A stretch of DNA of 64,000 bases, taken from an uncultured Cyclobacteriaceae bacterium. GTDB taxonomy: Bacteria; Bacteroidota; Bacteroidia; Cytophagales; Cyclobacteriaceae. The translations under genes were made by a program, and so were the position numbers. This document shows, piece by piece, positions 1 to 64,000 of this stretch. The stretch is taken from NCBI GenBank assembly GCA_905479015.1, contig CAJQKV010000012.1:1-64000 (forward strand). The letters are read 5' to 3'. Position 1 is the stretch's first letter. Each line of letters starts with the position of its first letter. The notes under the pieces are model-generated. The model was not told the DNA's origin. It ran no database searches and worked only from the letters and a program-made list of their open reading frames with translations.

Positions 1-3000
1 ATCTTTTGGTCAAAGGAGTATTGACGGCCCAATTTTTTAAAGAGATTGAATTGAGTACGTTAAATAAATTTTATAAATTATTATCCTCCGATCTCCTCAT
101 CTCTATCGAGAGTCTTTTTGGTCCAGATACCCCTATGCTTTCTCCTTTACACTTGCTGATAGACTCGAATGAGGGGGCGGCATTACAAAAAGAGTTTTTG
201 AATTTGAATGATCTTGGCGACCTAGCGCCAGTAAGCTCATTTGATTTGTATCCACATCGGACATTTGGAATATTATTAGAAAAAGTTATTGAATTGGGAT
301 TTAAGGAGGCCGAAACTCCTTATTTGAATTTCCAGGAATTTGAATTTCAATTTATTAAGCAATTATCCATACAAAGTACGATTTGGCAAATACTTACTCG
401 GCGAAGTATTGGAAAAATGAAAATCTTTTTAAGAGTTCTCAAACAAGAAACATTGGCCGAGTTAATCAAATTAATAGACTATAAGTTTGGTGAGATTTCA
501 TTTAATGAGATCATGACCTCTATCAAAAAAGTCAATCAAAAATCGATGCTTGAACTGGAAGTCTTAATGATAATTTTCGGTTTATCGCATGATCATTATG
601 ATCAAGAATCTCTTTTGAAGTTTTTGGATGATCAAATTAATTTTTTCATCATTCCCGATGAGGTTGAAGTTTTTTTAATGGCTCCAAAAAATAATGAGAT
701 TACCCTCTATTATGTTGATGCATTTATAATCTTTTTAAAAGATCGTAATAAACTTAATGAAGCGATTTTCATTTATGAAGCAGAAGAGGCATTCAATAGG
801 ATACTTCATTTCAAGAGGGAATTTTTTATATCACGATTGAGGAGAGATAGAGATGTTGAACAAGTATTGATCAGTTTATTTGAACGTTTGCCAGAAAAAT
901 TAATTCCCCAATACTTTAATCAAATGATGCCTGACTATGCTGGACAATGGGAACCTTTATGGCAAAGTATGGTATTCTCAGTTTCTAAAATCGTCTTTAC
1001 CTCTAAATTGATTTTATTAGGCTTAAGAAATATTCAAAAAATAGAATTCAACATACTGAGCGGTTTATTACTGGCGCAGTTGACTCCTAAAAAATCAGTA
1101 GCTCCTCCAAAATTGACCTTGTTAAAAGCTGAAAAAGCAGATCTTGACCAACTAAAGTCGCTATCATATGCCAGTATTAAAGATGATTATTTAGCTCATT
1201 TTGATATATACGATTTTGTTGAAGTGGTAATTACGACGGGAATATTTCCAAATTGGTCAGCCGTTCACTCAGCAGAAAGGTTTTATGAAATACTGGTTAA
1301 ATTAGCTAAAGTAGATGGACATCATTTTAAATTAAATATTGATGCGTTCATCAAAAAGTCTTCAAATCTTGATTTCTTGATCTCATTTTTAGGTGAAAAA
1401 AAATTCCTTTCTCTATATAAAATCATAAGGCCTTCAGTTCATGGGCAGGCTCAAAAAATCGCGAATCAATTTGAGCAGGCCTTCGCTGCAGTTGTAAAGA
1501 AATCGGTGCTTACCAATTATTTTGTGCTGATCATTCTGAGGTATGAACATGAATACCCAACAGCCAATGATGAACTAATTTGGGATGAAATGTTGGACCA
1601 ATGGTCACTGAGTATGCAGATGAGTAAAATTGAATTAATAGACCTTGCAGGAAGTCAAGAATCAGAGGAAATATCTGCTTATTTGAAATCAACTAAGTTT
1701 AATACGATTAGCTATGCCAATAAAGAGTTGGCTTGGCAAGGGGATATAGATTTTTTGTTGCATCTCATTATTTATAATGAATATCCATGGTGGTCTATCG
1801 AGTTTGATCATCAAGGATTTTCTAAGTCAGAAAACTTGGTTCGGTTAACCAATCAGATGCTTAACGAGCATCCAAAATCTTTTATTGAAGCCGTATCCAT
1901 GCTTAAAAGACCTGATGGTGTTTTTGAAAAGATCATTCCGATCATGAAACCTCAGGTTATTGATAGAATATTACTTATTTTATCTCCACAGCATGGTGCC
2001 TTTGTTGTTAATTTCAATCTCTTAATCAAGAGATGGGGTTATTTAAAAGCAAAAGATGAATGGATCACTTTTCTTTTCAGATATTTCTCTCATCTTGAAA
2101 GCTTCGATCATGATCGATTCATATTATCTTCGGTAACCTTCATAACAAAGAAGACCACCTTTGTTTTCCCAAAAGTAAAGGAACAATTATTGAAAATCAC
2201 CAGTGATGCATTGCATGAGGGAGAAATGAAATTTCTTCCCTTTATGAAGTTATTTAATGATTTAAATTTAAATAACGAAGTGATGCCTATTCCAAATACT
2301 TATTTGGTCAAACATCATCCTAATAAAGATTTCATTGCTATAATGACTTACTATATTACTACTGGATCCTTACCTGCTGATTATGCCTTTTTGATTAAAT
2401 CATATTTGGCTTTTTTACGTAAAATTGAAAGTTATTTAAATACAGGACACGAGGATGTAAGGGGAGCCATTATTTCTGTGATGGAAAATAGCGAGGTGAG
2501 AACCCGCGTGGTCAGGAATGAAAAAGAAGATGTTTTATTTCTGATTACCCGAGCATTATTCCCAAAGCATACTAAATCGTTAATGACGTATAAATCTGAT
2601 ATCATCAAGCTATTTACTCAGATTTGGCCTTCCATTCAACCAAAGATCATCAATGAGTTATTTTATCAGACCATATATCAATCTGTATTGAATGCTAAGT
2701 TCATGAATCTTAACGCACTTGATTTAGTGCATTTATTTTTACAGCAATTTAAAAAAGTAAATCAAATCTCTTTTGATTTTGACATGAACGCCTACACTTA
2801 TTTGAATATTTCTGATAAACTCATAGAAATGATTGTCTCATTGAATACATCTAAACAAACACGGGATATTCCGAAAGAGAATGATTCAGAAGTAAAACCT
2901 TTGCCTATCGTATTGGATCTGACTGACGAGATTGAATCTATTAAATTAGAGCATCGTATTGAAATAAAAAATGCAGGAATTGTTATTGTTTGGCCTTATT

Positions 3001-3452
3001 TAGATCGATTTTTTCAAATGTTAGAGATGACTGAAAAAGGGGCATTTAAAACTGAGGAAGATGCCGTAAGAGCGGTGCATCTTATTCAATATTTGGTAAC
3101 AGGCTCTAATGAAACACCTGAACACGAACTACTTCTAAATAAAATTTTATGCGGAATCAAGTTGGCAACGCCAGTACCTTTGCAAATTGAATTAACAGAT
3201 AAAGAAAAGGAAACTTCAGACTTAATGCTCAAAGGAGTCATGCAAAACTGGGAAAAATTAAAATCCTCTTCAATAGATGCCATGAGAGAAGGTTTTTTTG
3301 TGAGACAAGGATTTGTGGAAGAGAAGGATGATTTTTGGGAACTAGAGGTTGAAAAAAAGACCATAGATATTCTTTTAAAGAGTCTTCCTTGGGGATTTGG
3401 CACCGTTAAACTACCTTGGATGTCGAAAAGAATGATTGTAAATTGGACTTAA
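1..3452 (+). CDS. eCIS tape-measure protein (CIS_TMP family), 5' partial
   Basis: The reading frame is open to the left edge, so the first roughly 1,150 residues seen here are the C-terminal part of a longer protein. No signal peptide or membrane segment is visible. The last about 190 residues match what I know of the C-terminal signature of the CIS_TMP family. They include NAGIVIVWPYLDRFF, then AVHLIQYLVTG, PEHELLLNKILCG, a Ser-x-x-x-Met-Arg-Glu-x-Phe motif, and a terminal LPWGFGTVKLPWM. In extracellular contractile injection systems this protein is thought to set tube length, and its gene lies beside the AAA+ ATPase gene, as here (37-base overlap). The rest is leucine- and isoleucine-rich and probably helical. 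Family assignment is from recalled motifs; the rest of the locus lies outside the window. Confidence 0.85.
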   Translation, partial: LLVKGVLTAQFFKEIELSTLNKFYKLLSSDLLISIESLFGPDTPMLSPLHLLIDSNEGAALQKEFLNLNDLGDLAPVSSFDLYPHRTFGILLEKVIELGFKEAETPYLNFQEFEFQFIKQLSIQSTIWQILTRRSIGKMKIFLRVLKQETLAELIKLIDYKFGEISFNEIMTSIKKVNQKSMLELEVLMIIFGLSHDHYDQESLLKFLDDQINFFIIPDEVEVFLMAPKNNEITLYYVDAFIIFLKDRNKLNEAIFIYEAEEAFNRILHFKREFFISRLRRDRDVEQVLISLFERLPEKLIPQYFNQMMPDYAGQWEPLWQSMVFSVSKIVFTSKLILLGLRNIQKIEFNILSGLLLAQLTPKKSVAPPKLTLLKAEKADLDQLKSLSYASIKDDYLAHFDIYDFVEVVITTGIFPNWSAVHSAERFYEILVKLAKVDGHHFKLNIDAFIKKSSNLDFLISFLGEKKFLSLYKIIRPSVHGQAQKIANQFEQAFAAVVKKSVLTNYFVLIILRYEHEYPTANDELIWDEMLDQWSLSMQMSKIELIDLAGSQESEEISAYLKSTKFNTISYANKELAWQGDIDFLLHLIIYNEYPWWSIEFDHQGFSKSENLVRLTNQMLNEHPKSFIEAVSMLKRPDGVFEKIIPIMKPQVIDRILLILSPQHGAFVVNFNLLIKRWGYLKAKDEWITFLFRYFSHLESFDHDRFILSSVTFITKKTTFVFPKVKEQLLKITSDALHEGEMKFLPFMKLFNDLNLNNEVMPIPNTYLVKHHPNKDFIAIMTYYITTGSLPADYAFLIKSYLAFLRKIESYLNTGHEDVRGAIISVMENSEVRTRVVRNEKEDVLFLITRALFPKHTKSLMTYKSDIIKLFTQIWPSIQPKIINELFYQTIYQSVLNAKFMNLNALDLVHLFLQQFKKVNQISFDFDMNAYTYLNISDKLIEMIVSLNTSKQTRDIPKENDSEVKPLPIVLDLTDEIESIKLEHRIEIKNAGIVIVWPYLDRFFQMLEMTEKGAFKTEEDAVRAVHLIQYLVTGSNETPEHELLLNKILCGIKLATPVPLQIELTDKEKETSDLMLKGVMQNWEKLKSSSIDAMREGFFVRQGFVEEKDDFWELEVEKKTIDILLKSLPWGFGTVKLPWMSKRMIVNWT

Positions 3453-4777
3453 TTTTAAATAATAGTTTACCAACTTTGGCTAAAGAGCTGGAATGGCTAG
3501 AAGAGACCATATCCTATAGATTGAAAGACTATTTCGAACAAGTAGCAGGAGGTGACTTACCGTTAATACCTGAGCTAGAAAAGGATGATTCTTACTACGC
3601 CCAATTCACGCGTCATCATGGACTAGGTGAAATTGATCGTTTGGTAATGATCATCGCTTTGGCACCCCATTTGAGACCCTCTATTTTTGATATATTTTTC
3701 ACCAAAAATAAGCAATATGATAGGTATTATGCTGAATTTGGAGGTATTAAAGGTGAGAAGCATAATGGTTTTTTGCCGACAGGAGAAACGGCAGCATTTA
3801 TTATTGCAGGATCAGACTTAACACGTAGGTTTGATTTATATAAATGCTTTGAAGAGGAACATATTTTGGCTCAACAGAACATCATCACTATAGGATTCAC
3901 GAATGAACATGAACCTATTTGGAGTGGAGAATTGATTGCAAGTAAAGAGTTTTTGTCGAATTTAACATTAAATGAGCCTTACAAGCCCAGATTTTCACCT
4001 ACATTCCCCGCTCAACTTTTGACCACAAGATTGGAATGGAGCGATGCCATTTTTGAGCCTAAATTATTGAAAGATATTGATCATATAAAGACATGGATCA
4101 ATAATGAAAAAGAAATCATGCGGAATGCTGATTTACAAAAATATCTTAAAAAGGGCTATAGGGCCCTTTTTTATGGTCCACCTGGTACCGGTAAATCGAT
4201 GACTGCAGCACTGCTTGGAAAAAGTGAAAATCTAGATGTTTATCGGGTAGATTTATCCTCTGTAGTTTCAAAATTTATAGGTGAAACGGAAAAAAACTTA
4301 GCTAATATTTTCAAAATTGCAGAGAATAAAGGGTGGGTATTATTCTTTGATGAAGCTGACGCTTTGTTCAGTAAACGAATGAGTACACAGAGCAGTAATG
4401 ATATGTTTGCCAATCAACAGGTCTCTTATTTGCTCCAGCGGATTGAGGATTTTGATGGGATTGCTATTTTGGCTTCAAATTTTAAAGACAATATTGATGA
4501 TGCTTTCTTAAGGAGATTTCAAAGTATTGTTTATTTTCCCAAGCCAGATCAATCCATGATGGTTAAGTTGTGGGAAAAATATTTTTCAATGTATGATATT
4601 GAAAATATTGATTTTGACAAAATAGCCAATAATTTTGAAATTTCTGGGGGGAGTATATTGAATGTTTTGAGATATTGTGTGATTCAAGCAGCCAACAGGA
4701 GTAATGGCAAAGTTTTGGAAAAAGACGTCATTGATGCAATTAAAAAAGAATACGACAAAGAAGGTCAAACTATCTAG
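3416..4777 (+). CDS. eCIS-associated AAA+ ATPase (Afp15/Pvc15-like)
   Basis: A 453-residue cytosolic ATPase. The N-terminal half (1-205) is the eCIS-specific helical region that begins with an Ala-Lys-Glu-Leu-Glu-Trp-Leu-type helix. The C-terminal AAA+ module has Walker A GPPGTGKS (254-261), Walker B LFFDEADALF (309-318), sensor 1 ASN (353-355), Arg-finger RR (366-367) and sensor 2 GGSI (411-414). In Afp/PVC-like particles this ATPase helps assemble the particle. It overlaps the tape-measure gene by 37 bases, so the two are probably translated together. The start is TTG at 3416, or possibly TTG at 3443, which would shorten the overlap to 10 bases; no ATG fits the conserved N-terminus. It ends 27 bases before the convergent folA, so this is the end of the injection-system locus. 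Confidence 0.88.
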   Translation: MDVEKNDCKLDLILNNSLPTLAKELEWLEETISYRLKDYFEQVAGGDLPLIPELEKDDSYYAQFTRHHGLGEIDRLVMIIALAPHLRPSIFDIFFTKNKQYDRYYAEFGGIKGEKHNGFLPTGETAAFIIAGSDLTRRFDLYKCFEEEHILAQQNIITIGFTNEHEPIWSGELIASKEFLSNLTLNEPYKPRFSPTFPAQLLTTRLEWSDAIFEPKLLKDIDHIKTWINNEKEIMRNADLQKYLKKGYRALFYGPPGTGKSMTAALLGKSENLDVYRVDLSSVVSKFIGETEKNLANIFKIAENKGWVLFFDEADALFSKRMSTQSSNDMFANQQVSYLLQRIEDFDGIAILASNFKDNIDDAFLRRFQSIVYFPKPDQSMMVKLWEKYFSMYDIENIDFDKIANNFEISGGSILNVLRYCVIQAANRSNGKVLEKDVIDAIKKEYDKEGQTI

Positions 4778-4803
4778 AGGTGTCTATATGTTTTTTCTTC
4801 CTC

Positions 4804-5304
4804 TTACTTTTTTTGATAAGTCACGTAATTAAAGCTGTAGAGATGTCGTTCATCTGAAGCATGATGTGATCGCAGCGTTTCTTTAAAAATTTGTTTATCA
4901 AAAACAGGGAAGTAGGCATGACCGTCTAGAGAAGCATCGACTTCCGTTAGATAAATGGTATCTGCATAGGGCAGTGCTAATTGGTAAATTTCTCCTCCAC
5001 CAATAATAAATAATTCTTGTTCACCCTGGATTTCAGCATATTCGATGGCCTTTTCAAGTGAATGAAAAATATATGTGTTTTCAGCTTGATAGTTATTATT
5101 TTTTGTGATGATGAGATTGATTCTATTGGGAAGAGGTCTATATTTTGGAGGTAAAGATTCATAATTCTTACGTCCCATGAGTACATGATGTCCTTTTGTT
5201 TTAGTTTGAAAGAACTTGAAGTCATCAGGCAAATGCCAAGGCAAGTCATTGTTTATACCAATTACTCGGTTGGTACTCATGGCGGCGATCATTGATATCT
5301 TCAT
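4804..5304 (-). CDS. folA: dihydrofolate reductase
   Basis: A 166-residue enzyme that reduces dihydrofolate to tetrahydrofolate with NADPH in the cytosol. The family signature is clear: IAAMSTNRVIG near the N-terminus, then LPWHLPDDFKFF (21-32) with the catalytic acid Asp28, the NADPH-binding VLMGRKNYES segment (41-50) and FIIGGGEIY later. Length is normal for a chromosomal enzyme. It follows fmt on the same strand with a 24-base gap, so the two one-carbon (folate) genes are probably cotranscribed. No thymidylate synthase gene is in the window. Confidence 0.97.
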   Translation of the reverse strand: MKISMIAAMSTNRVIGINNDLPWHLPDDFKFFQTKTKGHHVLMGRKNYESLPPKYRPLPNRINLIITKNNNYQAENTYIFHSLEKAIEYAEIQGEQELFIIGGGEIYQLALPYADTIYLTEVDASLDGHAYFPVFDKQIFKETLRSHHASDERHLYSFNYVTYQKK

Positions 5305-5328
5305 TTATTATAGTTTTTGATCTATTAA

Positions 5329-6243
5329 TTAGTTCATCCGGTAACCTCTCAAGAATTCTTCGACGGCCATTCTTTTTTTTCCCTGAATTTGTAATGAAGT
5401 AATGGCTAAATCAGAGGTTTGGGTACCAAAATGCAAATATTTTTTTCCGTCACTTTCAAATTCCCCAGAATCCAGATGGTTCGTAGTTATTTTATTTACA
5501 TGAAATATTTTCAGTATTTCATTGTTGAATTTACACCAAGCGGTCGGATGGGGTGATACACCACGGATGAAATTAACGATACAATCAGCATCTTGGTCCC
5601 AATTTATTTTACAATCTTGCTTGAATATTTTAGGTGCTAAGGGACCTGCGTTCTCATCATTCTGAGGCAACGTATCTACGGATCCCTTTTCGATCAGTGC
5701 AACCGTTTTTAAAATAAGTGATGCCCCTTTCAGCATCAATTTGCCATAAAGTGTACCAAAGTCATCCTCCTCTTGAATCACTTCTTTTTCTTGTAATATT
5801 ATTTGTCCAGTATCTATTTTTTTATCTAAAAAGAAGGTGGTAATTCCTGTTTCAGTTTCTCCATTGATTAAGGCCCAGTTAATAGGAGCTGCTCCTCTAT
5901 ATCGAGGGAGTAAAGAAGCATGTAGATTGAAGGTGCCTCTTTTAGGCATCGACCAAATAACTTCCGGTAGCATTCTAAAAGCGACGATTATTTGTAAATC
6001 GGCTTCGAGTGATAACAATTCCTTGATAAACGATTCCTCTTTTAGATTATCTGGTTGCAGGACTTTTAATTCATTCAAGAGAGCAAATGCTTTCACAGCA
6101 GAGACGCCCACTTTTTTTCCTCGTCCTTGCGGTCTATCCGGAGCAGTCACTACGCCAACGATTTCTTGATCTGAATTAACCAATGCTTCGAGAGAGGCAA
6201 CGGCAAACTCGGGCGAACCCATAAATACAATTCTCATCCCCAT
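5329..6243 (-). CDS. fmt: methionyl-tRNA formyltransferase
   Basis: This 304-residue enzyme formylates initiator Met-tRNA using 10-formyl-tetrahydrofolate. The formyltransferase core shows MRIVFMGSPEFAV at the N-terminus and NLHASLLPRYRGAAPI (106-121). The expected catalytic residues are present as Asn106, His108 and Asp144. The C-terminal part fits the tRNA-binding OB-like domain. Met1 or Met3 could be the start. It sits 31 bases after the small lipoprotein gene and 24 bases before folA, which supplies tetrahydrofolate, so a shared transcript makes biological sense. Confidence 0.97.
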   Translation of the reverse strand: MGMRIVFMGSPEFAVASLEALVNSDQEIVGVVTAPDRPQGRGKKVGVSAVKAFALLNELKVLQPDNLKEESFIKELLSLEADLQIIVAFRMLPEVIWSMPKRGTFNLHASLLPRYRGAAPINWALINGETETGITTFFLDKKIDTGQIILQEKEVIQEEDDFGTLYGKLMLKGASLILKTVALIEKGSVDTLPQNDENAGPLAPKIFKQDCKINWDQDADCIVNFIRGVSPHPTAWCKFNNEILKIFHVNKITTNHLDSGEFESDGKKYLHFGTQTSDLAITSLQIQGKKRMAVEEFLRGYRMN

Positions 6244-6274
6244 TGGTTTTTCTAGTTTATGTAGGTCATATTAT

Positions 6275-6706
6275 TTACTGACGAAATTGATCTTTTCCCT
6301 GAGTGAAACGATCAATAAAAATTTCCGAAGATCTATTATTGAGACTGTAGACTATTCGGGCGTCTATGGGAGAGAGTGTGATTGTGGTGTTGGTTGGCTT
6401 AGACATTATTTGATTACGGTTACTTGTAGAATTTTTGATGCTTTTTGATGCTTTTATTTCCCAAAGATTCTGGGTACGTTTTACCTTAAAGTTTAAGCTT
6501 TTCCCATCTATAAAAACAGAGTCTATCTTTAAATCTTCACATTCCTGACTTAAAAATTTAATTGAATAATCAGTTCCGCCCACATTGGGTATTCCTCCAA
6601 ACCAATTAAGCCAACTTGCTGATTCAAGAGTCATTTCACACTTTTCATTTTTAGCACAGGTGCTTACTAAAAGATTGAAAACTACAATTAAGATTATATA
6701 TTTCAT
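6275..6706 (-). CDS. small putative lipoprotein, unknown function
   Basis: I do not recognise this 143-residue protein. It starts with a short hydrophobic signal and Leu-Val-Ser-Thr-Cys at residues 13-17, which resembles a lipobox but has an uncommon Thr at -1. The mature part is polar, Ser/Asn-rich and probably beta-rich, with two further cysteines, so it is likely an envelope protein. A TATCTTTG promoter-like box lies 39 bases upstream of the ATG. It precedes fmt by 31 bases on the same strand and could lead the fmt-folA transcript. Coding status is supported by the signal peptide and position, not by homology. Confidence 0.65.
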   Translation of the reverse strand: MKYIILIVVFNLLVSTCAKNEKCEMTLESASWLNWFGGIPNVGGTDYSIKFLSQECEDLKIDSVFIDGKSLNFKVKRTQNLWEIKASKSIKNSTSNRNQIMSKPTNTTITLSPIDARIVYSLNNRSSEIFIDRFTQGKDQFRQ

Positions 6707-6744
6707 TAAACGAAGAAGCCTAGGTCTATTTTTTTCTTATAATT

Positions 6745-6752
6745 CAAAGATA
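6745..6752 (-). promoter_or_regulatory. -7 box of a Bacteroidota-type promoter for the small lipoprotein gene
   Basis: On the minus strand this reads TATCTTTG, a full match to the TAnnTTTG consensus, 39 bases upstream of the ATG at 6706. No clear TTTG -33 element is seen at the usual spacing. The motif is short and can occur by chance in AT-rich DNA. Confidence 0.4.
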
Positions 6753-6823
6753 ATAAGCACATTTTAAGTTTAGCAGTAAAATTAATGGTTTGATACTCTA
6801 TTATTGTAAATAAATAGGTCAGA

Positions 6824-8041
6824 TTGAATTTACATTTTTTTATAGCCAACAAAATAACCCATCACGCGGAGGGTACTTTTTCTCAGACCATTCATAGAGT
6901 GGCCATCACTTCAATCGCTGTGGGAGTGCTTTCGTTACTACTTTCTTTCTTGATTCTCGGAGGTTTTCATAAAGCCATTTCAGAGAAAATTTATAGTTTT
7001 GGAGGGCAATTATTAATTACTAAATACACCCATTCTAACTCCTTTGAAAATGCTTCTTTTTTAATGACTGATACCTTGTTGAAGGTTTTAGAAACAGAGG
7101 AGTATGTGAATAATTTTCAATCTTTTGCCTTTAAAGCAGGATTATTAAAAACGGAAGAGGAAGTACAAGGGGTGGTTTTTAAAGGGGTTGATCACCAATT
7201 TGATACGGCCTTCTTTAGTTCAAATATGGTGCGAGGTCGATTCCCCATTTTTCAGGCAGACGGTTATACAGTTGAAGTCTTGCTGAGTACCAAAATAGCA
7301 AGTATTTTAAAGTTGGACCTTGAGGATGAAGTGCTTGTTTATTTTGTTCAAAACCCTCCTAGGTATAGAAAATTAATTGTGACGGGTATTTATGAGACGG
7401 GCTTGGAAGATTTCGATGACAAATTCATTATTGGAGATTTAAATTTAGTCAGACGGCTCAATGATTGGGAATCCAATCAAGTAGGTGGTGTAGAAGTGTT
7501 TATTGGCCCTAACAAGGAGGTCAGTGAGGCGCAGTCAACCCTGTTTGATCAGATTGCGGCTGACTTGTATGTAGAGAGCATTGAACAGAAATATTTACAG
7601 TTATTTGATTGGTTGGCACTGCTGAACAGAAATGTTTATATTTTTTTAACCTTGATTTTATTGGTCGCCAGTTTTAGCATGGTTTCGATCTTATTGATAT
7701 TGATCATGGAGCGGACCAATATGGTAGGGATACTTAAGAGCTTGGGGGCTACCAATCAGATGATTCGAAAAATATTTATTGTCTCGGGAACCCAGTTACT
7801 TACCAAAGGACTATTTTGGGGAAATTCTATAGGTCTCGGCTTGGCATTTATACAGTACTATTTTAAAATCATTCCTTTGGATCAAGAAAACTATTATATG
7901 GATTTTGTCCCAGTCTATTTTGACTTGCGGGCGATCATCGGTGTTAATTTACTCACCTGCTTGTTGATAGTTTTGAGTTTTTTCATTCCAATTAGTATCA
8001 TCAACCGTATTCAGCCCGTCCAAACGGTCAGATTCGATTGA
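6824..8041 (+). CDS. LolC/LolE-type FtsX-family ABC permease
   Basis: A 405-residue inner-membrane permease of the lipoprotein-releasing type, which extracts lipoproteins from the inner membrane for delivery to the outer membrane. There is one transmembrane helix near residues 27-49, a large periplasmic domain (about 50-265), and three more helices near 270-296, 325-347 and 370-394: the LolC/E arrangement. The N-terminus MNLHFFIANKI and the C-terminus ending Pro-Val-Gln-Thr-Val-Arg-Phe-Asp are family-typical, which supports the TTG start and shows that the 3' end is genuine. No LolD ATPase is adjacent. The last 93 bases overlap the convergent glycosyltransferase gene. Confidence 0.88.
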   Translation: MNLHFFIANKITHHAEGTFSQTIHRVAITSIAVGVLSLLLSFLILGGFHKAISEKIYSFGGQLLITKYTHSNSFENASFLMTDTLLKVLETEEYVNNFQSFAFKAGLLKTEEEVQGVVFKGVDHQFDTAFFSSNMVRGRFPIFQADGYTVEVLLSTKIASILKLDLEDEVLVYFVQNPPRYRKLIVTGIYETGLEDFDDKFIIGDLNLVRRLNDWESNQVGGVEVFIGPNKEVSEAQSTLFDQIAADLYVESIEQKYLQLFDWLALLNRNVYIFLTLILLVASFSMVSILLILIMERTNMVGILKSLGATNQMIRKIFIVSGTQLLTKGLFWGNSIGLGLAFIQYYFKIIPLDQENYYMDFVPVYFDLRAIIGVNLLTCLLIVLSFFIPISIINRIQPVQTVRFD

Positions 8042-8782
8042 CAAATAGAGCGGCTCATACTTTTTAAATAAGCTACGAATTTTCATTTCTAACACCCCAA
8101 ATATGGCTTCTCTGAAGATGCCTGAACTCATTTTAGAAGTTCCTTTTCTTCTATCCGTAAAAATGACATCGACTTCTTTTATCTTAAATCCACATTTCCA
8201 AGCATTAAATTTCATTTCTATTTGAAAAGCATAACCCAAAAATTGGAGGGTATCCAAATCGATAGCCTGCAGGACTGATTTGTGATAGCACTTAAAGCCT
8301 GCAGTAGTATCGTAAATAGGAATACCTGTGATCAATCGAACATATATAGACGCACAATAAGACATAAGGACGCGTCCCATGGGCCAATTAACAACATTAA
8401 CTCCTTTGACATAACGAGAACCAATGGCAAGATCATAGCCTTCTTTTTTGCAGGCGACATAAAGTCGAATGAGGTCCTCAGGATCATGAGAAAAGTCGGC
8501 ATCCATCTCATAGATATAATCATAATTTCTTTTCAGTCCATATCTAAAACCAGCTATATATGCAGTGCCTAGACCCATTTTCTTTGGTCTTTGCATTAAG
8601 TGCAAGGTTTCAGGATAAATTTCCTGTTTCGTTTTAACTATTTCGGCCGTTCCATCTGATGAGTTATCATCGACGATGAGTATTTCAAAGGGTAATTCTA
8701 GTCTAAAGATCGTTTCAATGATATCCGAGATGTTTTCACTTTCTTGATAGGTGGGTATAATTATTAAATTTCGATCTGTCAT
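7949..8782 (-). CDS. polyprenol-phosphate mannosyltransferase-like GT2 glycosyltransferase
   Basis: A 277-residue family-2 glycosyltransferase resembling dolichol/polyprenol-phosphate mannose synthases, which transfer a sugar from a nucleotide donor to a lipid phosphate on the cytosolic face. Motifs are PTYQESENI (10-18), the donor-binding VDDNSSDGT (37-45) and the metal-binding DADFSHD (94-100). The characteristic RRKGTSKM segment is near 215. No transmembrane anchor is apparent, as in single-domain DPM1-like enzymes. The usual domain ends near Lys-Lys-Tyr at about 242. The final about 35 residues are unusual and are encoded mostly over the antisense of the LolC/E gene end. Sugar and acceptor cannot be told from sequence. 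Confidence 0.88.
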   Translation of the reverse strand: MTDRNLIIIPTYQESENISDIIETIFRLELPFEILIVDDNSSDGTAEIVKTKQEIYPETLHLMQRPKKMGLGTAYIAGFRYGLKRNYDYIYEMDADFSHDPEDLIRLYVACKKEGYDLAIGSRYVKGVNVVNWPMGRVLMSYCASIYVRLITGIPIYDTTAGFKCYHKSVLQAIDLDTLQFLGYAFQIEMKFNAWKCGFKIKEVDVIFTDRRKGTSKMSSGIFREAIFGVLEMKIRSLFKKYEPLYLSIESDRLDGLNTVDDTNWNEKTQNYQQAGE

Positions 8783-8859
8783 GAATTTTATTTGCAGGGG
8801 TTTTTAAAATTACTTTGAGATATTACAATGTAGCTTTTATTTCGCTTATTTTGTAATAT

Positions 8860-9363
8860 ATGAAAGCATTTTTTTTGGATAGGGACGGAATAATTAATCA
8901 AGAGCGAGGAACTTACACTTATCAGCTTCGAGATTTCATCATTTTACCCCATGTTTTGGAGGTGCTTTTAGGCTTAAAGAATTTGGGCTTCAAACTCATT
9001 GTCATCACCAATCAAGCAGGTATTTCAAGGGGTTTTTACACCAAAGCTCAAATGAATACATGTCATGACTTTTTACAGAAGCAGGCTCAAAATATCATTG
9101 ACGATTTTTATTATGCTCCTATTCACCCAGAAGTATCTAAGTCGTTGAGTAGAAAGCCAGATTCACTTATGTTTGAGCGAGCGATTGCCAAACACGATAT
9201 CACAGCAAGTGCGAGCTATATGATAGGGGATAAAGAACGGGATTTGATCCCTGCAAGAAAGCTGGGCATTGCTACGATTATTCTGAGCGAGACTGTGGTT
9301 TCGAAATACGCTGATTATAGCGTAACGGGCATATCTAAAGTAATGCAAGCCATAGGCGTTTAG
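8860..9363 (+). CDS. HAD-family (GmhB/HisB-N-like) phosphatase lacking the zinc loop
   Basis: A 167-residue HAD-IIIA phosphatase related to heptose-1,7-bisphosphate and histidinol-phosphate phosphatases. Catalytic motifs are all present: DRDG (7-10) with nucleophile Asp7 and acid/base Asp9, Thr50-Asn51, Lys99 in SRKP, and GDKERD (123-128). The loop that in GmhB carries Cys-x-His...Cys-x-Cys zinc ligands is here residues 86-98 and contains no cysteine, so it should not bind zinc in the usual way. The substrate is therefore uncertain; glycero-manno-heptose bisphosphate is only one possibility. It ends 4 bases inside the convergent arginine decarboxylase gene. Confidence 0.85.
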   Translation: MKAFFLDRDGIINQERGTYTYQLRDFIILPHVLEVLLGLKNLGFKLIVITNQAGISRGFYTKAQMNTCHDFLQKQAQNIIDDFYYAPIHPEVSKSLSRKPDSLMFERAIAKHDITASASYMIGDKERDLIPARKLGIATIILSETVVSKYADYSVTGISKVMQAIGV

Positions 9364-10751
9364 GTATAACCTAATATTTTGAGCATGTCCTCATTTTTTT
9401 GTTCTTCTGCGAACAGTTTAGAAACAAGGTTACCTTCTTTGTCTTTATTGATAATGACATGCTTAGGGGCAGGAATGAGACAATGCTGAATGCCTCCATA
9501 CCCGCCCAATGCTTCTTGGTAGGCGCCTGTATTAAAAAAGCCAAAATACAAGGTCTCTTCTTTATTGTATTTGGGTAAAAAAACTTCAGCTATGTGGGCT
9601 TCAGAATCATAATAATCCATGCTGTCACAGGTCAGTCCTCCGATATTCACCCTATGATACATATTATTCCACAAGTTGAGGGGGAGTAAAATATATTTCT
9701 GATTAAGTCCCCAAACATCAGGCATATGTGTAATAAAGGAGCCGTCCATCATATACCAAAGTTCCTTGTCATTTTGGAGTTTTTGGTCGAGTACAGAATA
9801 AATGGTAGCCCCACTTTCACCTACCGTATAATTTCCAAATTCAGTAATGATATGAGGTGTAGGCGTATGATTTTTTGCGCAGATCCATTTGATATTTTCT
9901 ATAATTTGATCGGCCATATAACCGTAATCAAATTCAAAATTCAATTTATTTTTTATAGGAAAACCACCTCCTATATCAATACTATCCAAGGTGGGACAAA
10001 TCTTCTTAAGCTCACAATACATATGAATGAACCGACTTAACTCACTCCAATAATAGGCGCTATCCTTGATGCCCGTATTGATGAAAAAATGGAGTAACTT
10101 AAGTTCTACCTTCGCATTTCCTTGAACTTTCTCTTTGTAATAATCGATGATGTCTCGGTACCTAAATCCCAATCTAGAGGTATAAAATGAAAAGTTAGGT
10201 TCCTCATCTGAGGCGACTCTTATACCGAGTTTAAACTTTTTGTCAATTTTTTCAGTGTACTGTTCAAGTTCATTTAGGTTGTCTAAAACCGGTATGCACT
10301 GAGTAAAACCGGCATTGATTAAGCCAATAATATTTTCAATATATTTGGGCCTTTTAAAACCATTGCAGATGATTAGAAGCTTTTTACTTATTAATTTTTT
10401 ATCATACAAATGATGAATAATAGGAATGTCGAAGGCCGATGAAGTTTCTATGTGGGCACCATTTAATAGTACTTCTTCTAAAACAAATTGGAAATGAGAG
10501 GATTTGGTACAATAGCAATACGTATAATTTCCCTCATAATTATGCTTGGCCATGGCTCCATTAAAGATTTCTTGAGCATATCTTATGTTTTGACCAATTT
10601 TTGGGATGTATGAGAGCTTTAGAGGAGTTCCATACTTTTCAACGATTTCCATAAGATTTACTCCATGGAAATAGAGTTCCTTATCTTTTACCTCAAATTC
10701 TGAAGAAGGAAATTCAAAACTTTGATCGATTAAATCAGCGTAATTTTTCAC
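9360..10751 (-). CDS. speA: arginine decarboxylase (PLP fold type III)
   Basis: A 463-residue decarboxylase of the short form found in Bacteroidota, converting arginine to agmatine for polyamine synthesis. The PLP lysine is Lys83 in YCYCTKSSHF, the phosphate-binding GGGFP is at 261-265, and the active-site Cys-Asp pair of the second subunit is Cys375-Asp376 in GGLTCDSMDY. I see no signal peptide, so it is cytosolic. The following polyamine step (agmatinase or agmatine deiminase) is not adjacent. The neighbouring divergent gene is instead a different pentein-fold hydrolase. Assignment is from recalled close similarity to flavobacterial enzymes. Confidence 0.93.
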   Translation of the reverse strand: MKNYADLIDQSFEFPSSEFEVKDKELYFHGVNLMEIVEKYGTPLKLSYIPKIGQNIRYAQEIFNGAMAKHNYEGNYTYCYCTKSSHFQFVLEEVLLNGAHIETSSAFDIPIIHHLYDKKLISKKLLIICNGFKRPKYIENIIGLINAGFTQCIPVLDNLNELEQYTEKIDKKFKLGIRVASDEEPNFSFYTSRLGFRYRDIIDYYKEKVQGNAKVELKLLHFFINTGIKDSAYYWSELSRFIHMYCELKKICPTLDSIDIGGGFPIKNKLNFEFDYGYMADQIIENIKWICAKNHTPTPHIITEFGNYTVGESGATIYSVLDQKLQNDKELWYMMDGSFITHMPDVWGLNQKYILLPLNLWNNMYHRVNIGGLTCDSMDYYDSEAHIAEVFLPKYNKEETLYFGFFNTGAYQEALGGYGGIQHCLIPAPKHVIINKDKEGNLVSKLFAEEQKNEDMLKILGYT

Positions 10752-10870
10752 TGTAGTTTATTAAAAATGTTTGCATAAATAATAAAAATAATTGAGATAT
10801 GTGTGATCTCTACTTGATAATATGAACTAATTAATTCCAAATGACTTTCTTTTTGTAAGTATCATCTGAT

Positions 10871-10878
10871 TAGATTTG
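10871..10878 (+). promoter_or_regulatory. -7 box upstream of the first amidinohydrolase gene
   Basis: TAGATTTG matches TAnnTTTG exactly. Transcription would begin around 10883-10886, downstream of the TTG codon at 10876. The translation start should therefore be the ATG at 10897, giving a leader of about a dozen bases. A TTTG lies 15 bases upstream, closer than the usual roughly 20. Confidence 0.45.
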
Positions 10879-10896
10879 AGTTTTGCTAAGACTCAT

Positions 10897-11817
10897 ATGA
10901 TAACATTAGAAGTTCTTGATGAATGTTCTCCTCTTTTAGAGGTGGTATTGGGATCTCCCGAAAGTTTTGGAGGGATACCCAAAAAAGACGATATCTATGA
11001 TCCAAAAACATTGCTAAATGTAAAAAATGGTACGTACCCTTTGGAGGAAGCCATCAAGAAAGAATTAGACGCTTTTTATCATGTCTTAATGGGCTACGAT
11101 GTGAAGGTACATCGTCCCGAAGTATTTAAGTCCGTGAATCAAATATTTTCCCGAGACATCGGAATGGTTATTGGGGATCAGTTTTTATTGCCACAGATTC
11201 TAGATAAACGTTCAGAAGAACAGAAAGGCATCCATTTCATCATAGATCAAATAGATGCAAACAAACTACTTAAAGTGGGGGGAAGCTCAAGAATAGAAGG
11301 TGGAGACGTAATGCCTTATAGAGATCATTTGTTTGTAGGTTATTCTAAAAAAGAAGACTTTGATAACTACATAGTGAGCAGAACCAATGAAGCAGGGGTT
11401 GACTTTTTAATTGAGCATTTTAAATCATGGAAGGTTAAACCATTTGAACTAAAAAAATCAGATCACAATCCTTATGACAATGCCCTTCACTTGGATTGTT
11501 GTTTTCAGCCTATAGGTAAAAATAAAGCCATCATTCATAAAGCGGGATTTAAAAATCAAAGTGATGCCGAATGGATCATTAATTTTTTTAAGCCCGAAAA
11601 CATTTTAGAAATCAATCAGGAAGAAATGTATGATATGAACTCGAATATATTTAGTATCTCTCCTGAGGTAATTGTGAGTGAATTAAAATTTGAGCGATTG
11701 AATCAACAATTAAGAGATTGGAAGTTTATTGTTGAGGAAATTCCTTTTTCGGAAACGGCCAAGATGGAAGGCTTATTAAGATGTGCTACATTGCCCTTGA
11801 GAAGAAGCTATGCCTGA
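10897..11817 (+). CDS. DDAH/arginine-deiminase-like pentein hydrolase
   Basis: A 306-residue member of the amidinotransferase/dimethylarginine dimethylaminohydrolase superfamily, which cleaves or transfers the guanidino group of arginine-like compounds through a cysteine. Visible features are Ser-Arg-Asp (85-87), GluGlyGlyAspVal (134-138), the catalytic His198 in ALHLDCCFQPI, and the catalytic Cys296 in LLRCATLPLRR. The reading frame can be opened from TTG at 10876, but ATG 10897 fits family N-termini and lies just after the promoter box. It overlaps the next pentein gene by 8 bases. The exact substrate (arginine, methylarginine, agmatine-like) cannot be read from sequence. Confidence 0.87.
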   Translation: MITLEVLDECSPLLEVVLGSPESFGGIPKKDDIYDPKTLLNVKNGTYPLEEAIKKELDAFYHVLMGYDVKVHRPEVFKSVNQIFSRDIGMVIGDQFLLPQILDKRSEEQKGIHFIIDQIDANKLLKVGGSSRIEGGDVMPYRDHLFVGYSKKEDFDNYIVSRTNEAGVDFLIEHFKSWKVKPFELKKSDHNPYDNALHLDCCFQPIGKNKAIIHKAGFKNQSDAEWIINFFKPENILEINQEEMYDMNSNIFSISPEVIVSELKFERLNQQLRDWKFIVEEIPFSETAKMEGLLRCATLPLRRSYA

Positions 11818-12751
11818 TCAGATTACTCAGCAATTGATGATGATCCGTCCGGTGGCTTTCTCTAAAAATAAGGAGACCTCGTTAAATAATTATTTTCAGG
11901 TTGATACCGAATTGACGGCCGCATCGATTCAAACAAAAGCCCTCCAAGAGTTTGATGATTTTGTTCAAAAATTACGTGAGGCTTCCATTGAAGTTCATGT
12001 TTTTGAGGATACCCAAGATCCTTCGACACCTGATAGTATCTTTCCTAATAATTGGGTTTCTTTTCATCAAAATGGATCGGTGATATTATATCCCATGTTT
12101 GCCAATAATAGAAGACTGGAAAGAAGATCTGACCTGATTGATGCGCTGGGCAGTCATTTCGAAATTACAGAAGTATTTGAAGATTTATTATCTTTCGAAT
12201 CGCACCATAAATTCCTTGAAGGAACCGGAAGTTTGATATTAGATCGGGTAAACCATATCGCTTATGCTTCTTATTCGGATAGAACGGAGCAAGAGGTTAT
12301 TCTTGCTTTTGAAAAATTAACCGCTTATTCGGTTATTAGTTTTACAGCTTATCATAATGTGGATGGCCAAAGACTACCGATCTATCACACCAACGTGATG
12401 ATGTCGATAGGGGATCGTTTTGTATTGATTTGTGCCGAAGCTATTGATGACCTGATCGAACGTGAACGAGTACTAGCCTCATTTATAAATCAGTCCAAAG
12501 AAATTATACTGATTTCTGAGGATCAATTAAATAATTATGCAGGAAACATGCTTCAGGTTAAAAATAAAAATAATGCATGTTTTTTAGTTATGTCAACGCG
12601 TGCTTTTCAATCCTTGAATGCTCAGCAAAAGCAACAACTTGAAAAATATGGAACCCTATTGCATAGTAATTTAACCACTATTGAGATGCTTGGCGGTGGC
12701 AGTGCTCGTTGTATGATGGCTGAGATTTTCTTACCTACAAAAAAAACATGA
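11810..12751 (+). CDS. ctlX: CtlX-like citrulline utilization hydrolase
   Basis: A 313-residue pentein-fold protein closely resembling CtlX, named for citrulline utilization. Characteristic segments are MMIRPVAF near the N-terminus, PDSIFPNNWVS (74-83), EGTGSL (137-142), YHTNV (192-196) with the catalytic His, and GGGSARCMMAE with Cys301. It is cytosolic by absence of a signal. It sits between another pentein hydrolase and argS with overlaps of 8 and 4 bases, so the three are almost certainly one transcript. This suggests a role in handling arginine or citrulline rather than exogenous catabolism, although that is inference. Confidence 0.87.
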   Translation: MPDQITQQLMMIRPVAFSKNKETSLNNYFQVDTELTAASIQTKALQEFDDFVQKLREASIEVHVFEDTQDPSTPDSIFPNNWVSFHQNGSVILYPMFANNRRLERRSDLIDALGSHFEITEVFEDLLSFESHHKFLEGTGSLILDRVNHIAYASYSDRTEQEVILAFEKLTAYSVISFTAYHNVDGQRLPIYHTNVMMSIGDRFVLICAEAIDDLIERERVLASFINQSKEIILISEDQLNNYAGNMLQVKNKNNACFLVMSTRAFQSLNAQQKQQLEKYGTLLHSNLTTIEMLGGGSARCMMAEIFLPTKKT

Positions 12752-14529
12752 AATTAGAAGAGGACATAAGGTCACATATTAAAAACGCATTTAAATCAAT
12801 TTTTGAGATTGAGCTAGATTCAGCTCAACTATTTTTGCAGCCTACTCGGAAAGAATTTGAAGGTACCCATACCTTTGTGGTTTTCCCCTTTTTAAAATCA
12901 AGTAAAAAGTCCCCTGAAGCTACAGCGATCGTGATTGGTGATTATTTGAAATCTCGCAGTGGCATGATTAAGGATTACAATGTCGTCAAAGGATTTTTGA
13001 ATTTAGAAATTGGTACACTTGTTTGGATCTCCTGCCTTGATGACATGCTGAAAAATCAACATTGGGGACAACTGGCTGCCAATGGTAAGAAAGTGATGGT
13101 CGAATTTTCTTCCCCAAATACCAATAAACCCTTGCATCTAGGGCACTTGAGGAATAATTTTCTCGGAGATGCGATGTCCAGGATTATTGAAGCCGCAGGA
13201 TATCAAGTGAAAAGAACAAATCTGGTCAACGATCGCGGCATTCACATATGCAAATCGATGCTTGCCTATCAAAGATGGGGTAAGGGAGAGACTCCGGAGA
13301 CCGCTCAACTTAAAGGAGACCATTTAGCCGGAAAATATTATGTACTCTTTGATAAATATTATAAGGAGGAAATAGCGACGTTGGTAGGGCAAGGAGTTTC
13401 TGAAGAGGAGGCTAAAAAAAAGGCTCCGATTTTGGTTGAAGCCCAAGAGATGCTTCAAAAATGGGAGCAAAAAGATGCTGAAGTCATGACCCTGTGGAAC
13501 AACATGAATGCTTGGGTTTATGCAGGCTTTGAGACGACATACCAAACCATGGGTATTGAGTTTGATGCCATTTATAAAGAGTCAGAAACCTATCTCCTAG
13601 GTAAAGACATCATTGAGGAGGGGCTTAAGAAGCAGGTCTTCTATCAGCGTGAAGATGGATCGGTGTGGATAGATCTTAAGGAGGAAGGACTTGACGAGAA
13701 GCTGGTAATGAGATCGGATGGTACTTCGGTATATATTACCCAAGACATCGGAACCTGTGATTTTAAGTATGAGGACTTTCCTATGGATCAATCTGTATAT
13801 GTTGTCGGAAACGAGCAGGACTATCATTTTAATGTTCTTTTTGCCATTATGAAAAAAATGGGTCGGCCATATGGAGAAGGGTTGTACCATCTATCTTATG
13901 GTATGGTAGACCTCCCTAGTGGCAAGATGAAGTCAAGAGAAGGAACCGTTGTAGATGCAGACGAGTTGATGGATGAGATGTTTACAACAGCGGCTAAACA
14001 TACCCTTGAGTTAGGAAAAATTGAAGGACTCACAGAGAATGAATCGAAAAACTTATTTAGGATGGTAGGATTGGGGGCACTGAAATTTTTTTTACTCAAG
14101 GTAGACCCTAAAAAAAGGATGTTGTTCGACCCTAAGGAATCTATCGAATTTCAAGGTCATACGGGTCCATTCGTTCAGTATACCCATGCACGTATTTCGG
14201 CTATACTAAGAAGGGCTTCTACTGATGGTATCAACGAAGCATTGTCGCCGATCCAGAATATGCATCCGAGGGAACAAATACTACTGGCTCACTTAGTGAG
14301 GTTTGAAGAGGTTATTGTACAGGCCGCACGAGATTACTCACCGGCATTGTTGGCGCAATACGTGTATGATTTGGCCAAGGACTATAATGGCTTTTATCAA
14401 GAACTTTCTATATTCAATGAGCCTGATGACCCTCTTGTGACTTTCAGAATAAGCCTTTCAAGATTGACGGCAAAGGTGATTCGTCGTTCGATGAATTTAT
14501 TGGGAATAGAGGTACCTAATCGCATGTGA
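12748..14529 (+). CDS. argS: arginyl-tRNA synthetase
   Basis: A 593-residue class I synthetase that charges tRNA-Arg. The N-terminal additional domain is followed by the HIGH motif as LHLGH (129-133) in PNTNKPLHLGHLRNN. The KMSKS-equivalent loop is KMKSREG (393-399). The C-terminal anticodon-binding DALR domain ends with Arg-Arg-Ser-Met-Asn-Leu-Leu-Gly-Ile. It begins in a 4-base ATGA overlap with ctlX and its stop overlaps menA. The cotranscription with two arginine-type hydrolases is notable because all three act on arginine or similar compounds. Confidence 0.97.
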   Translation: MKLEEDIRSHIKNAFKSIFEIELDSAQLFLQPTRKEFEGTHTFVVFPFLKSSKKSPEATAIVIGDYLKSRSGMIKDYNVVKGFLNLEIGTLVWISCLDDMLKNQHWGQLAANGKKVMVEFSSPNTNKPLHLGHLRNNFLGDAMSRIIEAAGYQVKRTNLVNDRGIHICKSMLAYQRWGKGETPETAQLKGDHLAGKYYVLFDKYYKEEIATLVGQGVSEEEAKKKAPILVEAQEMLQKWEQKDAEVMTLWNNMNAWVYAGFETTYQTMGIEFDAIYKESETYLLGKDIIEEGLKKQVFYQREDGSVWIDLKEEGLDEKLVMRSDGTSVYITQDIGTCDFKYEDFPMDQSVYVVGNEQDYHFNVLFAIMKKMGRPYGEGLYHLSYGMVDLPSGKMKSREGTVVDADELMDEMFTTAAKHTLELGKIEGLTENESKNLFRMVGLGALKFFLLKVDPKKRMLFDPKESIEFQGHTGPFVQYTHARISAILRRASTDGINEALSPIQNMHPREQILLAHLVRFEEVIVQAARDYSPALLAQYVYDLAKDYNGFYQELSIFNEPDDPLVTFRISLSRLTAKVIRRSMNLLGIEVPNRM

Positions 14530-15425
14530 TGATCGAGATGAATACATGGATAAAAGCCTTTCGTTTGCGTACCTTACCGTTGGCTTTTTCATCAATACTC
14601 ATGGCTGCTTTTTTGGCCTATTATTCTGGCCATTTTCAAGTATTAATTCTTGTTTTAAGTTTATTTACCACTTTATTCCTTCAAGTATTATCCAATTTAG
14701 CCAATGATTATGGAGATGCCCTCTCAGGGGTAGATGGTCCGGATAGAGGCGGGCCCCAAAGGTCAGTGCAATCTGGAGCCATTACACGTGAGCAGATGAA
14801 AATAGCGATCATTCTTTGTGCATGTTTTGCCTTTATTTCAGGGTGCATCTTGATTGTTTATGTTTTTAAAGATCATTGGCTGAACCTGCTCTTTTTTCTA
14901 ACTTTAGGTATCGGTGCGATAGCAGCAGCTATTAAATACACCATGGGTTCAAATCCTTATGGATATTCTGGTTTTGGTGACATATTTGTTTTTATTTTTT
15001 TTGGATTGGTAGGTGTTTTTGGAGGATATTATCTATTTAATCAAGAGCTAGAAATCATATTTTTGTTACCAGCCATAAGTTGTGGTTTACTGTCTGTGGG
15101 TGTCCTAAATGTAAACAATATTAGAGATATTTCGAGTGATCGAAAAGCAGGGAAGCGGTCTATTCCTGTCATAATAGGAAAAGAAAAGGCCATTATTTAT
15201 CATGGATTTTTGATTGGAGGTAGCTTTATAAGCGCGATCTTTTTTGTGAGTATTTTAATGCCAAGCTTTTTTGGATATACTTTTTTAGCGTTGATCCCTG
15301 TTTTTTTCTATCATTTTAAAGCTGTCCAGGCAAAAGAAAACAGCAGCCTAGATGCAGAGTTAAAAAAATTAGCTTTTGCAACCCTATTTTTTGTATTACT
15401 TTTGGGATTTGGCATAAATTACTGA
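14529..15425 (+). CDS. menA: 1,4-dihydroxy-2-naphthoate polyprenyltransferase
   Basis: An integral-membrane UbiA-family prenyltransferase of about 298 residues that attaches the isoprenoid tail in menaquinone synthesis. It has about eight hydrophobic helices. The polyprenyl-diphosphate-binding Asp motif is NDYGD at about residue 60, followed by the MenA-type GPDRGGPQRSVQSG. A second Asp-rich motif, NNIRDISSDRKAGKRS, lies near 195. Start could be GTG 14526, ATG 14529 or ATG 14538; ATG 14529 overlaps the argS stop, the usual arrangement here. No other men genes lie in the window. Confidence 0.92.
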   Translation: MIEMNTWIKAFRLRTLPLAFSSILMAAFLAYYSGHFQVLILVLSLFTTLFLQVLSNLANDYGDALSGVDGPDRGGPQRSVQSGAITREQMKIAIILCACFAFISGCILIVYVFKDHWLNLLFFLTLGIGAIAAAIKYTMGSNPYGYSGFGDIFVFIFFGLVGVFGGYYLFNQELEIIFLLPAISCGLLSVGVLNVNNIRDISSDRKAGKRSIPVIIGKEKAIIYHGFLIGGSFISAIFFVSILMPSFFGYTFLALIPVFFYHFKAVQAKENSSLDAELKKLAFATLFFVLLLGFGINY

Positions 15426-15508
15426 CACTTTTACTTTTTAGCTTATTTGATAATTAATAAGCGCCTTTTTGTTTAAATTGATTGTTAATCACTTTTGATC
15501 ACTACAAC

Positions 15509-16354
15509 ATGAAAAAAATACTTGTTCCTTTCGATTTTACTTTGCCATCCGATAATGCGCTTGATTTTGCTACACAACTTGCAGAAAGGCATGCTTCATC
15601 TGAAATTGTATTGTTTCATGTGATTGAGCATCCTTCCGAGAGTAGATTAAAAACCATGGGAGCCACAAATATAGATCCTTTGGAAAATATATTTATGACT
15701 AAACTTATTCAACAAACCGAGTTGAAGTTAAGGGCAGTCATAACTAATGTGATGTCAAAAGTGACAGTTAGCTTCAAAATAGTGATAGGAAATCCTTATG
15801 TTTCTTTGGCCACCGAGGTAGCCAGTCAAGATGTAAATTTAGTCATTATGGGGACCTCAAGCTTGGATGACTTAGAGAATTTATTTTTGAGTTCTAATGC
15901 AGAAAAAGTAGTTCGTAATGCACAATGTCCTGTAATTACCATCAAAAATAAAATCCATATTGAAAAAATTAAAAACATCGTATTTGCATCAAATTTTGAG
16001 GAGGTGAATCCACGTCTCGTTGAAAGAGTTAGTTTTGTGCAAGATTTGATGCAAGCCAAATTACGTATCGTAAAAATTAATACACCTGCGAGTTTCACGA
16101 ATACGCGTCATGATATCAAACAAATGTCAGCATTTGTAGAATCTAATATAATCAGTAATTACACCATTGATATTCATAATTTCAACAATGAAGAAGATGG
16201 TATTGTTGATTTCGCTGACTTTATAGAAGCTGATATGATCATGTTAGGCACCCACCAAAGAAAAGGGATGAGTCATTTTTTCAACCGAAGTGTTGCTGAA
16301 GATGTGGCAAATAACTCCAAGTGTCCCGTCATTACCGTGCAGTTGGATGAGTAA
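15509..16354 (+). CDS. tandem universal stress protein (UspA family)
   Basis: A 281-residue cytosolic protein with two Usp domains (about 1-145 and 146-281). Each begins with a hydrophobic strand (KKILVPFDFT; KNIVFASNF) and ends in a Cys-Pro-Val-Ile-Thr strand. The first domain's G-x2-G-x9-G nucleotide motif is degraded, while the second has GTHQRKGMSHFF, closer to the ATP-binding type. The ATG at 15509 gives the canonical start; the upstream TTG at 15482 would add nine residues that do not fit the family. It stands alone before the his operon. The specific stress response cannot be inferred. Confidence 0.9.
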   Translation: MKKILVPFDFTLPSDNALDFATQLAERHASSEIVLFHVIEHPSESRLKTMGATNIDPLENIFMTKLIQQTELKLRAVITNVMSKVTVSFKIVIGNPYVSLATEVASQDVNLVIMGTSSLDDLENLFLSSNAEKVVRNAQCPVITIKNKIHIEKIKNIVFASNFEEVNPRLVERVSFVQDLMQAKLRIVKINTPASFTNTRHDIKQMSAFVESNIISNYTIDIHNFNNEEDGIVDFADFIEADMIMLGTHQRKGMSHFFNRSVAEDVANNSKCPVITVQLDE

Positions 16355-16479
16355 CAACTCATTGTTGTCACCATTTTCTTCTCAAATTTAGAACTGACTT
16401 CTGTTGAAATAGTTAATGAGTAATGCAATAACTGATTTTTTTATTAGAGATTTGCACGCTAGTATATCCTTTGTTAACC

Positions 16480-17343
16480 ATGCCACAACCTAAATTAAAA
16501 ATTGCCATTCAAAAGTCTGGAAGACTGAGTGAAGATTCGCTTGCTTTGTTTAAAGAAAGTGGTATTAAATTCAGTAATGGACAGAGAAAACTAAGGACAT
16601 TGGCCTCAAATTTCCCAGTAGAGTTTTTATTTCTTCGAAATAGTGATATCCCAGGATATGTGGCTGATGGCATCGCGGATTTAGGCATCATTGGTCGCAA
16701 TATATTCTTGGAAGAAAGAAAGGAAATTATAGAGATCAAAGCACTGGGATTTTCAAAATGTCGGATGTCCTTGGCGGTACCTAGAGAAGTTGAATACCAA
16801 GGGCTAGACTATTTTAAAGATCAATGCATTGCCACCTCATATCCGGTTATTCTGAAAAATTTTTTAGATGAACAAAATATATCAGCTGATGTGCATAAAA
16901 TCAGCGGTTCTGTAGAAATAGCGCCAGGAATTGGTCTTTCGGTAGGGATTTTTGATATTGTCAGTACCGGAAGCACCTTGATCAGCAATGGACTCAAGGA
17001 AGTTGAAACGGTACTTCATTCAGAGGCTATATTGGTTGGGAATAAGGATCTAGACCAAGAAAAAAACAAATTGATTGAGCAGTTATTGTTTAGAATTGAG
17101 GCAGTTTTAGCTGGTAAAAACAATAAATATGTTTTGATGAATGCACCTAATGAAAAGTTAAAAGGCATATTGGCTTTAATCCCAGGTATGAGAAGCCCAA
17201 CCGTGTTGCCGTTGGCCGCTGAAGGTTGGAGCAGTATACATTCTGTACTTAACGAAGACGATTTTTGGAACAGTATTGAAAAGTTGAGACATGCTGGAGC
17301 TGAAGGAGTATTAGTAGTCCCCATAGAAAAAATGATTCGCTGA
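16480..17343 (+). CDS. hisG: ATP phosphoribosyltransferase (long form)
   Basis: First enzyme of histidine biosynthesis, joining ATP and PRPP. At 287 residues this is the long form with its own C-terminal regulatory domain (about 210-287), where histidine feedback acts, so no HisZ partner is needed. Signature segments are IAIQKSGRLSEDS at the N-terminus and the PRPP-binding IVSTGSTLISNGLKE around 170-185. ATG 16480 is preferred over TTG 16471. It begins a tightly packed hisGDCB operon, with its stop sharing bases with hisD's start (TGATG). The 125-base leader shows no histidine-rich leader peptide. Confidence 0.97.
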   Translation: MPQPKLKIAIQKSGRLSEDSLALFKESGIKFSNGQRKLRTLASNFPVEFLFLRNSDIPGYVADGIADLGIIGRNIFLEERKEIIEIKALGFSKCRMSLAVPREVEYQGLDYFKDQCIATSYPVILKNFLDEQNISADVHKISGSVEIAPGIGLSVGIFDIVSTGSTLISNGLKEVETVLHSEAILVGNKDLDQEKNKLIEQLLFRIEAVLAGKNNKYVLMNAPNEKLKGILALIPGMRSPTVLPLAAEGWSSIHSVLNEDDFWNSIEKLRHAGAEGVLVVPIEKMIR

Positions 17344-18626
17344 TGAATATCTATCATTATGTAAACCAAAGTCAATTACGGGAGGTTTTAAAAAGGCCTG
17401 TGATGGATACAGATAAGATCGAAAAAATCGTGCTACCTATCCTAGAGAAAGTGCGAAGAGGAGGGGATAGAGCTTTAAAAAAATTGGTGCTCGAGTACGA
17501 TCACGTGGAGTTGGATGAATTATGGGTCTCTGAAGACGAACTAAAGAATGCAGAAAAGTACGTCAACGCAAATCTTAAAGTTGCGATAGAGGTAGCTAAA
17601 AAAAATATTTGGAAATTTCATGAAGCACAACAGCAGCCACCACTGACTGTGGAGACGATGCCAGGCGTTATATGTAAACGTAAATCAGTACCTATCCGAA
17701 ATGTTGGGCTCTATATACCAGGGGGAACGGCACCCTTGTTCTCGACTGTTTTGATGTTGGGTATTCCCGCTTTGATCGCTGGGTGTAAAAATATCACGAT
17801 CGCCTCACCCACAAACAAAATGGGTAAAATTAATCCAGTCGTCTTGTATACCGCTCATTTATTGGGTATTCGCTCTGTCTTAAAATTAGGGGGAGCGCAA
17901 GCCATCGCAGCCATGGCCTATGGTACTGAAACCATTCCTAAGGTGGATAAAATTTTTGGACCGGGTAATCAATATGTAACAACTGCCAAGCAATTATTAT
18001 CTAAAGAAGTTTCTATTGATATGCCTGCAGGACCCTCCGAAGTGATGGTGATCGCAGATGAGGAAAGTAATGTGAGTTTCGTTGCGGCAGATTTAATCTC
18101 ACAAGCCGAACATGGGAATGACAGTCAAGTGGTTTTAGTGACCAAAAGTCAGTCGGTTGCGGATGCGGTTGTTTTGGAGATAAAAGATCAATTAGTCCAA
18201 TTACCTAGGAAAGATTTGGCTGAAGAATCGCTTAAGAACAGTGTAGTGATGATTGTTAATTCAAAAAAAGAGATCATCAAAACGATTAATTATTATGGAC
18301 CAGAGCACCTTATTTTAAACATAAATAATCCAGAAAAGTATATTGATAAAATATACAATGCCGGTTCGGTATTTATAGGTCCTTACACTCCGGAATCAGC
18401 AGGGGATTATGCTTCAGGGACGAATCATGCGTTACCGACCAACGGATGGGCAAAATCTCATTCTGGTGTCTCATTGGATAGTTTTGTTAAAAAAATAACT
18501 TTTCAAGAAATAACAAAAAAAGGATTAAAAACCTTAGGACCCACCCTAGAGGTGATGGCTGCAGCCGAGCAACTCGAGGGTCATAAAAGAGCCGTGACCC
18601 TACGTTTGGAATCTTTTGAGAAATGA
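17343..18626 (+). CDS. hisD: histidinol dehydrogenase
   Basis: A 427-residue zinc enzyme carrying out the last two steps of histidine synthesis, histidinol to histidine with 2 NAD+. Recognisable segments are VGLYIPGGTAPLFSTVLM, the catalytic-region GPEHL, and DMPAGPSEVMVIADE, which is the PROSITE-type signature region with FGPGNQYV before it. The catalytic ISQAEHGNDSQ segment is also present. Length is normal. It starts at the TGATG junction with hisG and ends in an ATGA overlap with hisC, so translation is likely coupled along the operon. Confidence 0.97.
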   Translation: MNIYHYVNQSQLREVLKRPVMDTDKIEKIVLPILEKVRRGGDRALKKLVLEYDHVELDELWVSEDELKNAEKYVNANLKVAIEVAKKNIWKFHEAQQQPPLTVETMPGVICKRKSVPIRNVGLYIPGGTAPLFSTVLMLGIPALIAGCKNITIASPTNKMGKINPVVLYTAHLLGIRSVLKLGGAQAIAAMAYGTETIPKVDKIFGPGNQYVTTAKQLLSKEVSIDMPAGPSEVMVIADEESNVSFVAADLISQAEHGNDSQVVLVTKSQSVADAVVLEIKDQLVQLPRKDLAEESLKNSVVMIVNSKKEIIKTINYYGPEHLILNINNPEKYIDKIYNAGSVFIGPYTPESAGDYASGTNHALPTNGWAKSHSGVSLDSFVKKITFQEITKKGLKTLGPTLEVMAAAEQLEGHKRAVTLRLESFEK

Positions 18627-19675
18627 GTGAGATTGAGGGTTTATTAAGAAAGCATTTAAAAGATTTCACGCCTTATTCTTCAGCCAGAGATGATTTCAAG
18701 GGGGACAAGGGTATCTTTTTAGATGCAAATGAAAATGCCTTAGGCTCTGTAATTTCTGAAAAATGGAATCGATATCCAGATCCTCGACAAAGCCACTTGA
18801 AGCGCGCCATGGGTACAATCAAAGGCATTGCCCCGGAATGTATTTTTATGGGTAATGGAAGTGATGAACCTATTGATCTATTGATCAGGGCCTTTTGTGA
18901 ACCCGAGAGCGATGAGGTGATGATATTTCCTCCCACTTATGGGATGTATAAAGTGGCGGCAAATATTAATAATGTAAGGGTCAACGAGGTTTTATTAACC
19001 CCTGATTTTCAATTGGACATCGCCCAAATAAAATCAGTGCTCAATGATCAAATTAAGATCATGTTCATCTGTTCTCCCAATAATCCAACAGGAAATTTGA
19101 TAAAGACGCAAGATGTTTTGGACCTTGCGACGGTGTTCAAAGGAATCATCGTGATAGATGAGGCTTACATCGACTTTACAGACACCCCTTCCTGGATTGA
19201 AGTACTATCTAATTTTCCCCATTTTGTGGTTTTACAAACCCTGAGTAAAGCTTGGGGCTTGGCTTCGTTACGATTGGGAATGGCATTTTGTCATCCAAAG
19301 ATCGTTGATGTACTCAATTTGATTAAACCACCCTATAATATCAGTGGTCCGGTTCAAAATCACGTGCTTAAGGCATTAAAGCAGGAGGATCAAATGCGAT
19401 CATTTGTTGAAGAAATAAAAGAATTAAAAAAGGAATTGGGGTCAGCACTTGATCAATTGCCCATTGTTTTGAAAGTCTATCCCAGTGAAGCCAATTTTTT
19501 CCTAGTTAAATTCAAGGAAGTTCAAGAAGTTTTTCAGTATTTAATTCGCAATGAGATCATTCTAAGAGATAGATCAGGCTTAGTTTTATGCGAAGATTGC
19601 ATACGAATTACTGTGGGCACAGCATTTGAAAATAAGCAATTGATCCTTGCGCTGAATAATTACCTAAAGATATGA
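18623..19675 (+). CDS. hisC: histidinol-phosphate aminotransferase
   Basis: A 350-residue PLP fold-type I aminotransferase converting imidazole-acetol phosphate to histidinol phosphate. It has the HisC-type LDANENALGS near the N-terminus, CSPNNPTGN (about 150), the Asp-Glu-Ala-Tyr-Ile-Asp-Phe PLP ring-binding segment, and TLSKAWGLASLRLGM carrying the PLP lysine. It overlaps hisD and hisB by 4 bases each. Length and motifs are ordinary. Confidence 0.96.
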   Translation: MSEIEGLLRKHLKDFTPYSSARDDFKGDKGIFLDANENALGSVISEKWNRYPDPRQSHLKRAMGTIKGIAPECIFMGNGSDEPIDLLIRAFCEPESDEVMIFPPTYGMYKVAANINNVRVNEVLLTPDFQLDIAQIKSVLNDQIKIMFICSPNNPTGNLIKTQDVLDLATVFKGIIVIDEAYIDFTDTPSWIEVLSNFPHFVVLQTLSKAWGLASLRLGMAFCHPKIVDVLNLIKPPYNISGPVQNHVLKALKQEDQMRSFVEEIKELKKELGSALDQLPIVLKVYPSEANFFLVKFKEVQEVFQYLIRNEIILRDRSGLVLCEDCIRITVGTAFENKQLILALNNYLKI

Positions 19676-20766
19676 GACCTATTTTATTTATAGACCGAGA
19701 TGGAACCATTATCTCAGAGACGGAGGATGAGTTTGTAGATCAGATTGAGAAGTTGCATTTTTTACCTGATGTGCTCTATTATTTAAGAAAGATCCAACAG
19801 GAATCTCATTTTTTGTTGGTGTTAGTTTCTAATCAAGATGGTTTGGGGACTGAGGGCCATCAAGAAAAGAGATTTTATCCCATCCACAATCTGATCATCC
19901 GTACCTTAAGCTCTCAAGGTATTCATTTTGATAGGGTACATATTGATGAACATTATGAAAGTTCCGATCATAAAAATCGAAAACCAGGGATTGGTATGTT
20001 GTCTGCTTATTTGAAGGGAAATTACGACATAACTAAATCTTATGTCATTGGTGATCGCAAAACAGATATGGAGTTGGCTGATCATTTGGGCTGCCAAGGG
20101 ATTCATATAAGTAATGAAAAAAACCAAGGAGTAGCCCTTGCCACTACGTCTTGGAAAGAAATTTATGAGTTTTTGGTGGTCAATTCGCGGAAATCAAAGG
20201 TCATCAGAAAGACCAATGAAACAGATATCAGCATTGAATTAAATTTAGAGGGTACTGGCCAAACGGACATAAGTACTGGTTTGCATTTTTTTGATCATAT
20301 GCTGGACCAACTGGGCAAGCATGGTGGCATGGATTTAAAAATCCAAGTAACGGGTGATTTACATATAGATGAGCACCATACGATAGAAGATACAGGTTTG
20401 GCTTTGGGCGAAGCCATGGTCAAAGCCTTAGGGTCTAAAAAAGGAATCAACAGATATGGATTTTTATTACCTATGGACGAGGCATTGGCTCAAGTGGCGG
20501 TGGACTTTGGTGGTCGACCTTGGATGGAATGGGAAGGTATTTTTAAAAGAGAAAGGGTTGGAGATGTCCCCACGGAAATGATTCATCATTTTTTTAAATC
20601 TTTCTCAGATGCTTCCAAATGCAATCTAAATATTAAAGTCGCTGGCGATAATGAGCACCACATGATTGAAAGTATTTTCAAAGCTTTTGCAAAAGCCATT
20701 AAAATGGCCATAAGAAAGGACCCAAGAGCTTTAGATACACTTCCATCTACTAAAGGGATTCTTTAG
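19672..20766 (+). CDS. hisB: bifunctional histidinol-phosphatase / imidazoleglycerol-phosphate dehydratase
   Basis: A 364-residue fusion. Residues 1-170 are a HAD phosphatase with FIDRDGT (nucleophile Asp8), SNQDGLG and IGDRKTDMELA. Residues about 175-364 are the IGP dehydratase, with the metal-binding HFFDHMLDQLGKHGG, DEHHTIEDTG and GDNEHHMIES motifs. It carries out steps 6 and 8 of histidine synthesis. It is the last his gene here: the stop lies 3 bases before the end of a convergent gene, so hisHAFI must be elsewhere. The phosphatase half also has few cysteines in its usual zinc-loop region. Confidence 0.96.
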   Translation: MRPILFIDRDGTIISETEDEFVDQIEKLHFLPDVLYYLRKIQQESHFLLVLVSNQDGLGTEGHQEKRFYPIHNLIIRTLSSQGIHFDRVHIDEHYESSDHKNRKPGIGMLSAYLKGNYDITKSYVIGDRKTDMELADHLGCQGIHISNEKNQGVALATTSWKEIYEFLVVNSRKSKVIRKTNETDISIELNLEGTGQTDISTGLHFFDHMLDQLGKHGGMDLKIQVTGDLHIDEHHTIEDTGLALGEAMVKALGSKKGINRYGFLLPMDEALAQVAVDFGGRPWMEWEGIFKRERVGDVPTEMIHHFFKSFSDASKCNLNIKVAGDNEHHMIESIFKAFAKAIKMAIRKDPRALDTLPSTKGIL

Positions 20767-20769
20767 GTG

Positions 20770-21210
20770 TTATACGCGGTCCCAGGGGATCGAGATGAGC
20801 ATCAATGCCAACGAGATACCGAAGAAAACCAATTGATTTTTGAATTTACTTTCACTCGAGAGGGCTTTCTTTGTTTTGGTACTCCCAATGGTGACAATTA
20901 TGGTGACCAAGGTCATGATAGAAATGTGCTCAACGGCCCAAAAGCGAATTGAGGGATCTTTCATAGCAGCACTGAAATCGGCAAAAGCCGCTTGTGTGAT
21001 GGGACTGAAAAAGAAGTACAAAGAGATCCCAAGGAGGAGCATCAGATGAACCGTTCCTGCAAAAGAAGAAGCAAGAATTCGATCTATTTTTTGGTACTCT
21101 TTTTTGCCATAAAATCCAATCATTGACTTAACCAGGATGATCAGAGGAAGCAGAAGTGCCAGCCATCTAAATCCTGAATGTGCATATAGCAATATTTTAT
21201 AGGTGCTCAT
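20770..21210 (-). CDS. small four-helix membrane protein, cytochrome-b-like annotation in relatives
   Basis: A 146-residue integral membrane protein with four predicted helices (about 10-30, 47-68, 85-105, 122-140). It has conserved-looking histidines in or near helices: His in YAHSGFRWL, His in GTVHLMLLLG and His in AVEHISIM. Related Bacteroidota proteins are often labelled cytochrome B, and the histidines could bind haem, but no CxxCH is present and this is unproven. ATG 21210 (MSTYKILLYAHSG) is preferred over the longer form from 21237. It is convergent with hisB with a 3-base gap. Confidence 0.7.
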   Translation of the reverse strand: MSTYKILLYAHSGFRWLALLLPLIILVKSMIGFYGKKEYQKIDRILASSFAGTVHLMLLLGISLYFFFSPITQAAFADFSAAMKDPSIRFWAVEHISIMTLVTIIVTIGSTKTKKALSSESKFKNQLVFFGISLALMLISIPWDRV

Positions 21211-21325
21211 ATTGTCTTTTTTGGCTAAATTAGGCATTAAAGACTACAATTTGAATCATTTTTTCAATAAAGATAAATATGGATGATGGGAGCTGCTTTA
21301 GGACGGGTTAGCCCGCCTAGAACCA

Positions 21326-22387
21326 TTAAAATTCAATACTCATTTGAGGATTGAATACTTTGTTAAATTGTAAATTTGAGATGCCGATTCCCAGCAGTCG
21401 AATACCTGCTTCATGTAACAAGTCTTCGTTAAGCAAAGACTTGATGAGTACTTGAATTTCAGAAAGATTTAAAATGACTTCTTTTTGTGATTTGCTTCTC
21501 GTGATTTGCTTAAAATTTCCATACTTTATTTTAAGACTTATGGTTCTACCTTGTGCAGATTGCAGCTGATATCTTCTAAAAACTTCTTCAGCGATGGGTT
21601 TTAGATGAGATTGGATATCTGAAAGGTTCATCAAGTGATGTGAAAAGGTATTTTCGGCGCTGATAGATTTTCTTTTGCGATCGGGCAGGACAGGTCTGTG
21701 GTCAATGCCACGGACCACATGATAATAGTAATTCCCCTGCTTACCATATCGCAGACACAAATCATCCAATGTTTTCGCTTTTAGGTCTTTGCCTGTAAAA
21801 ATACCTGCATGCTTCATTTTTTCGGCAGTGACCTTGCCTATACCATGAAATTTTTTGATCGGGAGTTTTTCAATAAATACCGTTGCGTTTTCGGGTAAAA
21901 CCACGTAAAGTCCATTGGGCTTTTCCATATCAGAGGCGATCTTGGCCAAAAACTTATTGAAGGAAATGCCTGCAGAAGCAATTAATCCTGTTCTTTCTTT
22001 GATTTTCTTCTTGATATCTATGGCGATGAGGGTAGCTGATTTCAGACCGATTTTGGGATGAGTGATGTCCAAAAAAGCTTCATCGAGCGATAAGGGTTCA
22101 ACCAAGTCTGTATATTCATGAAATATGGCCCTAATTTCATTAGAGATTTCTTTGTACCGATCAAATCGGGGTTTGACGAAAATAAGTTGTGGACACAATT
22201 TTGCGGCAATTCTGGAAGATAAGGCAGATTTTATCCCAAATTTCCGAGCTTCATAACTCGCTGCTGCAACGACGCCACCCTCTTTATTCCCCCCCACGGC
22301 GACGGGCTTTCCTCGTAAATCAGGGTCGTCATTTTGCTCAACAGATGCATAAAAGGCATCCATGTCAATATGTATTATTTTACGCAT
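21326..22387 (-). CDS. dinB: DNA polymerase IV (Y family)
   Basis: A 353-residue translesion polymerase. The palm begins with RKIIHIDMDAFYASVEQ, and the catalytic acids continue in PLSLDEAFLDIT (about 105). FNKFLAKIASDMEKPNG and the helix-hairpin-helix KFHGIGKVTAEKM are present, and the little-finger domain begins around 245. ATG 22387 is chosen because it gives the family N-terminus and lies about 20 bases downstream of a TATTTTTG box. The alternative TTG at 22414 falls within that box. The C-terminus has no clear beta-clamp motif beyond the hydrophobic NLQFNKVF segment. It is transcribed downstream of the lipid cluster, probably separately. Confidence 0.95.
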   Translation of the reverse strand: MRKIIHIDMDAFYASVEQNDDPDLRGKPVAVGGNKEGGVVAAASYEARKFGIKSALSSRIAAKLCPQLIFVKPRFDRYKEISNEIRAIFHEYTDLVEPLSLDEAFLDITHPKIGLKSATLIAIDIKKKIKERTGLIASAGISFNKFLAKIASDMEKPNGLYVVLPENATVFIEKLPIKKFHGIGKVTAEKMKHAGIFTGKDLKAKTLDDLCLRYGKQGNYYYHVVRGIDHRPVLPDRKRKSISAENTFSHHLMNLSDIQSHLKPIAEEVFRRYQLQSAQGRTISLKIKYGNFKQITRSKSQKEVILNLSEIQVLIKSLLNEDLLHEAGIRLLGIGISNLQFNKVFNPQMSIEF

Positions 22388-22411
22388 TCGTTGGGTGAAT
22401 ACCTGTGAAAT

Positions 22412-22419
22412 CAAAAATA
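22412..22419 (-). promoter_or_regulatory. -7 box upstream of dinB
   Basis: Minus strand TATTTTTG matches TAnnTTTG, about 25 bases upstream of the dinB ATG at 22387. A TTTG is present 12 bases further upstream, closer than normal. The surrounding sequence is A/T-rich, so chance matches are likely. Confidence 0.35.
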
Positions 22420-22437
22420 ATCAATTATTAGCAAAAT

Positions 22438-22971
22438 TTAGGATTCTAAAATGCCATGCTTTTCTATACAAAAAGCCATGTAATTACCATGATGGGTTAA
22501 AGAAATGGGAAATTCTTTTTCTTCGTTTACACAAAGCAGGGGCAGTTGATTTTCATCTAGAGTAAAGCTGATATTCAAAGGCTTGAAATAGGCAATGATT
22601 CTTGCACGAATGATTTTTTGAGAAGACGCTTTTTGATGATTCATCCAAATTTGATGCATAAGTTCCATCGATGGTGGTGCGGCCGTAGCCACTACATAGC
22701 TGGGTGTGGTCTCAACAGTGCCCAATAGCTTTTTGGAAGAGAAATGTAAATCATTTGAAAAAATAACTGTAATGAGTTTTGGATCGAATGATTTTAATTG
22801 CCGTTTACTCTTGAAAACAGCCTCTTTAGCACTCCAAACGATCCAATAGAGTAGGATGGGATCTATATTTTCAGGGTATTGATCACCTTTGGCTTTTATG
22901 AACCGTAGATGATCCGCAGTACGTAGATGTAATAGGGGATCTTTTATATCAACGATATCAATTCCAATCAC
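22438..22971 (-). CDS. 4'-phosphopantetheinyl transferase
   Basis: A 177-residue transferase that would activate acyl carrier proteins by moving phosphopantetheine from CoA to a serine. The metal-binding MIGIDIVDI opens the protein and WSAKEAVFK, the family's second signature, lies around residue 46-54. The size lies between AcpS (about 125) and Sfp types (about 220). It overlaps the upstream small secreted protein gene by 4 bases and closes an operon containing its probable substrate, the ACP at 23397-23651. This supports a dedicated pair, but whether it also serves the housekeeping ACP is unknown. Confidence 0.87.
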   Translation of the reverse strand: MIGIDIVDIKDPLLHLRTADHLRFIKAKGDQYPENIDPILLYWIVWSAKEAVFKSKRQLKSFDPKLITVIFSNDLHFSSKKLLGTVETTPSYVVATAAPPSMELMHQIWMNHQKASSQKIIRARIIAYFKPLNISFTLDENQLPLLCVNEEKEFPISLTHHGNYMAFCIEKHGILES

Positions 22972-23357
22972 TCAAGATAGATATTATGTTTTTTTTCGTA
23001 TACGATTAAACCAGTTTGGCCATTTTTACTAGATTCATAGGCATAATCATAGCTTTCGCCATTTTCGAAAATTTCATATCGGATCATCCAATGGGTATCG
23101 ACAATAAAAGCATTCAATATTGATCCATTCTCAAGCTGAATCTTTATGACATTAGTTCCTTTTTTTAAGAAGGGATTTAAATCAAGGGATAAATTTAATT
23201 CAGGATTTCCGTCGATGAATTGGCTATCAAAAACAAGTTCATCATTGACAAAGGCATAGACTCTGTTGTCTATTTTAGAAAAAGCGATACTGTAATTTGG
23301 AGTTTGAGTAATGGGAAATAAAAAACAAATGAGCCAAAAAGAAAATATGGATTTCAT
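22968..23357 (-). CDS. small secreted protein of unknown function in the lipid operon
   Basis: I do not recognise this 129-residue protein. The N-terminus (MKSIFSFWLICFLFPITQ) looks like a signal peptide, and the mature part has alternating hydrophobic residues that suggest a small beta-sandwich (NYSIAFSKIDNRVYAFVND, then GTNVIKIQLENGS). It ends in a 4-base overlap with the phosphopantetheinyl transferase and starts 39 bases after the ACP gene, so it is part of the transcript. A periplasmic or outer-membrane role in handling the cluster's lipid is conceivable, but nothing in the sequence proves it. Confidence 0.68.
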   Translation of the reverse strand: MKSIFSFWLICFLFPITQTPNYSIAFSKIDNRVYAFVNDELVFDSQFIDGNPELNLSLDLNPFLKKGTNVIKIQLENGSILNAFIVDTHWMIRYEIFENGESYDYAYESSKNGQTGLIVYEKKHNIYLE

Positions 23358-23396
23358 TTAGATGGATTTTAAATACGGACTTGATAAAAGGATGAC

Positions 23397-23651
23397 TTAT
23401 TTTTCTTGCACCTTACCATGAATGACATCAATGGCTTGGCCGATGGTACCCATTTGCATGATGACATCATCCTCTATCATGATATCATATTTTTCTTCAA
23501 CATCTAATACAATATCTACAATGTGTGCAGAATTTATTTTTAGGTCATTGATGAGATCATGTTCAAGTGTCAAATTATCTAGAATCTCTTTCTCAGGAAC
23601 ATAAATCGCTATGATATTTTTTAATTCTTCTTGTATTTTATTTTTATCCAT
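23397..23651 (-). CDS. acyl carrier protein, dedicated to the lipid cluster
   Basis: An 84-residue ACP that carries growing acyl chains on phosphopantetheine. Four-helix ACP layout is seen: an acidic helix I (residues 3-17), then LINDLKINSAHIVDIVLDVEE, with the attachment serine at Ser41. The usual Asp-Ser-Leu is Asn-Ser-Ala here, so the recognition helix differs from housekeeping ACPs. It overlaps the ketosynthase gene by 8 bases and precedes the phosphopantetheinyl transferase. Divergence plus location suggest a specialised carrier. Confidence 0.88.
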   Translation of the reverse strand: MDKNKIQEELKNIIAIYVPEKEILDNLTLEHDLINDLKINSAHIVDIVLDVEEKYDIMIEDDVIMQMGTIGQAIDVIHGKVQEK

Positions 23652-24924
23652 CTTGCCATTTTCTTAGTACTATACTGCAATTTAAATCACCAAAAGCAAA
23701 ATTGGCTTTAATAGCGGTATTAATTTCTTTATCAACGGTCTTCATAGGAATACGATCCAATGGAATTTCCGCAGTAATATCAGGATCTACTTCTTTGATA
23801 TTGTAGTTACCATGAACAAATGATTTTTCCATTTGAATCAGGGTAGCCACCAATTCGATGGATCCGGCACCGGCAATACAATGTCCAATCATTGATTTAG
23901 CGGTATTGATGAGTGGAAATTGGTCTTGGGTGCATCCGAGGGCCTTTTTCCAATTTTTTATTTCAGTAGAATCACCTTTTGTACCGGTCAGATGCCCACT
24001 GATAAGATCTATTTCATCACTACTTACCTTTGCTTGATGTAAGCTATTCTTCATACAATGAATGACCGCATTGGAATTAGGAGCCGTCATACTTCCCCCA
24101 TCTCGGAAACCACCTGAATTGACATCAGCACCCAAGATTTCGGCATAGATTTTAGCCCCACGACTTTGAGCACTTTCAAGTGTTTCTAACACCATGGCCC
24201 CTGATCCACTTCCCGGAATAAATCCAAGTCTACTATTGCACATGGGCCGCGAACCATTGGTTGGATCTTCGTTGGAATCACTGGTGAGTATCCGCATCGC
24301 ATCAAAGGCACCCCAAATAAAAATCCCATCTCCTTCGGTACTTCCACACAGCATTCTTTTGGCCTTTCCTAATTTGAGATGTTCATAACCTAGTAATACC
24401 GATTCAGTACCTGTAATACATGCGGAGGAGTTTGATAATACTCTGTTGCCTAGACCTAAAATTTTATTGAGATAGGCGGCGGCTCCACTGCTCATACATT
24501 GTGGTATGGCCCGTGAACCGAGTCGCTTATTATTACCTGATATTATTTTAGACCATATATCAGCAGTTGTGCTATCCATCCCTAATGCTCCAGAGCCAAT
24601 GACCATACCAGAATCAAAATCTATTTGATCATTGCTATAGCTTAATCCAGCATTTTCCCAAGCCTCAAATCCTGCTAGGCAGGCATAGATAATGGCCTTA
24701 TTCTCTAATTTATTTTGATAATAATCATCAAAATAGCGCGCTTTATACGCATCAGTGATCAATGGTCTAGCGGCAATTTGACATCTGAAATTTAATGACT
24801 GAGATTCTTCAAAAAAACGGATACCTGAGCGACCTTCTTTTAATGCTACTTCAAAATCTGCTGCGCCTAATGCGTTGGGCGCCACGACACCAATACCTGT
24901 AATGACAACTCTATTATTGATCAA
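23644..24924 (-). CDS. beta-ketoacyl-ACP synthase (FabF/KAS-II-like)
   Basis: A 426-residue thiolase-fold condensing enzyme that extends acyl-ACP with malonyl-ACP. The catalytic triad is intact: Cys169 in NSSACITG, His311 in SGHLTGTKGD and His348 in SMIGHCIAGAG. The motifs differ from housekeeping FabF: the first His sits in GHLTGT rather than HGTST, and the C-terminal glycine motif is NFAFGDLN rather than SFGFGGHN. This fits a specialised KAS. It overlaps the dehydratase (11 bases) and ACP (8 bases) genes in one operon. Confidence 0.93.
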   Translation of the reverse strand: MINNRVVITGIGVVAPNALGAADFEVALKEGRSGIRFFEESQSLNFRCQIAARPLITDAYKARYFDDYYQNKLENKAIIYACLAGFEAWENAGLSYSNDQIDFDSGMVIGSGALGMDSTTADIWSKIISGNNKRLGSRAIPQCMSSGAAAYLNKILGLGNRVLSNSSACITGTESVLLGYEHLKLGKAKRMLCGSTEGDGIFIWGAFDAMRILTSDSNEDPTNGSRPMCNSRLGFIPGSGSGAMVLETLESAQSRGAKIYAEILGADVNSGGFRDGGSMTAPNSNAVIHCMKNSLHQAKVSSDEIDLISGHLTGTKGDSTEIKNWKKALGCTQDQFPLINTAKSMIGHCIAGAGSIELVATLIQMEKSFVHGNYNIKEVDPDITAEIPLDRIPMKTVDKEINTAIKANFAFGDLNCSIVLRKWQDG

Positions 24925-25381
24925 TTTTATCTTTATTTACAATCATACCTGAAAATACACCTTTGCAAATTAATTGATTCGTCAGAATATTTTTACAGGT
25001 TACTAAACATTTTAATTTATTGAATCGATAATATATTTTTTCGGAAGTTACCTCCAGCTGATCTTCAGGATATACGGGACCTAAAAAATCAACAGCAGCA
25101 GAGGTGAATATGGGTACAAGCAGCGCTTCTTGATCCTTTAATTTTTCTTTGGCAAGATAAATTCCATAACAAACCAATCCAATTTGAGCCATGATTTCAA
25201 TTAAGATGACTCCGGGTGTTATGGGATTATTAGGAAAATGACCTTGATAGAAATATTCATCTTTTTTAAGTTGATAATAACCTTTGGACCCATTTTCAGT
25301 AATTTCTTCTAACGCATCCACAAATAAAAATGGGGGCTGGTAGGGCAGTGCTTCGATAATTTCTTTTAGTGATTGTCTCAT
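24914..25381 (-). CDS. 3-hydroxyacyl-ACP dehydratase, hotdog fold (FabZ-like)
   Basis: A 155-residue hotdog-fold protein that removes water from 3-hydroxyacyl-ACP. The FabZ-type active site is QGHFPNNPITPGVILIEIMAQ-like, with His48 and Glu62 as catalytic residues, and YQPPFLFVDAL precedes it. It lies between an enoyl-reductase-like SDR (4-base overlap) and the ketosynthase (11-base overlap). With these two and a ketoreductase it would complete an elongation cycle. Chain length and any isomerase activity cannot be inferred. Confidence 0.9.
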   Translation of the reverse strand: MRQSLKEIIEALPYQPPFLFVDALEEITENGSKGYYQLKKDEYFYQGHFPNNPITPGVILIEIMAQIGLVCYGIYLAKEKLKDQEALLVPIFTSAAVDFLGPVYPEDQLEVTSEKIYYRFNKLKCLVTCKNILTNQLICKGVFSGMIVNKDKIDQ

Positions 25382-26157
25382 CCCATTAAATGTTCTCCAC
25401 CATCGACAAACATTACATTACCATTAATCCAGTTTGATTCAGGTAGGGTCAATAGATAAATGGCGTTGGCAATATCTTCGGGTAGTGTCATGCGACCCAG
25501 TGGGTTTCTTTTTGAAGCTTCCTCAATGAGTTCTTCATAATTAGGGATGAATCGCAATGAAGGGGTATCCGTAATTCCGGCATTGATGCAATTGACCCGT
25601 ACGCCAAAGGGAGCAAGTTCTACCGCTAAGTATTTAGAGAGTATTTCTAAGGATGATTTTGCCATAGCTACGGCGCCATAACCTTTCCAGTAACGGGCAC
25701 TACCTGCAGAGGTTAGGGTGACAAGCCTGCTACCGGACTTCAAGAGTGAATGATCTTTTAAGGTTTGAACCCACGTTAAAACGTTTGTCGCCATGGCATC
25801 TATAGTAAGTGCTATATCTTGTGCTGTGAGGGTGGGTTGATCCTCTTTTGATACAAAAGGCTTTAGATTGCCTCTTGAAATGGCATGCAAAACCAGATCA
25901 AAGGAAAGGTTTGGGACCTGAGCAGTAATCAAAGCAAGGGTTTCATTGATCCTTTCTTTATTGGTGCCATCTACATTAAAACTGATTACTTTTTGCCCTG
26001 TTTTTTTTATTTCATCAAGATGTTCATTGAAGGCAGGTATCAAAGACCGTCTGTCTCGATGGATGATGATCAGATTAAAACCATGTTTACTTAATTTCTG
26101 GGATGTGGCCAGGCCCATACCACTTGACCCTCCAATAATTAAAGCCCATTTTTTCAT
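25378..26157 (-). CDS. FabL-like enoyl-ACP reductase (SDR family)
   Basis: A 259-residue short-chain dehydrogenase. The NAD(P) motif is GGSSGMGLA (9-17). The active site is Tyr160 with Lys167, a Tyr-x6-Lys spacing that marks enoyl reductases (FabI/FabL/InhA) rather than the Tyr-x3-Lys of ketoreductases. Segments such as GSARYWKGYGAVAMAKSSLE and RFIPNYEELIEEASKRNPLGRM are what I recall for Bacillus FabL. It therefore probably reduces trans-2-enoyl-ACP. A ketosphinganine reductase role is less likely on this spacing, but not excluded. It is translationally coupled to the dehydratase and separated by 1 base from the GNAT gene. Confidence 0.85.
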   Translation of the reverse strand: MKKWALIIGGSSGMGLATSQKLSKHGFNLIIIHRDRRSLIPAFNEHLDEIKKTGQKVISFNVDGTNKERINETLALITAQVPNLSFDLVLHAISRGNLKPFVSKEDQPTLTAQDIALTIDAMATNVLTWVQTLKDHSLLKSGSRLVTLTSAGSARYWKGYGAVAMAKSSLEILSKYLAVELAPFGVRVNCINAGITDTPSLRFIPNYEELIEEASKRNPLGRMTLPEDIANAIYLLTLPESNWINGNVMFVDGGEHLMG

Positions 26158-26158
26158 A

Positions 26159-27277
26159 TTATATAGATTTAATAAAACATCTTCTACGGATAACAGTAGT
26201 TACGTTTCCTCTAAACTCATTCCAAAGATTAATGACGTTATGATTATCCTCAAGCATAATCGCTGTATTTACCATGCGCACTTTATTTTCAATAAAATTA
26301 GATAAAAGTTCAACGAATATTAACTGACTAGCCCCTAACTTTTGATATTCAGGATTTACACCGATAAGCAGCATGTCCAAAGTTTCGTTCTTCTGAAAAG
26401 CTTGAAGTAAATGGATAAAGCCAAAAGGATAAAGCTTTCCTTTGGCTTTTTGAAGTGCTTTTGAGAGAGAAGGCAAGGTAATCGCGCAAGCGACAACGTC
26501 ATCTTTTTCATTGACGATGATGGTTACAAATTCTTTTCTAACGAACCCCAAGTAGGCATCGACGTAATATTCAATTTGTTTGTCGTTCAAAGGATAAAAC
26601 CCATAGAGGTTGGTAAAAGAACTATTTAAAGTTTGAAAGATAGCTTTTGAATAGGGTTTTAATTGAGATTTACTTTTAATTTTCTTTGCCTCAAGTTTGA
26701 ATCTGGTTTTGATCAAAGAGGCCCCTCTCATCATTCTTTTGGGTAATTCTTTGGGTACTACGCCACGACCTTCTAGCCAGTCACAAGCTTTTGAAAACCC
26801 AAGGCTTTCAAAATGCGAAGCGTAATAAGGGAAATTATAAATAGTTGCTTGCGTAGCCAATTCATCAAAACCATCGATTAAAGTACCTTCAAAGTCAAAG
26901 TCCGTAAACCCCAAGGGTCCATGAATACCAGTAATACCAAATGATTTGGCCCAATCAATGATACCTTGGATCAGGGCAGTAGATACTTTTTTGTCATCAA
27001 TGAAATCAATCCAGCCAAATCGAACGAGGTTTTTATCTTCTTTTTCAGCATCTAATATGATTCCTGCAATTCTACCTACAATCACACCTTTTTCTAAGGC
27101 TAACAATAATTTCACCTGACTGATTTCAAATACTGGATTTTTTGCAGTCAGGGAGCTGAGTTCAAAACTAATAAGTGGGGGGACGTAGGAGGGGCAATTT
27201 TTGTATAAATTGAAAGGGAATTTAATGAATTTCAGAAGTGTGGGTCGGTCTTTTACTTCTACTAATACTAGACTCAT
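26159..27277 (-). CDS. GNAT-fold N-acyltransferase, candidate bacterial ceramide synthase
   Basis: A 372-residue protein with a C-terminal GNAT-like core (about 240-372): VVACAITLPSL, LLIGVNPEYQKLGASQLIF with an acyl-CoA-binding-type Gln-x-x-Gly-Ala, and MLEDNHNVINLWNEF. The N-terminal part (FPFNLYKNCPSYVPPL) is typical of a large Bacteroidota GNAT family. In Caulobacter, the ceramide synthase bCerS has been reported to be an atypical GNAT protein encoded near serine palmitoyltransferase. Position next to such a synthase suggests the same N-acylation job here. That function is inferred from context and recalled family knowledge. Confidence 0.72.
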   Translation of the reverse strand: MSLVLVEVKDRPTLLKFIKFPFNLYKNCPSYVPPLISFELSSLTAKNPVFEISQVKLLLALEKGVIVGRIAGIILDAEKEDKNLVRFGWIDFIDDKKVSTALIQGIIDWAKSFGITGIHGPLGFTDFDFEGTLIDGFDELATQATIYNFPYYASHFESLGFSKACDWLEGRGVVPKELPKRMMRGASLIKTRFKLEAKKIKSKSQLKPYSKAIFQTLNSSFTNLYGFYPLNDKQIEYYVDAYLGFVRKEFVTIIVNEKDDVVACAITLPSLSKALQKAKGKLYPFGFIHLLQAFQKNETLDMLLIGVNPEYQKLGASQLIFVELLSNFIENKVRMVNTAIMLEDNHNVINLWNEFRGNVTTVIRRRCFIKSI

Positions 27278-27670
27278 GTAAAATGCTTTTCTTTATAAAT
27301 GATCATGCGACCTTTTTTTTATATAAATGAGTTCGTTGATTTCATGCTAAAGCTCAGGCTTCTGTAATCAAGTAAATTTTTCATTCTACCTAATAGCCAG
27401 TATTTCCCTCTCATTCATTTTTTATACACTGTCTCGGTTCTTATTTCTAAAAGCGAGAATATATATTGCTTAAAGCTAATCGAATTTTCAATAATTGTAC
27501 TTTTTTCGTTCCTTGTTCAGGACTTTTTTTATTGAGTATAGATACGAGATAGGGGTAGGAGCATGAAACATTATCTTTATAGGATTTGATACCTCCAAGT
27601 ATTTTAATTTTATAGAAAAGGGATACTATTTAACTAAAAAGATGAGGCTATAGAATAAAAAAAGCAATCA
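27278..27670. other. gene-free interval between the GNAT and alpha-oxoamine synthase genes
   Basis: This 393-base AT-rich stretch separates two same-strand genes of the lipid cluster. I see no open reading frame with protein-like composition, no tRNA, and no hairpin followed by a T-run on the minus strand. No full TAnnTTTG box is close to the GNAT start. It may contain the promoter of the seven-gene operon, or an untranslated spacer. Confidence 0.6.
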
Positions 27671-28879
27671 TTATTTATGGGCTTCAATAGACAAAGGAAC
27701 CTCTAATTTTTTTGCACATTGATAGATGGTATCAATAGCTTTATCTATTTGCTCACGGGTATGTGTAGCCATTAAAGAGAACCTAATCATGGAGTTCTCA
27801 GGGGAGACTGCTGGTGCCACAACGGGGTTAACAAAAACACCTTTACTCAATAGCAAATTGGTGAGCTCATAAGTTTTTTTATCATCTCCGATGTATAAGG
27901 GGATGATTGGTGTCTCAGTTTTTCCAGTATTGAATCCTAATGACTTAAATGCAGCAATCGCATATTGAGTATTGTTAAGAAGTTGGAGTCTTAATGAATC
28001 ATCAGATTCAATAATATCTAAAGACGCAAGTGCCGCTGCTACCGCAGCAGGCGTGGGACTGGCACTGAAAATCAATGAACGTGAGTTGTGTTTAATATAC
28101 TCAACAGTAGAGGCGTCGCTAGCTATAAATCCACCAATTGAAGCCAATGATTTACTGAATGTCCCACCAATGAGATCCACTTGATCTTCAACATCAAAAT
28201 GAGAAGCAGCTCCTGCACCGTGTTCTCCAATCACTCCTATGGCATGGGCACAATCTGACATGACCACCGCATTGTATTGTTTTGCGAGTTGGGTGATTCC
28301 TTTGAGATCAGCTAAATCACCTTCCATACTAAAGACACCATCTACTACTATCAATTTCATCTCAGCATCTCTAGAAAGTCGTAGTTTTTGTTCTAAGGAA
28401 ACCATATCATTGTGCTTGTACAAGACATAAGGAGCCCTAGAAAGCCGTGCACCCTCAAAGATTGAAGCATGGTTGAGACGATCTAAAATAATTATGTCAT
28501 TGGGCCGGGTAATCGTAGGAATAACCCCTAAGTTGACCTGAAATCCAGTAGTGAATAAAAGTACAGCTTCTTTATTTAAAAAACGTGCCAGTCGGTGTTC
28601 TAATTCTATATGTAGGTCGGTTGTTCCGTTTAGAAATCGTGAGCCAGCCACACTGCTCCCATATTTTTTTATGGCATTCTCACTAGCCATTTTCACCTTA
28701 GGATGTGTCGTAAGACCCAAATAACTATTGGATCCAAACATTAAAACTTTTTTACTATTAATGACTACTTCTGTGCTTTGCTCGGATTCAATCACACGAA
28801 AAAAAGGATACAAGTCTTGTTTCCGCAACAGTTCAGGTGCCAATAATTTATTGAATCGTTCAGAGAGTATTTTGATCAT
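27671..28879 (-). CDS. serine-palmitoyltransferase-like alpha-oxoamine synthase with a DCAH motif
   Basis: A PLP enzyme that condenses an amino acid with an acyl thioester to give a 3-keto long-chain base. It is very close in layout to Bacteroides SPT: QDLYPFFRVIES, KVLMFGSNSYLGLT, KYGSSVAGSRFLNGTTDLH, VDGVFSMEGDLA, and the PLP lysine in GGTFSKSLASIGGF (Lys272 counted from the longer frame). Family members normally read Asp-Glu-Ala-His at the PLP-binding strand; here it is Asp-Cys-Ala-His-Ala. ATG 28879 (402 residues) is chosen over 28966 because it matches family N-termini and a promoter box lies just before it. Serine or cysteate is the likely amino acid. Confidence 0.87.
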   Translation of the reverse strand: MIKILSERFNKLLAPELLRKQDLYPFFRVIESEQSTEVVINSKKVLMFGSNSYLGLTTHPKVKMASENAIKKYGSSVAGSRFLNGTTDLHIELEHRLARFLNKEAVLLFTTGFQVNLGVIPTITRPNDIIILDRLNHASIFEGARLSRAPYVLYKHNDMVSLEQKLRLSRDAEMKLIVVDGVFSMEGDLADLKGITQLAKQYNAVVMSDCAHAIGVIGEHGAGAASHFDVEDQVDLIGGTFSKSLASIGGFIASDASTVEYIKHNSRSLIFSASPTPAAVAAALASLDIIESDDSLRLQLLNNTQYAIAAFKSLGFNTGKTETPIIPLYIGDDKKTYELTNLLLSKGVFVNPVVAPAVSPENSMIRFSLMATHTREQIDKAIDTIYQCAKKLEVPLSIEAHK

Positions 28880-28890
28880 GCTAAGGTGTG

Positions 28891-28898
28891 CAAAAGTA
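28891..28898 (-). promoter_or_regulatory. -7 box for the alpha-oxoamine synthase gene
   Basis: Minus strand TACTTTTG followed by C matches TAnnTTTGC completely. Transcription would start only a few bases before the ATG at 28879, giving a very short leader. This decides against the longer frame starting at 28966. Confidence 0.55.
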
Positions 28899-29257
28899 AA
28901 TATTAACTTTTCTAAAACATTACTTGGACCATATAAATTCAATTTTTTTAAAAAACGATTGTTCATTAAAAAAAACAGGAATCGGCTCTGTTTTTGATAA
29001 AATTATGATTGAATTTTGAAAAGAGCATGTCCTGGAACGGTCCATAATTTCATGAAATATTTATAGAGGCTCATGAAAGGCTTTAAATAATAATTCTGTT
29101 TTGCTTATTTTTTTAGCAATTTTTGAATGTCCTATCTAGAATATTGATTATAGTTTTTTTGGGAGATATTTTGGGAATTAAAAATAGGGGCCTCTGCGTC
29201 ACAATATAAACAGATAGCAACACATTAGATTAAGAAAAATTTGAGAAATAGGCTACT
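28899..29257. other. gene-free interval upstream of the alpha-oxoamine synthase
   Basis: About 360 AT-rich bases between the promoter of the lipid gene and the end of the DUF2911 gene, both read leftwards. I see no ORF with protein-like character, no RNA gene and no convincing terminator hairpin. The part nearest 28900-28940 must hold the -33 region of the downstream promoter. Confidence 0.55.
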
Positions 29258-29815
29258 TCAATAACTGAAAGGGACTTCGATTTTAGTCTGATCCCAAGCA
29301 AGTTTCAATGTGGCCTGATTTTCATTGAGAGTTTCAAACTTGATGGCAAAGGCCTCAACAACCTCATTCGTGGACTTTACCTTCACGTTAAGTCTGAGTA
29401 CATCTTTTTTACTATCGTATCGATAGGCGCCCCAGATATCAACATCCGTATTGAAAATGAGGGTCCATTCATCTTTTTCTGGAATGGTAAACAAAGTGTA
29501 AGTACCAGCGGGTAATGTTTTTGAGCCAAATGTAAGTGGCTGGTAAGCAATGAATTCAGTAGCTTCATTGGCACCGGTTCTCCAAATTTTTCCGTAAGGA
29601 ACCATCTTACCAAAAACAGGCCTATTGTTTTTTTGAGGTCTGCCATAGGTAATACGTGCTATCGCTTTTTCTCCGGGCGAGTGATCATGAGCAAAGTTAT
29701 CAGGCAAATACGCCATATCCATAGGGCTCTTGTCTATACCTTTAAATTCTTGGGCTTTGATGGGTTGAAGGGAGGTAGCTACCGCTATAAAGATGAAGAC
29801 TAAAATATTTTTCAT
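29258..29815 (-). CDS. DUF2911 secreted protein
   Basis: A 185-residue exported protein starting MKNILVFIFIAVATSLQPIKAQ, a clear signal peptide. The mature domain has the DUF2911 hallmarks: RITYGRPQKNNRPVFG, GKIWRTGANEAT, LPAGTYTLFTIP and EWTLIFN. The family is common in Bacteroidota and its biochemical role is not established to my knowledge. ATG 29815 is used because the longer frame from 29899 puts 28 unrelated residues before the signal. It appears monocistronic, downstream of glpD on the same strand with a 73-base gap. Confidence 0.87.
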   Translation of the reverse strand: MKNILVFIFIAVATSLQPIKAQEFKGIDKSPMDMAYLPDNFAHDHSPGEKAIARITYGRPQKNNRPVFGKMVPYGKIWRTGANEATEFIAYQPLTFGSKTLPAGTYTLFTIPEKDEWTLIFNTDVDIWGAYRYDSKKDVLRLNVKVKSTNEVVEAFAIKFETLNENQATLKLAWDQTKIEVPFSY

Positions 29816-29888
29816 GTTTATTATGTTTAAATATGGTCGTAAAGTTAAAGATATTGACTTCAAATACCAGCCAGTCATAGCTATATAT

Positions 29889-31463
29889 TTAATGTTCAAT
29901 CAACTGGTAATGTCTGGCTATAGCCTTAAATTCGGTCAATTGATTAATAATCCAATCAGGGGATTCATTGAGTTCGCTGGCCATGATTTGAGCTACTTGT
30001 GGTGCAATCCTTAAAGATTCATTAACATCAAGAAAGAGGCCCCTGACCCTTCGGGCGAGCATATCTTCCAAAGTTCTGGCCATTTCATGGCGGACCGCCC
30101 AGATAACCTGTGAGGCCTTTAGAGGCAAGCTTTCGCTTATGAGTTCCCCATAAACTGGAATTTCATCTTCAAGATCAAGTAAGGCTTGCTTCTCAATACC
30201 GTAAACCGCTAGCGGATCTTCCGTGAGGTTGAGACTTTTATCATATCCAAAAATGGGTAGATTGTGCGTAGTGCATGGACTCGCTTTTAGTTGACCTATA
30301 AGCATGGCTTGGTCAACGGTATCTTCTGCCATCTTTCTATAAGTGGTCCACTTGCCACCAATGACTGTGATCAACCCACTGGTGGAAATCATGACTTTAT
30401 GATGACGTGAAATTTCTTTGGTTGTTTGTTTGTTGCCTTCAGGTTTTGCCAAAGGCCTTAAACCTGAGAAGATACTTAAAATATCTTTTTTTGTAGGTTT
30501 TTTAGTTAAATATTGACTGGCTGTTTCTAAAATGAATTCTACCTCATCTAATTGAAAGTGGGGTTCAAGCAGGGGTTTCTCCACAATGGTGTCAGTAGTG
30601 CCCACAATCACCTTATTTAGCCAAGGTACGGCAAACAAAACCCTGCCGTCTTTTGTATGCGGCACCATGATGGCATATTTATCAGGAAGAAATGAAGGGT
30701 CAAGGACAATATGTGTCCCTTGACTGGGCTGAATCATTTCTTTGGCACTAGGATCATCCATTTTTATCACGGCATCGGCAAAAACACCGGTTGCGTTGAT
30801 CACCACCTTAGATTGAATATGATGTTTCTTATGTGTTTCGAGATCTAAGGCAATAACACCTTGAACGATGCCCTCCTCATTTTTTATGATTTTCTCAACT
30901 TTCATATAGTTGAGAAGGACCCCATCAAATTGAGCAGCGGTTTTGGCCAAGCTGATGGCCATACGTGCATCATCGAACTGACCGTCAAAATAAACGACAC
31001 CCCCGGCCAATTCCTTTTGATCAATGGTAGGAATATGGCGGACGGTTTCCTCAATAGAAAGTCTTTTTGAAGAACCAATACCCAGGTCACCCGACATAAA
31101 ATCGTATATCTTAAGGCCTAATTGATAAAAAGGACCATCCCACCAACTGTAGTTGGGAATAACAAAAGCCTGATTTGAAACGAGATGGGGGGCATTTTTA
31201 ATCATTAACCCTCGTTCTTTCAAGGCTTCTAACACCAAGGAGATGTCGCCTTGTTGAAGATATCGTACCCCTCCATGGACCAGTTTTGTGGATCGACTTG
31301 ATGTTCCTTTTGCAAAATCATGTTGCTCGAGCAGTAAGGTTTTATAACCCCGAGCTGCCGCATCTACGGCAATACCCAATCCAGTGGCGCCGCCACCGAT
31401 GACTAAAACATCCCAGATACCCTCATGACTTTGGAGTTTTTGAAGCATGGTATCGCGATTCAT
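29889..31463 (-). CDS. glpD: aerobic glycerol-3-phosphate dehydrogenase
   Basis: A 524-residue FAD-dependent, membrane-associated enzyme that oxidises glycerol-3-phosphate to dihydroxyacetone phosphate and passes electrons to quinone. The FAD-binding GGGATG is at 23-28, followed by RGYKTLLLEQHDFAKGTSSRSTKLVHGG, the classical GlpD signature, then GGVRYL. The C-terminal domain ends with the conserved VRHEMARTLEDMLARR. It overlaps glpK by 4 bases, so the kinase and dehydrogenase steps are made together. Confidence 0.96.
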   Translation of the reverse strand: MNRDTMLQKLQSHEGIWDVLVIGGGATGLGIAVDAAARGYKTLLLEQHDFAKGTSSRSTKLVHGGVRYLQQGDISLVLEALKERGLMIKNAPHLVSNQAFVIPNYSWWDGPFYQLGLKIYDFMSGDLGIGSSKRLSIEETVRHIPTIDQKELAGGVVYFDGQFDDARMAISLAKTAAQFDGVLLNYMKVEKIIKNEEGIVQGVIALDLETHKKHHIQSKVVINATGVFADAVIKMDDPSAKEMIQPSQGTHIVLDPSFLPDKYAIMVPHTKDGRVLFAVPWLNKVIVGTTDTIVEKPLLEPHFQLDEVEFILETASQYLTKKPTKKDILSIFSGLRPLAKPEGNKQTTKEISRHHKVMISTSGLITVIGGKWTTYRKMAEDTVDQAMLIGQLKASPCTTHNLPIFGYDKSLNLTEDPLAVYGIEKQALLDLEDEIPVYGELISESLPLKASQVIWAVRHEMARTLEDMLARRVRGLFLDVNESLRIAPQVAQIMASELNESPDWIINQLTEFKAIARHYQLIEH

Positions 31464-32950
31464 TCTGAAATCCAGTTCTTACTTCGGTCAATGGCTTTCT
31501 TCCAATTTTTACGCATTTTAGTAGCGTTGGGATCAGATTGAGGGCTGAAAATTTTCTCTGGCTCCCAAATCTTTTTAATTTCTTCGAGGTCCTTCCAGTA
31601 GCCTGTCGCCAAACCAGCGAAAAATGCTGCGCCTTGGGCGGTAGTCTCGGTAATTTTGGGTCTGATGATGTCTATGTTGGCTACATTGGCTTGAATTTGT
31701 AGGAGTAAGTTATTGGCCGCAGCACCTCCATCCACTCTTAATTCTTTAGTTTTAATACCCGAATCCTTTTCCATAGTATCCAAAATGTCTAAGTTTTGGA
31801 GGGCGATGGCTTCCAGTGCTGCCCTTGCAATATGGCCTTGTGAAGTACCCCGAGTAATGCCTAGCATAATTCCCGTACCGTAAGGATCCCAATGCGGAGC
31901 ACCTAATCCCACAAAACCAGGAACGAAAACCACACCTCCTGAGTCGGTTACGGTTTCGGCCAATACTTCAATTTCACTTGCAGATTCAATAATTTTTAGA
32001 TTGTCTCTCAGCCATTGGACGAGGGCACCACCGATGAATATACTACCCTCAAGAGCATAAGTGACCTCATCCCCAATTTGCCAAGCTACGGTGCTTAATA
32101 ATTTGTTTTTTGAGGAAATGATGCGGGGACCCGTATTCATGATAAGAAAACAACCCGTTCCGTAAGTACTTTTGGCCATACCTGATTCAATACACATTTG
32201 ACCAAACAAAGCAGATTGCTGATCGCCTGCAATACCACTTATTGTTATGGGATGGCCAAAATGATCCTCATGAGAGGATCCATAATTATGGCTACTCGGT
32301 TTGACTTGCGGAAGCATAATTTTCGGAATCTCAAAAAGGGCCAATAACTCCTCATCCCATTGCATATCATGAATATTGTAAAGCATGGTGCGACTGGCAT
32401 TGCTTACATCAGTAGCGTGAACTTCACCATAGGTTAAATTCCAGAGCAGCCAGCTGTCTACGGTACCAAAAGCTAAATCGCCAGCTTCAGCAAGAGCCCG
32501 AGCCCCCTCTACGTGATCCAAAAGCCATTTTATTTTGGAAGCTGAAAAATAAGCATCGATAAATAAACCTGTTTTTTGTTGAATTAAGGATTCTAGGCCT
32601 TTTAATTTTAAGGTTTCGCAGTAATCTGCAGTTCTTCGGTCTTGCCAAACGAGGGCTTTGTGAATAGGTTTTCCAGTTTTTTTATTCCAAACAATAGTCG
32701 TTTCCCTTTGGTTGGTGATCCCTATGGCTTCGATATCTGAGGCCTTAATTTCATGCTTTTTTAATACATTAATTATGGTATTTTTTTGGGTAGTCCAAAT
32801 TTCTTCAGCATCATGCTCCACCCATCCTGGCTTTGGAAAAAATTGCTGAAATTCTTTTTGACTGACACCCACTATTTGTCCAGATTTATCAAAAATAATA
32901 GCTCTTTCACTGGTAGTACCTGCGTCAATAGTTAAAATATATTTGGACAT
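31460..32950 (-). CDS. glpK: glycerol kinase
   Basis: A 496-residue kinase that phosphorylates glycerol with ATP. It opens with MSKYILTIDAGTTSERAIIF, the ATP-binding phosphate-1 loop; the usual GTTSSR reads GTTSER here. Later come ITNQRETT, WQDRRTADYC, the FGGY-family SGIAGDQQSALFGQ and RVDGGAAANNLLLQ. ATG 32950 is preferred; the frame extends 22 residues further to 33016 but that extra part is not kinase-like. It forms the glpK-glpD operon, divergent from glpF across 89 bases. Confidence 0.95.
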   Translation of the reverse strand: MSKYILTIDAGTTSERAIIFDKSGQIVGVSQKEFQQFFPKPGWVEHDAEEIWTTQKNTIINVLKKHEIKASDIEAIGITNQRETTIVWNKKTGKPIHKALVWQDRRTADYCETLKLKGLESLIQQKTGLFIDAYFSASKIKWLLDHVEGARALAEAGDLAFGTVDSWLLWNLTYGEVHATDVSNASRTMLYNIHDMQWDEELLALFEIPKIMLPQVKPSSHNYGSSHEDHFGHPITISGIAGDQQSALFGQMCIESGMAKSTYGTGCFLIMNTGPRIISSKNKLLSTVAWQIGDEVTYALEGSIFIGGALVQWLRDNLKIIESASEIEVLAETVTDSGGVVFVPGFVGLGAPHWDPYGTGIMLGITRGTSQGHIARAALEAIALQNLDILDTMEKDSGIKTKELRVDGGAAANNLLLQIQANVANIDIIRPKITETTAQGAAFFAGLATGYWKDLEEIKKIWEPEKIFSPQSDPNATKMRKNWKKAIDRSKNWISE

Positions 32951-33039
32951 ATATGCTTTTGTTAGGGAAAAGTTCAAAAAAAAGTTTAAACTTGAAATTA
33001 AGAAATTTTTAATCATTTTTAGAGTTAAATGAATATTAA

Positions 33040-33732
33040 ATGAGTCCTTATTTAGCAGAATTTATAGGAACTACCGTTTTAATCTATTTGGGAAATGGTG
33101 TCAATGCCAATGTATCCCTTAAAAAGACCTTTGGTAATGAAAGTGGATGGCTTGTGATCTCCTTGGCATGGGGATTGGCTGTGTTTATAGGTGTTGTCAT
33201 TGCTGGGCCATTTAGTGGGGGTCATTTAAATCCAGCAGTATCTGTGGGTTTAGCCGTCGCAGGGAAATTCAGCTGGAGCTCGGTCCCAGGATATATTTTA
33301 GCTCAAACGTTAGGGGCTATAATGGGTGCCTTTTTGGTTTTTATTCAATACAAAGATCATTTTAAAGCGACCATTGACTCTAGTACCAAACTAGGTGTAT
33401 TTGCTACCGCACCGGCTATTAAAAATAATTTCAATAATTTATTATCTGAGATCTTAGGTACAGGTATGTTGGTTTTTGGAGTTTTTTATCTCATCGATGG
33501 AGAGGGTATAGGTTCTCTAAATGCCTTGCCCGTTGGATTGCTGGTGACTGTTATAGGATTGTCTTTGGGAGGTTCTACGGGTTATGCCATCAACCCTGCT
33601 CGAGATTTGGGACCTCGGATTTTTCATGCACTGATGATAGATAAGAACAGTGATTGGAAATATGCTTGGATTCCCGTTTTGGGACCCTTTATAGGCGCTG
33701 TTTTAGCGGCCTCCTTATTTAAAGTCTTATAA
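33040..33732 (+). CDS. glpF: glycerol facilitator (aquaglyceroporin)
   Basis: A 230-residue inner-membrane channel with six helices and two half-helices. The two NPA boxes are at 64-66 (HLNPAVS) and 185-187 (AINPARD). Asp189 after NPAR is the residue that marks glycerol channels rather than strict water channels. The gene is divergent from glpK-glpD, giving a complete glycerol uptake and catabolism unit. The 89-base divergent intergenic region must hold both promoters, but I see no full TAnnTTTG box in it. No GlpR-type regulator gene is adjacent. Confidence 0.93.
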   Translation: MSPYLAEFIGTTVLIYLGNGVNANVSLKKTFGNESGWLVISLAWGLAVFIGVVIAGPFSGGHLNPAVSVGLAVAGKFSWSSVPGYILAQTLGAIMGAFLVFIQYKDHFKATIDSSTKLGVFATAPAIKNNFNNLLSEILGTGMLVFGVFYLIDGEGIGSLNALPVGLLVTVIGLSLGGSTGYAINPARDLGPRIFHALMIDKNSDWKYAWIPVLGPFIGAVLAASLFKVL

Positions 33733-33775
33733 AGCCTTATGACTCAGGTCAATTGAGGATGATGGAATTACCTTT

Positions 33776-36013
33776 TTATAGATTCAACCAATAAGTTATT
33801 TTAAAAGAAATGGCTCGATATTTAACCGCCCCAATTTGAAAAAAGCCATCGATCTGGTTATAAGCAAAATAATTATCGGTATAAACCAAGTAGATATCTG
33901 ATACAGGTTTGAACCTCCATTGAAGTCTCGAATTGATGTTTAAGTTTTCAATCTGACTGTTGTATTGCACATAGGTAGTCCAAAATAATTTTTTAGTGAA
34001 TGTGAAATCAAATTTAGGACCGATAAGATAGAGCTGACTGGAGTTGTATGGACTCGGTAGCTTAATGCGATTATAAGTGATGTCTATGGAGGTCGTTCCA
34101 AAAGGCTGATATCTATATCCTAGGGTACCGCTGAAGTTGAGTCTATGGCCATTGAAATATTGACCAGAATTGGTTCTTAATTTGATGTTAATTTTCTTTC
34201 GTTCATTGGAGGTCCAAGAGCCTATGATGAAGTTGTAATAATAGGATTCATTTTCTAGGAGTTCTTGTCCATCACTGCCGCTAGGATCAAAATCAGAGGT
34301 GAGTTGGGTAAATTGTCTTCTTAATCTAAAGTCTAATGATGAGGTATTATTAAATTTGACGCGATAAAGGAGATTCATATCCCAATCCAACAGGCCTACA
34401 GCTTGTCTTCCCAAAACATCAAAATCGACACCTGGACCGTGACTTTGAACTTTACTTGATTTTGGAAAATAACTGTATCGGATCGTACTGGATAACTGTC
34501 GTATATCTGTTCGTTTGACATAGCCTACTTCTGGATTATAGCCAGCACCTATTTGCTGAGAGAAAACATACCATGTCCAGTTGAGTGTATTATAGGATAA
34601 GTAAGTCCCCATGGCATAGGCTTTATCAACTTGAACTTGATCAAAGGAGTGATGAGAAAAAAGATTACCGCTCCATTTATTGTCTGAGGAAAGCAAATTA
34701 AAGTCAAGTCCTACGGTTTGATTGGAGGCTACTTTATAACTGCTATCACCAAGGTTGAGTTTGAATGGTTGCTTATTGACAAAAATAAAGTCTAGGTTAG
34801 ATCGCGTGAGTACTTTTTGTTGTACCGTGGCTACAGTATAATTGATGCTCGGCTGCTGAATAGAGGCATCACTTGCCCCCTGCATATTCAATAAACCGAC
34901 ACGGGTGTTTTGAGAAACCTTCCCACTCAACCTGAGTCCATAAGGAATGGGGTTTTGTATGGCAAGTCCAGTAGCTGTATCTGTGGCGATGCCAATCCTT
35001 CTTGAAAAGAAAGGACGGGTATTTCGGTTACCATTATTGGCAAAAAGGTCGGCATTCTCCAAAAAAAATTGTCTTTTTTCAGGGAAGAAGATTTCAAATC
35101 GATCTAAGTTGGTCACTTGTTCATCCACTTCAACTTGAGAAAAGTCTGGATTTACAGTGAGGTCTAGATTTAAGCCTGAACTGATGCCATATTTCATATC
35201 GAATCCAATGTCTCTGGGATAGTCCACCTTTTTATTATTGAGATAATCTTTATTGATCCCTGAGGTGATAAATGGAATGATAGATATATTGGCACCCGTT
35301 TTTTTGGTGGGGACATCCCAAATAAGTTTTTGATTACTAGCCATATTCCCTATGGATAAATTTCTCGGTATATATGACCAGGAGGACTTCTCAGTAGTTT
35401 TGCTATCTATCCTATAAAAATTGATATTCCATTCCTTTTGATTTTCATTGTAACGTAACGTATTGAAAGGAATAGCCATTTCGACTGTCCAGTAACCATC
35501 ATAAACTTTTGAAGCGCCATCCCACTTATTATCCCAATCAAAACTATAAGCATCTCTCCCTGAACCTCCATTTGAGATGAAACCTTCCCTTCTGACCCCG
35601 AAAGGATTCATGCCAAATATGGTGCCATTGGTTTTGTCTTGAAAAGGATCAAATATTACAGAAAAACTATCATTTCCCTCACCGCGAAAATCCCTTCTTA
35701 AGGAAGTAGTCACATATTTCCTGGGCCCTGGTGCATTGTACAATTTGGCGCCTACATAGATGTTCTGGTCATCATAGCGGATATACACTACCGTTTGAGC
35801 AATGGCTAAAGAGGTATCTGAAGGAAAATTTTGTGTGAAATTATAGGCGGAATCACTTTGCTTCCATGCCATTTCATCGAGTATTCCATCCAAAATTATT
35901 TTTTCTGAGGTTTTTTTAATGTTGAGCGTACTTGTTTGGGAAGCGAAATTTTGGGAACTAATCGATTGGACTATAAATAAGCTGAGAAAGAGCTGAAGCG
36001 TGATTTTTTTCAT
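33776..36013 (-). CDS. CBM9-like/DUF5916 outer-membrane protein
   Basis: A 745-residue protein with signal peptide MKKITLQLFLSLFIVQSISSQ. Residues about 25-220 are a CBM9/DOMON-like beta-sandwich (KIILDGILDEMAW, VYIRYDDQNIYVGAKL, GMNPFGVRREGFISNG). The rest is a beta-rich DUF5916 region with many alternating aromatic strands and the LDLTVNPDFSQVEVDEQVTNLDRFE signature type, ending in Trp-Leu-Asn-Leu like a barrel. The family is widespread in Bacteroidota; its substrate is not known. Start is ATG 36013 since the frame from 36040 lacks a signal. A promoter box lies just upstream. Confidence 0.87.
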   Translation of the reverse strand: MKKITLQLFLSLFIVQSISSQNFASQTSTLNIKKTSEKIILDGILDEMAWKQSDSAYNFTQNFPSDTSLAIAQTVVYIRYDDQNIYVGAKLYNAPGPRKYVTTSLRRDFRGEGNDSFSVIFDPFQDKTNGTIFGMNPFGVRREGFISNGGSGRDAYSFDWDNKWDGASKVYDGYWTVEMAIPFNTLRYNENQKEWNINFYRIDSKTTEKSSWSYIPRNLSIGNMASNQKLIWDVPTKKTGANISIIPFITSGINKDYLNNKKVDYPRDIGFDMKYGISSGLNLDLTVNPDFSQVEVDEQVTNLDRFEIFFPEKRQFFLENADLFANNGNRNTRPFFSRRIGIATDTATGLAIQNPIPYGLRLSGKVSQNTRVGLLNMQGASDASIQQPSINYTVATVQQKVLTRSNLDFIFVNKQPFKLNLGDSSYKVASNQTVGLDFNLLSSDNKWSGNLFSHHSFDQVQVDKAYAMGTYLSYNTLNWTWYVFSQQIGAGYNPEVGYVKRTDIRQLSSTIRYSYFPKSSKVQSHGPGVDFDVLGRQAVGLLDWDMNLLYRVKFNNTSSLDFRLRRQFTQLTSDFDPSGSDGQELLENESYYYNFIIGSWTSNERKKINIKLRTNSGQYFNGHRLNFSGTLGYRYQPFGTTSIDITYNRIKLPSPYNSSQLYLIGPKFDFTFTKKLFWTTYVQYNSQIENLNINSRLQWRFKPVSDIYLVYTDNYFAYNQIDGFFQIGAVKYRAISFKITYWLNL

Positions 36014-36019
36014 TGAGCG

Positions 36020-36027
36020 CAAAACTA
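36020..36027 (-). promoter_or_regulatory. -7 box just upstream of the DUF5916 gene
   Basis: Minus strand TAGTTTTG followed by C fits TAnnTTTGC. It ends only 6 bases before the ATG at 36013, so the mRNA would be leaderless or nearly so. The close spacing is unusual and lowers confidence. Confidence 0.35.
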
Positions 36028-36094
36028 TTATGGATTGCACAAAAAAAATGTTCTTTTACATTAACGGCGATGGTTTTTTTAAAGTTGGTTCAGA

Positions 36095-37231
36095 TTAAGG
36101 TTTAATATTAATTTCAAGCCTGATTTTAGGGTGCATCTTTTTGGCATAAATGGCATTTAAAACTTCAAAATTCAACTCAAATGAGCTTAATGATTTAATT
36201 GTTTTGACCGACAAGGTGGTGCTGGTTTGGGGATTTAATTGGATTACATCCGTTGCATGATAAAAAGAAAAATCAGATTCATTATTGAGTAAATAGGTCG
36301 CGTCTGAATGATTGAAAATGACGACATTAGCAATTTGAGTTTCCTTATTTCCATACATTTGATAATAAGCGGTATCTACAACTAAAGAAGACTCAATTAA
36401 AGGAATGAGGTATTTTTCTTGACCAATGAGACTATTCTGATACCAGGCGACCGTCCTGCCCTCAAACAAGGCTTCTTTGACACCCAACTCTGAACGTTCT
36501 TTTGCGAAAACTAAGGTTACGGGTCTATGGCCTCCCCCTGGAATATCAAATAGCCAATCAATCAATTCATGAATATCTGAGGTCCCTAAAATGGTTAATT
36601 CATGTTCATTGGCTATGGTTAGTGCTTGATCGGCGAAGGTATTTTCGTTAGTTACCTCAACCCCATGAAGTAACCCTTCTTTAATTAATGCTTCATGGAT
36701 GGGTGATAACTCGGTAATGCCCTGTGTATTCTGACCTACCCAATTAGGATGGTTCCAAAAGATGAAAGCACCTTGTTTTTTGGCCTCTCGAAAAGCGTCC
36801 ATATAATCATCATGAACCATCTGATTGGCATCTTGGATAAATAAGGCATTGCTGTGGCCAGGGGGTAGATCACGAGTTATTTCTGCCCCATGAATGACAA
36901 TGAGGTCATGATTCTTGGCATATTCTTTTGCTAATTCGTAAGAACGATTTCGATCCTTGTGGGGTAAATCCTTCTGGTGGGGTTGGTATTCGAGATGTTC
37001 GGTAAGCGCGATAACATCGACACCATCAAAGAGGGCTTCTTTTACCCTAATATCTGGCCATACACTGCCATCAGAAAATACGGTATGCTGATGTAAATCC
37101 GAAATAAGGGTTTGATAATCAGGCAGATCAGGAAATTCTATTTTCCGTTGGGTCTGTGCAGATAGTTTTACTTGTGGGACTATAAAAGAGAAGCAGAAGA
37201 AGATTAAAGAGGAGCGTGTGACGAGTTTCAT
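36095..37231 (-). CDS. secreted PHP-domain phosphoesterase (Sb-PDE-like)
   Basis: A 378-residue protein with a signal peptide (MKLVTRSSLIFFCFSFIVPQ, cut near SAQ). The metal-binding PHP motifs are visible: DLHQHTVFSDGS (His47, His49), VDVIALTEHLE, IHGAEITRD, FWNHPNW and LGTSDIHE. It should bind two or three metal ions and hydrolyse a phosphate ester in the periplasm. I recall the label Sb-PDE family phosphodiesterase for such proteins, but the substrate is not shown here. The C-terminal about 100 residues are a beta-rich extension. It sits alone between the DUF5916 gene and a gene-poor stretch. Confidence 0.83.
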   Translation of the reverse strand: MKLVTRSSLIFFCFSFIVPQVKLSAQTQRKIEFPDLPDYQTLISDLHQHTVFSDGSVWPDIRVKEALFDGVDVIALTEHLEYQPHQKDLPHKDRNRSYELAKEYAKNHDLIVIHGAEITRDLPPGHSNALFIQDANQMVHDDYMDAFREAKKQGAFIFWNHPNWVGQNTQGITELSPIHEALIKEGLLHGVEVTNENTFADQALTIANEHELTILGTSDIHELIDWLFDIPGGGHRPVTLVFAKERSELGVKEALFEGRTVAWYQNSLIGQEKYLIPLIESSLVVDTAYYQMYGNKETQIANVVIFNHSDATYLLNNESDFSFYHATDVIQLNPQTSTTLSVKTIKSLSSFELNFEVLNAIYAKKMHPKIRLEINIKP

Positions 37232-37752
37232 GATTTTTTGACGTCAAAGAAATTGACTATAATTTATCATATGAAAGTTAATGATAAAAAGGTAGTAAAA
37301 TAGCTTAATGGATGTATATTTTTTTTTTAACAGTGGGCCTGGCCGAGAATGATTTTCAGCTATTGATAGGATTTTATTTTTGATCTGAAATTTTTAATGA
37401 AGGGCAAACATGTGTTAGAGGATGATTAGGATTGTTATTAACAATGCGCTCACTCTGAGACATCAGAATGTGAGTAGTAAAAGATGAATGGAAAAGAATC
37501 CTTTTGCACGTAGGGCTCCTTATTTGGATTTGATGGTAATGAATTCTTTATTCCTATATCAGAGAAAACCTAAGGAAGCGGGAAATTCCATAGGGATAAG
37601 TAAGGATTGGAGTTGGCTATAAAGTAGAATTGAATCCAAAACGGAGAAATATCAAAATTGTTTCTAGATTAAGGATCATGATAAAAGTTGTATGCTATTG
37701 ATTAAGGTGAATAAATAATCTAAATTTAAAATTAATCTTAAAAATAAAAATA
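37232..37752. other. gene-free interval with one imperfect hairpin
   Basis: A 521-base stretch between a leftward and a rightward gene, presumably holding both promoters. The only structure I see is an imperfect hairpin at 37449-37474: CTCAC-TCTGA, loop gaca, TCAGA-AT-GTGAG, with a two-base bulge. It has no T-run. No coding frame looks real. Confidence 0.5.
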
Positions 37753-38934
37753 ATGTATAAGTATTCAATATGCTTATTGTTTATTCTGATTGCGTCATGT
37801 TCAGACACTAAGAAAGGAACAAAGGAAGTAGGTGATTCCATACTAAATCATGCGGATCTGAATCCATTGATCTCAAAGAGACTTTCCTTCATGCTAGATT
37901 ATAAACTGGATTCACTCAATTTTCCACGGAGTATGAATAAAGATGGATCAGTACGTGGTGTTTCTTCGCAAGATTGGACCTCAGGCTTCTTTCCAGGAGT
38001 ATTCTTTAAACTTTATCAGATTACAGAGCAATTGGTATTCTTGGAAAAAGGGAAGGAATGGGTTGCCTTTATGGAAAAGGAAAAGTTTGATGGAAAGACT
38101 CATGACATGGGTTTCAAGATACACTGTAGCTATGGTGAATTATTCAAAATTACAGGAGCACCCGAATACAAAGACATCCTGTTGACCAGTGCCGAAACAT
38201 TAAGTAAGAGATTCGATCCTAAGGTAGGCAGTATTAGATCTTGGGATTTTGGAGAATGGCAGTTTCCGGTCATCATTGATAACATGATGAATTTAGAATT
38301 ACTTTTTGAAGCTACTAAATTGACTGGAGATAGCACTTATCATCAGATAGCTGAAACCCACGCCCATACTACTATGAAAAATCACTTCAGGGATGATTTT
38401 AGCAGCTATCATGTGGTAGACTATGATAAAATGACTGGTGAGGTGTTGCAACAGGTCACGCATCAGGGTATCAATGACTCATCAGTATGGTCTAGAGGAC
38501 AGGCCTGGGGGTTCTATGGTTTCGTAATGACTTATCGTTATACCCAAAATGAAAAATTCCTGAATCAAGCAGTCAGTATGATTGATTTCATTAAAAAACA
38601 ACCTTCGTGGCCTGAGGATGATATTCCCTTTTGGGATATGAGAGATCCTCGGATACCGAATGCACCACGAGATGCTTCTGCAGCGGCGATCACTGCGTCG
38701 GCTTGTTTTGAATTATATGCATATACTGAAAATGAGGAATACCTATCATTTGCCAATGACATCATGACCACTCTTTTAAGCGAAAAATATGTGCTTAACC
38801 ACCAAGTGGCCGCGCCTTTTATATTAGATCACAGTACAGGAGATTGGTCAAAGCAAATGGAACTTGATGTCCCTATAGGATATTCAGATTATTATTTTTT
38901 GGAAGCTATAAAAAGACAAGGAGAGGTTCAATAA
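37753..38934 (+). CDS. GH88 unsaturated glucuronyl hydrolase, lipoprotein
   Basis: A 393-residue family-88 glycoside hydrolase, which removes 4,5-unsaturated uronic acids left by polysaccharide lyases. A lipobox Leu-Ile-Ala-Ser-Cys ending at Cys16 marks it as a lipoprotein. The two catalytic aspartates are likely Asp118 in THDMGF and Asp176 in IIDNMMN. The DWTSGFFPGVFF, GQAWGFYGF and IGYSDYYFLEA segments are typical. No lyase, SusC/SusD pair or regulator is nearby, so it is an orphan rather than part of a visible polysaccharide utilisation locus. Substrate (glycosaminoglycan, ulvan, pectin-derived) is unknown. Confidence 0.9.
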   Translation: MYKYSICLLFILIASCSDTKKGTKEVGDSILNHADLNPLISKRLSFMLDYKLDSLNFPRSMNKDGSVRGVSSQDWTSGFFPGVFFKLYQITEQLVFLEKGKEWVAFMEKEKFDGKTHDMGFKIHCSYGELFKITGAPEYKDILLTSAETLSKRFDPKVGSIRSWDFGEWQFPVIIDNMMNLELLFEATKLTGDSTYHQIAETHAHTTMKNHFRDDFSSYHVVDYDKMTGEVLQQVTHQGINDSSVWSRGQAWGFYGFVMTYRYTQNEKFLNQAVSMIDFIKKQPSWPEDDIPFWDMRDPRIPNAPRDASAAAITASACFELYAYTENEEYLSFANDIMTTLLSEKYVLNHQVAAPFILDHSTGDWSKQMELDVPIGYSDYYFLEAIKRQGEVQ

Positions 38935-39313
38935 AGGATGTGTCATATTTTCACTTTCACTTGTTAAGAATCAATACAATTCTTTTATGGAATGTTCTAA
39001 TAGTTATGCGCTAACTTTTGCTTTATAGTTTCTTTGAGTAATCTTTAAGATAGCAGGTGTTCATCGATGAAGGTTCTTTTAAATAGAAGAATAGATAAAT
39101 GATTTTAAGCTAAAAAAGCAAATAAACCTTATTTTCCTTACTCTTCAATTGATGTTCTTGTTCTCATACGGCTTATGGTTGTATGTTAGATGCTGTTGAT
39201 TCAAATAGATCGAATGATAGGAGACCCTAATATTGTTTAAGAGATGAAATGGTCAATAGAATTATTGACCGAAGAACTTACTAGAGTCGGATGTTTCAAA
39301 AAAATTATGAATA
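38935..39313. other. gene-free interval between GH88 and tRNA-Pro terminator
   Basis: About 380 bases without a plausible gene. The frame at 39244-39474 is the antisense of the tRNA and is not real. There is no clear terminator for the GH88 gene, only AT-rich runs. Confidence 0.5.
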
Positions 39314-39353
39314 TAAAAAAAGCCCTCCATTGGTTTAAAATGGAAGGCTTTAT
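39314..39353 (-). terminator. rho-independent terminator of tRNA-Pro
   Basis: On the plus strand AAAGCC-C-TCCATT and AATGGA-A-GGCTTT form a 12-bp stem with one mismatch and a short loop. It is preceded by an A-run, which is a U-run after the stem on the minus strand. It lies about 20 bases downstream of the tRNA 3' end. Confidence 0.85.
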
Positions 39354-39373
39354 ACGATTTTACTCTGCTTCTG

Positions 39374-39447
39374 TCGGGGTGGCAGGATTCGAACCTACGA
39401 CCCCCTGGTCCCAAACCAGGTACACTACCGGACTGTGCTACACCCCG
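39374..39447 (-). tRNA. tRNA-Pro (anticodon TGG)
   Basis: The 74-base gene folds with no mismatch in the acceptor stem (CGGGGTG/CACCCCG), a 4-bp D stem, a 5-bp anticodon stem CCTGG/CCAGG around TTTGGGA (anticodon TGG), and a T stem with TTCGAAT loop. The discriminator is A, as is usual for Pro, and CCA is not encoded. A TACCTTTG promoter box and an 8-bp hairpin lie upstream, and a terminator follows. Confidence 0.97.
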
Positions 39448-39456
39448 AATATAGCA

Positions 39457-39477
39457 CGCTTAAACTTGTTTTAAGCG
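39457..39477 (-). other. 8-bp perfect hairpin in the tRNA-Pro leader
   Basis: CGCTTAAA (39457-39464) and TTTAAGCG (39470-39477) form a perfect 8-bp stem with a 5-base loop, lying between the promoter box and the tRNA 5' end. It would be at the very 5' end of the precursor. Function is unknown; protecting the precursor end before RNase P cleavage is one possibility. Confidence 0.6.
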
Positions 39478-39481
39478 GGTG

Positions 39482-39489
39482 CAAAGGTA
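39482..39489 (-). promoter_or_regulatory. -7 box for tRNA-Pro
   Basis: Minus strand TACCTTTG followed by C matches TAnnTTTGC fully and sits about 35 bases upstream of the mature tRNA 5' end, a normal distance for a tRNA leader. Confidence 0.6.
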
Positions 39490-39719
39490 GTTAAATAATT
39501 ACTATATGGAATCTATAATAACGGAATTTATTAAAAAATAAACTAGTTATTGGTTATGCGTCATTTTTGAGTAGTATTCAATTTAATATTACTCTTAAAC
39601 TTAACTGATGGTTCGGATTGAATTAGAATTAAGCTAAATGATACGTACTGTATGAAATGGATTAAACCAATCAAATAACAGCTAATTCAGCCAGAATATT
39701 TACAATGATCAGCCTAAGA

Positions 39720-40097
39720 TTAAGAAATATACTCGTTTCTTGACATCTTCTCTGGAGTAAGAATAGATCGCATGAAACCTCCAGTTAAGGAACCAAATCC
39801 AGCCATTAGGCCTCCAATAAGCGTACTGGCATAAATCAACCAAATAGAGTCCGTCAAGTTCATGAGCAGTGCGATTTTTTCTGATAGAATGGAGTTGGTA
39901 GTATTATCTATGGTAAAGGAGAGATAGAACCATACGAGGCCCCCTCCAATGAACCCCGCATTGAAACTATTAAAATTACTTCCTCGTATCACTAAACTGA
40001 TGAGCCCAGCGCCCATGGCAATGCTCCACCAAGGGAAATAAAAGGGCAGTAGATAGGATGAGATACCCATCAGAAAAATTTTGATGATAAATTTCAT
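39720..40097 (-). CDS. small integral membrane protein, unknown
   Basis: I do not recognise this 125-residue protein. It has about four hydrophobic segments (5-20, 26-40, 50-65, 88-112), the last glycine-rich (IGGLMAGFGSLTGGFM). No cysteine or histidine motif suggests an enzyme. It overlaps the penicillin-acylase-like gene by 4 bases on the same strand, so it is coexpressed and may work with it in the envelope, but no function can be named. Confidence 0.72.
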   Translation of the reverse strand: MKFIIKIFLMGISSYLLPFYFPWWSIAMGAGLISLVIRGSNFNSFNAGFIGGGLVWFYLSFTIDNTTNSILSEKIALLMNLTDSIWLIYASTLIGGLMAGFGSLTGGFMRSILTPEKMSRNEYIS

Positions 40098-42523
40098 TTT
40101 TCGGGTGTTAATTGGATTTCATAAAGAATATCCGCTGCTAACAGTTTATTTTGACCAAATTTCAAATTATAGTATTTCCCTTCAGCCCAGGGTGTGATCA
40201 TATGTCCATACATCGGATTGCCTGGATTACCCGTTTGGCTACCTGGATAAACCCCGTAAGCATTGATGCCTTGAGGATCCATTTCAACGACCATACGCCA
40301 AGAGGGGCCATGATGCTTACTTGCGGCATTTACAATATTATGGTTGCCTCCAATAGAAATGTTTTTTGAGTTAAATGAGGTGAAGCTACTGATCAGATGA
40401 TTGACCTCAGTCCCCTTAAACTCATTCCAAGAATGATTTTTGCCATTAATGCTTAACCACTGATTAAGAGAATCTACTGCGGTGTTAAAAGCATAATTGA
40501 TTAAATCGGTAGCGGTTTCTTTTTCAGGCGTACTCAGGCGATCCGAAAATCTAACGAGACTGTCTGAAATAATTAACTGAGAGGTGGTGTAGATATCGGG
40601 TTTATTGACAGCAAATGACATCGTATCAAATTCATCCCATAATTCATCCCACAAGATATCTGACCATAATTCAAAATGGGTAGGCGCCTTTAAATTTGGA
40701 TGATTAAAATAATCCCAGTTTTGTAACTCATCAAAGAATTTGTTTTGATCCTCATTGAGTGATAGGGTATCTAATTTTGACAACAGATAAGGTAAAATCT
40801 CAGAAGCGATGTAATTGAAGTTATCATTTTGTAAACTCATTAAGTCCTCAGGTTCAATATTTTGCATGGTTATGAGTCGGTCATTCACCCTTCTATTCCT
40901 ATAATGTTCAAATCGATGTGAATAAACATAATAAGGATAGTTAGTGCGATCTACGGGGAATTGATTGGCTGAGCTCAAAAATCCTTGAGGATGATTATAT
41001 CTTTCGAGTCTATGCTCAAAGGGGATATATTCTTTCCATTCTGAATCCGGATCGGATCCATCTAAAATAAACTTTCCTTGACTGGGAAATTTGATGGGAA
41101 ACTTACCGGGTAGATTAAGGGCTATATTGCCTTTTACATCACTGTATATTATATTTTGAGGAGGGCCTGAGAAGAAACGGAGTCCCTCGACAAATTCATC
41201 GTAATTATTTGCTTTATTAAAGTGAAATAGGGCTTTAAATGTGGTAGATTCGTCATGGGCGATCCAGCGCATGGCTAAATTTACTTTTGCATGATTGCTC
41301 AAATAATCTCGATCATACACAATAGGTCCATGATGCACCCTAATGATGGTATCGATAAAGTTGTCCGCATTTTTAATTACAATTTCCTCGAGAATTTGTT
41401 CTGTTTTGAACCATTGGTTGTTGTACAAATATTCTTTGCGTGAGGCATCTTTGAAGGTCACTGAAAACCAATCTACTTGATCCCGTGGAGAGTTGGTTAC
41501 GCCCCATGAAATAGAGTCATTAAAACCAATCAATATGACCGGTGTACCCGGCACGGTTACCCCCATGACATTGATATCAGGACTGGTCAAATGGCTGGCA
41601 TACCAAATCGAGGGAGCCGTAAGCTCAAGGTCCGGTTCATTGGCCAATATCGCATGGCCTGATTTACTTTTAGTACTGTCTATGGCAAAGTTATTACTTC
41701 CGTTTAAGGGATTTTGTTTGCTAATAGATTCATTGACGAGATGCTGCACTTCGAATTTTTCAGGTTTTTGTGGTTCGCTCACGGGTTCGAAATCAAAAGG
41801 AGTATCTCTCGGTATTACGGGGGATAACGTTCCGTCAGGTTCAGGGAACAAAACATTAAAAAGGTCCTCACCAAACATTTTTCGAAAGTTGGTATGCTCT
41901 ATATCTGCTTCACTCCTGGAAAGTGTACTTGCCAATAGGGCATAAGCCATACATGTTTTTACGGTTGTCCATTTTTCAGGTTCGTAATTGAGTAGTTTGA
42001 ATTCAATAGGGTAGTCACCCTGAGACAAAGATGCTATATAGGCATTTACTCCATTGGTGTAGGCTGAAATGATGCTAGCATAATAGGCATCTTTCATCAG
42101 CCCATCGTGAAGTTTTAAGGTCATGTCCTTGAGGCCCAATCGCCTTTGCAGTCGGTCGTATCCAAGTGCTTTTATACCCACCACTTCTGACAACCTGCCC
42201 ATCACAACGCGGGCATAAAAATCCATTTGCCAAAGTCGATGGTAAGCGGTTACATAACCTTGGGTCATGTACAAATCTTCATTATTTTTTGCGTTGATGT
42301 GGGGAATGAGCAACTCATCAAACTGGACGGTCACGGCCTCTTTAAGCTCAATCAATTCAATCGATTGGTCCAAACTAATAGGCTCTTTTTCACTATTTTG
42401 CCAAAAACCTTGATGCGGACTTAGTAATTTCCCAATAGGAGGGATATTATCAAAAGGCATATTCAGTAAGGTGATTAAGGAGGCAGTGACAAAGAAGGAA
42501 AGAAAAAAACCGATGAATTTCAC
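40094..42523 (-). CDS. penicillin acylase family (S45, Ntn-hydrolase) protein
   Basis: An 809-residue enzyme of the penicillin amidase family, which cleaves amide bonds (for example in acyl-homoserine lactones or beta-lactams) after self-processing. An N-terminal signal/anchor (about 5-22) puts it in the periplasm. The alpha chain has the QGYVTAYHRLWQMDF signature. The nucleophile is Ser276 in NPLNGSNNFAI, which becomes the N-terminus of the beta chain after cleavage before Ser. Late segments such as GGNHNIVNAAS and GNPGNPMYGHMI fit the family. The natural substrate is unknown. Coupled to a small membrane protein gene downstream. Confidence 0.92.
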   Translation of the reverse strand: MKFIGFFLSFFVTASLITLLNMPFDNIPPIGKLLSPHQGFWQNSEKEPISLDQSIELIELKEAVTVQFDELLIPHINAKNNEDLYMTQGYVTAYHRLWQMDFYARVVMGRLSEVVGIKALGYDRLQRRLGLKDMTLKLHDGLMKDAYYASIISAYTNGVNAYIASLSQGDYPIEFKLLNYEPEKWTTVKTCMAYALLASTLSRSEADIEHTNFRKMFGEDLFNVLFPEPDGTLSPVIPRDTPFDFEPVSEPQKPEKFEVQHLVNESISKQNPLNGSNNFAIDSTKSKSGHAILANEPDLELTAPSIWYASHLTSPDINVMGVTVPGTPVILIGFNDSISWGVTNSPRDQVDWFSVTFKDASRKEYLYNNQWFKTEQILEEIVIKNADNFIDTIIRVHHGPIVYDRDYLSNHAKVNLAMRWIAHDESTTFKALFHFNKANNYDEFVEGLRFFSGPPQNIIYSDVKGNIALNLPGKFPIKFPSQGKFILDGSDPDSEWKEYIPFEHRLERYNHPQGFLSSANQFPVDRTNYPYYVYSHRFEHYRNRRVNDRLITMQNIEPEDLMSLQNDNFNYIASEILPYLLSKLDTLSLNEDQNKFFDELQNWDYFNHPNLKAPTHFELWSDILWDELWDEFDTMSFAVNKPDIYTTSQLIISDSLVRFSDRLSTPEKETATDLINYAFNTAVDSLNQWLSINGKNHSWNEFKGTEVNHLISSFTSFNSKNISIGGNHNIVNAASKHHGPSWRMVVEMDPQGINAYGVYPGSQTGNPGNPMYGHMITPWAEGKYYNLKFGQNKLLAADILYEIQLTPEK

Positions 42524-42543
42524 AGAAAATTATTGTCTAGGTT

Positions 42544-42551
42544 CAAATGTA
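42544..42551 (-). promoter_or_regulatory. -7 box for the penicillin-acylase-like gene
   Basis: Minus strand TACATTTG matches TAnnTTTG, 20 bases upstream of the ATG at 42523. No clear -33 element is seen. Confidence 0.4.
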
Positions 42552-42629
42552 TGTTTTATTATTTATTCTGCCTTATTTTTTTTTGATAATTAACTTCCTT
42601 CAAGTTTAAAAGGAATGCGATGTACTTTC

Positions 42630-43493
42630 TTAAGATCTTTTAAACATTTTTCCTTTACCGACGGGCAGAAAAGCTTCTATTTGGAAGGAAAAAAACAGAT
42701 ATTGATCGTTGTTATTTGAATTTCCTCTATTGAAGCCTGCATCCAAGCTTTCCCAGGCTTCTTCATTTTCTAGGAATTGTTCTCTTCTTCGATTTGAAAG
42801 CTTAGCTTGAATAGAACTGTCATCCGTAAATGAAGGAAAGATCCCTGAAACATCATCAAGATAATCTGTGAAGGTATATCGATAGGCAAGTTCAAAGTTA
42901 AAGTTAAGGAAAGGCGTAATTTTCATCTTAACCCCTACACCGGCTGGGATAATGAAAGCAAAGGGATCATAAGCAACGTTTTCGGTTTGATAATCCCTAA
43001 GGGAAAATTTAGGATTGATCTCTTCTCCATTTTCTTGGATCTGAAGATAGGTAAATGGGTCCAAAGTGGTCATTCCAAAACCTAAACTGAGATAGGGGTC
43101 AATTTTCCATCTTTGATCATAATTACCCGCATAAGGTCGAATAAAAAAAACACCCTGCAGGTTGAGTTCCCAATTATTTGAAGTGAAGGAGAGGTTTCGC
43201 TCTTTTTCAAAACTACCGTCGGGAGCTTTTTCATCATCCCCACGCAATTGGTAAAACCCTGCAGAAATCCGAGCACTGAGGTGGCTCCATAATCTTGCTT
43301 CAATGGCCAAGGTACCATGAGAGAAGTCAGTTTGACGCTTGTTTTCAGTATTGAGTTCTCCGATGTATTTGGTTTGACCAGACCCTATAGCCACACTGAA
43401 ATAGCGATCATTCAGCTTCCAAGTCAAAAAGCTTTGACTTTTGACTTGGAGAAAACAAAGGATCAATCCTAAAGAGAAAATGATTTTATTCAT
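42630..43493 (-). CDS. DUF6089-type outer-membrane beta-barrel
   Basis: A 287-residue secreted protein: signal peptide MNKIIFSLGLILCFLQVKSQ, then a barrel-like series of amphipathic strands. DUF6089 traits are the GQTKYIGEL motif near residue 40, LSARISAGFYQLRGDD and a final FFSFQIEAFLPVGKGK. The family is described mainly as small outer-membrane barrels of the Bacteroidota. No enzymatic residues are seen. A TATTTTTG box lies 20 bases upstream of the ATG. Confidence 0.82.
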   Translation of the reverse strand: MNKIIFSLGLILCFLQVKSQSFLTWKLNDRYFSVAIGSGQTKYIGELNTENKRQTDFSHGTLAIEARLWSHLSARISAGFYQLRGDDEKAPDGSFEKERNLSFTSNNWELNLQGVFFIRPYAGNYDQRWKIDPYLSLGFGMTTLDPFTYLQIQENGEEINPKFSLRDYQTENVAYDPFAFIIPAGVGVKMKITPFLNFNFELAYRYTFTDYLDDVSGIFPSFTDDSSIQAKLSNRRREQFLENEEAWESLDAGFNRGNSNNNDQYLFFSFQIEAFLPVGKGKMFKRS

Positions 43494-43512
43494 GCGACTA
43501 ATAACAAGGAGT

Positions 43513-43520
43513 CAAAAATA
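43513..43520 (-). promoter_or_regulatory. -7 box for the DUF6089 barrel gene
   Basis: Minus strand TATTTTTG fits TAnnTTTG, 20 bases upstream of the ATG at 43493. A TTG about 21 bases further up (43542-43544) is at a spacing typical for the -33 element. Confidence 0.45.
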
Positions 43521-43713
43521 AGACTAATAAATGAAGATGAACAATTAATAGCACCGTCGTATCGTTTTTTTAAAAATTTTGACATATAATTCCCATATTA
43601 TTCAATGATTATATCCATTTGAAGGAGAGAAGTAGATCAACGAAATTTTCACATTATATTTTAATTTTAATAGTATTGTGTTTAATCATTATTAATTAAA
43701 CAATCAAAAAATC

Positions 43714-44487
43714 ATGAAAAAGTTAATAATTACATTAATCACCTGCTTCATAATGATGACTGGCTATGCACAGCTAATCAATATGAGATATCTCAAAGTT
43801 GATAGGGGTATGGAAACCAAATTTAAAGAGGGTGCTAAAAAGAAAACGAGCATTTACAATTCGAAGGAAGGACAAATACGTTACTTCACCTTTTTAGTGA
43901 ATACTGGCCCACATTCGGGAGAATACTTTCGAGTGAGATATGAGGAGGAGTTGTCAGGTTTTGATAGTAATGATCCCAAGGGAAATGACTACTGGAACGA
44001 TCTGGTTGGGGACCTACATACTTCCTCTGATGCACAACGCTGGGGCTATGTGAAAAATGCATCGCACGTTACGGTAAGTCCATTTGCAAAGCCCTTGAGA
44101 CGTGTTTTAACCTACAACTACAAAGGAACCATGCAGAAGGAATTCTGGAGATTCCGAAATAATGTAGCCCAAGCCCTCCAAAATGCAGATGCAGATATAT
44201 TTATGGAAGTATGGTGGTGTGGTTCGGGTTGTAATGGAAACACAGTCAACGTTGTTTTTGGGCATAAAAATTATGCAGAACAAGCTACGGACAACAGCGA
44301 GGAATGGGTGAAAGTTGTAGAAAAATACAATGAAATGTTTGGAGAGGATGCCTATGAAGAAGATATTCAGGCTTTTGAGACGTCACTCGAAATGTATGGA
44401 AGAAGTAGTCACAGCATGTCTTTTCAGCCAGAAATGAGCTCACCAGAAAGTATGTCTTCTTTGGAAGAACTCAATACCAATAATTGA
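43714..44487 (+). CDS. unknown secreted protein with a CGSGC motif
   Basis: I do not recognise this 257-residue protein. It has a signal peptide (MKKLIITLITCFIMMTGYAQ). After it, residues 22-80 and 130-190 look like two similar alpha/beta units: strand, amphipathic Lys/Glu/Phe helix, then strands FTFLVNTG and FMEVWWC. This may be a tandem ferredoxin-like dimeric barrel (ABM/NIPSNAP-like). Cys169 and Cys173 form CGSGC in the second unit, able to form a disulfide or bind metal. The Ser/Met/Glu-rich tail is low complexity. A strong terminator follows; it appears monocistronic. Confidence 0.75.
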   Translation: MKKLIITLITCFIMMTGYAQLINMRYLKVDRGMETKFKEGAKKKTSIYNSKEGQIRYFTFLVNTGPHSGEYFRVRYEEELSGFDSNDPKGNDYWNDLVGDLHTSSDAQRWGYVKNASHVTVSPFAKPLRRVLTYNYKGTMQKEFWRFRNNVAQALQNADADIFMEVWWCGSGCNGNTVNVVFGHKNYAEQATDNSEEWVKVVEKYNEMFGEDAYEEDIQAFETSLEMYGRSSHSMSFQPEMSSPESMSSLEELNTNN

Positions 44488-44580
44488 TGCACTATTTTAA
44501 TATTTGATTTGAAGAGAAAATCACCGTACTGAGTAAAAATGAATTGAACTCGGGTTGAATTTCCTATTCATATATTGCTT

Positions 44581-44622
44581 AAAAAAAGCTCCTTTTAAAT
44601 TATTAAAAGGAGCTTTTTTTTA
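44581..44622 (+). terminator. rho-independent terminator after the CGSGC protein gene
   Basis: AGCTCCTTTTAA (44587-44598) and TTAAAAGGAGCT (44603-44614) form a perfect 12-bp stem with a 4-base loop, followed by 8 T. An A-run on the other side makes it potentially bidirectional. Confidence 0.9.
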
Positions 44623-44843
44623 AGGATAATGATCACAGAAAAAATCTCAAATTTACTGGCCATAACGATACTATTCTTTACTGATACAAGCCTTGCATCC
44701 CATCGAAGGTTTGGATACTATACATATTGATACACCTAAGTCATTTGTGCGTTCTGGGATGCCTGGGATGAAAATAATGATTTGCATGTAAATCCCCTAG
44801 CGGGCTTATATTTTTAAGTGGACGATAACACTAGAGATTAAAA
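44623..44843. other. gene-free interval between two terminators
   Basis: About 220 bases between the terminator of the CGSGC gene and that of tRNA-Cys; with the terminators, the gene-free space runs from 44488 to 44875. Nothing coding or structured is apparent. Confidence 0.5.
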
Positions 44844-44874
44844 CAAAAAAACCCATCTAACGATGGGTTTTTTT
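44844..44874 (-). terminator. rho-independent terminator of tRNA-Cys
   Basis: ACCCATC (44851-44857) and GATGGGT (44862-44868) form a perfect 7-bp stem with a TAAC loop, flanked by an A-run and a T-run, so it can act on both strands. It directly follows tRNA-Cys on the minus strand. Confidence 0.88.
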
Positions 44875-44875
44875 G

Positions 44876-44946
44876 AGGTTCCGAACGGATTCGAACCGCC
44901 GTAAAAGGTTTTGCAGACCTCTGCCTAGCCACTCGGCCACGGAACC
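44876..44946 (-). tRNA. tRNA-Cys (anticodon GCA)
   Basis: A 71-base gene: acceptor GGTTCCG/CGGAACC, a 3-bp D stem, anticodon stem GAGGT/ACCTT around CTGCAAA (anticodon GCA), T loop TTCGAAT, and U at the discriminator position, the key identity of tRNA-Cys. CCA is not encoded. It lies downstream of rpsA on the same strand with no visible promoter of its own. Confidence 0.97.
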
Positions 44947-44960
44947 TTAGTTACTAAATT

Positions 44961-45010
44961 AATCATTTTGAATGACCAGCAGTTCCCCACTAATGTCATT
45001 CAAAATGATT
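44961..45010 (-). repeat. 16-bp perfect inverted repeat between rpsA and tRNA-Cys
   Basis: Arms at 44961-44976 (starting AATCATTTTGAATGAC) and 44995-45010 are perfect reverse complements around an 18-base loop. It starts 9 bases after the rpsA stop and has no U-run on the minus strand, so it is not a standard terminator. It could be a 3'-end stabiliser, a processing site releasing tRNA-Cys, or a protein-binding site. Confidence 0.85.
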
Positions 45011-45019
45011 CAGACCTTC

Positions 45020-47305
45020 TTATGATTTCTCATCTTCAGGTTTCTCTTTTTTGCTCGCCGCCCGTTTAGCTACAGCCTTCTTTATTTCAGCTTTTGCTCC
45101 ATCTTCCATTTTTTCTTTCAAAGATGACAAAGCTTCAATATCTCCAAGGGTAGAATTACTTGAATCAGCTTTCTTTTTATCCGTTTTCTTTCCCTTTGGC
45201 GCTTTCGGCTTTGGCGTTTCGTTGGAAATATGATCTGCTTCTTTCCATGAACCTGTATGGGTCAACATAATTCTCTTATCATCTTTTGCAAATTCAATGA
45301 CTCGGAAATCTAACGTCTCTCCTTCAGCTCCTTCTGAACCATCTTCTTTGGTTAAGTTTCTGCTATTACAAGTTCCTTCTAATCCGTAAGGAAGTTCTAG
45401 GATCGCATTTCGCTCACCTTTACTCAAAATAGTACATTTGTGAATAGAACCCCGCGTAAATACAGATTCAAAGTTGTCCCATGGATTATCTTCGAGATGC
45501 TTGTGACTCAATGCCAGTTTTCTATTGGTGGTATCAAGCTCCATGACAATCACTTCAAGTTCGTCACCTATTTTCACAAATTCGGAAGGGTGCTTTACTT
45601 TTTTGGTCCAACTCAGATCAGAAACGTGAACGAGTCCATCAATGCCTTCCTCTAGTTCTATAAATAGTCCGAAGTTGGTTAAGTTCCTCACAATACCTTT
45701 GTGCTGGGTTCCTACCGCATATTTGACCAAAGCATCTTGCTTTGTCCATGGATCTTCAGACAACTGCTTGATGCCTAATGACATTTTTCGCTCATTGCGA
45801 TCAATGGTCAAAACAACAGCATCCTTTTCGTCTCCAATTTTCATGAAGTCCTGTGGATTTCTTAGGTGTTGAGACCAAGACATTTCACTTACGTGAATTA
45901 ATCCTTCTACGCCAGGTATGATTTCAAGAAAAGAACCATAATCTGCAACGTTGACAATCTTACCTTTGATTTTAGATCCGATTTCGATGTCGGCAGCCAA
46001 TGAATCCCATGGATGAGGAGTCAATTGCTTCATTCCAAGTGAAATTCGCTTCTTCTCATCATCAAAATCAAGGACAACGATGTTTACTTTTTCATCTAAC
46101 TTCAATACATCTTCAGGGTGATTGATTCTTCCCCATGAGATGTCTGTGATGTGCAATAATCCGTCAACACCTCCAAGATCGATGAAAACACCGAAGTTGG
46201 TCATGTTTTTGATGACTCCTTCCAATACTTGGCCTTTCTCAAGGTTACTTAGGATCTCAATTTTTTGCTTTTCAAGATCTTTTTCGATAAGTACTTTATG
46301 AGAGACTACTACGTTGTCGTTTGAATAATTAATTTTAACGACTTTGACCTCCATTTTATTACCTACAAAAACATCAAAATCCCTTATAGGCTTGACATCA
46401 ATTTGAGACCCTGGAAGGAAGGCTTCTACACCGTAAACGTCCACAATAAGACCTCCTTTGGTACGTCTTTTGACCATACCGTCGATGACGATATCCTCAT
46501 CAAGTGCTTTTTGGATATTATCCCAAGCCTTGACAATTTTTGCTTTTCTTCGTGAGAGAACCAGTTGCCCAATAGCATTTTCTTGTTCTTCGATATATAC
46601 TTCAACAATATCGCCAGGCTTTAATTCGTCAACATCTCTAAATTCTGATCTTGATACGATTCCATCAGATTTAAAACCAATATTGACGATAACTTCACGA
46701 TTGGTCAATGCGACTACGTGTCCTTCGATGACTTGCTTTTCGGTGATTGTATTTACAGTTTCTCCGTACAATGACTCGAGATCTGCTCTTTCTTTATCTG
46801 AATATTCAGATTTGTTTTCATCCTCAAATTCCTCCCATGTTTGTTGAACGGGTGCAGGTTTTTTGATTTTGACTTCTTTTTTTTCTGTCTTGGCCTCGGG
46901 CGTTAGGTCCGCTACTTCTTCGGAAACGAAAACTTCTTTTTCTTCAGCTTTGGGTGCTTTTTCTGCAGGCTCTTCTTTGGACTCTTTTGCCACAGGCTCC
47001 TCTTTGGGTGCTTTTGCTACTGACTTCTCTTTGGGTGCTTTTGCTACTGGCTTAGGTGCTTCAGGTGCTGCTTCAACTTTCTCCACTTCTTTGGGAGTCA
47101 CTTTTTTAGCTTTTGTAGGAGTTTTTTTCTTTTCCTCTTTTAAAGCGTCAGGTTTCTTTTCCGTCGCTTCTTTTTTAGGTTTAGGTGCTGCTTTCGCTTC
47201 GACTTTCTCTTCTTTTACCTTCGCAGCTTTCACTTTCTTGGCCGTGTCCACTTTTTCTTCTGTCTTAGCAACCTCTTTTTGATCTTTCTCTTCTTTCTTT
47301 GGCAT
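45020..47305 (-). CDS. rpsA: 30S ribosomal protein S1 with long charged N-terminal extension
   Basis: A 761-residue mRNA-binding ribosomal protein. Six S1 domains start near residues 190, 275, 360, 445, 530 and 620; domains 3-5 have the best RNA-binding sequences (NMTNFGVFIDL, NVADYGSFLEI, NLTNFGLFIEL), and domains 1, 2 and 6 are degenerate as is usual. Residues 1-155 are low complexity, built of Lys, Glu, Ala and Pro with short repeats such as KAPKEEPVAK, predicted disordered. The C-terminal about 70 residues are also Lys-rich. A strong TATATTTGC promoter box gives a leader of about 100 bases. tRNA-Cys follows on the same strand. Confidence 0.95.
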   Translation of the reverse strand: MPKKEEKDQKEVAKTEEKVDTAKKVKAAKVKEEKVEAKAAPKPKKEATEKKPDALKEEKKKTPTKAKKVTPKEVEKVEAAPEAPKPVAKAPKEKSVAKAPKEEPVAKESKEEPAEKAPKAEEKEVFVSEEVADLTPEAKTEKKEVKIKKPAPVQQTWEEFEDENKSEYSDKERADLESLYGETVNTITEKQVIEGHVVALTNREVIVNIGFKSDGIVSRSEFRDVDELKPGDIVEVYIEEQENAIGQLVLSRRKAKIVKAWDNIQKALDEDIVIDGMVKRRTKGGLIVDVYGVEAFLPGSQIDVKPIRDFDVFVGNKMEVKVVKINYSNDNVVVSHKVLIEKDLEKQKIEILSNLEKGQVLEGVIKNMTNFGVFIDLGGVDGLLHITDISWGRINHPEDVLKLDEKVNIVVLDFDDEKKRISLGMKQLTPHPWDSLAADIEIGSKIKGKIVNVADYGSFLEIIPGVEGLIHVSEMSWSQHLRNPQDFMKIGDEKDAVVLTIDRNERKMSLGIKQLSEDPWTKQDALVKYAVGTQHKGIVRNLTNFGLFIELEEGIDGLVHVSDLSWTKKVKHPSEFVKIGDELEVIVMELDTTNRKLALSHKHLEDNPWDNFESVFTRGSIHKCTILSKGERNAILELPYGLEGTCNSRNLTKEDGSEGAEGETLDFRVIEFAKDDKRIMLTHTGSWKEADHISNETPKPKAPKGKKTDKKKADSSNSTLGDIEALSSLKEKMEDGAKAEIKKAVAKRAASKKEKPEDEKS

Positions 47306-47412
47306 AATAATTAACCCTTTTTAAATACACTTACATGATAAGGGAGATACATGTAATTTTTGTTGAAAATATATGGTTCAATTGATCCATACCCATTCTT
47401 CTGAATGGAGCG

Positions 47413-47420
47413 CAAATATA
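47413..47420 (-). promoter_or_regulatory. -7 box for rpsA
   Basis: Minus strand TATATTTG followed by C matches TAnnTTTGC exactly, 108 bases upstream of the rpsA ATG. The long AT-rich leader could allow autoregulation, but I see no clear conserved structure. Confidence 0.6.
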
Positions 47421-47515
47421 GTGATTAAATTAAAAAAAAATGTATTCTGGTTTCAACTTATTAGGAGAAATAATGAGAAGGTATTAAAAAACTTAATAGA
47501 TTGTATAAAACGCCT

Positions 47516-47523
47516 TAAATTTG
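47516..47523 (+). promoter_or_regulatory. -7 box for the amidohydrolase lipoprotein gene
   Basis: TAAATTTG matches TAnnTTTG. The ATG at 47525 lies before the expected transcription start, so ATG 47543 should be the true start. Confidence 0.45.
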
Positions 47524-47542
47524 AATGAATTATAACCACAGC

Positions 47543-49234
47543 ATGAAAAACATTTATTTGATTTCCCTTATTCTAATGGTTTTTTCATTGAGTTGTCAAG
47601 AAAAAGAAAAGGCCGACTTGGTGATACACAATGGACCCATTTATTCTGTGGATGTAAACGATGCCCAAGTGGAGGCCGTAGCAGTTAAAGAAGGTAAAAT
47701 ATGGAAAGTGGGTAGCTATAAGGAGGTAATTAAATTCTCAGGTGAAGAGACTCAGTGGATCGACCTCAAAGGGAAAACGATGTTTCCTGGATTTATCGAA
47801 GGTCACGCTCACATTATGGGGATAGGGGCTAATTTGATGAATTTAGACTTAATGGGCACCACAAGTTACACTGAAATAGCGAACATCGTAGCTGCAAAGG
47901 CCAAGACTCTACCCGACGGCGATTGGATCATTGGTCGAGGATGGCACCAAGACAAATGGAACAATGAAGCTGAACGTAGCTTCAAAGGATTTCCTTCAAA
48001 TGATTTACTGAACGATTTAGTACCCAATCACCCGGTCTATTTGACACATGCCAGCGGTCATCTTGGATTAGCGAATGCAAAAGCAATGGAAATCTTAGGG
48101 GTCGACGGCCAGACCGCTGATCCAGATGGGGGAGAGATTTTTAAAGGATTTGATGGACAACCGACGGGAATTTTCAATGAAACAGCACACACCAATGCAC
48201 GCACACGCATACCTAAGCCCAGTGCGCAGTGGTTAGAAACTTCTTTAAAGCAGTCCATAGATCATATTTTAGCCAATGGTATTACCAGTTTTCATGAAGC
48301 GGGATCGGGGGCTTCTGGGGTGGAGTTATATCATAAGCTGTTACGTCGAGATGAGCTCAAGATCAGACTCTATGTCATGTTGAGCGGAGATGATGAAGAT
48401 CTTTTGTCGGATTATTTTGCCAAGGGGATTTTTATGGATTCCTTACATCGACTCACCATTAGATCTGTGAAGCTCTATGCAGATGGCGCGTTAGGCTCTA
48501 GAGGGGCTTGGTTACTCAAGGCATACAGCGACGCACCGGGTAAATTCGGTCACAATGTTCGTGATATGGAAGCACTAGATAAACTAACTTTAGCAGCTAC
48601 TCAGGCGGGTTTTCAAGTCTGTACGCATGCTATCGGAGACAGAGGAAATCGGGAGGTTCTAGATATGTATGCCCGAGCCTTTGAGATTTATCCCGAAAAA
48701 AAGGTCAACAGTAGATACAGGATTGAGCATGCCCAACACATTAGTTCACAAGACTTGATCAGGTTCAAGGAACTTGGAGTGATCCCCGCCATGCAAAGCA
48801 TTCATATGGCCTCTGATCGACCCTGGGCGATCGATCGTTTGGGTCAAGAGAGAATCGATGAGGGTGCCTATGTTTGGCAAAAACTACTGGAACAAGGGAC
48901 CCCAATCGTTAATGGATCTGATGCCCCAGTGGAGCCCATCAATCCATTGGCTTCTTTTTATGCTGCCGTATCTCGGATGACATTGAAAGGGACGCCAGAA
49001 GGGGGGTATGAACCTTCTCAAAAAATGTCCAGAAGACAGGCATTGAAATCTTATACCATCGATGCGGCCTATGGAGCATTTGAAGAAGATATAAAGGGTT
49101 CGATAGAAGTGGGAAAATTAGCAGATTTCACCATCTTAGATCAAGATATTATGGCCATAGAAGAAAATGAGATATTAAAAACGCAGGTTGCGATGACCAT
49201 CGTGGGGGGTAAAGTTTTGTTTGAAAGAAAATAA
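47543..49234 (+). CDS. amidohydrolase lipoprotein (YtcJ-like)
   Basis: A 563-residue metal-dependent amidohydrolase. The signal MKNIYLISLILMVFSLSC with a Cys at the lipobox (Leu-Ser-Cys) makes it a membrane-anchored periplasmic enzyme. Metal-binding motifs are FIEGHAHIMG, the lysine-equivalent region KLYADGALGSRGAW, HAIGDRGNREVLD, RIEHAQHIS and NGSDAPVEP. This is the YtcJ/exoenzyme-regulatory-protein-like branch, with unknown substrate. ATG 47543 is chosen on the promoter box and signal peptide. Confidence 0.9.
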   Translation: MKNIYLISLILMVFSLSCQEKEKADLVIHNGPIYSVDVNDAQVEAVAVKEGKIWKVGSYKEVIKFSGEETQWIDLKGKTMFPGFIEGHAHIMGIGANLMNLDLMGTTSYTEIANIVAAKAKTLPDGDWIIGRGWHQDKWNNEAERSFKGFPSNDLLNDLVPNHPVYLTHASGHLGLANAKAMEILGVDGQTADPDGGEIFKGFDGQPTGIFNETAHTNARTRIPKPSAQWLETSLKQSIDHILANGITSFHEAGSGASGVELYHKLLRRDELKIRLYVMLSGDDEDLLSDYFAKGIFMDSLHRLTIRSVKLYADGALGSRGAWLLKAYSDAPGKFGHNVRDMEALDKLTLAATQAGFQVCTHAIGDRGNREVLDMYARAFEIYPEKKVNSRYRIEHAQHISSQDLIRFKELGVIPAMQSIHMASDRPWAIDRLGQERIDEGAYVWQKLLEQGTPIVNGSDAPVEPINPLASFYAAVSRMTLKGTPEGGYEPSQKMSRRQALKSYTIDAAYGAFEEDIKGSIEVGKLADFTILDQDIMAIEENEILKTQVAMTIVGGKVLFERK

Positions 49235-49269
49235 TATAAATTTTGGTAAAGGAAGATCTCGCATAAAAG

Positions 49270-50283
49270 ATGTTTGTAAAGAAAAATATCTCATTAAAAA
49301 GTTACAATACTTTTGGTATTGATGCCAGGGCTCAGTTTTTGCTTGAGATTGAAAGTGATGAGCAATTAAGGGCGGCCTATCAATCCTCTGAATTTAGGGC
49401 CTTGCCCAAATTAGTATTAGGAGGGGGCTCCAATATATTGTTCACAAAGAATCAGCGGAAGGCGATCCTTAAAATCAATATCAGAGGGATCGAGGTATTG
49501 GACCAGAAAGGTCATGAAGTACGGGTAAAAGTCGGTGCAGGTGAGGCTTGGCATCAGTTTGTGCTCTGGTGCTTAGATCATGATTTTGGGGGTGTTGAAA
49601 ATTTATCATTGATCCCAGGGACGGTCGGAGCTGCACCCATTCAAAATATAGGAGCCTACGGTGTTGAGCTCAAAGATGTATTTGAATCATTGGAAGCCTA
49701 TGAAATCAAGTCAGGAAAAATCAGATCGTTCAATAAGGAGCAATGTCAATTTGATTATCGACACAGTTTTTTTAAAGGGCGCGGTAAGGATCAATTTGTG
49801 ATTATATCGGTTACATTCAAGTTGACTACCCAGCCAATCTTTAATGTATCCTATGGAGGCATTCAACAAAGGATAGATGAAGAAGAATTGGAATTAAATA
49901 TTCGGAATATCAGTGAGTCCGTCATTCATATCCGACAAATAAAACTCCCAGACCCTATCAAAATTGGAAATGCAGGCAGTTTTTTTAAAAATCCCATCAT
50001 AGAAAAACCTTTGTACGATGCTTTGAGCTTAATTTATGAGGATTTACCGCATTATCCTGTAGATTCAGGGAGCATCAAGATACCTGCAGCCTGGCTTATT
50101 GAGCAATGTGGTTGGAAGGGTAAACGTATGGATCAAATTGGCGTACATGAGCGTCAACCGTTGGTACTGGTGAACTATGGGGAGGGAAAGGGCATAGAGA
50201 TTTTGAAATTATCCGAACAAATTCAGTCATCCATTCAGAAAAAATTTGGGATTGAGCTGGCCAGAGAGGTAAATGTTTTCTGA
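49270..50283 (+). CDS. murB: UDP-N-acetylenolpyruvoylglucosamine reductase
   Basis: A 337-residue FAD enzyme making UDP-MurNAc for peptidoglycan in the cytosol. The FAD-binding segments LGGGSNILFT and SLIPGTVGAAPIQNIGAYGVELKDVF are clear. The catalytic Ser lies in IGNAGSFFKNP, the type I signature, and the C-terminal DQIGVHERQPLVLVN completes the fold. Length is that of type I MurB. It follows the amidohydrolase by 35 bases and might be cotranscribed. The convergent DUF5686 gene ends 1 base after its stop. Confidence 0.96.
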   Translation: MFVKKNISLKSYNTFGIDARAQFLLEIESDEQLRAAYQSSEFRALPKLVLGGGSNILFTKNQRKAILKINIRGIEVLDQKGHEVRVKVGAGEAWHQFVLWCLDHDFGGVENLSLIPGTVGAAPIQNIGAYGVELKDVFESLEAYEIKSGKIRSFNKEQCQFDYRHSFFKGRGKDQFVIISVTFKLTTQPIFNVSYGGIQQRIDEEELELNIRNISESVIHIRQIKLPDPIKIGNAGSFFKNPIIEKPLYDALSLIYEDLPHYPVDSGSIKIPAAWLIEQCGWKGKRMDQIGVHERQPLVLVNYGEGKGIEILKLSEQIQSSIQKKFGIELAREVNVF

Positions 50284-50284
50284 T

Positions 50285-52741
50285 TTAAAGAATGATTTGC
50301 GCAGAAATTTGTACGTGAAAAGGTTTGGCAGCGGGTAGGTCCAAGTAATTCATTCTGTGAAAGAAATCCACACGAAAAAATTTAAATACATTTTCAACGC
50401 CATAACCTAATTCGATGTAAGGTATGTTCGGATGGAATGGATTGAGGTTTGCCAGATAGTCATCGTCATGAATGGTGGGATCATGTTCGATGAGGTTTTG
50501 TTCTTTTAGGTTTCCATAAAGGAGATTAGCATTGGCTACCAAACGCCATTTTAATTGCTTGATAAGTGGGATTTTATTCAAGACAAAACCCTCAAAGAAA
50601 TGTCGATAGCGAAGGCTGAGGTATTGATTTGAGGTAAATTCATTAAAATTCATGGTGTTGAAAGCAGCGGAGGTATAAAAAATCATTTCATTTCCCAAAT
50701 GGTTTTTAAGCAGGGCATAGGGAACTGCACCGAATATTTTACCTGCATCTAATTCATAACGAGAAACACCCAATAGGCTGAGGTTTATTTTTTGATACAG
50801 ATAGAAGTTTAATTTGTCATATCTGAAATCACCTAATGCCCAATGAAACCCTTTGGCATAAGTGAGTGCTACAATGGGCCATTTTGAAGGGCCAAAAGAG
50901 ATTCGTCGGTTGTTGTCGATGATGATGATTTCATCTTTTCCGTAACGTACGCCTAATTTGACCTCACTGGTATTGAAGGTTGATTGTAAATCATATCCAT
51001 TGCTTATGGTATCATATTGGTTCGTTCGCAGCTCTGCGCTGACCAAAAATCCTTTAAAAAAAGCACGTTGTAGGCTTAACTTTTGATTATTGATAAGGTA
51101 GGGACTACGTAAAGTACCAAATCTACTGGCAGCTAGAAAAACATTGTTTTCTTGAAGATTCTCCATTTCTAGGCCTACTTGATCAATTTCACGTTGTACC
51201 GACAGACTTGCGGTCGTCCATCTGTTTCGATCAATGATCCGGGTTACCGAGCCTCGATACTTAATATTTTGATCTTTAAAGCCGTAGGCCAAGTAACCTT
51301 GGAGTAACCATTTGTTGCTAAATTTGATATTGGTCTTGACCCCCATACCCATTCGCACGCCTTCGATGTCATTTATGTTAAAAAATCCAGGCCAAGGTCC
51401 AAAATCTATTTTACCAATGGGTAAATAACCTGAGCCTATAAACTTCAATCCTTCAGTGTAGCGCTTGATGATAGGGATGTTTTTTAAGGTATCTACCATC
51501 TTCAGCACTGCGATCTCTTCAATCGATAATGGATCAGCCCGATTATTTTTCCAAAAAAGATCATCTCCTTTTTTAAAGTTGTTTGACAGTACCACGTTTT
51601 GAGTAAAAAAAGAGGAGGGTTTCGGAGCTCCAACATAGATACTGTCTACTGAGGTATAAAATTTAGCCAAAAGACCCGCGCTTTTAGGAGTAATTTGCCC
51701 TATTTTAATTTGAACCCGTGTTTTTATGGGAATCATAGGACCAGAAGGGGTCGCTTTCAGTTCTTGTTGGATCTTGATGCGTTCTATAAAATTCAAATTC
51801 GCATCTTTCGAGATGGTCAAGTCAAGTTGTTGGAGCGCATAGTTTTGGCTATTGATCCATAGGGTGCCTGAAAAGGCTAAATCCTGCGTTCTTAGTGGAT
51901 AAACTTTAAGGACATAGTGCTGTTCATTATCGATGATCACAGAATCTAAAAGATCAAAATCATAAAAATTTCTCCAACCCTCTGCGATGGGCGAAACAAA
52001 TTCTTTTTCTAGAATACTGATCCAGTTGGTATTGAAATTATATCCTTGAAAGGCAGAACCTGTTATTTGAGAAATAGTTGAACCATCAGTGATACCTACA
52101 CCGCTTAAACGTGTATTTTGTACGACTTCTTTCTTGAGTTCAGGGGAATTACGGTAATAATATTTAGATAACGTCTCAGAAAAAAATATAGGCAATATTT
52201 TATCTCCTTCATCATTGGTAAGTTGCTTTATAGAATCCAAAGTTGAGGTAACTTTCTGCATCGATTTACGATTTGAGAAGCCCTCAGAGATGTGATCGAT
52301 ATCAATTTCAATTTTCGTATAATTTTTGGTTTCGTAAGAAGTTAGCTGTCTTTTATCAAAGGAATTTTTAAAATTTGCGGCCTTTTCAATAATAGCAAAA
52401 GCGGGATTTTCACCTGCTTCAAAAATGAAACCTTCAAATTCAAAATCTGAAGGTTTGAGCTGAATATTTATGGTTTGATTATATTCTTGGGATAGTTTCT
52501 TATTAAACGAATCGTAACCCAAATAGGTGACGTTGATACTGTCGGCAATCACCGAACTTTTTATTTTATAATTGCCTTCAAAATCCGTCGAAATACCCAC
52601 AATTGTACCTTTTATAAGGACGGCTGCATAGGGAATAGGATCTCCTGTTTCTGTATCGGTAATTTTTCCTTGGATCACATATTGTGATGTCGCAGAGAAA
52701 TTCAAGGAAGTAAGGAAAAGAAGCAAATACCACTTAAGCAT
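50285..52741 (-). CDS. DUF5686 outer-membrane protein with carboxypeptidase-regulatory-like domain
   Basis: An 818-residue outer-membrane protein. After a signal peptide comes a CarboxypepD_reg-like beta-sandwich (about 22-100) with GKITDTETGDPIPYAAVLIKG and ISTDFEGNYKI. The DUF5686 region follows (FEAGENPAFAIIEKAANFKNSFDKRQLTSYETKNYTKIEI), then a long series of barrel strands to the C-terminus ending Gln-Ile-Ile-Leu. Function is not established; no SusD partner is adjacent, and the TonB-dependent plug is absent, so it is not a SusC transporter. Confidence 0.87.
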   Translation of the reverse strand: MLKWYLLLFLTSLNFSATSQYVIQGKITDTETGDPIPYAAVLIKGTIVGISTDFEGNYKIKSSVIADSINVTYLGYDSFNKKLSQEYNQTINIQLKPSDFEFEGFIFEAGENPAFAIIEKAANFKNSFDKRQLTSYETKNYTKIEIDIDHISEGFSNRKSMQKVTSTLDSIKQLTNDEGDKILPIFFSETLSKYYYRNSPELKKEVVQNTRLSGVGITDGSTISQITGSAFQGYNFNTNWISILEKEFVSPIAEGWRNFYDFDLLDSVIIDNEQHYVLKVYPLRTQDLAFSGTLWINSQNYALQQLDLTISKDANLNFIERIKIQQELKATPSGPMIPIKTRVQIKIGQITPKSAGLLAKFYTSVDSIYVGAPKPSSFFTQNVVLSNNFKKGDDLFWKNNRADPLSIEEIAVLKMVDTLKNIPIIKRYTEGLKFIGSGYLPIGKIDFGPWPGFFNINDIEGVRMGMGVKTNIKFSNKWLLQGYLAYGFKDQNIKYRGSVTRIIDRNRWTTASLSVQREIDQVGLEMENLQENNVFLAASRFGTLRSPYLINNQKLSLQRAFFKGFLVSAELRTNQYDTISNGYDLQSTFNTSEVKLGVRYGKDEIIIIDNNRRISFGPSKWPIVALTYAKGFHWALGDFRYDKLNFYLYQKINLSLLGVSRYELDAGKIFGAVPYALLKNHLGNEMIFYTSAAFNTMNFNEFTSNQYLSLRYRHFFEGFVLNKIPLIKQLKWRLVANANLLYGNLKEQNLIEHDPTIHDDDYLANLNPFHPNIPYIELGYGVENVFKFFRVDFFHRMNYLDLPAAKPFHVQISAQIIL

Positions 52742-52809
52742 GTTGTGATTTTTTGTGGAGAGCGTGATGGTTTAAAAAAAAATGTCTTTTAAGTAGATTT
52801 TTTGCTTTT

Positions 52810-52817
52810 CAAAGTTA
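52810..52817 (-). promoter_or_regulatory. possible -7 box for the DUF5686 gene
   Basis: Minus strand TAACTTTG fits TAnnTTTG, 69 bases upstream of the ATG at 52741. The divergent response-regulator gene also needs a promoter in this region; only a near match, TATATTTA at 52963, is seen for it. Confidence 0.35.
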
Positions 52818-52975
52818 CTATAGATTCTATGGTTAAGAATCTAATTGATAATATAAATATAAGTTTGATTTTTTTACAATCGCTTACTAGATATGGCTTC
52901 TTTATTAAGAGGAGATTTTTGGACAAATTGGACAAATTCAAATTCTCTTCAAAAAGAGAGGCTATATTTATATTT

Positions 52976-53653
52976 ATGAAAGTACTCATCGTTGAGGATA
53001 ACGCAGCGCTTACCACCATCATTACCACTTATTTGGAGCGCTCAGGTTTTGTTTGCGAACAAGTTACTGACCTTAAGCAAGCGTTAGAGAAACTCTATGG
53101 ATTTTCCTATGACATCGTCTTGCTAGATTTAACACTTCCAGATGGAGATGGGTTGACTTTGCTGGAGCAGCTTAAATCAAAATGGTCAGCTACGGGAGTA
53201 CTCATCATGTCTGCTAAAAATGCCTTAGATGATCGACTCAAGGGATTGGATATGGGAGCAGATGATTATTTGCCCAAACCCTTTCACATGGCGGAACTTA
53301 ATTCCAGAATGAAAGCGATCTATAGAAGGAGACATCAAAAAGGGGCGGTTAATTTAATTTTTAAAGAAATAATGATTAAAGTGGAGGCCAAAGAAGTGGA
53401 GGTCAATAATATTGTTTTAGATCTGACCAAAAAGGAATTTGAGTTACTACGATATTTTATGGTAAATAAAAATAGATTATTGACCAAACAAGCCATTGCT
53501 GAGCATCTTTGGGGAGATTATATGGATATGGCAGATTCTTTTGATTTTGTCTATCAGCATATTAAAAATCTTAGAAAAAAAATAAAAGATGCGGGAGGTC
53601 AGGATTATATTTCAACGGTTTATGGTGGCGGTTATAAAATGATGGAATCATGA
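52976..53653 (+). CDS. OmpR/PhoB-family response regulator
   Basis: A 225-residue transcription regulator. The receiver domain begins MKVLIVEDNAALTT, has the phosphoacceptor Asp in DIVLLDLTLPDGDGL and the conserved Lys in LPKPFHM. The winged-helix DNA-binding domain covers about 125-225, ending ISTVYGGGYKM. ATG 52976 is the family start; the frame extends 58 residues upstream to a TTG at 52802, but that part is not receiver-like. It overlaps the kinase gene by 4 bases. Confidence 0.94.
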   Translation: MKVLIVEDNAALTTIITTYLERSGFVCEQVTDLKQALEKLYGFSYDIVLLDLTLPDGDGLTLLEQLKSKWSATGVLIMSAKNALDDRLKGLDMGADDYLPKPFHMAELNSRMKAIYRRRHQKGAVNLIFKEIMIKVEAKEVEVNNIVLDLTKKEFELLRYFMVNKNRLLTKQAIAEHLWGDYMDMADSFDFVYQHIKNLRKKIKDAGGQDYISTVYGGGYKMMES

Positions 53654-54903
53654 ATTTAATTACACGTTTTACGCTCGCTTTTGTATTGGTGGCTGCCGTA
53701 GTCTTTGTCGGAGGTGGATTCATTTCTTACCAGGTAGTAAAAAAGGAGATTCAATCAGAAGAAAAAAGATTTTTGAAATCCCGATACAAAAGATTACTTA
53801 AATATCTAGAAATGAGTCCACCTGCCAATGGGTTTACAAGGAATAAAACCATTCTTGAACCAGTAAACAAGGATATATCCTTATATGGCCCCATATTTTC
53901 AGATACACTGGTTCAGCATGAGCATTTTGGTAAAATGGAAAATCAAATTAAGTTGGAATCTGTTGTGGAAATTGCTGGACAACGATATCACATTATCCAA
54001 TTTGATTTAATTGTAGAGTCTGATGATATTATAAAGAGCGTCACAAAAAGTATGCTGATCACCTTTTTGATTTTACTTTTTTCGACCGTAATGATTGCTT
54101 TGTTTATCTCTTATTATATGCTGGCACCTTTTCGAATACTTTTAACTAATATCCAAAATTTTTCAATCACCCAAAAAGAACCTATTCAATTCACGATCAG
54201 TAAAGTCAAAGAATTCAATAAAATCAATCATTTTTTACTGGAGATGACGAGCAAAATAATTTCCGATTATCAGTTGTTAAAAGAGTTTACGGAAAACTCT
54301 TCCCATGAATTTCAAACACCCATTGCCATTATTCAGGGGAAACTAGAGAATATGCTCGAAGAAAATAATTTGAGTCAAAGTCAAATGAACAGTCTGATCG
54401 AGATGCAAACTACTTTGTCTCGGTTGAGTAAAATGACCACTTCGTTGTCATTATTGACTAAAATAGAAAATCATGAATTTAATAACACTGAAAAATTAAA
54501 CCTTAGCGTGATACTGAGAGCGCTTTTAAAAGAATACGAGGAGTTATTGATTTTGAAAAAAATCACGTTGAGCATGGACCTAGCTCGGGATATTGAGATT
54601 TCCGGTGATCGCGTACTGGTTCAAATTATGTTAACCAATTTAATAAGCAATGCCATAAGGCATAACATTGAATCCGGGAAGATTAATTTGACACTGAGTG
54701 CAAATACTTTCATTATATGGAACTCAGGACTACCAACTGATGTTAATCCTGCAGACTTTTTTGAACGTTTCAAAAAATCAAATCAACATGTAAATTCTCT
54801 AGGCTTAGGACTTTCCATCGTACAAAAAATAGTAGAAAATTACAAGTACTGCATAAGTTATCAAGTGGAAGATGGCAGACATATATTAAAACTGAATTTC
54901 TAA
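53650..54903 (+). CDS. sensor histidine kinase
   Basis: A 417-residue inner-membrane kinase. Two transmembrane helices (about 8-27 and 135-157) flank a short periplasmic sensor domain (28-134). The phosphoacceptor His is in ENSSHEFQTPIAI, and the ATP-binding half shows LISNAIRHN (N box) and LGLGLSIVQKI (G2 box); the G1 box is degenerate (FIIWNSGLP). It is coupled to the OmpR-type regulator. The periplasmic signal is unknown. The next gene, an outer-membrane receptor-like protein, starts 104 bases downstream and could be a target. Confidence 0.93.
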   Translation: MNLITRFTLAFVLVAAVVFVGGGFISYQVVKKEIQSEEKRFLKSRYKRLLKYLEMSPPANGFTRNKTILEPVNKDISLYGPIFSDTLVQHEHFGKMENQIKLESVVEIAGQRYHIIQFDLIVESDDIIKSVTKSMLITFLILLFSTVMIALFISYYMLAPFRILLTNIQNFSITQKEPIQFTISKVKEFNKINHFLLEMTSKIISDYQLLKEFTENSSHEFQTPIAIIQGKLENMLEENNLSQSQMNSLIEMQTTLSRLSKMTTSLSLLTKIENHEFNNTEKLNLSVILRALLKEYEELLILKKITLSMDLARDIEISGDRVLVQIMLTNLISNAIRHNIESGKINLTLSANTFIIWNSGLPTDVNPADFFERFKKSNQHVNSLGLGLSIVQKIVENYKYCISYQVEDGRHILKLNF

Positions 54904-55007
54904 GTACCCTTATTCGTTATCTTTTTTTTTATCAATATTTTTTGCCAAACGAGAGGCCTCAGAATTTTATCAGATTTCAATCTTAGACTTGTATTTTAAT
55001 TATAAAA

Positions 55008-57482
55008 ATGAATAAAATGATAAACTATCTCTGCACCCTAATATTAATGATTTTCGGGTTCCAATTAATGGCTCAAAATCAGCGTGCACCCAAGATAAAA
55101 AAAGTCATTGCTGGTTTTATTATAGATGGAGATACACAAGAGGCTGTTGAGTTTGCCACTGTGAGTGTGTTTCAATCTTCGGATTCAAGTTTAGTTGGAG
55201 GAGCGCTTTCCGATCAAAAAGGGGGATTTGATCTTGAGCTGGCTCCAGGAGCATATGAATTGCAAATTCAGTTTTTAACTTATAAGTCTAAAACGATGCA
55301 GGTAACCATATCCAGCAATGATCCCAACAAAATAAATCTAGGCCAATTGATCTTGGATCAAGATACCAAACAGTTGGATGAAGTTGTGGTGCAGAGTGAA
55401 AGAACCCAAATGGAATTGCAGTTAGATAAGAAAGTCTACAATGTCGGGAAAGATTTAAGTAATCTCGGAGGTAGTGCTGCCGACATTTTAGATAATTTGC
55501 CCTCAGTAGCCGTCGACGTAGATGGCAATGTGGGTTTGCGAGGGAGTAACAATGTGAAGATACTCATTGATGGCAAGCCTTCAGGTCTGGTTGGGCTGTC
55601 CAGTTCAGATGCGCTGAGACAACTTCAAGGAAATTTAATTGAACGCGTAGAAATCATTACCAATCCTTCGGCACGTTATGACGCTGAGGGTCAAGCAGGC
55701 ATCATCAATATTATTTTAAAGAAAGAACGAGCCAAAGGACTCAACGGAAGTTTTTCTGTGAATACAGGTTATCCGGACAATCATGGGGGTTCGGTAAGTA
55801 TTAATTTGCGTCGAAAATGGGTGAACTTATTTACCAATTTCGGTGGGAGCTATCGCAATGCTCCAGGAACAGCTTTTTCCAACCAAAAATTTAATTATCC
55901 AGATACCAGCTACAGAACCAATGTCGACAGAGACATGGCACGCGGGGGTCTAAATTACAGTTCGAGATTTGGTGCGGATTTTTTCATCAATAAATCAACC
56001 ACATTGACCGCTTATTATCTTTTTCGTTTCTCGGATGAAGATAATTTCACTAAAATGACCTACAATGATTACGATCAGCTGGATAATTTCAGTCAATTAC
56101 TGAGGGATGATCAGCAGGTGGAAGACGATCAGAACTTAGAGTACGGTTTAAATTTAGAAAAGAACTTTCAACGTAAAGGTCACAAATTAACGTTGGACTT
56201 CCAGAGTCAAGACAACAGCGAAGTAGGAGGGTCCAGTGTAGTAGAGGACTTCAGAGGCATCGAAGAAACTGATTTTAAAACATCAGGTTACATGAGTTCG
56301 GGAAACTCCGAAGGTGAAAAAAGGATGATGTTTCAAACAGATTATTTTCATCCATTGGGTGATGTTGGTTCGTTTGAATTGGGCTCAAGATTGACCTTTA
56401 GAGAGATATTCAATAATTATATCGTTCAGAACAGTGATGATGGCGAGTTATATATAGAGAACACGGATTTATCTAATGATTTCAATTATGATGAAAACAT
56501 CTATGCTTTTTATGCCATTTTCAACAATGAATTTGAGAAGTTATCTTATCAAATTGGGACCAGATATGAAATCAGTGATGTGAGTACAGAGTTGTTGAAT
56601 ACTAATCAGAAGAACAATCAAAATTATGCCAATTTTTTTCCCAGTGCCTTTATTACCTATAATCTAGCCAACAAGCATAAATTACAAGCCAGTTACAGTC
56701 GGAGAATACAAAGGCCTCGGTTGTGGAGTTTAAATCCCTTCTTTTCCATTTCTGATTCACGAAATTTTTGGGTAGGGAATCCCAACCTAAAACCTAGTTA
56801 TGCAGATTCTTATGAGTTGGGATACTTACAAAATTTTGATAAATCCTCATTTTATTTCGGGGCTTATCACCGTCACAGTACCAATATTGAACAACGGATC
56901 ACTTCAGTTGTCGATACACTCGGCTTAAACAATGTGACCATTACCAAACCTGAAAATTTGGGTTTGAGAAATTCTATGGGTATAGAAATGAATGGTTCTT
57001 TGGAGATCTCAAGATGGTGGAATTTAAATGGTAATGCTAATTTTTTCTATTCCAATACAGAAGGAACGCTTTTAGTTGAGAATGCCGCTCCAAGAATACT
57101 CAGTGCTGAGGCTTACAGCTTTTCAACCAGATTGAGTAATAACTTAAAATTTAAGAATCTTTTTGATGCGCAGGTCAATATGATGTACCGCGCACCTGAA
57201 AATACGACCCAAGGGAAGCGTTTGTCAATGATGTCCTTAGACTTGGGTTTCTCCAAAGATGTATTGGACAAAAATGGGACCTTTTCTTTAAGCATTCGAG
57301 ATTTATTTAATACCAGAAAATACAGAGGTATTACCGATCTTGAGAATTATTATACCGAATATGAATATCAACGCCGCCGCCGTCAAGCCACTTTGTCCTT
57401 CACTTATAGACTCAATCAAAAGAAGAAGAGAGGTGGAAATCGTGGAGAAGGTGATAGAGGAGGTGATATGGATGGCTATTAA
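55008..57482 (+). CDS. outer-membrane beta-barrel protein (OMP_b-brl_3 family), TonB-receptor-like
   Basis: An 824-residue outer-membrane protein with a signal peptide ending Leu-Met-Ala-Gln. A CarboxypepD_reg-like domain covers 30-120. A plug-like domain follows (about 125-245: LDEVVVQSERTQME, GLRGSNNVKILIDGKPSG, RVEIITNPSARYDAEGQAGIINIILKK). The rest is a 22-strand-type barrel. The C-terminus is a basic, Gly/Arg-rich tail after the last strand (KKKRGGNRGEGDRGG) rather than a terminal aromatic, which is seen in some relatives. Likely regulated with, or by, the two-component system just upstream. Confidence 0.88.
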   Translation: MNKMINYLCTLILMIFGFQLMAQNQRAPKIKKVIAGFIIDGDTQEAVEFATVSVFQSSDSSLVGGALSDQKGGFDLELAPGAYELQIQFLTYKSKTMQVTISSNDPNKINLGQLILDQDTKQLDEVVVQSERTQMELQLDKKVYNVGKDLSNLGGSAADILDNLPSVAVDVDGNVGLRGSNNVKILIDGKPSGLVGLSSSDALRQLQGNLIERVEIITNPSARYDAEGQAGIINIILKKERAKGLNGSFSVNTGYPDNHGGSVSINLRRKWVNLFTNFGGSYRNAPGTAFSNQKFNYPDTSYRTNVDRDMARGGLNYSSRFGADFFINKSTTLTAYYLFRFSDEDNFTKMTYNDYDQLDNFSQLLRDDQQVEDDQNLEYGLNLEKNFQRKGHKLTLDFQSQDNSEVGGSSVVEDFRGIEETDFKTSGYMSSGNSEGEKRMMFQTDYFHPLGDVGSFELGSRLTFREIFNNYIVQNSDDGELYIENTDLSNDFNYDENIYAFYAIFNNEFEKLSYQIGTRYEISDVSTELLNTNQKNNQNYANFFPSAFITYNLANKHKLQASYSRRIQRPRLWSLNPFFSISDSRNFWVGNPNLKPSYADSYELGYLQNFDKSSFYFGAYHRHSTNIEQRITSVVDTLGLNNVTITKPENLGLRNSMGIEMNGSLEISRWWNLNGNANFFYSNTEGTLLVENAAPRILSAEAYSFSTRLSNNLKFKNLFDAQVNMMYRAPENTTQGKRLSMMSLDLGFSKDVLDKNGTFSLSIRDLFNTRKYRGITDLENYYTEYEYQRRRRQATLSFTYRLNQKKKRGGNRGEGDRGGDMDGY

Positions 57483-57964
57483 ACCAAAGTATCTTGGACG
57501 GGGTTGATATCCCCTTTATAGGCTGCTACTTCTACTCCAAATTGAAGAAGAAAATCAACGCCTTCGTCCTTGTCTATTCCCTTGTATGCGGCATAGGATT
57601 TGTAATAAATTACTTTTTTAACTCCCATGGTCAAAATAATGCGTGCGCAAGCCAGACAAGGGGATAAAGTAACGTATAAAGTTGCTCCTTCTACCGAGCT
57701 GTTGTTCTTAACAGCATAAAGTAAGGCATTTTGTTCAGCATGTATAGCCAAAGAGCAACCTCCCTTTGAATCACTTTCACAACCACTTTCAGGCCATTTT
57801 TCATCGCAGTTGTGGGTGCCTGCTGGAGGCCCATTGTAACCAATAGAAATGATTCGTGTGTCTTTGGTCAGTACTGCCCCTACATGTCGTTTGATACAAT
57901 GTGATTTGCTGGCCAAATTGACCGCCAATTCCATAAAGAGTTGATCAAACGATGTCTTTTCCAT
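57479..57964 (-). CDS. deoxycytidylate (dCMP) deaminase
   Basis: A 161-residue zinc-dependent deaminase converting dCMP to dUMP for thymidylate synthesis. The zinc site is HAEQNALLYAV (His and catalytic Glu) with SPCLACARII (two Cys), and TKDTRIISIGYNGPPAGTHNCDE is the dCMP-specific N-terminal segment. It overlaps the end of the convergent barrel gene by 4 bases. Similar proteins are also named ComEB; here no competence context is seen. Confidence 0.93.
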   Translation of the reverse strand: MEKTSFDQLFMELAVNLASKSHCIKRHVGAVLTKDTRIISIGYNGPPAGTHNCDEKWPESGCESDSKGGCSLAIHAEQNALLYAVKNNSSVEGATLYVTLSPCLACARIILTMGVKKVIYYKSYAAYKGIDKDEGVDFLLQFGVEVAAYKGDINPVQDTLV

Positions 57965-58033
57965 TGAGAGTGCGGGGAGTAGCTACAAATGTGCTTGCAA
58001 AAGGATGATGAAATATGTAAGCAAGGTATATTA

Positions 58034-58068
58034 AAAGAGATCCTAGGCTATACTCTCGGGATCTCTTT
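58034..58068 (-). terminator. probable terminator of the suf operon
   Basis: AAAGAGATCC (58034-58043) and GGATCTCTTT (58059-58068) form a perfect 10-bp stem with a 15-base loop. The minus-strand U-run is short. It lies 16 bases after the bacilliredoxin stop. Confidence 0.65.
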
Positions 58069-58083
58069 GAAAAGCAGTTTATC

Positions 58084-58500
58084 CTAACAAAATTCTTCGT
58101 AAACCTGCTCTAAATGTTCTGCAATCATTTTCGCAGGTCTTCCTTCTATATGGTGTCGTTCGATCATATGTACTAACTCACCATCTTTAAACAAGGCAAT
58201 AGCTGGAGACGAGGGTGGGTAGGGAAGGGTGTACTCTCTCATTTTAGCAACCGCTTCAATATCAGCACCGGCAAATACGGTAGTGAGTTCTGCTGGTTTC
58301 TTGGTGCTGGCATCAAGTGACATGGCTACACCGGGTCTGGCGGCGCCGGCTGCACAACCACACACAGAGTTGATCATCACCAAGGAAGTGCCTTTATGTT
58401 CTGTCATAAACGCATCTACGGCCTCAGCCGTTTTTAACTCATTAAAGCCGATACTGGTAAGTTCTTCGCGCATGGGCGCTACTAAATGTTCTGGATACAT
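58084..58500 (-). CDS. bacilliredoxin (BrxA/BrxB, YphP family)
   Basis: A 138-residue thioredoxin-fold protein that removes bacillithiol or similar low-molecular-weight thiols from protein cysteines. The active site is Cys47-Gly48-Cys49 in NSVCGCAAGAARPG, the CxC type. VHMIERHHIEGR near the C-terminus is typical. It closes the suf cluster, 22 bases after sufT, suggesting a redox repair or iron-sulfur delivery role linked to Suf. Bacilliredoxins have been proposed to act in iron-sulfur handling; the link here is from context. Confidence 0.9.
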   Translation of the reverse strand: MYPEHLVAPMREELTSIGFNELKTAEAVDAFMTEHKGTSLVMINSVCGCAAGAARPGVAMSLDASTKKPAELTTVFAGADIEAVAKMREYTLPYPPSSPAIALFKDGELVHMIERHHIEGRPAKMIAEHLEQVYEEFC

Positions 58501-58522
58501 ATTATTCTCAGTTTATATTGAT

Positions 58523-58867
58523 TTACAAAAATCCTAATTCAAGTTGTGCCGCCTCGGACATCATCTCTGCAACGTAAGGAGGTTCAAAAGTTACCTCAAC
58601 ATTGACGTCATTAACTTCTTCTACTTCTTTTATTCTCATTTCAATTTCCCCAGGTATTTCTTCAGCGCTCGGGCATGCTGGGGAGGTTAAAGTCATGAGG
58701 ACATGGACATTATTCACGGGAAAAATATTGATTTCATAGATCAATCCTAATTCGTAGACATCCACAGGAATTTCAGGGTCATATACCAATTTGATGGCAT
58801 CAACTATTTTTTCTTTAAGAGCATTTTGCGCATCTGTATTCTCTTTTTTATTCACAGGTTCACTCAT
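58523..58867 (-). CDS. sufT: SUF system assembly protein, DUF59/MIP18 family
   Basis: A 114-residue DUF59-domain protein (KIVDAIKLVYDPEIPVDVYELGLIYEI, then LTSPACPSAEEIP with the conserved Cys). Members act in maturation or delivery of iron-sulfur clusters. It overlaps sufE by 4 bases and precedes the bacilliredoxin. The gene symbol follows common usage for the family; the exact role is not settled. Confidence 0.88.
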   Translation of the reverse strand: MSEPVNKKENTDAQNALKEKIVDAIKLVYDPEIPVDVYELGLIYEINIFPVNNVHVLMTLTSPACPSAEEIPGEIEMRIKEVEEVNDVNVEVTFEPPYVAEMMSEAAQLELGFL

Positions 58868-59292
58868 TTTTTGTCTTTTATGTTGATGGCTAAGGCATAC
58901 AATTTCATTTGTTTAATCATGGCTGAAAATCCATTTGACCTTTGACTACCTATAAATCTACCCATTCCTATCTTATCAGGAAAATAAATGTCCTCATTTA
59001 ATATTTCCTCTGCACGATGACCCGAAAGCACCCTCACCAATAAGCTGACGAGTCCTTTGGTAACTACGGTATTTGAATCGGCATGAAAAATTACTCGTTG
59101 ATCTTCTTCTTGTGCAAATAACCAAACTTTTGACTGACATCCTTTGACAATAAAATCATCATTTTTGTTATTTTTGGGAAAGGGCGCCAATTGATCCCCC
59201 AGTTCAATGAGGTAATTGATGGACATTTCCAAATCACCCTCAAGCAATCCAAATTCTTCAATTATCTCTTCCTGGCGAACCTTGATATTCAT
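58864..59292 (-). CDS. sufE: SufE cysteine-desulfurase sulfur acceptor
   Basis: A 142-residue protein that takes the persulfide from SufS and stimulates it. The acceptor cysteine is Cys52 in VKGCQSKVWLF, the SufE signature. The C-terminal GLVSLLVRVLSGHRAEEIL is also typical. It starts directly after the sufS stop and overlaps sufT, in the same operon. Confidence 0.95.
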   Translation of the reverse strand: MNIKVRQEEIIEEFGLLEGDLEMSINYLIELGDQLAPFPKNNKNDDFIVKGCQSKVWLFAQEEDQRVIFHADSNTVVTKGLVSLLVRVLSGHRAEEILNEDIYFPDKIGMGRFIGSQRSNGFSAMIKQMKLYALAINIKDKK

Positions 59293-60531
59293 TTATCTTA
59301 GTTTTTTGATGAGGTTACTCAATGCTGATACAAATTGATCCACTTCTTCAAAAGTATTATAAATCGCAAAAGAGGCCCGCGCAGTACCTTCTACTTTAAA
59401 TCTGTCCATTAGAGGTTGCGTACAATGATGTCCCGTTCGAATGGCAATACCTTTGGCATCTAATAAGACACCCAAATCAAATGGATGTACTCCCTCAATA
59501 TTAAACGAAATTACAGAAGCCTTTTCCGAAGCGGTACCCATAGGTTGAAACCCTTCAATTTCACTCAGCTGAGTAGTGGCTCTCAACAAAAGCGCATTTT
59601 CATGATGGCTGATTTGGTCTAAACCAATACTTTGTACGAATTCAATGGCTTTATTGAGACCTGTGACACCTGCGATATTAGGAGTACCTGCTTCAAATTT
59701 GTAGGGAATTTCGTTGTAGGTTGTTTGCGTGAAACTTACCTCTTTAATCATCTCACCTCCTCCTTGATAGGGTGGTATGGCCTCTAATAGAGATCTTTTC
59801 CCGTAAAGGACACCAACTCCGGTCGGTCCATACATTTTATGTCCAGAAAAAGCATAAAAATCGCAATTTAATGATTTGACGTCAATCTTATTGTGCGGTG
59901 TTGCTTGGGCACCATCTATCAGCACTTTTGCGCCCCATTTATGCGCTGCTGCAATGACTTTTTTCACAGGATTAATGGTTCCTAATGTATTAGAAATATG
60001 CACCATTGATACAATCTTGGTACGCTCTGAGAGTAGATTCAAAAACTCTTCAAAGATGAGTTCTCCCTTATCATTGATAGGGATAATTTTCAAAACAGCT
60101 TTGGTCTTCTCACAAATGATTTGCCATGGAACAATATTAGAATGATGTTCCATACAAGATATCAATACTTCATCACCTGGTTTTAGTAGAGACCCACCTA
60201 GGGAATGCGCCACCAAATTGATGCTGTCTGTAGTGCCTTTGGTAAAGATGATTTCCTCAGACTCGTTGGCATTGATAAACTGGGCAATCGATTTTCTGGT
60301 ATTTTCATAAGCTGCCGTTGCCCGCTCAGCCAGAGTGTGAATTCCTCTATGGATATTTGCGTTGTCCTCAGTATAATATCTACTGATCTCAGAGATAACG
60401 GCAAGGGGTTTCTGTGTCGTGGCCGCATTATCAAAATAAATCAGTGGGTTACCATTCACCGATTGATCCAAAACGGGAAATTGCTTTCTGATTGCGGTTA
60501 GGTCAAGTTGGTCTTTCAAAGTCAATGTCAT
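59293..60531 (-). CDS. sufS: cysteine desulfurase SufS
   Basis: A 412-residue PLP fold-type I enzyme that takes sulfur from cysteine for iron-sulfur clusters. The PLP lysine is Lys232 in FSGHKMYGPTG, and the persulfide-forming cysteine is Cys370 in IRTGHHCTQPLM. DNAATTQKP and MEHHSNIVPW are family segments. The short loop at Cys is of the group-II SufS type, which works with SufE, encoded next. Confidence 0.96.
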   Translation of the reverse strand: MTLTLKDQLDLTAIRKQFPVLDQSVNGNPLIYFDNAATTQKPLAVISEISRYYTEDNANIHRGIHTLAERATAAYENTRKSIAQFINANESEEIIFTKGTTDSINLVAHSLGGSLLKPGDEVLISCMEHHSNIVPWQIICEKTKAVLKIIPINDKGELIFEEFLNLLSERTKIVSMVHISNTLGTINPVKKVIAAAHKWGAKVLIDGAQATPHNKIDVKSLNCDFYAFSGHKMYGPTGVGVLYGKRSLLEAIPPYQGGGEMIKEVSFTQTTYNEIPYKFEAGTPNIAGVTGLNKAIEFVQSIGLDQISHHENALLLRATTQLSEIEGFQPMGTASEKASVISFNIEGVHPFDLGVLLDAKGIAIRTGHHCTQPLMDRFKVEGTARASFAIYNTFEEVDQFVSALSNLIKKLR

Positions 60532-61769
60532 CCAATCAATCGTTTTCTGATGAGTGTATCAATTTCTTCCTTTACGAATTCAAAAGGGATATATTCTAAA
60601 GATTGTTTCGCGAAAGCGATGAGAATCAAGGCTTTGGCTTGGTTTTTTCCAATGCCTCGGGCTCTTAAGTAAAAAAGTGCCTCTTCATCCATTTGTCCGA
60701 CAGTGCATCCGTGTGAACATTTGACATCATCTGCCCAAATTTCAAGTTGAGGTTTGGTATAAATACTTGCCTCATCAGAGAGGTTTATATTTTGATTAGA
60801 CTGAAAAGCATTGGTCTTTTGTGCTTCAGGTCGGACAAAAATCTTTCCATTGAAAACTGCCCGCGAATTTTCATCTAGTATGCCTTTGTAAAGTTCATTA
60901 CTGTAGGAGTGGGGCTGAGTATGATTCACTGCCGTGTGATTGTCAACATGGGTATGGCCAGTAATGAGATAAAGTCCATGCATGTGCGATTCACAATGCT
61001 CTCCCAATTGGTTTATGCTGAGGTTATTTCTAATTAATCCTCCTGCAAAGGAATAAACATTACTGTTAAACTTGCTTTGGGTGTCTTGGTTTACTTCGAG
61101 ATTATAAACCTGAAAAACATGTTTCTTGTAATTTTGAATTTTCGTTATGTTTACTTCAGCATTGGCTTTTACATCTACCGACACCTTTTTATTGATAAAA
61201 ACGGGATGAATTCCTGTGCTGATGGTTTTTTCGAGAATCTGAATGTGTGTATTTGAATGCGCAGTGATCTGAATGTTTGGATTACCAAATACTTGGCCTT
61301 GCTCACTATCGTAAAAATAATAAATGAAAAAGGGTTGAGGTCGATAGTTTTCACTCACCTCAATTTTTAAAGTATCTTCACAAAATGCCACATTGAGTGC
61401 ATCAAAGACGTCCTTGAAGCTTTGGTCTGAATCTGTTGCTGATTGACAGCAAACATCATTGAGTAGTTCCGATCGGGCAGGTAGGTAGTTTCCATTGAGA
61501 AAGACCAAATGATTACCTTTTAATTTGTAAAAATGATCTTCAAAATGGAGCGCAGTTGTCTTTAAGGTTACGATTTTTTCAAAATCGAAATTTTTTTTCA
61601 AAATTCGATTGATGGGGGTATACTTATATTCTTCATCTTTTCGACCGGGAAAATCATGAAGTAATGCAAAATCTAGCGCAGATTTTCTATGGGACAATGA
61701 AGAAGACAGATAGGTCGCTTCATTTTTATTAAATTGGTCTTGTATACTATTGATCACAGATATATCCAT
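60528..61769 (-). CDS. sufD: Fe-S cluster assembly protein SufD
   Basis: A 413-residue scaffold partner of SufB and SufC. The C-terminal core is a right-handed beta-helix with the hallmark DDVKCSHGCTVGQMDEEALFYLRARG (about 340-365), then Ala-Lys-Ala-Leu-Ile-Leu-Ile-Ala-Phe-Ala. The N-terminal 150 residues are variable as in other SufD proteins, with the early FPGRKDEEYKYTPI. It overlaps sufS by 4 bases and follows sufC after 7 bases. Confidence 0.95.
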   Translation of the reverse strand: MDISVINSIQDQFNKNEATYLSSSLSHRKSALDFALLHDFPGRKDEEYKYTPINRILKKNFDFEKIVTLKTTALHFEDHFYKLKGNHLVFLNGNYLPARSELLNDVCCQSATDSDQSFKDVFDALNVAFCEDTLKIEVSENYRPQPFFIYYFYDSEQGQVFGNPNIQITAHSNTHIQILEKTISTGIHPVFINKKVSVDVKANAEVNITKIQNYKKHVFQVYNLEVNQDTQSKFNSNVYSFAGGLIRNNLSINQLGEHCESHMHGLYLITGHTHVDNHTAVNHTQPHSYSNELYKGILDENSRAVFNGKIFVRPEAQKTNAFQSNQNINLSDEASIYTKPQLEIWADDVKCSHGCTVGQMDEEALFYLRARGIGKNQAKALILIAFAKQSLEYIPFEFVKEEIDTLIRKRLIG

Positions 61770-61776
61770 TATAAAA

Positions 61777-62541
61777 TTAAATGGTCTCTAGCGAACCATG
61801 TTCAGCTTTGATCCAATCATAACCTTTTTCCTCCAGTTCCACTGCCAAGGATTTGTCTCCGGTTTTTACAATTTTTCCGTTGAACAAGACATGAACAAAA
61901 TCAGGTACAATATAGTCAAGGAGTCGTTGGTAATGGGTAATGAGAATACTTGCATTATCTTTTGATTTCAAACTATTGACACCATGTGCCACAATCCTCA
62001 AGGCATCAATATCTAGTCCTGAATCTGTTTCATCAAGGATGGCTAGTTTGGGTTCTAGCATAGCCATTTGAAAAATTTCATTTCTTTTTTTCTCGCCTCC
62101 AGAAAAACCTTCATTCAATGATCGACTGAGTAGTGCTTGATCGATTTCAACAAGTTTCATTTTAGCCTTCATCAGTTTCAGAAAAGCAACCGCATCTAGA
62201 ATTTTTTCACCTCGATGTTGACGAATTTGATTCATCGCAGTTTTTAAGAAGTTTGTAGTACTGACGCCCGGGATTTCAACGGGATATTGAAAGGCTAAAA
62301 AGATACCCTCCCTTGCCCGTTCTTCAGCTTCTAAATCAAGGAGGTTTTTGTTTTCAAAAACAATACTGCCCTCCGTGATTTCATAACCATCTCTCCCCGC
62401 TAATACGGAGGCCAAGGTGCTTTTCCCAGACCCATTAGGACCCATTATTGCATGTACTTCCCCGGCTTCGACTTCTAAGTTAATGCCTTTGAGGATCTCT
62501 TTACCCTCGATATTTGCATGGAGATTTTTTATGGATATCAT
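61777..62541 (-). CDS. sufC: Fe-S cluster assembly ATPase SufC
   Basis: A 254-residue ABC-type ATPase that powers the SufBCD scaffold. Walker A GPNGSGKS is at 34-41, the signature is FSGGEKKRNEIFQM, and Walker B is LAILDETDSGLDIDAL followed by the switch His in ILITHYQRLL. No membrane segments are present, consistent with a soluble complex. It lies 31 bases after sufB. Confidence 0.97.
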   Translation of the reverse strand: MISIKNLHANIEGKEILKGINLEVEAGEVHAIMGPNGSGKSTLASVLAGRDGYEITEGSIVFENKNLLDLEAEERAREGIFLAFQYPVEIPGVSTTNFLKTAMNQIRQHRGEKILDAVAFLKLMKAKMKLVEIDQALLSRSLNEGFSGGEKKRNEIFQMAMLEPKLAILDETDSGLDIDALRIVAHGVNSLKSKDNASILITHYQRLLDYIVPDFVHVLFNGKIVKTGDKSLAVELEEKGYDWIKAEHGSLETI

Positions 62542-62572
62542 TTGATTTGTTCTACTGACTTGCTATTTATTT

Positions 62573-64000
62573 TTATCCTACACTCCCCTCAAGGGTAAGT
62601 GCCAATAATTTCTGTGCTTCCACAGCAAATTCCATGGGTAGGTTATTCATTACTTCCTTGGCAAATCCGTTCACGATTAAGGCAACAGAGCTTTCTTCGT
62701 CAAGTCCTCTTTGCTTACAGTAAAAGATTTGATCTTCACCAATTTTAGAGGTAGTAGCCTCATGTTCAATTTGAGAACTACTATTTTCAACATCAATGTA
62801 AGGAAAGGTATGCGCACCACATTGATTTCCCATTAGTAATGAATCGCACTGAGAAAAATTTCTTGAATGGGTCGCTCTTTTTGAAATATTTACGTGACCT
62901 CTGTAAGAGTTTTGAGACTTTCCTGCCGAAATCCCTTTGGATACGATTCTTGATTTGGTATGCTTTCCCAAATGAATCATTTTAGTTCCCGTATCGGCTT
63001 GCTGATAATTGTTGGTCACCGCAACGGAATAAAATTCTCCTACGGAATAATCACCCTTCAAGATACAAGAGGGGTATTTCCATGTGACAGCAGAGCCTGT
63101 TTCAACTTGAGTCCAAGAAATTTTGGCATGATCTCCAGCACAAATTCCTCTTTTGGTGACAAAATTGTAAATACCACCTACACCTTCTTTATTTCCTGGA
63201 TACCAGTTTTGAACAGTAGAATATTTTACCTCAGCATTCTTTGCTGCATAAATTTCTACTACGGCCGCATGCAGTTGGTTTTCATCTCGCATCGGCGCGG
63301 TACATCCCTCGAGGTAGCTCACATAGCTATCGTCCTCAGCAACAATCAGCGTTCTTTCAAATTGCCCTGTATTGGCCGCATTGATTCTAAAATACGTAGA
63401 AAGCTCCATGGGGCATCTAACGCCTTTGGGGATGTAACAAAAAGAGCCATCCGAAAACACAGCAGAGTTGAGCGCCGCGTAATAATTATCGGCCGCAGGG
63501 ACTACTGAACCTAAATATTTTTTAATGAGTTCCGGATGTTCAAGTACGGCTTCACTGAATGAGCAAAAAATAATCCCTAATTCCGAGAGTGTTTCTTTGA
63601 ACGTGGTAGCTACAGACACCGAATCAATTACAGCGTCCACTGCGATTCCTGATAAACGTTTTTGTTCGTTCAATGATATACCTAGTCGCTCAAATGTTTT
63701 GATCATTTCAGGATCAAGTTCATCCAAACTTTTTATTTTACCGCCTTTTTTTGGGGCTGAATAATATTTTAAAGCTTGGTAATCTATTTTAGGATAATGA
63801 ACATTGGACCATTTAGGCTCTTCCAACTGGGACCAATGCCGAAAGGACTTGAGTCTCCAGTTAAGCAGCCATTCGGGCTCATTTTTTTTGTGTGATATAA
63901 ATTTTACAATATCCTCATTGAGGCCCATCGGAGCTTCATCTGCTTCAAAATCAACAGACCAACCATGCTCATATTCTTTGGAGGTAAATTCTTCTAAAAT
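62573..64000 (-). CDS. sufB: Fe-S cluster assembly protein SufB, 5' end beyond the window
   Basis: SufB provides the scaffold on which SufBCD builds iron-sulfur clusters. The frame stays open through the right edge: upstream of the internal Met at 63928 it encodes [20 protein letters not shown] and then DEAP, which is the conserved SufB N-terminus, so that Met is not the start and only a few residues are missing. Conserved segments are [18 protein letters not shown]-like at about 210, [28 protein letters not shown] and QCDSLLMG. It is the first visible gene of sufBCDSE-sufT-bacilliredoxin; the promoter is outside the window. Confidence 0.95.

Follow-up and report, generated by a model that had tools for sequence, protein, structure and literature searches.

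The window, the whole 64,000-nucleotide stretch of an uncultured Cyclobacteriaceae genome that was analysed, carries eight open reading frames at 22438..28898, all on the minus strand, open and intact, in an operon-like arrangement. From the upstream end they encode an SPT-like alpha-oxoamine synthase (SPT; 27671..28879), a tandem-GNAT N-acyltransferase homologous to the bacterial ceramide synthase (E. coli YghO; 26159..27277, weak PF00583), a FabL-like SDR resembling enoyl-ACP reductases (ENR; 25378..26157, PF13561, with FabL the best NCBIfam model, below cut-off), a FabZ-like hotdog dehydratase (HD; 24914..25381, PF07977 at 1.7e-16, FabZ models best), a FabF-like elongating ketosynthase (KS; 23644..24924, PF00109 and PF02801), a dedicated acyl carrier protein (ACP; 23397..23651, PF00550), a small beta-rich protein, probably secreted or periplasmic (22968..23357, no Pfam or NCBIfam match), and a 4'-phosphopantetheinyl transferase (PPTase; 22438..22971, PF01648 at 30 bits), the presumed activator of the dedicated ACP. 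The first-pass annotation had described eight same-strand genes, the last seven overlapping or nearly touching, and both the Pfam and NCBIfam assignments and the reading-frame coordinates agree with it: GNAT and ENR are spaced by 1 bp, ENR/HD overlap by 4, HD/KS by 11, KS/ACP by 8 and small protein/PPTase by 4, and 39 bp separate the ACP from the small protein. Between SPT and the downstream GNAT is a 393-bp gap (27278..27670), which in most relatives is the site of CerR. The longest SPT frame begins at 28966; because intact relatives are 398-405 amino acids long, translation probably begins at the ATG at 28879. Position 28898, where the locus had earlier been taken to end, coincides with the first base of a TAnnTTTG element, a Bacteroidota promoter motif. 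No Rfam RNA was found between 22000 and 29500 at the gathering threshold.

The synthase contains PF00155 and has SerpalmtaseCFB as its best NCBIfam model (581.5 bits, below the 640 cut-off). Its best PDB chains were serine palmitoyltransferases at 431 bits, compared with 225 bits for the cysteate enzyme 28eh, and the next-best alpha-oxoamine synthases (AOS) in the same genome scored 267 and 208 bits. Alignment indicated that the PLP lysine (Lys272), His166 and Arg395 are kept. According to the portion of PMC9304779 used here, Lys281 of SulA marks the sulfonolipid-type (cysteate) synthase. In our alignment of 40 rows this position corresponds to Ala302 of the window SPT and holds Ala in 37 rows, Lys in two SulA-type proteins and Asn in one Kbl-like protein. 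Because the window enzyme has Ala at this site, the product can be narrowed to the serine type rather than the sulfonolipid type; the first-pass annotation had considered the product unsettled by sequence. A phylogenetic tree placed the cassette-linked SPTs in one clade (SH-aLRT 99) together with one cassette-free extra copy.

The window GNAT has full-length homology to E. coli YghO (1e-53, a measure of homology only), and of the 90 ORFs in two stretches of E. coli DNA the GNAT profile matched only YghO. The relevant part of PMC9386255 lists yghO together with the ceramide N-acyltransferase CC_1154, and by homology the window protein is probably of the bCerS type. A structural search returned tandem acetyltransferases and N-myristoyltransferases, a common fold that indicates no particular substrate. 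The GNAT family is often solitary (34 of 45 loci examined lacked any SPT or cassette gene within ~1.5 kb), and its use as a cassette-specific marker was rejected, the family being widespread on its own.

Residues C169, H311, H348 and K343 of the KS were invariant in 18/18 sequences, giving the Cys-His-His set of an active enzyme, and the KS branches apart from FabF in a tree. The HD contains the motif HFPNNPITPG. A Y-x6-K spacing marks enoyl reductases. The ENR carries Y160-x6-K167, invariant in 17/17, and just two PDB sequences matched at 1e-20, the enoyl-ACP reductases 3oic and 1ulu; this spacing and these relatives ruled out the SDR as a ketoreductase. The ACP motif D-L-x-I-N-S-A was likewise invariant (17/17), and the cassette ACP profile gave E. 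coli AcpR just 27 bits. GIDIVD and WSAKEA motifs are present in the PPTase, and contig C8 of the window genome holds another PPTase match, a weaker one. The small protein, whose homologues occur in 6 of the 18 family loci (window included), has a hydrophobic N-terminus as judged by eye and a predicted structure that is almost all beta (pLDDT 77.5); its fold matched nothing in the PDB at an E-value of 0.001 or lower, and the two highest-ranking rows, both involving MmpS5 (E 0.02-0.03), offer just a weak lead. None of the eight window genes encodes a 3-ketoacyl-ACP reductase; a FabG scoring above cut-off is found on contig C14, and this housekeeping enzyme could supply the missing activity. A separate FabF and AcpP pair lies elsewhere in the genome.

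To assess conservation, 148 genomes of the family were searched, with at least 54% identity as the criterion for the cluster KS. It was present in 18 genomes from 10 genera, and SPT occurred in 18/18 of these versus 12/130 of the others, the genomes being related. The conserved order is SPT, [CerR], GNAT, ENR, FabZ-like HD, KS, ACP, (small secreted protein), PPTase. Across the 18 loci SPT, GNAT and ACP were each counted 18 times and KS 17 times (the 18th being on another contig), followed by CerR (16), HD (15), ENR (14), PPTase (12) and the small protein (6). Marinoscillum sp. MHG1-6 (L063) is a cultured relative in which the cluster is complete; a cassette reduced to KS and ACP is typified by G007, G088 and G133, and one with KS and HD by G106. 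The core order thus recurs in the 18 family loci beyond chance, and the first-pass proposal of a dedicated amino-lipid operon with private KS, HD, ENR, ACP and PPTase is upheld by a set that is conserved and distinct from the FabF and AcpP pair. The whole block is absent from one genome of the same genus, the sole such genome with a readable locus. A flanking glpD-like gene was sought in genome G109 and was not found.

CerR occupies the SPT-GNAT gap in 14 of the family loci and the cluster end in two; only the window and one other locus (G041) are without it. The GNAT-proximal 202 bp of the gap are 95.5% identical to G041. A remnant of CerR was sought in the 393 bp and none was found (best reported score -1.6 bits), and a pseudogene at this site was rejected. 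A search across the window genome found no CerR orthologue (best match 61 bits, an RmlD-type protein), which led us to reject relocation within that genome. In G041 the best match was partial (90 bits), and three CerR-bearing genomes gave 381-422 bits; a CerR profile gave 170 bits with the epimerase encoded in the sphingolipid cluster of E. coli B. The window's genus has probably lost or replaced the CerR step and, because CerR is missing, a finished ceramide is not assured in the window organism. The cluster had been called self-contained and missing only a 3-ketoacyl reductase. The private acyl set and the absence of that reductase, with FabG elsewhere, both stand, but the cluster lacks CerR too and so is not fully self-contained.

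The Rhodobacterial spt-acpR-aasR-cerR-cerS system (Caulobacter, E. coli B) shares with this locus an SPT, a dedicated ACP, a YghO/CerS-type GNAT and, in the relatives only, CerR. The comparison was made directly with E. coli BL21(DE3), taking the fatty acyl-AMP ligase beside spt as AasR. In contrast, the window has a KS-HD-ENR cassette and a PPTase and no AasR, and its genus is without CerR. With the E. coli ligase as query, no AasR orthologue was found in the window genome (best 41.9 bits, 30% over 98 residues), and an AasR-type acyl-ACP synthetase there was rejected; a search of six cassette genomes gave one strong match, in G028 (203 bits, 33%; examined at the Pfam level). The conventional SPT-GNAT-CerR operon of the same bacterial family shares these three genes but has no cassette. 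In one example (L156), which includes a myo-inositol-1-phosphate synthase where three others (L157, L158, L160) have a 441-aa ORF, the SPT scores 736 bits to SerpalmtaseCFB and falls outside the cassette clade. The conventional-operon GNAT is much nearer YghO (profile 307 bits versus 175 for the cassette GNAT). SgaAB of Pseudomonas fluorescens MYb115 resembles the window in that its SPT-type synthase is clustered with dedicated machinery for building the chain; however, according to section 8 of PMC12134224, an iterative type I PKS makes the chain for the sphingoid base, and that section describes no discrete KS/HD/ENR/ACP or GNAT. Alistipes SulA belongs to the same AOS superfamily, takes acyl-ACP and is followed by N-acylation (PMC9304779, in part), whereas the window enzyme has Ala instead of Lys281. 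In the Azotobacter ars operon, as outlined in sections of PMC6274091, a dedicated FAS (ArsA) passes acyl-ACP straight to a condensing enzyme, a likeness to the window; with its type III PKSs ArsB and ArsC, ars resembles sister cassette operons (L036, L057, most of L066-L142) and not the window.

SPT clusters are not the only setting of the cassette. KS-HD-(ENR)-ACP-PPTase has a type III PKS neighbour in 75 of the best 80 named-genome loci and, among the loci kept, occurs most often in type III PKS operons, although no type III PKS is encoded by the window's eight genes; other cassette loci combine a GNAT with a glycosyltransferase. G087 and G005, two genomes found through the KS, have GNAT beside KS-ACP and their sole SPT on a different contig; this arrangement inclines us to see the cassette as the source of the N-acyl chain. 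Another three loci with GNAT and cassette (L211-L213) came from searches with GNAT and hence do not test it as the client. Over the region scanned, four other KS-found loci (L033, L058, L071, L122) had no GNAT, SPT or type III PKS, and conventional SPT operons without the cassette also carry GNAT (9/12). GNAT as the constant partner of the cassette was rejected, since just two independently found SPT-free loci support it.

What is directly observed comprises the genes, the conservation of catalytic residues and of gene order, the homologies and the co-occurrence. With these in view, the locus is probably an operon for a dihydroceramide-type sphingolipid that brings a private supply of acyl chains; each reaction, the ACP client, the chain and the final lipid are predicted from sequence. 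The PPTase would convert the dedicated ACP to its holo form and the KS would elongate an acyl primer on it, after which housekeeping FabG would reduce the 3-keto group of the ACP-bound chain and the private HD and ENR would complete the cycle, keeping the chain on a carrier reserved for the pathway. SPT would condense L-serine with an acyl thioester to give 3-ketosphinganine, which GNAT would N-acylate. In most relatives CerR would then reduce the 3-keto group, the step putatively lost or replaced in the window's genus. Tentatively, the likeliest role of the private ACP chain is as the N-acyl donor of GNAT. The first-pass scheme, in which an acyl-ACP is built and condensed with an amino acid, is possible but is one reading among others, given the type III PKS operons and the arrangement in G087 and G005.

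That scheme makes the ACP a Bacteroidota counterpart of AcpR that serves SPT alone, the cassette building the long-chain base rather than the N-acyl chain. We regard it as a serious but less probable alternative: Rhodobacterial SPTs prefer acyl-AcpR, and the dedicated ACP there serves SPT (PMC9386255, in the part cited), SulA prefers acyl-ACP to acyl-CoA (PMC9304779, likewise in part), the cassette-linked SPTs form a separate clade and the sister cassette stands with a type III PKS, a condensing enzyme it presumably serves, but in G087 and G005 the contig with cassette and GNAT has no SPT. Service to both GNAT and SPT seems unlikely. The window's genus might make unreduced (3-keto) ceramide-like lipids, as the absence of CerR from the clusters of the window and G041, the empty gap and the weak genome matches suggest and as Caulobacter without cerR, which accumulates oxidised ceramide, would parallel (parts of PMC11087976). 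This is somewhat doubtful, because in Bacteroides an SDR of a different kind, BT_0972, performs the 3-keto reduction (PMC9278070, from a partial account) and other reductases do so in sulfonolipid makers (passages of PMC11211663). A synthase using cysteate and yielding sulfonolipid is highly improbable with Ala at residue 302 and the PDB scores given above, and a sulfonolipid product was rejected on that residue; nevertheless, a SulA-type (Lys) synthase adjoins a member of the same GNAT family in L223 and another sits at ~4 kb from the cassette in L213, so these GNATs are not necessarily restricted to a serine pathway. Equally hard to credit is the view of the cassette as a remnant or a duplicate of housekeeping FAS, incidentally close and with no lipid role: HD, ENR and PPTase vary in their presence, but ACP and KS are retained, catalytic residues are invariant, the genes overlap and the whole block is missing together in the one readable genome of the genus.

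The dihydroceramide-type reading bears on a disputed point, the acyl source of Bacteroidota sphingolipid enzymes, for which the parts of PMC11324152 and PMC9304779 considered here give acyl-CoA and argue for acyl-ACP, respectively; a cluster that includes an ACP and elongation enzymes offers a direct way to test the acyl-ACP proposal. The first-pass annotation had suspected that a private KS-HD-ENR trio beside SPT might be less described, and the literature searched, most subscription papers lying outside its scope, yielded no account of a cassette of this kind in an SPT cluster. The absence of CerR in the window's genus and the portability of the cassette go beyond that annotation. The common cassette ties sphingolipid synthesis to type III polyketide lipid synthesis. 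More speculatively, KS, HD, ENR, private ACP and PPTase might form a portable "acyl pod" traded between Bacteroidota lipid pathways, with GNAT beside SPT, GNAT beside a glycosyltransferase and type III PKS as recipients. Its nested content (KS+ACP, KS+HD+ACP or all) might set a 3-hydroxylated, unsaturated or saturated chain, so that the nested loss of HD and ENR would allow the N-acyl group of the sphingolipid to be predicted from operon content.

Eight intact genes lie on the minus strand from position 28966 to 22438, within contig C12 of the host genome G000 (2.93 Mb, 51 contigs, 99.88% complete). Profiles assigned seven of them as an SPT-like alpha-oxoamine synthase (SPT), a GNAT, an enoyl-reductase-like SDR (ENR), a FabZ-like dehydratase (HD), a FabF-like ketosynthase (KS), an ACP and a PPTase, and placed the remaining small protein in no family. 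Seven genes overlap the next or are spaced by at most 39 bp, with SPT 393 bp upstream, bearing out the first-pass annotation of eight same-strand genes, seven tightly packed. The non-coding 202 bp directly upstream of the GNAT gene (27278-27479) are 95.5% identical to G041, a genome of the same genus; the PPTase and ENR genes are 94% identical, the SPT coding region 86% and the region upstream of SPT 52%. This stretch is a possible leader or regulatory element.

KS Cys169, His311, His348 and Lys343 are invariant (18/18 aligned), as are ENR Tyr160-x6-Lys167 (17/17) and the ACP site D-L-x-I-N-S-A (17/17), and the PPTase motifs are present. At 1e-20 the ENR matched only two PDB sequences, both enoyl-ACP reductases (3oic, 1ulu). 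The SPT keeps the PLP lysine, histidine and arginine and has Ala302 at the position of Lys281 of the sulfonolipid synthase SulA, the reference residue taken from PMC9304779; among 40 aligned synthases this position is Ala in 37, Lys in two SulA-type rows and Asn in one Kbl-like row. Elsewhere in G000 we found a FabF adjoining an AcpP-like ACP (L037), a second PPTase match and a FabG above the NCBIfam cut-off, indicating that the cluster supplements housekeeping fatty acid synthesis and that its absent 3-ketoacyl reductase can be borrowed. The earlier claim that only this reductase was missing was incomplete: the ceramide ketoreductase CerR is also absent from the cluster, and no orthologue of it turned up in G000.

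The KS was searched in the 148 genomes of the family. Identity of at least 54% was observed in 18 genomes from 10 genera and of 45-49% in six more; the remaining matches listed reached at most 34%, and one genome had no match. SPT (profile, 1e-120) was detected in 30/148 genomes, comprising all 18 with the KS and 12 of the 130 others (Fisher p 1.4e-15, which overstates the association because the genomes are related). A six-frame profile scan of the 18 loci recovered SPT, GNAT and ACP in 18, KS in 17 (in G060 it is on another contig than the SPT locus), CerR in 16, HD in 15, ENR in 14 and PPTase in 12. Conservation of gene order across Bacteroidota was named as a check by the first-pass annotation, and the core order recurs in the 18 family loci. 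HD and ENR are nested, with no locus carrying ENR but lacking HD (the 18 loci plus L064 and L065), and two genomes (G032, G103) carry tandem KS genes. The small, probably secreted protein (22968-23357), predicted almost all beta and perhaps a lipid-handling accessory, occurs in 6/18 clusters, either adjoining PPTase or upstream of SPT. L064 is an SPT-type locus from a MAG named Cyclobacteriaceae. The KS of family member G061 is identical to that of Marinoscillum sp. MHG1-6; NCBI places Marinoscillum in Reichenbachiellaceae, and GTDB in Cyclobacteriaceae.

Within the window's genus the cluster is present in G041, and G109 and G144 gave no match to SPT, GNAT or, at the 54% level, KS. G144 has syntenic flanks at this locus, from which the run of genes between a DinB-like polymerase and SPT, both included (about 21.3-29.2 kb of the window), is absent, indicating that the block comes or goes as a unit there; the polymerase gene itself (21326-22414) lies inside it. 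The corresponding locus was not found in G109.

SPTs of cassette loci, the cassette being the KS-HD-(ENR)-ACP-PPTase set, form one clade (20 rows, SH-aLRT 99), whose single cassette-free member is an additional SPT of G133. Their GNATs likewise form one clade (23 rows, support 96), joined by the GNATs of two cassette loci that lack SPT and by the GNAT of that additional G133 copy. This cassette-free SPT-GNAT pair (L150, G133:C94) is thus found alongside the cluster, which G133 carries as well. In a KS tree that took in 25 of 75 PKS rows, all cassette KSs are apart from FabF (support 100) and the majority of the SPT-type KSs share one group (19 rows, 93), with type III PKS KSs elsewhere. The SPT-type KSs of G112, G100 and G028 are instead placed with the PKS type (94), and that of L065 belongs to neither group, so the tree leaves it undecided whether the SPT type arose once. 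L065 is an SPT/GNAT/cassette cluster on a contig labelled as Rickettsiales MAG sequence, either misbinned or transferred; its SPT groups with the second G133 copy.

Which enzyme the private ACP serves was judged from gene neighbourhoods. The GNAT lies between SPT/CerR and the cassette in 18/18 SPT loci. Twelve cassette-free SPT operons of the family, some at contig ends, contained SPT (12), GNAT (9) and CerR (8), so the position of the GNAT beside the cassette does not alone decide the client. G005 and G087, found via KS, carry a GNAT-cassette on one contig and a conventional SPT on another, and because of this arrangement we lean towards the GNAT as client. One of these GNAT-cassette loci, L035, ends 336 bp past its GNAT, so that the adjoining gene is unseen. 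Three further GNAT-cassette loci (L211-L213) were found by GNAT search and do not count as a test. It is possible that SPT is the client instead, consistent with the Rhodobacterial precedent of a dedicated ACP serving SPT, although the separate contigs of G005 and G087 argue against this. Weighing against the GNAT, none was labelled in type III PKS operons, four KS-found loci (L033, L058, L071, L122) have neither partner in view, and GNATs of this family stand alone in many genomes: matches at 1e-100 occur in 88/395 phylum and 16/390 order genomes, and 34 of 45 loci read have neither SPT nor a cassette gene within about 1.5 kb.

Two reports describe SPT, a dedicated AcpR, the ligase AasR, CerR and the ceramide N-acyltransferase CerS in Caulobacter and E. 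coli B (PMC9386255, PMC11324152). The window similarly has SPT, an ACP and a CerS-type GNAT; unlike those systems, no CerR accompanies them, and a search of G000 for an orthologue of the ligase of E. coli gave 42 bits at best and none was found, G028 alone among six cassette genomes searched giving a 203-bit match. In SgaAB the private chain builder beside SPT is a type I PKS (PMC12134224), in contrast to the discrete type II cassette here, and in the Azotobacter ars system a dedicated FAS hands over directly to the condensing enzyme (PMC6274091). Since the literature searched contained no SPT-GNAT operon that includes a discrete type II cassette and a PPTase for it, we regard the cluster as a novel form of bacterial ceramide operon. 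Its biochemistry throughout is what we infer from sequence. The interpretation first proposed, a dedicated aminolipid cluster with a private acyl-ACP supply, stands in outline and is extended by the conserved order, lost CerR, serine-type active site and shared cassette.

When the KS alignment was scanned against a collection of named genomes, the partner in the best 80 loci was a type III PKS in 75, SPT in three and neither in two, the PKS label denoting similarity to a protein of family locus L036 with PF00195 and PF02797. In the PKS loci, genes for an FAD oxidoreductase and for a methyltransferase usually precede the PKS, and (ENR)-HD-KS-ACP-PPTase follows; this operon recurs (L066-L142) in records from Flavobacteriaceae, Sphingobacteriaceae, Chitinophaga, Spirosoma and Saprospiraceae. 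A GNAT-(ENR)-(HD)-KS-ACP set with a family-2 glycosyltransferase and SPT not directly beside it was found in G087 and in three genomes of group f43 (G625, G548, G576). The product of such loci (L211, L212, L213, L056) is perhaps a glycosylated N-acyl lipid. In G576 a SulA-type synthase bearing the diagnostic Lys (L213:1350-2576) is separated from the cassette by about 4 kb, and another, also with Lys, adjoins a GNAT of the same protein family in G628 (L223:7303-9736), making this GNAT family a candidate N-acyltransferase of sulfonolipid synthesis. The cassette is thus portable and shared between pathways.
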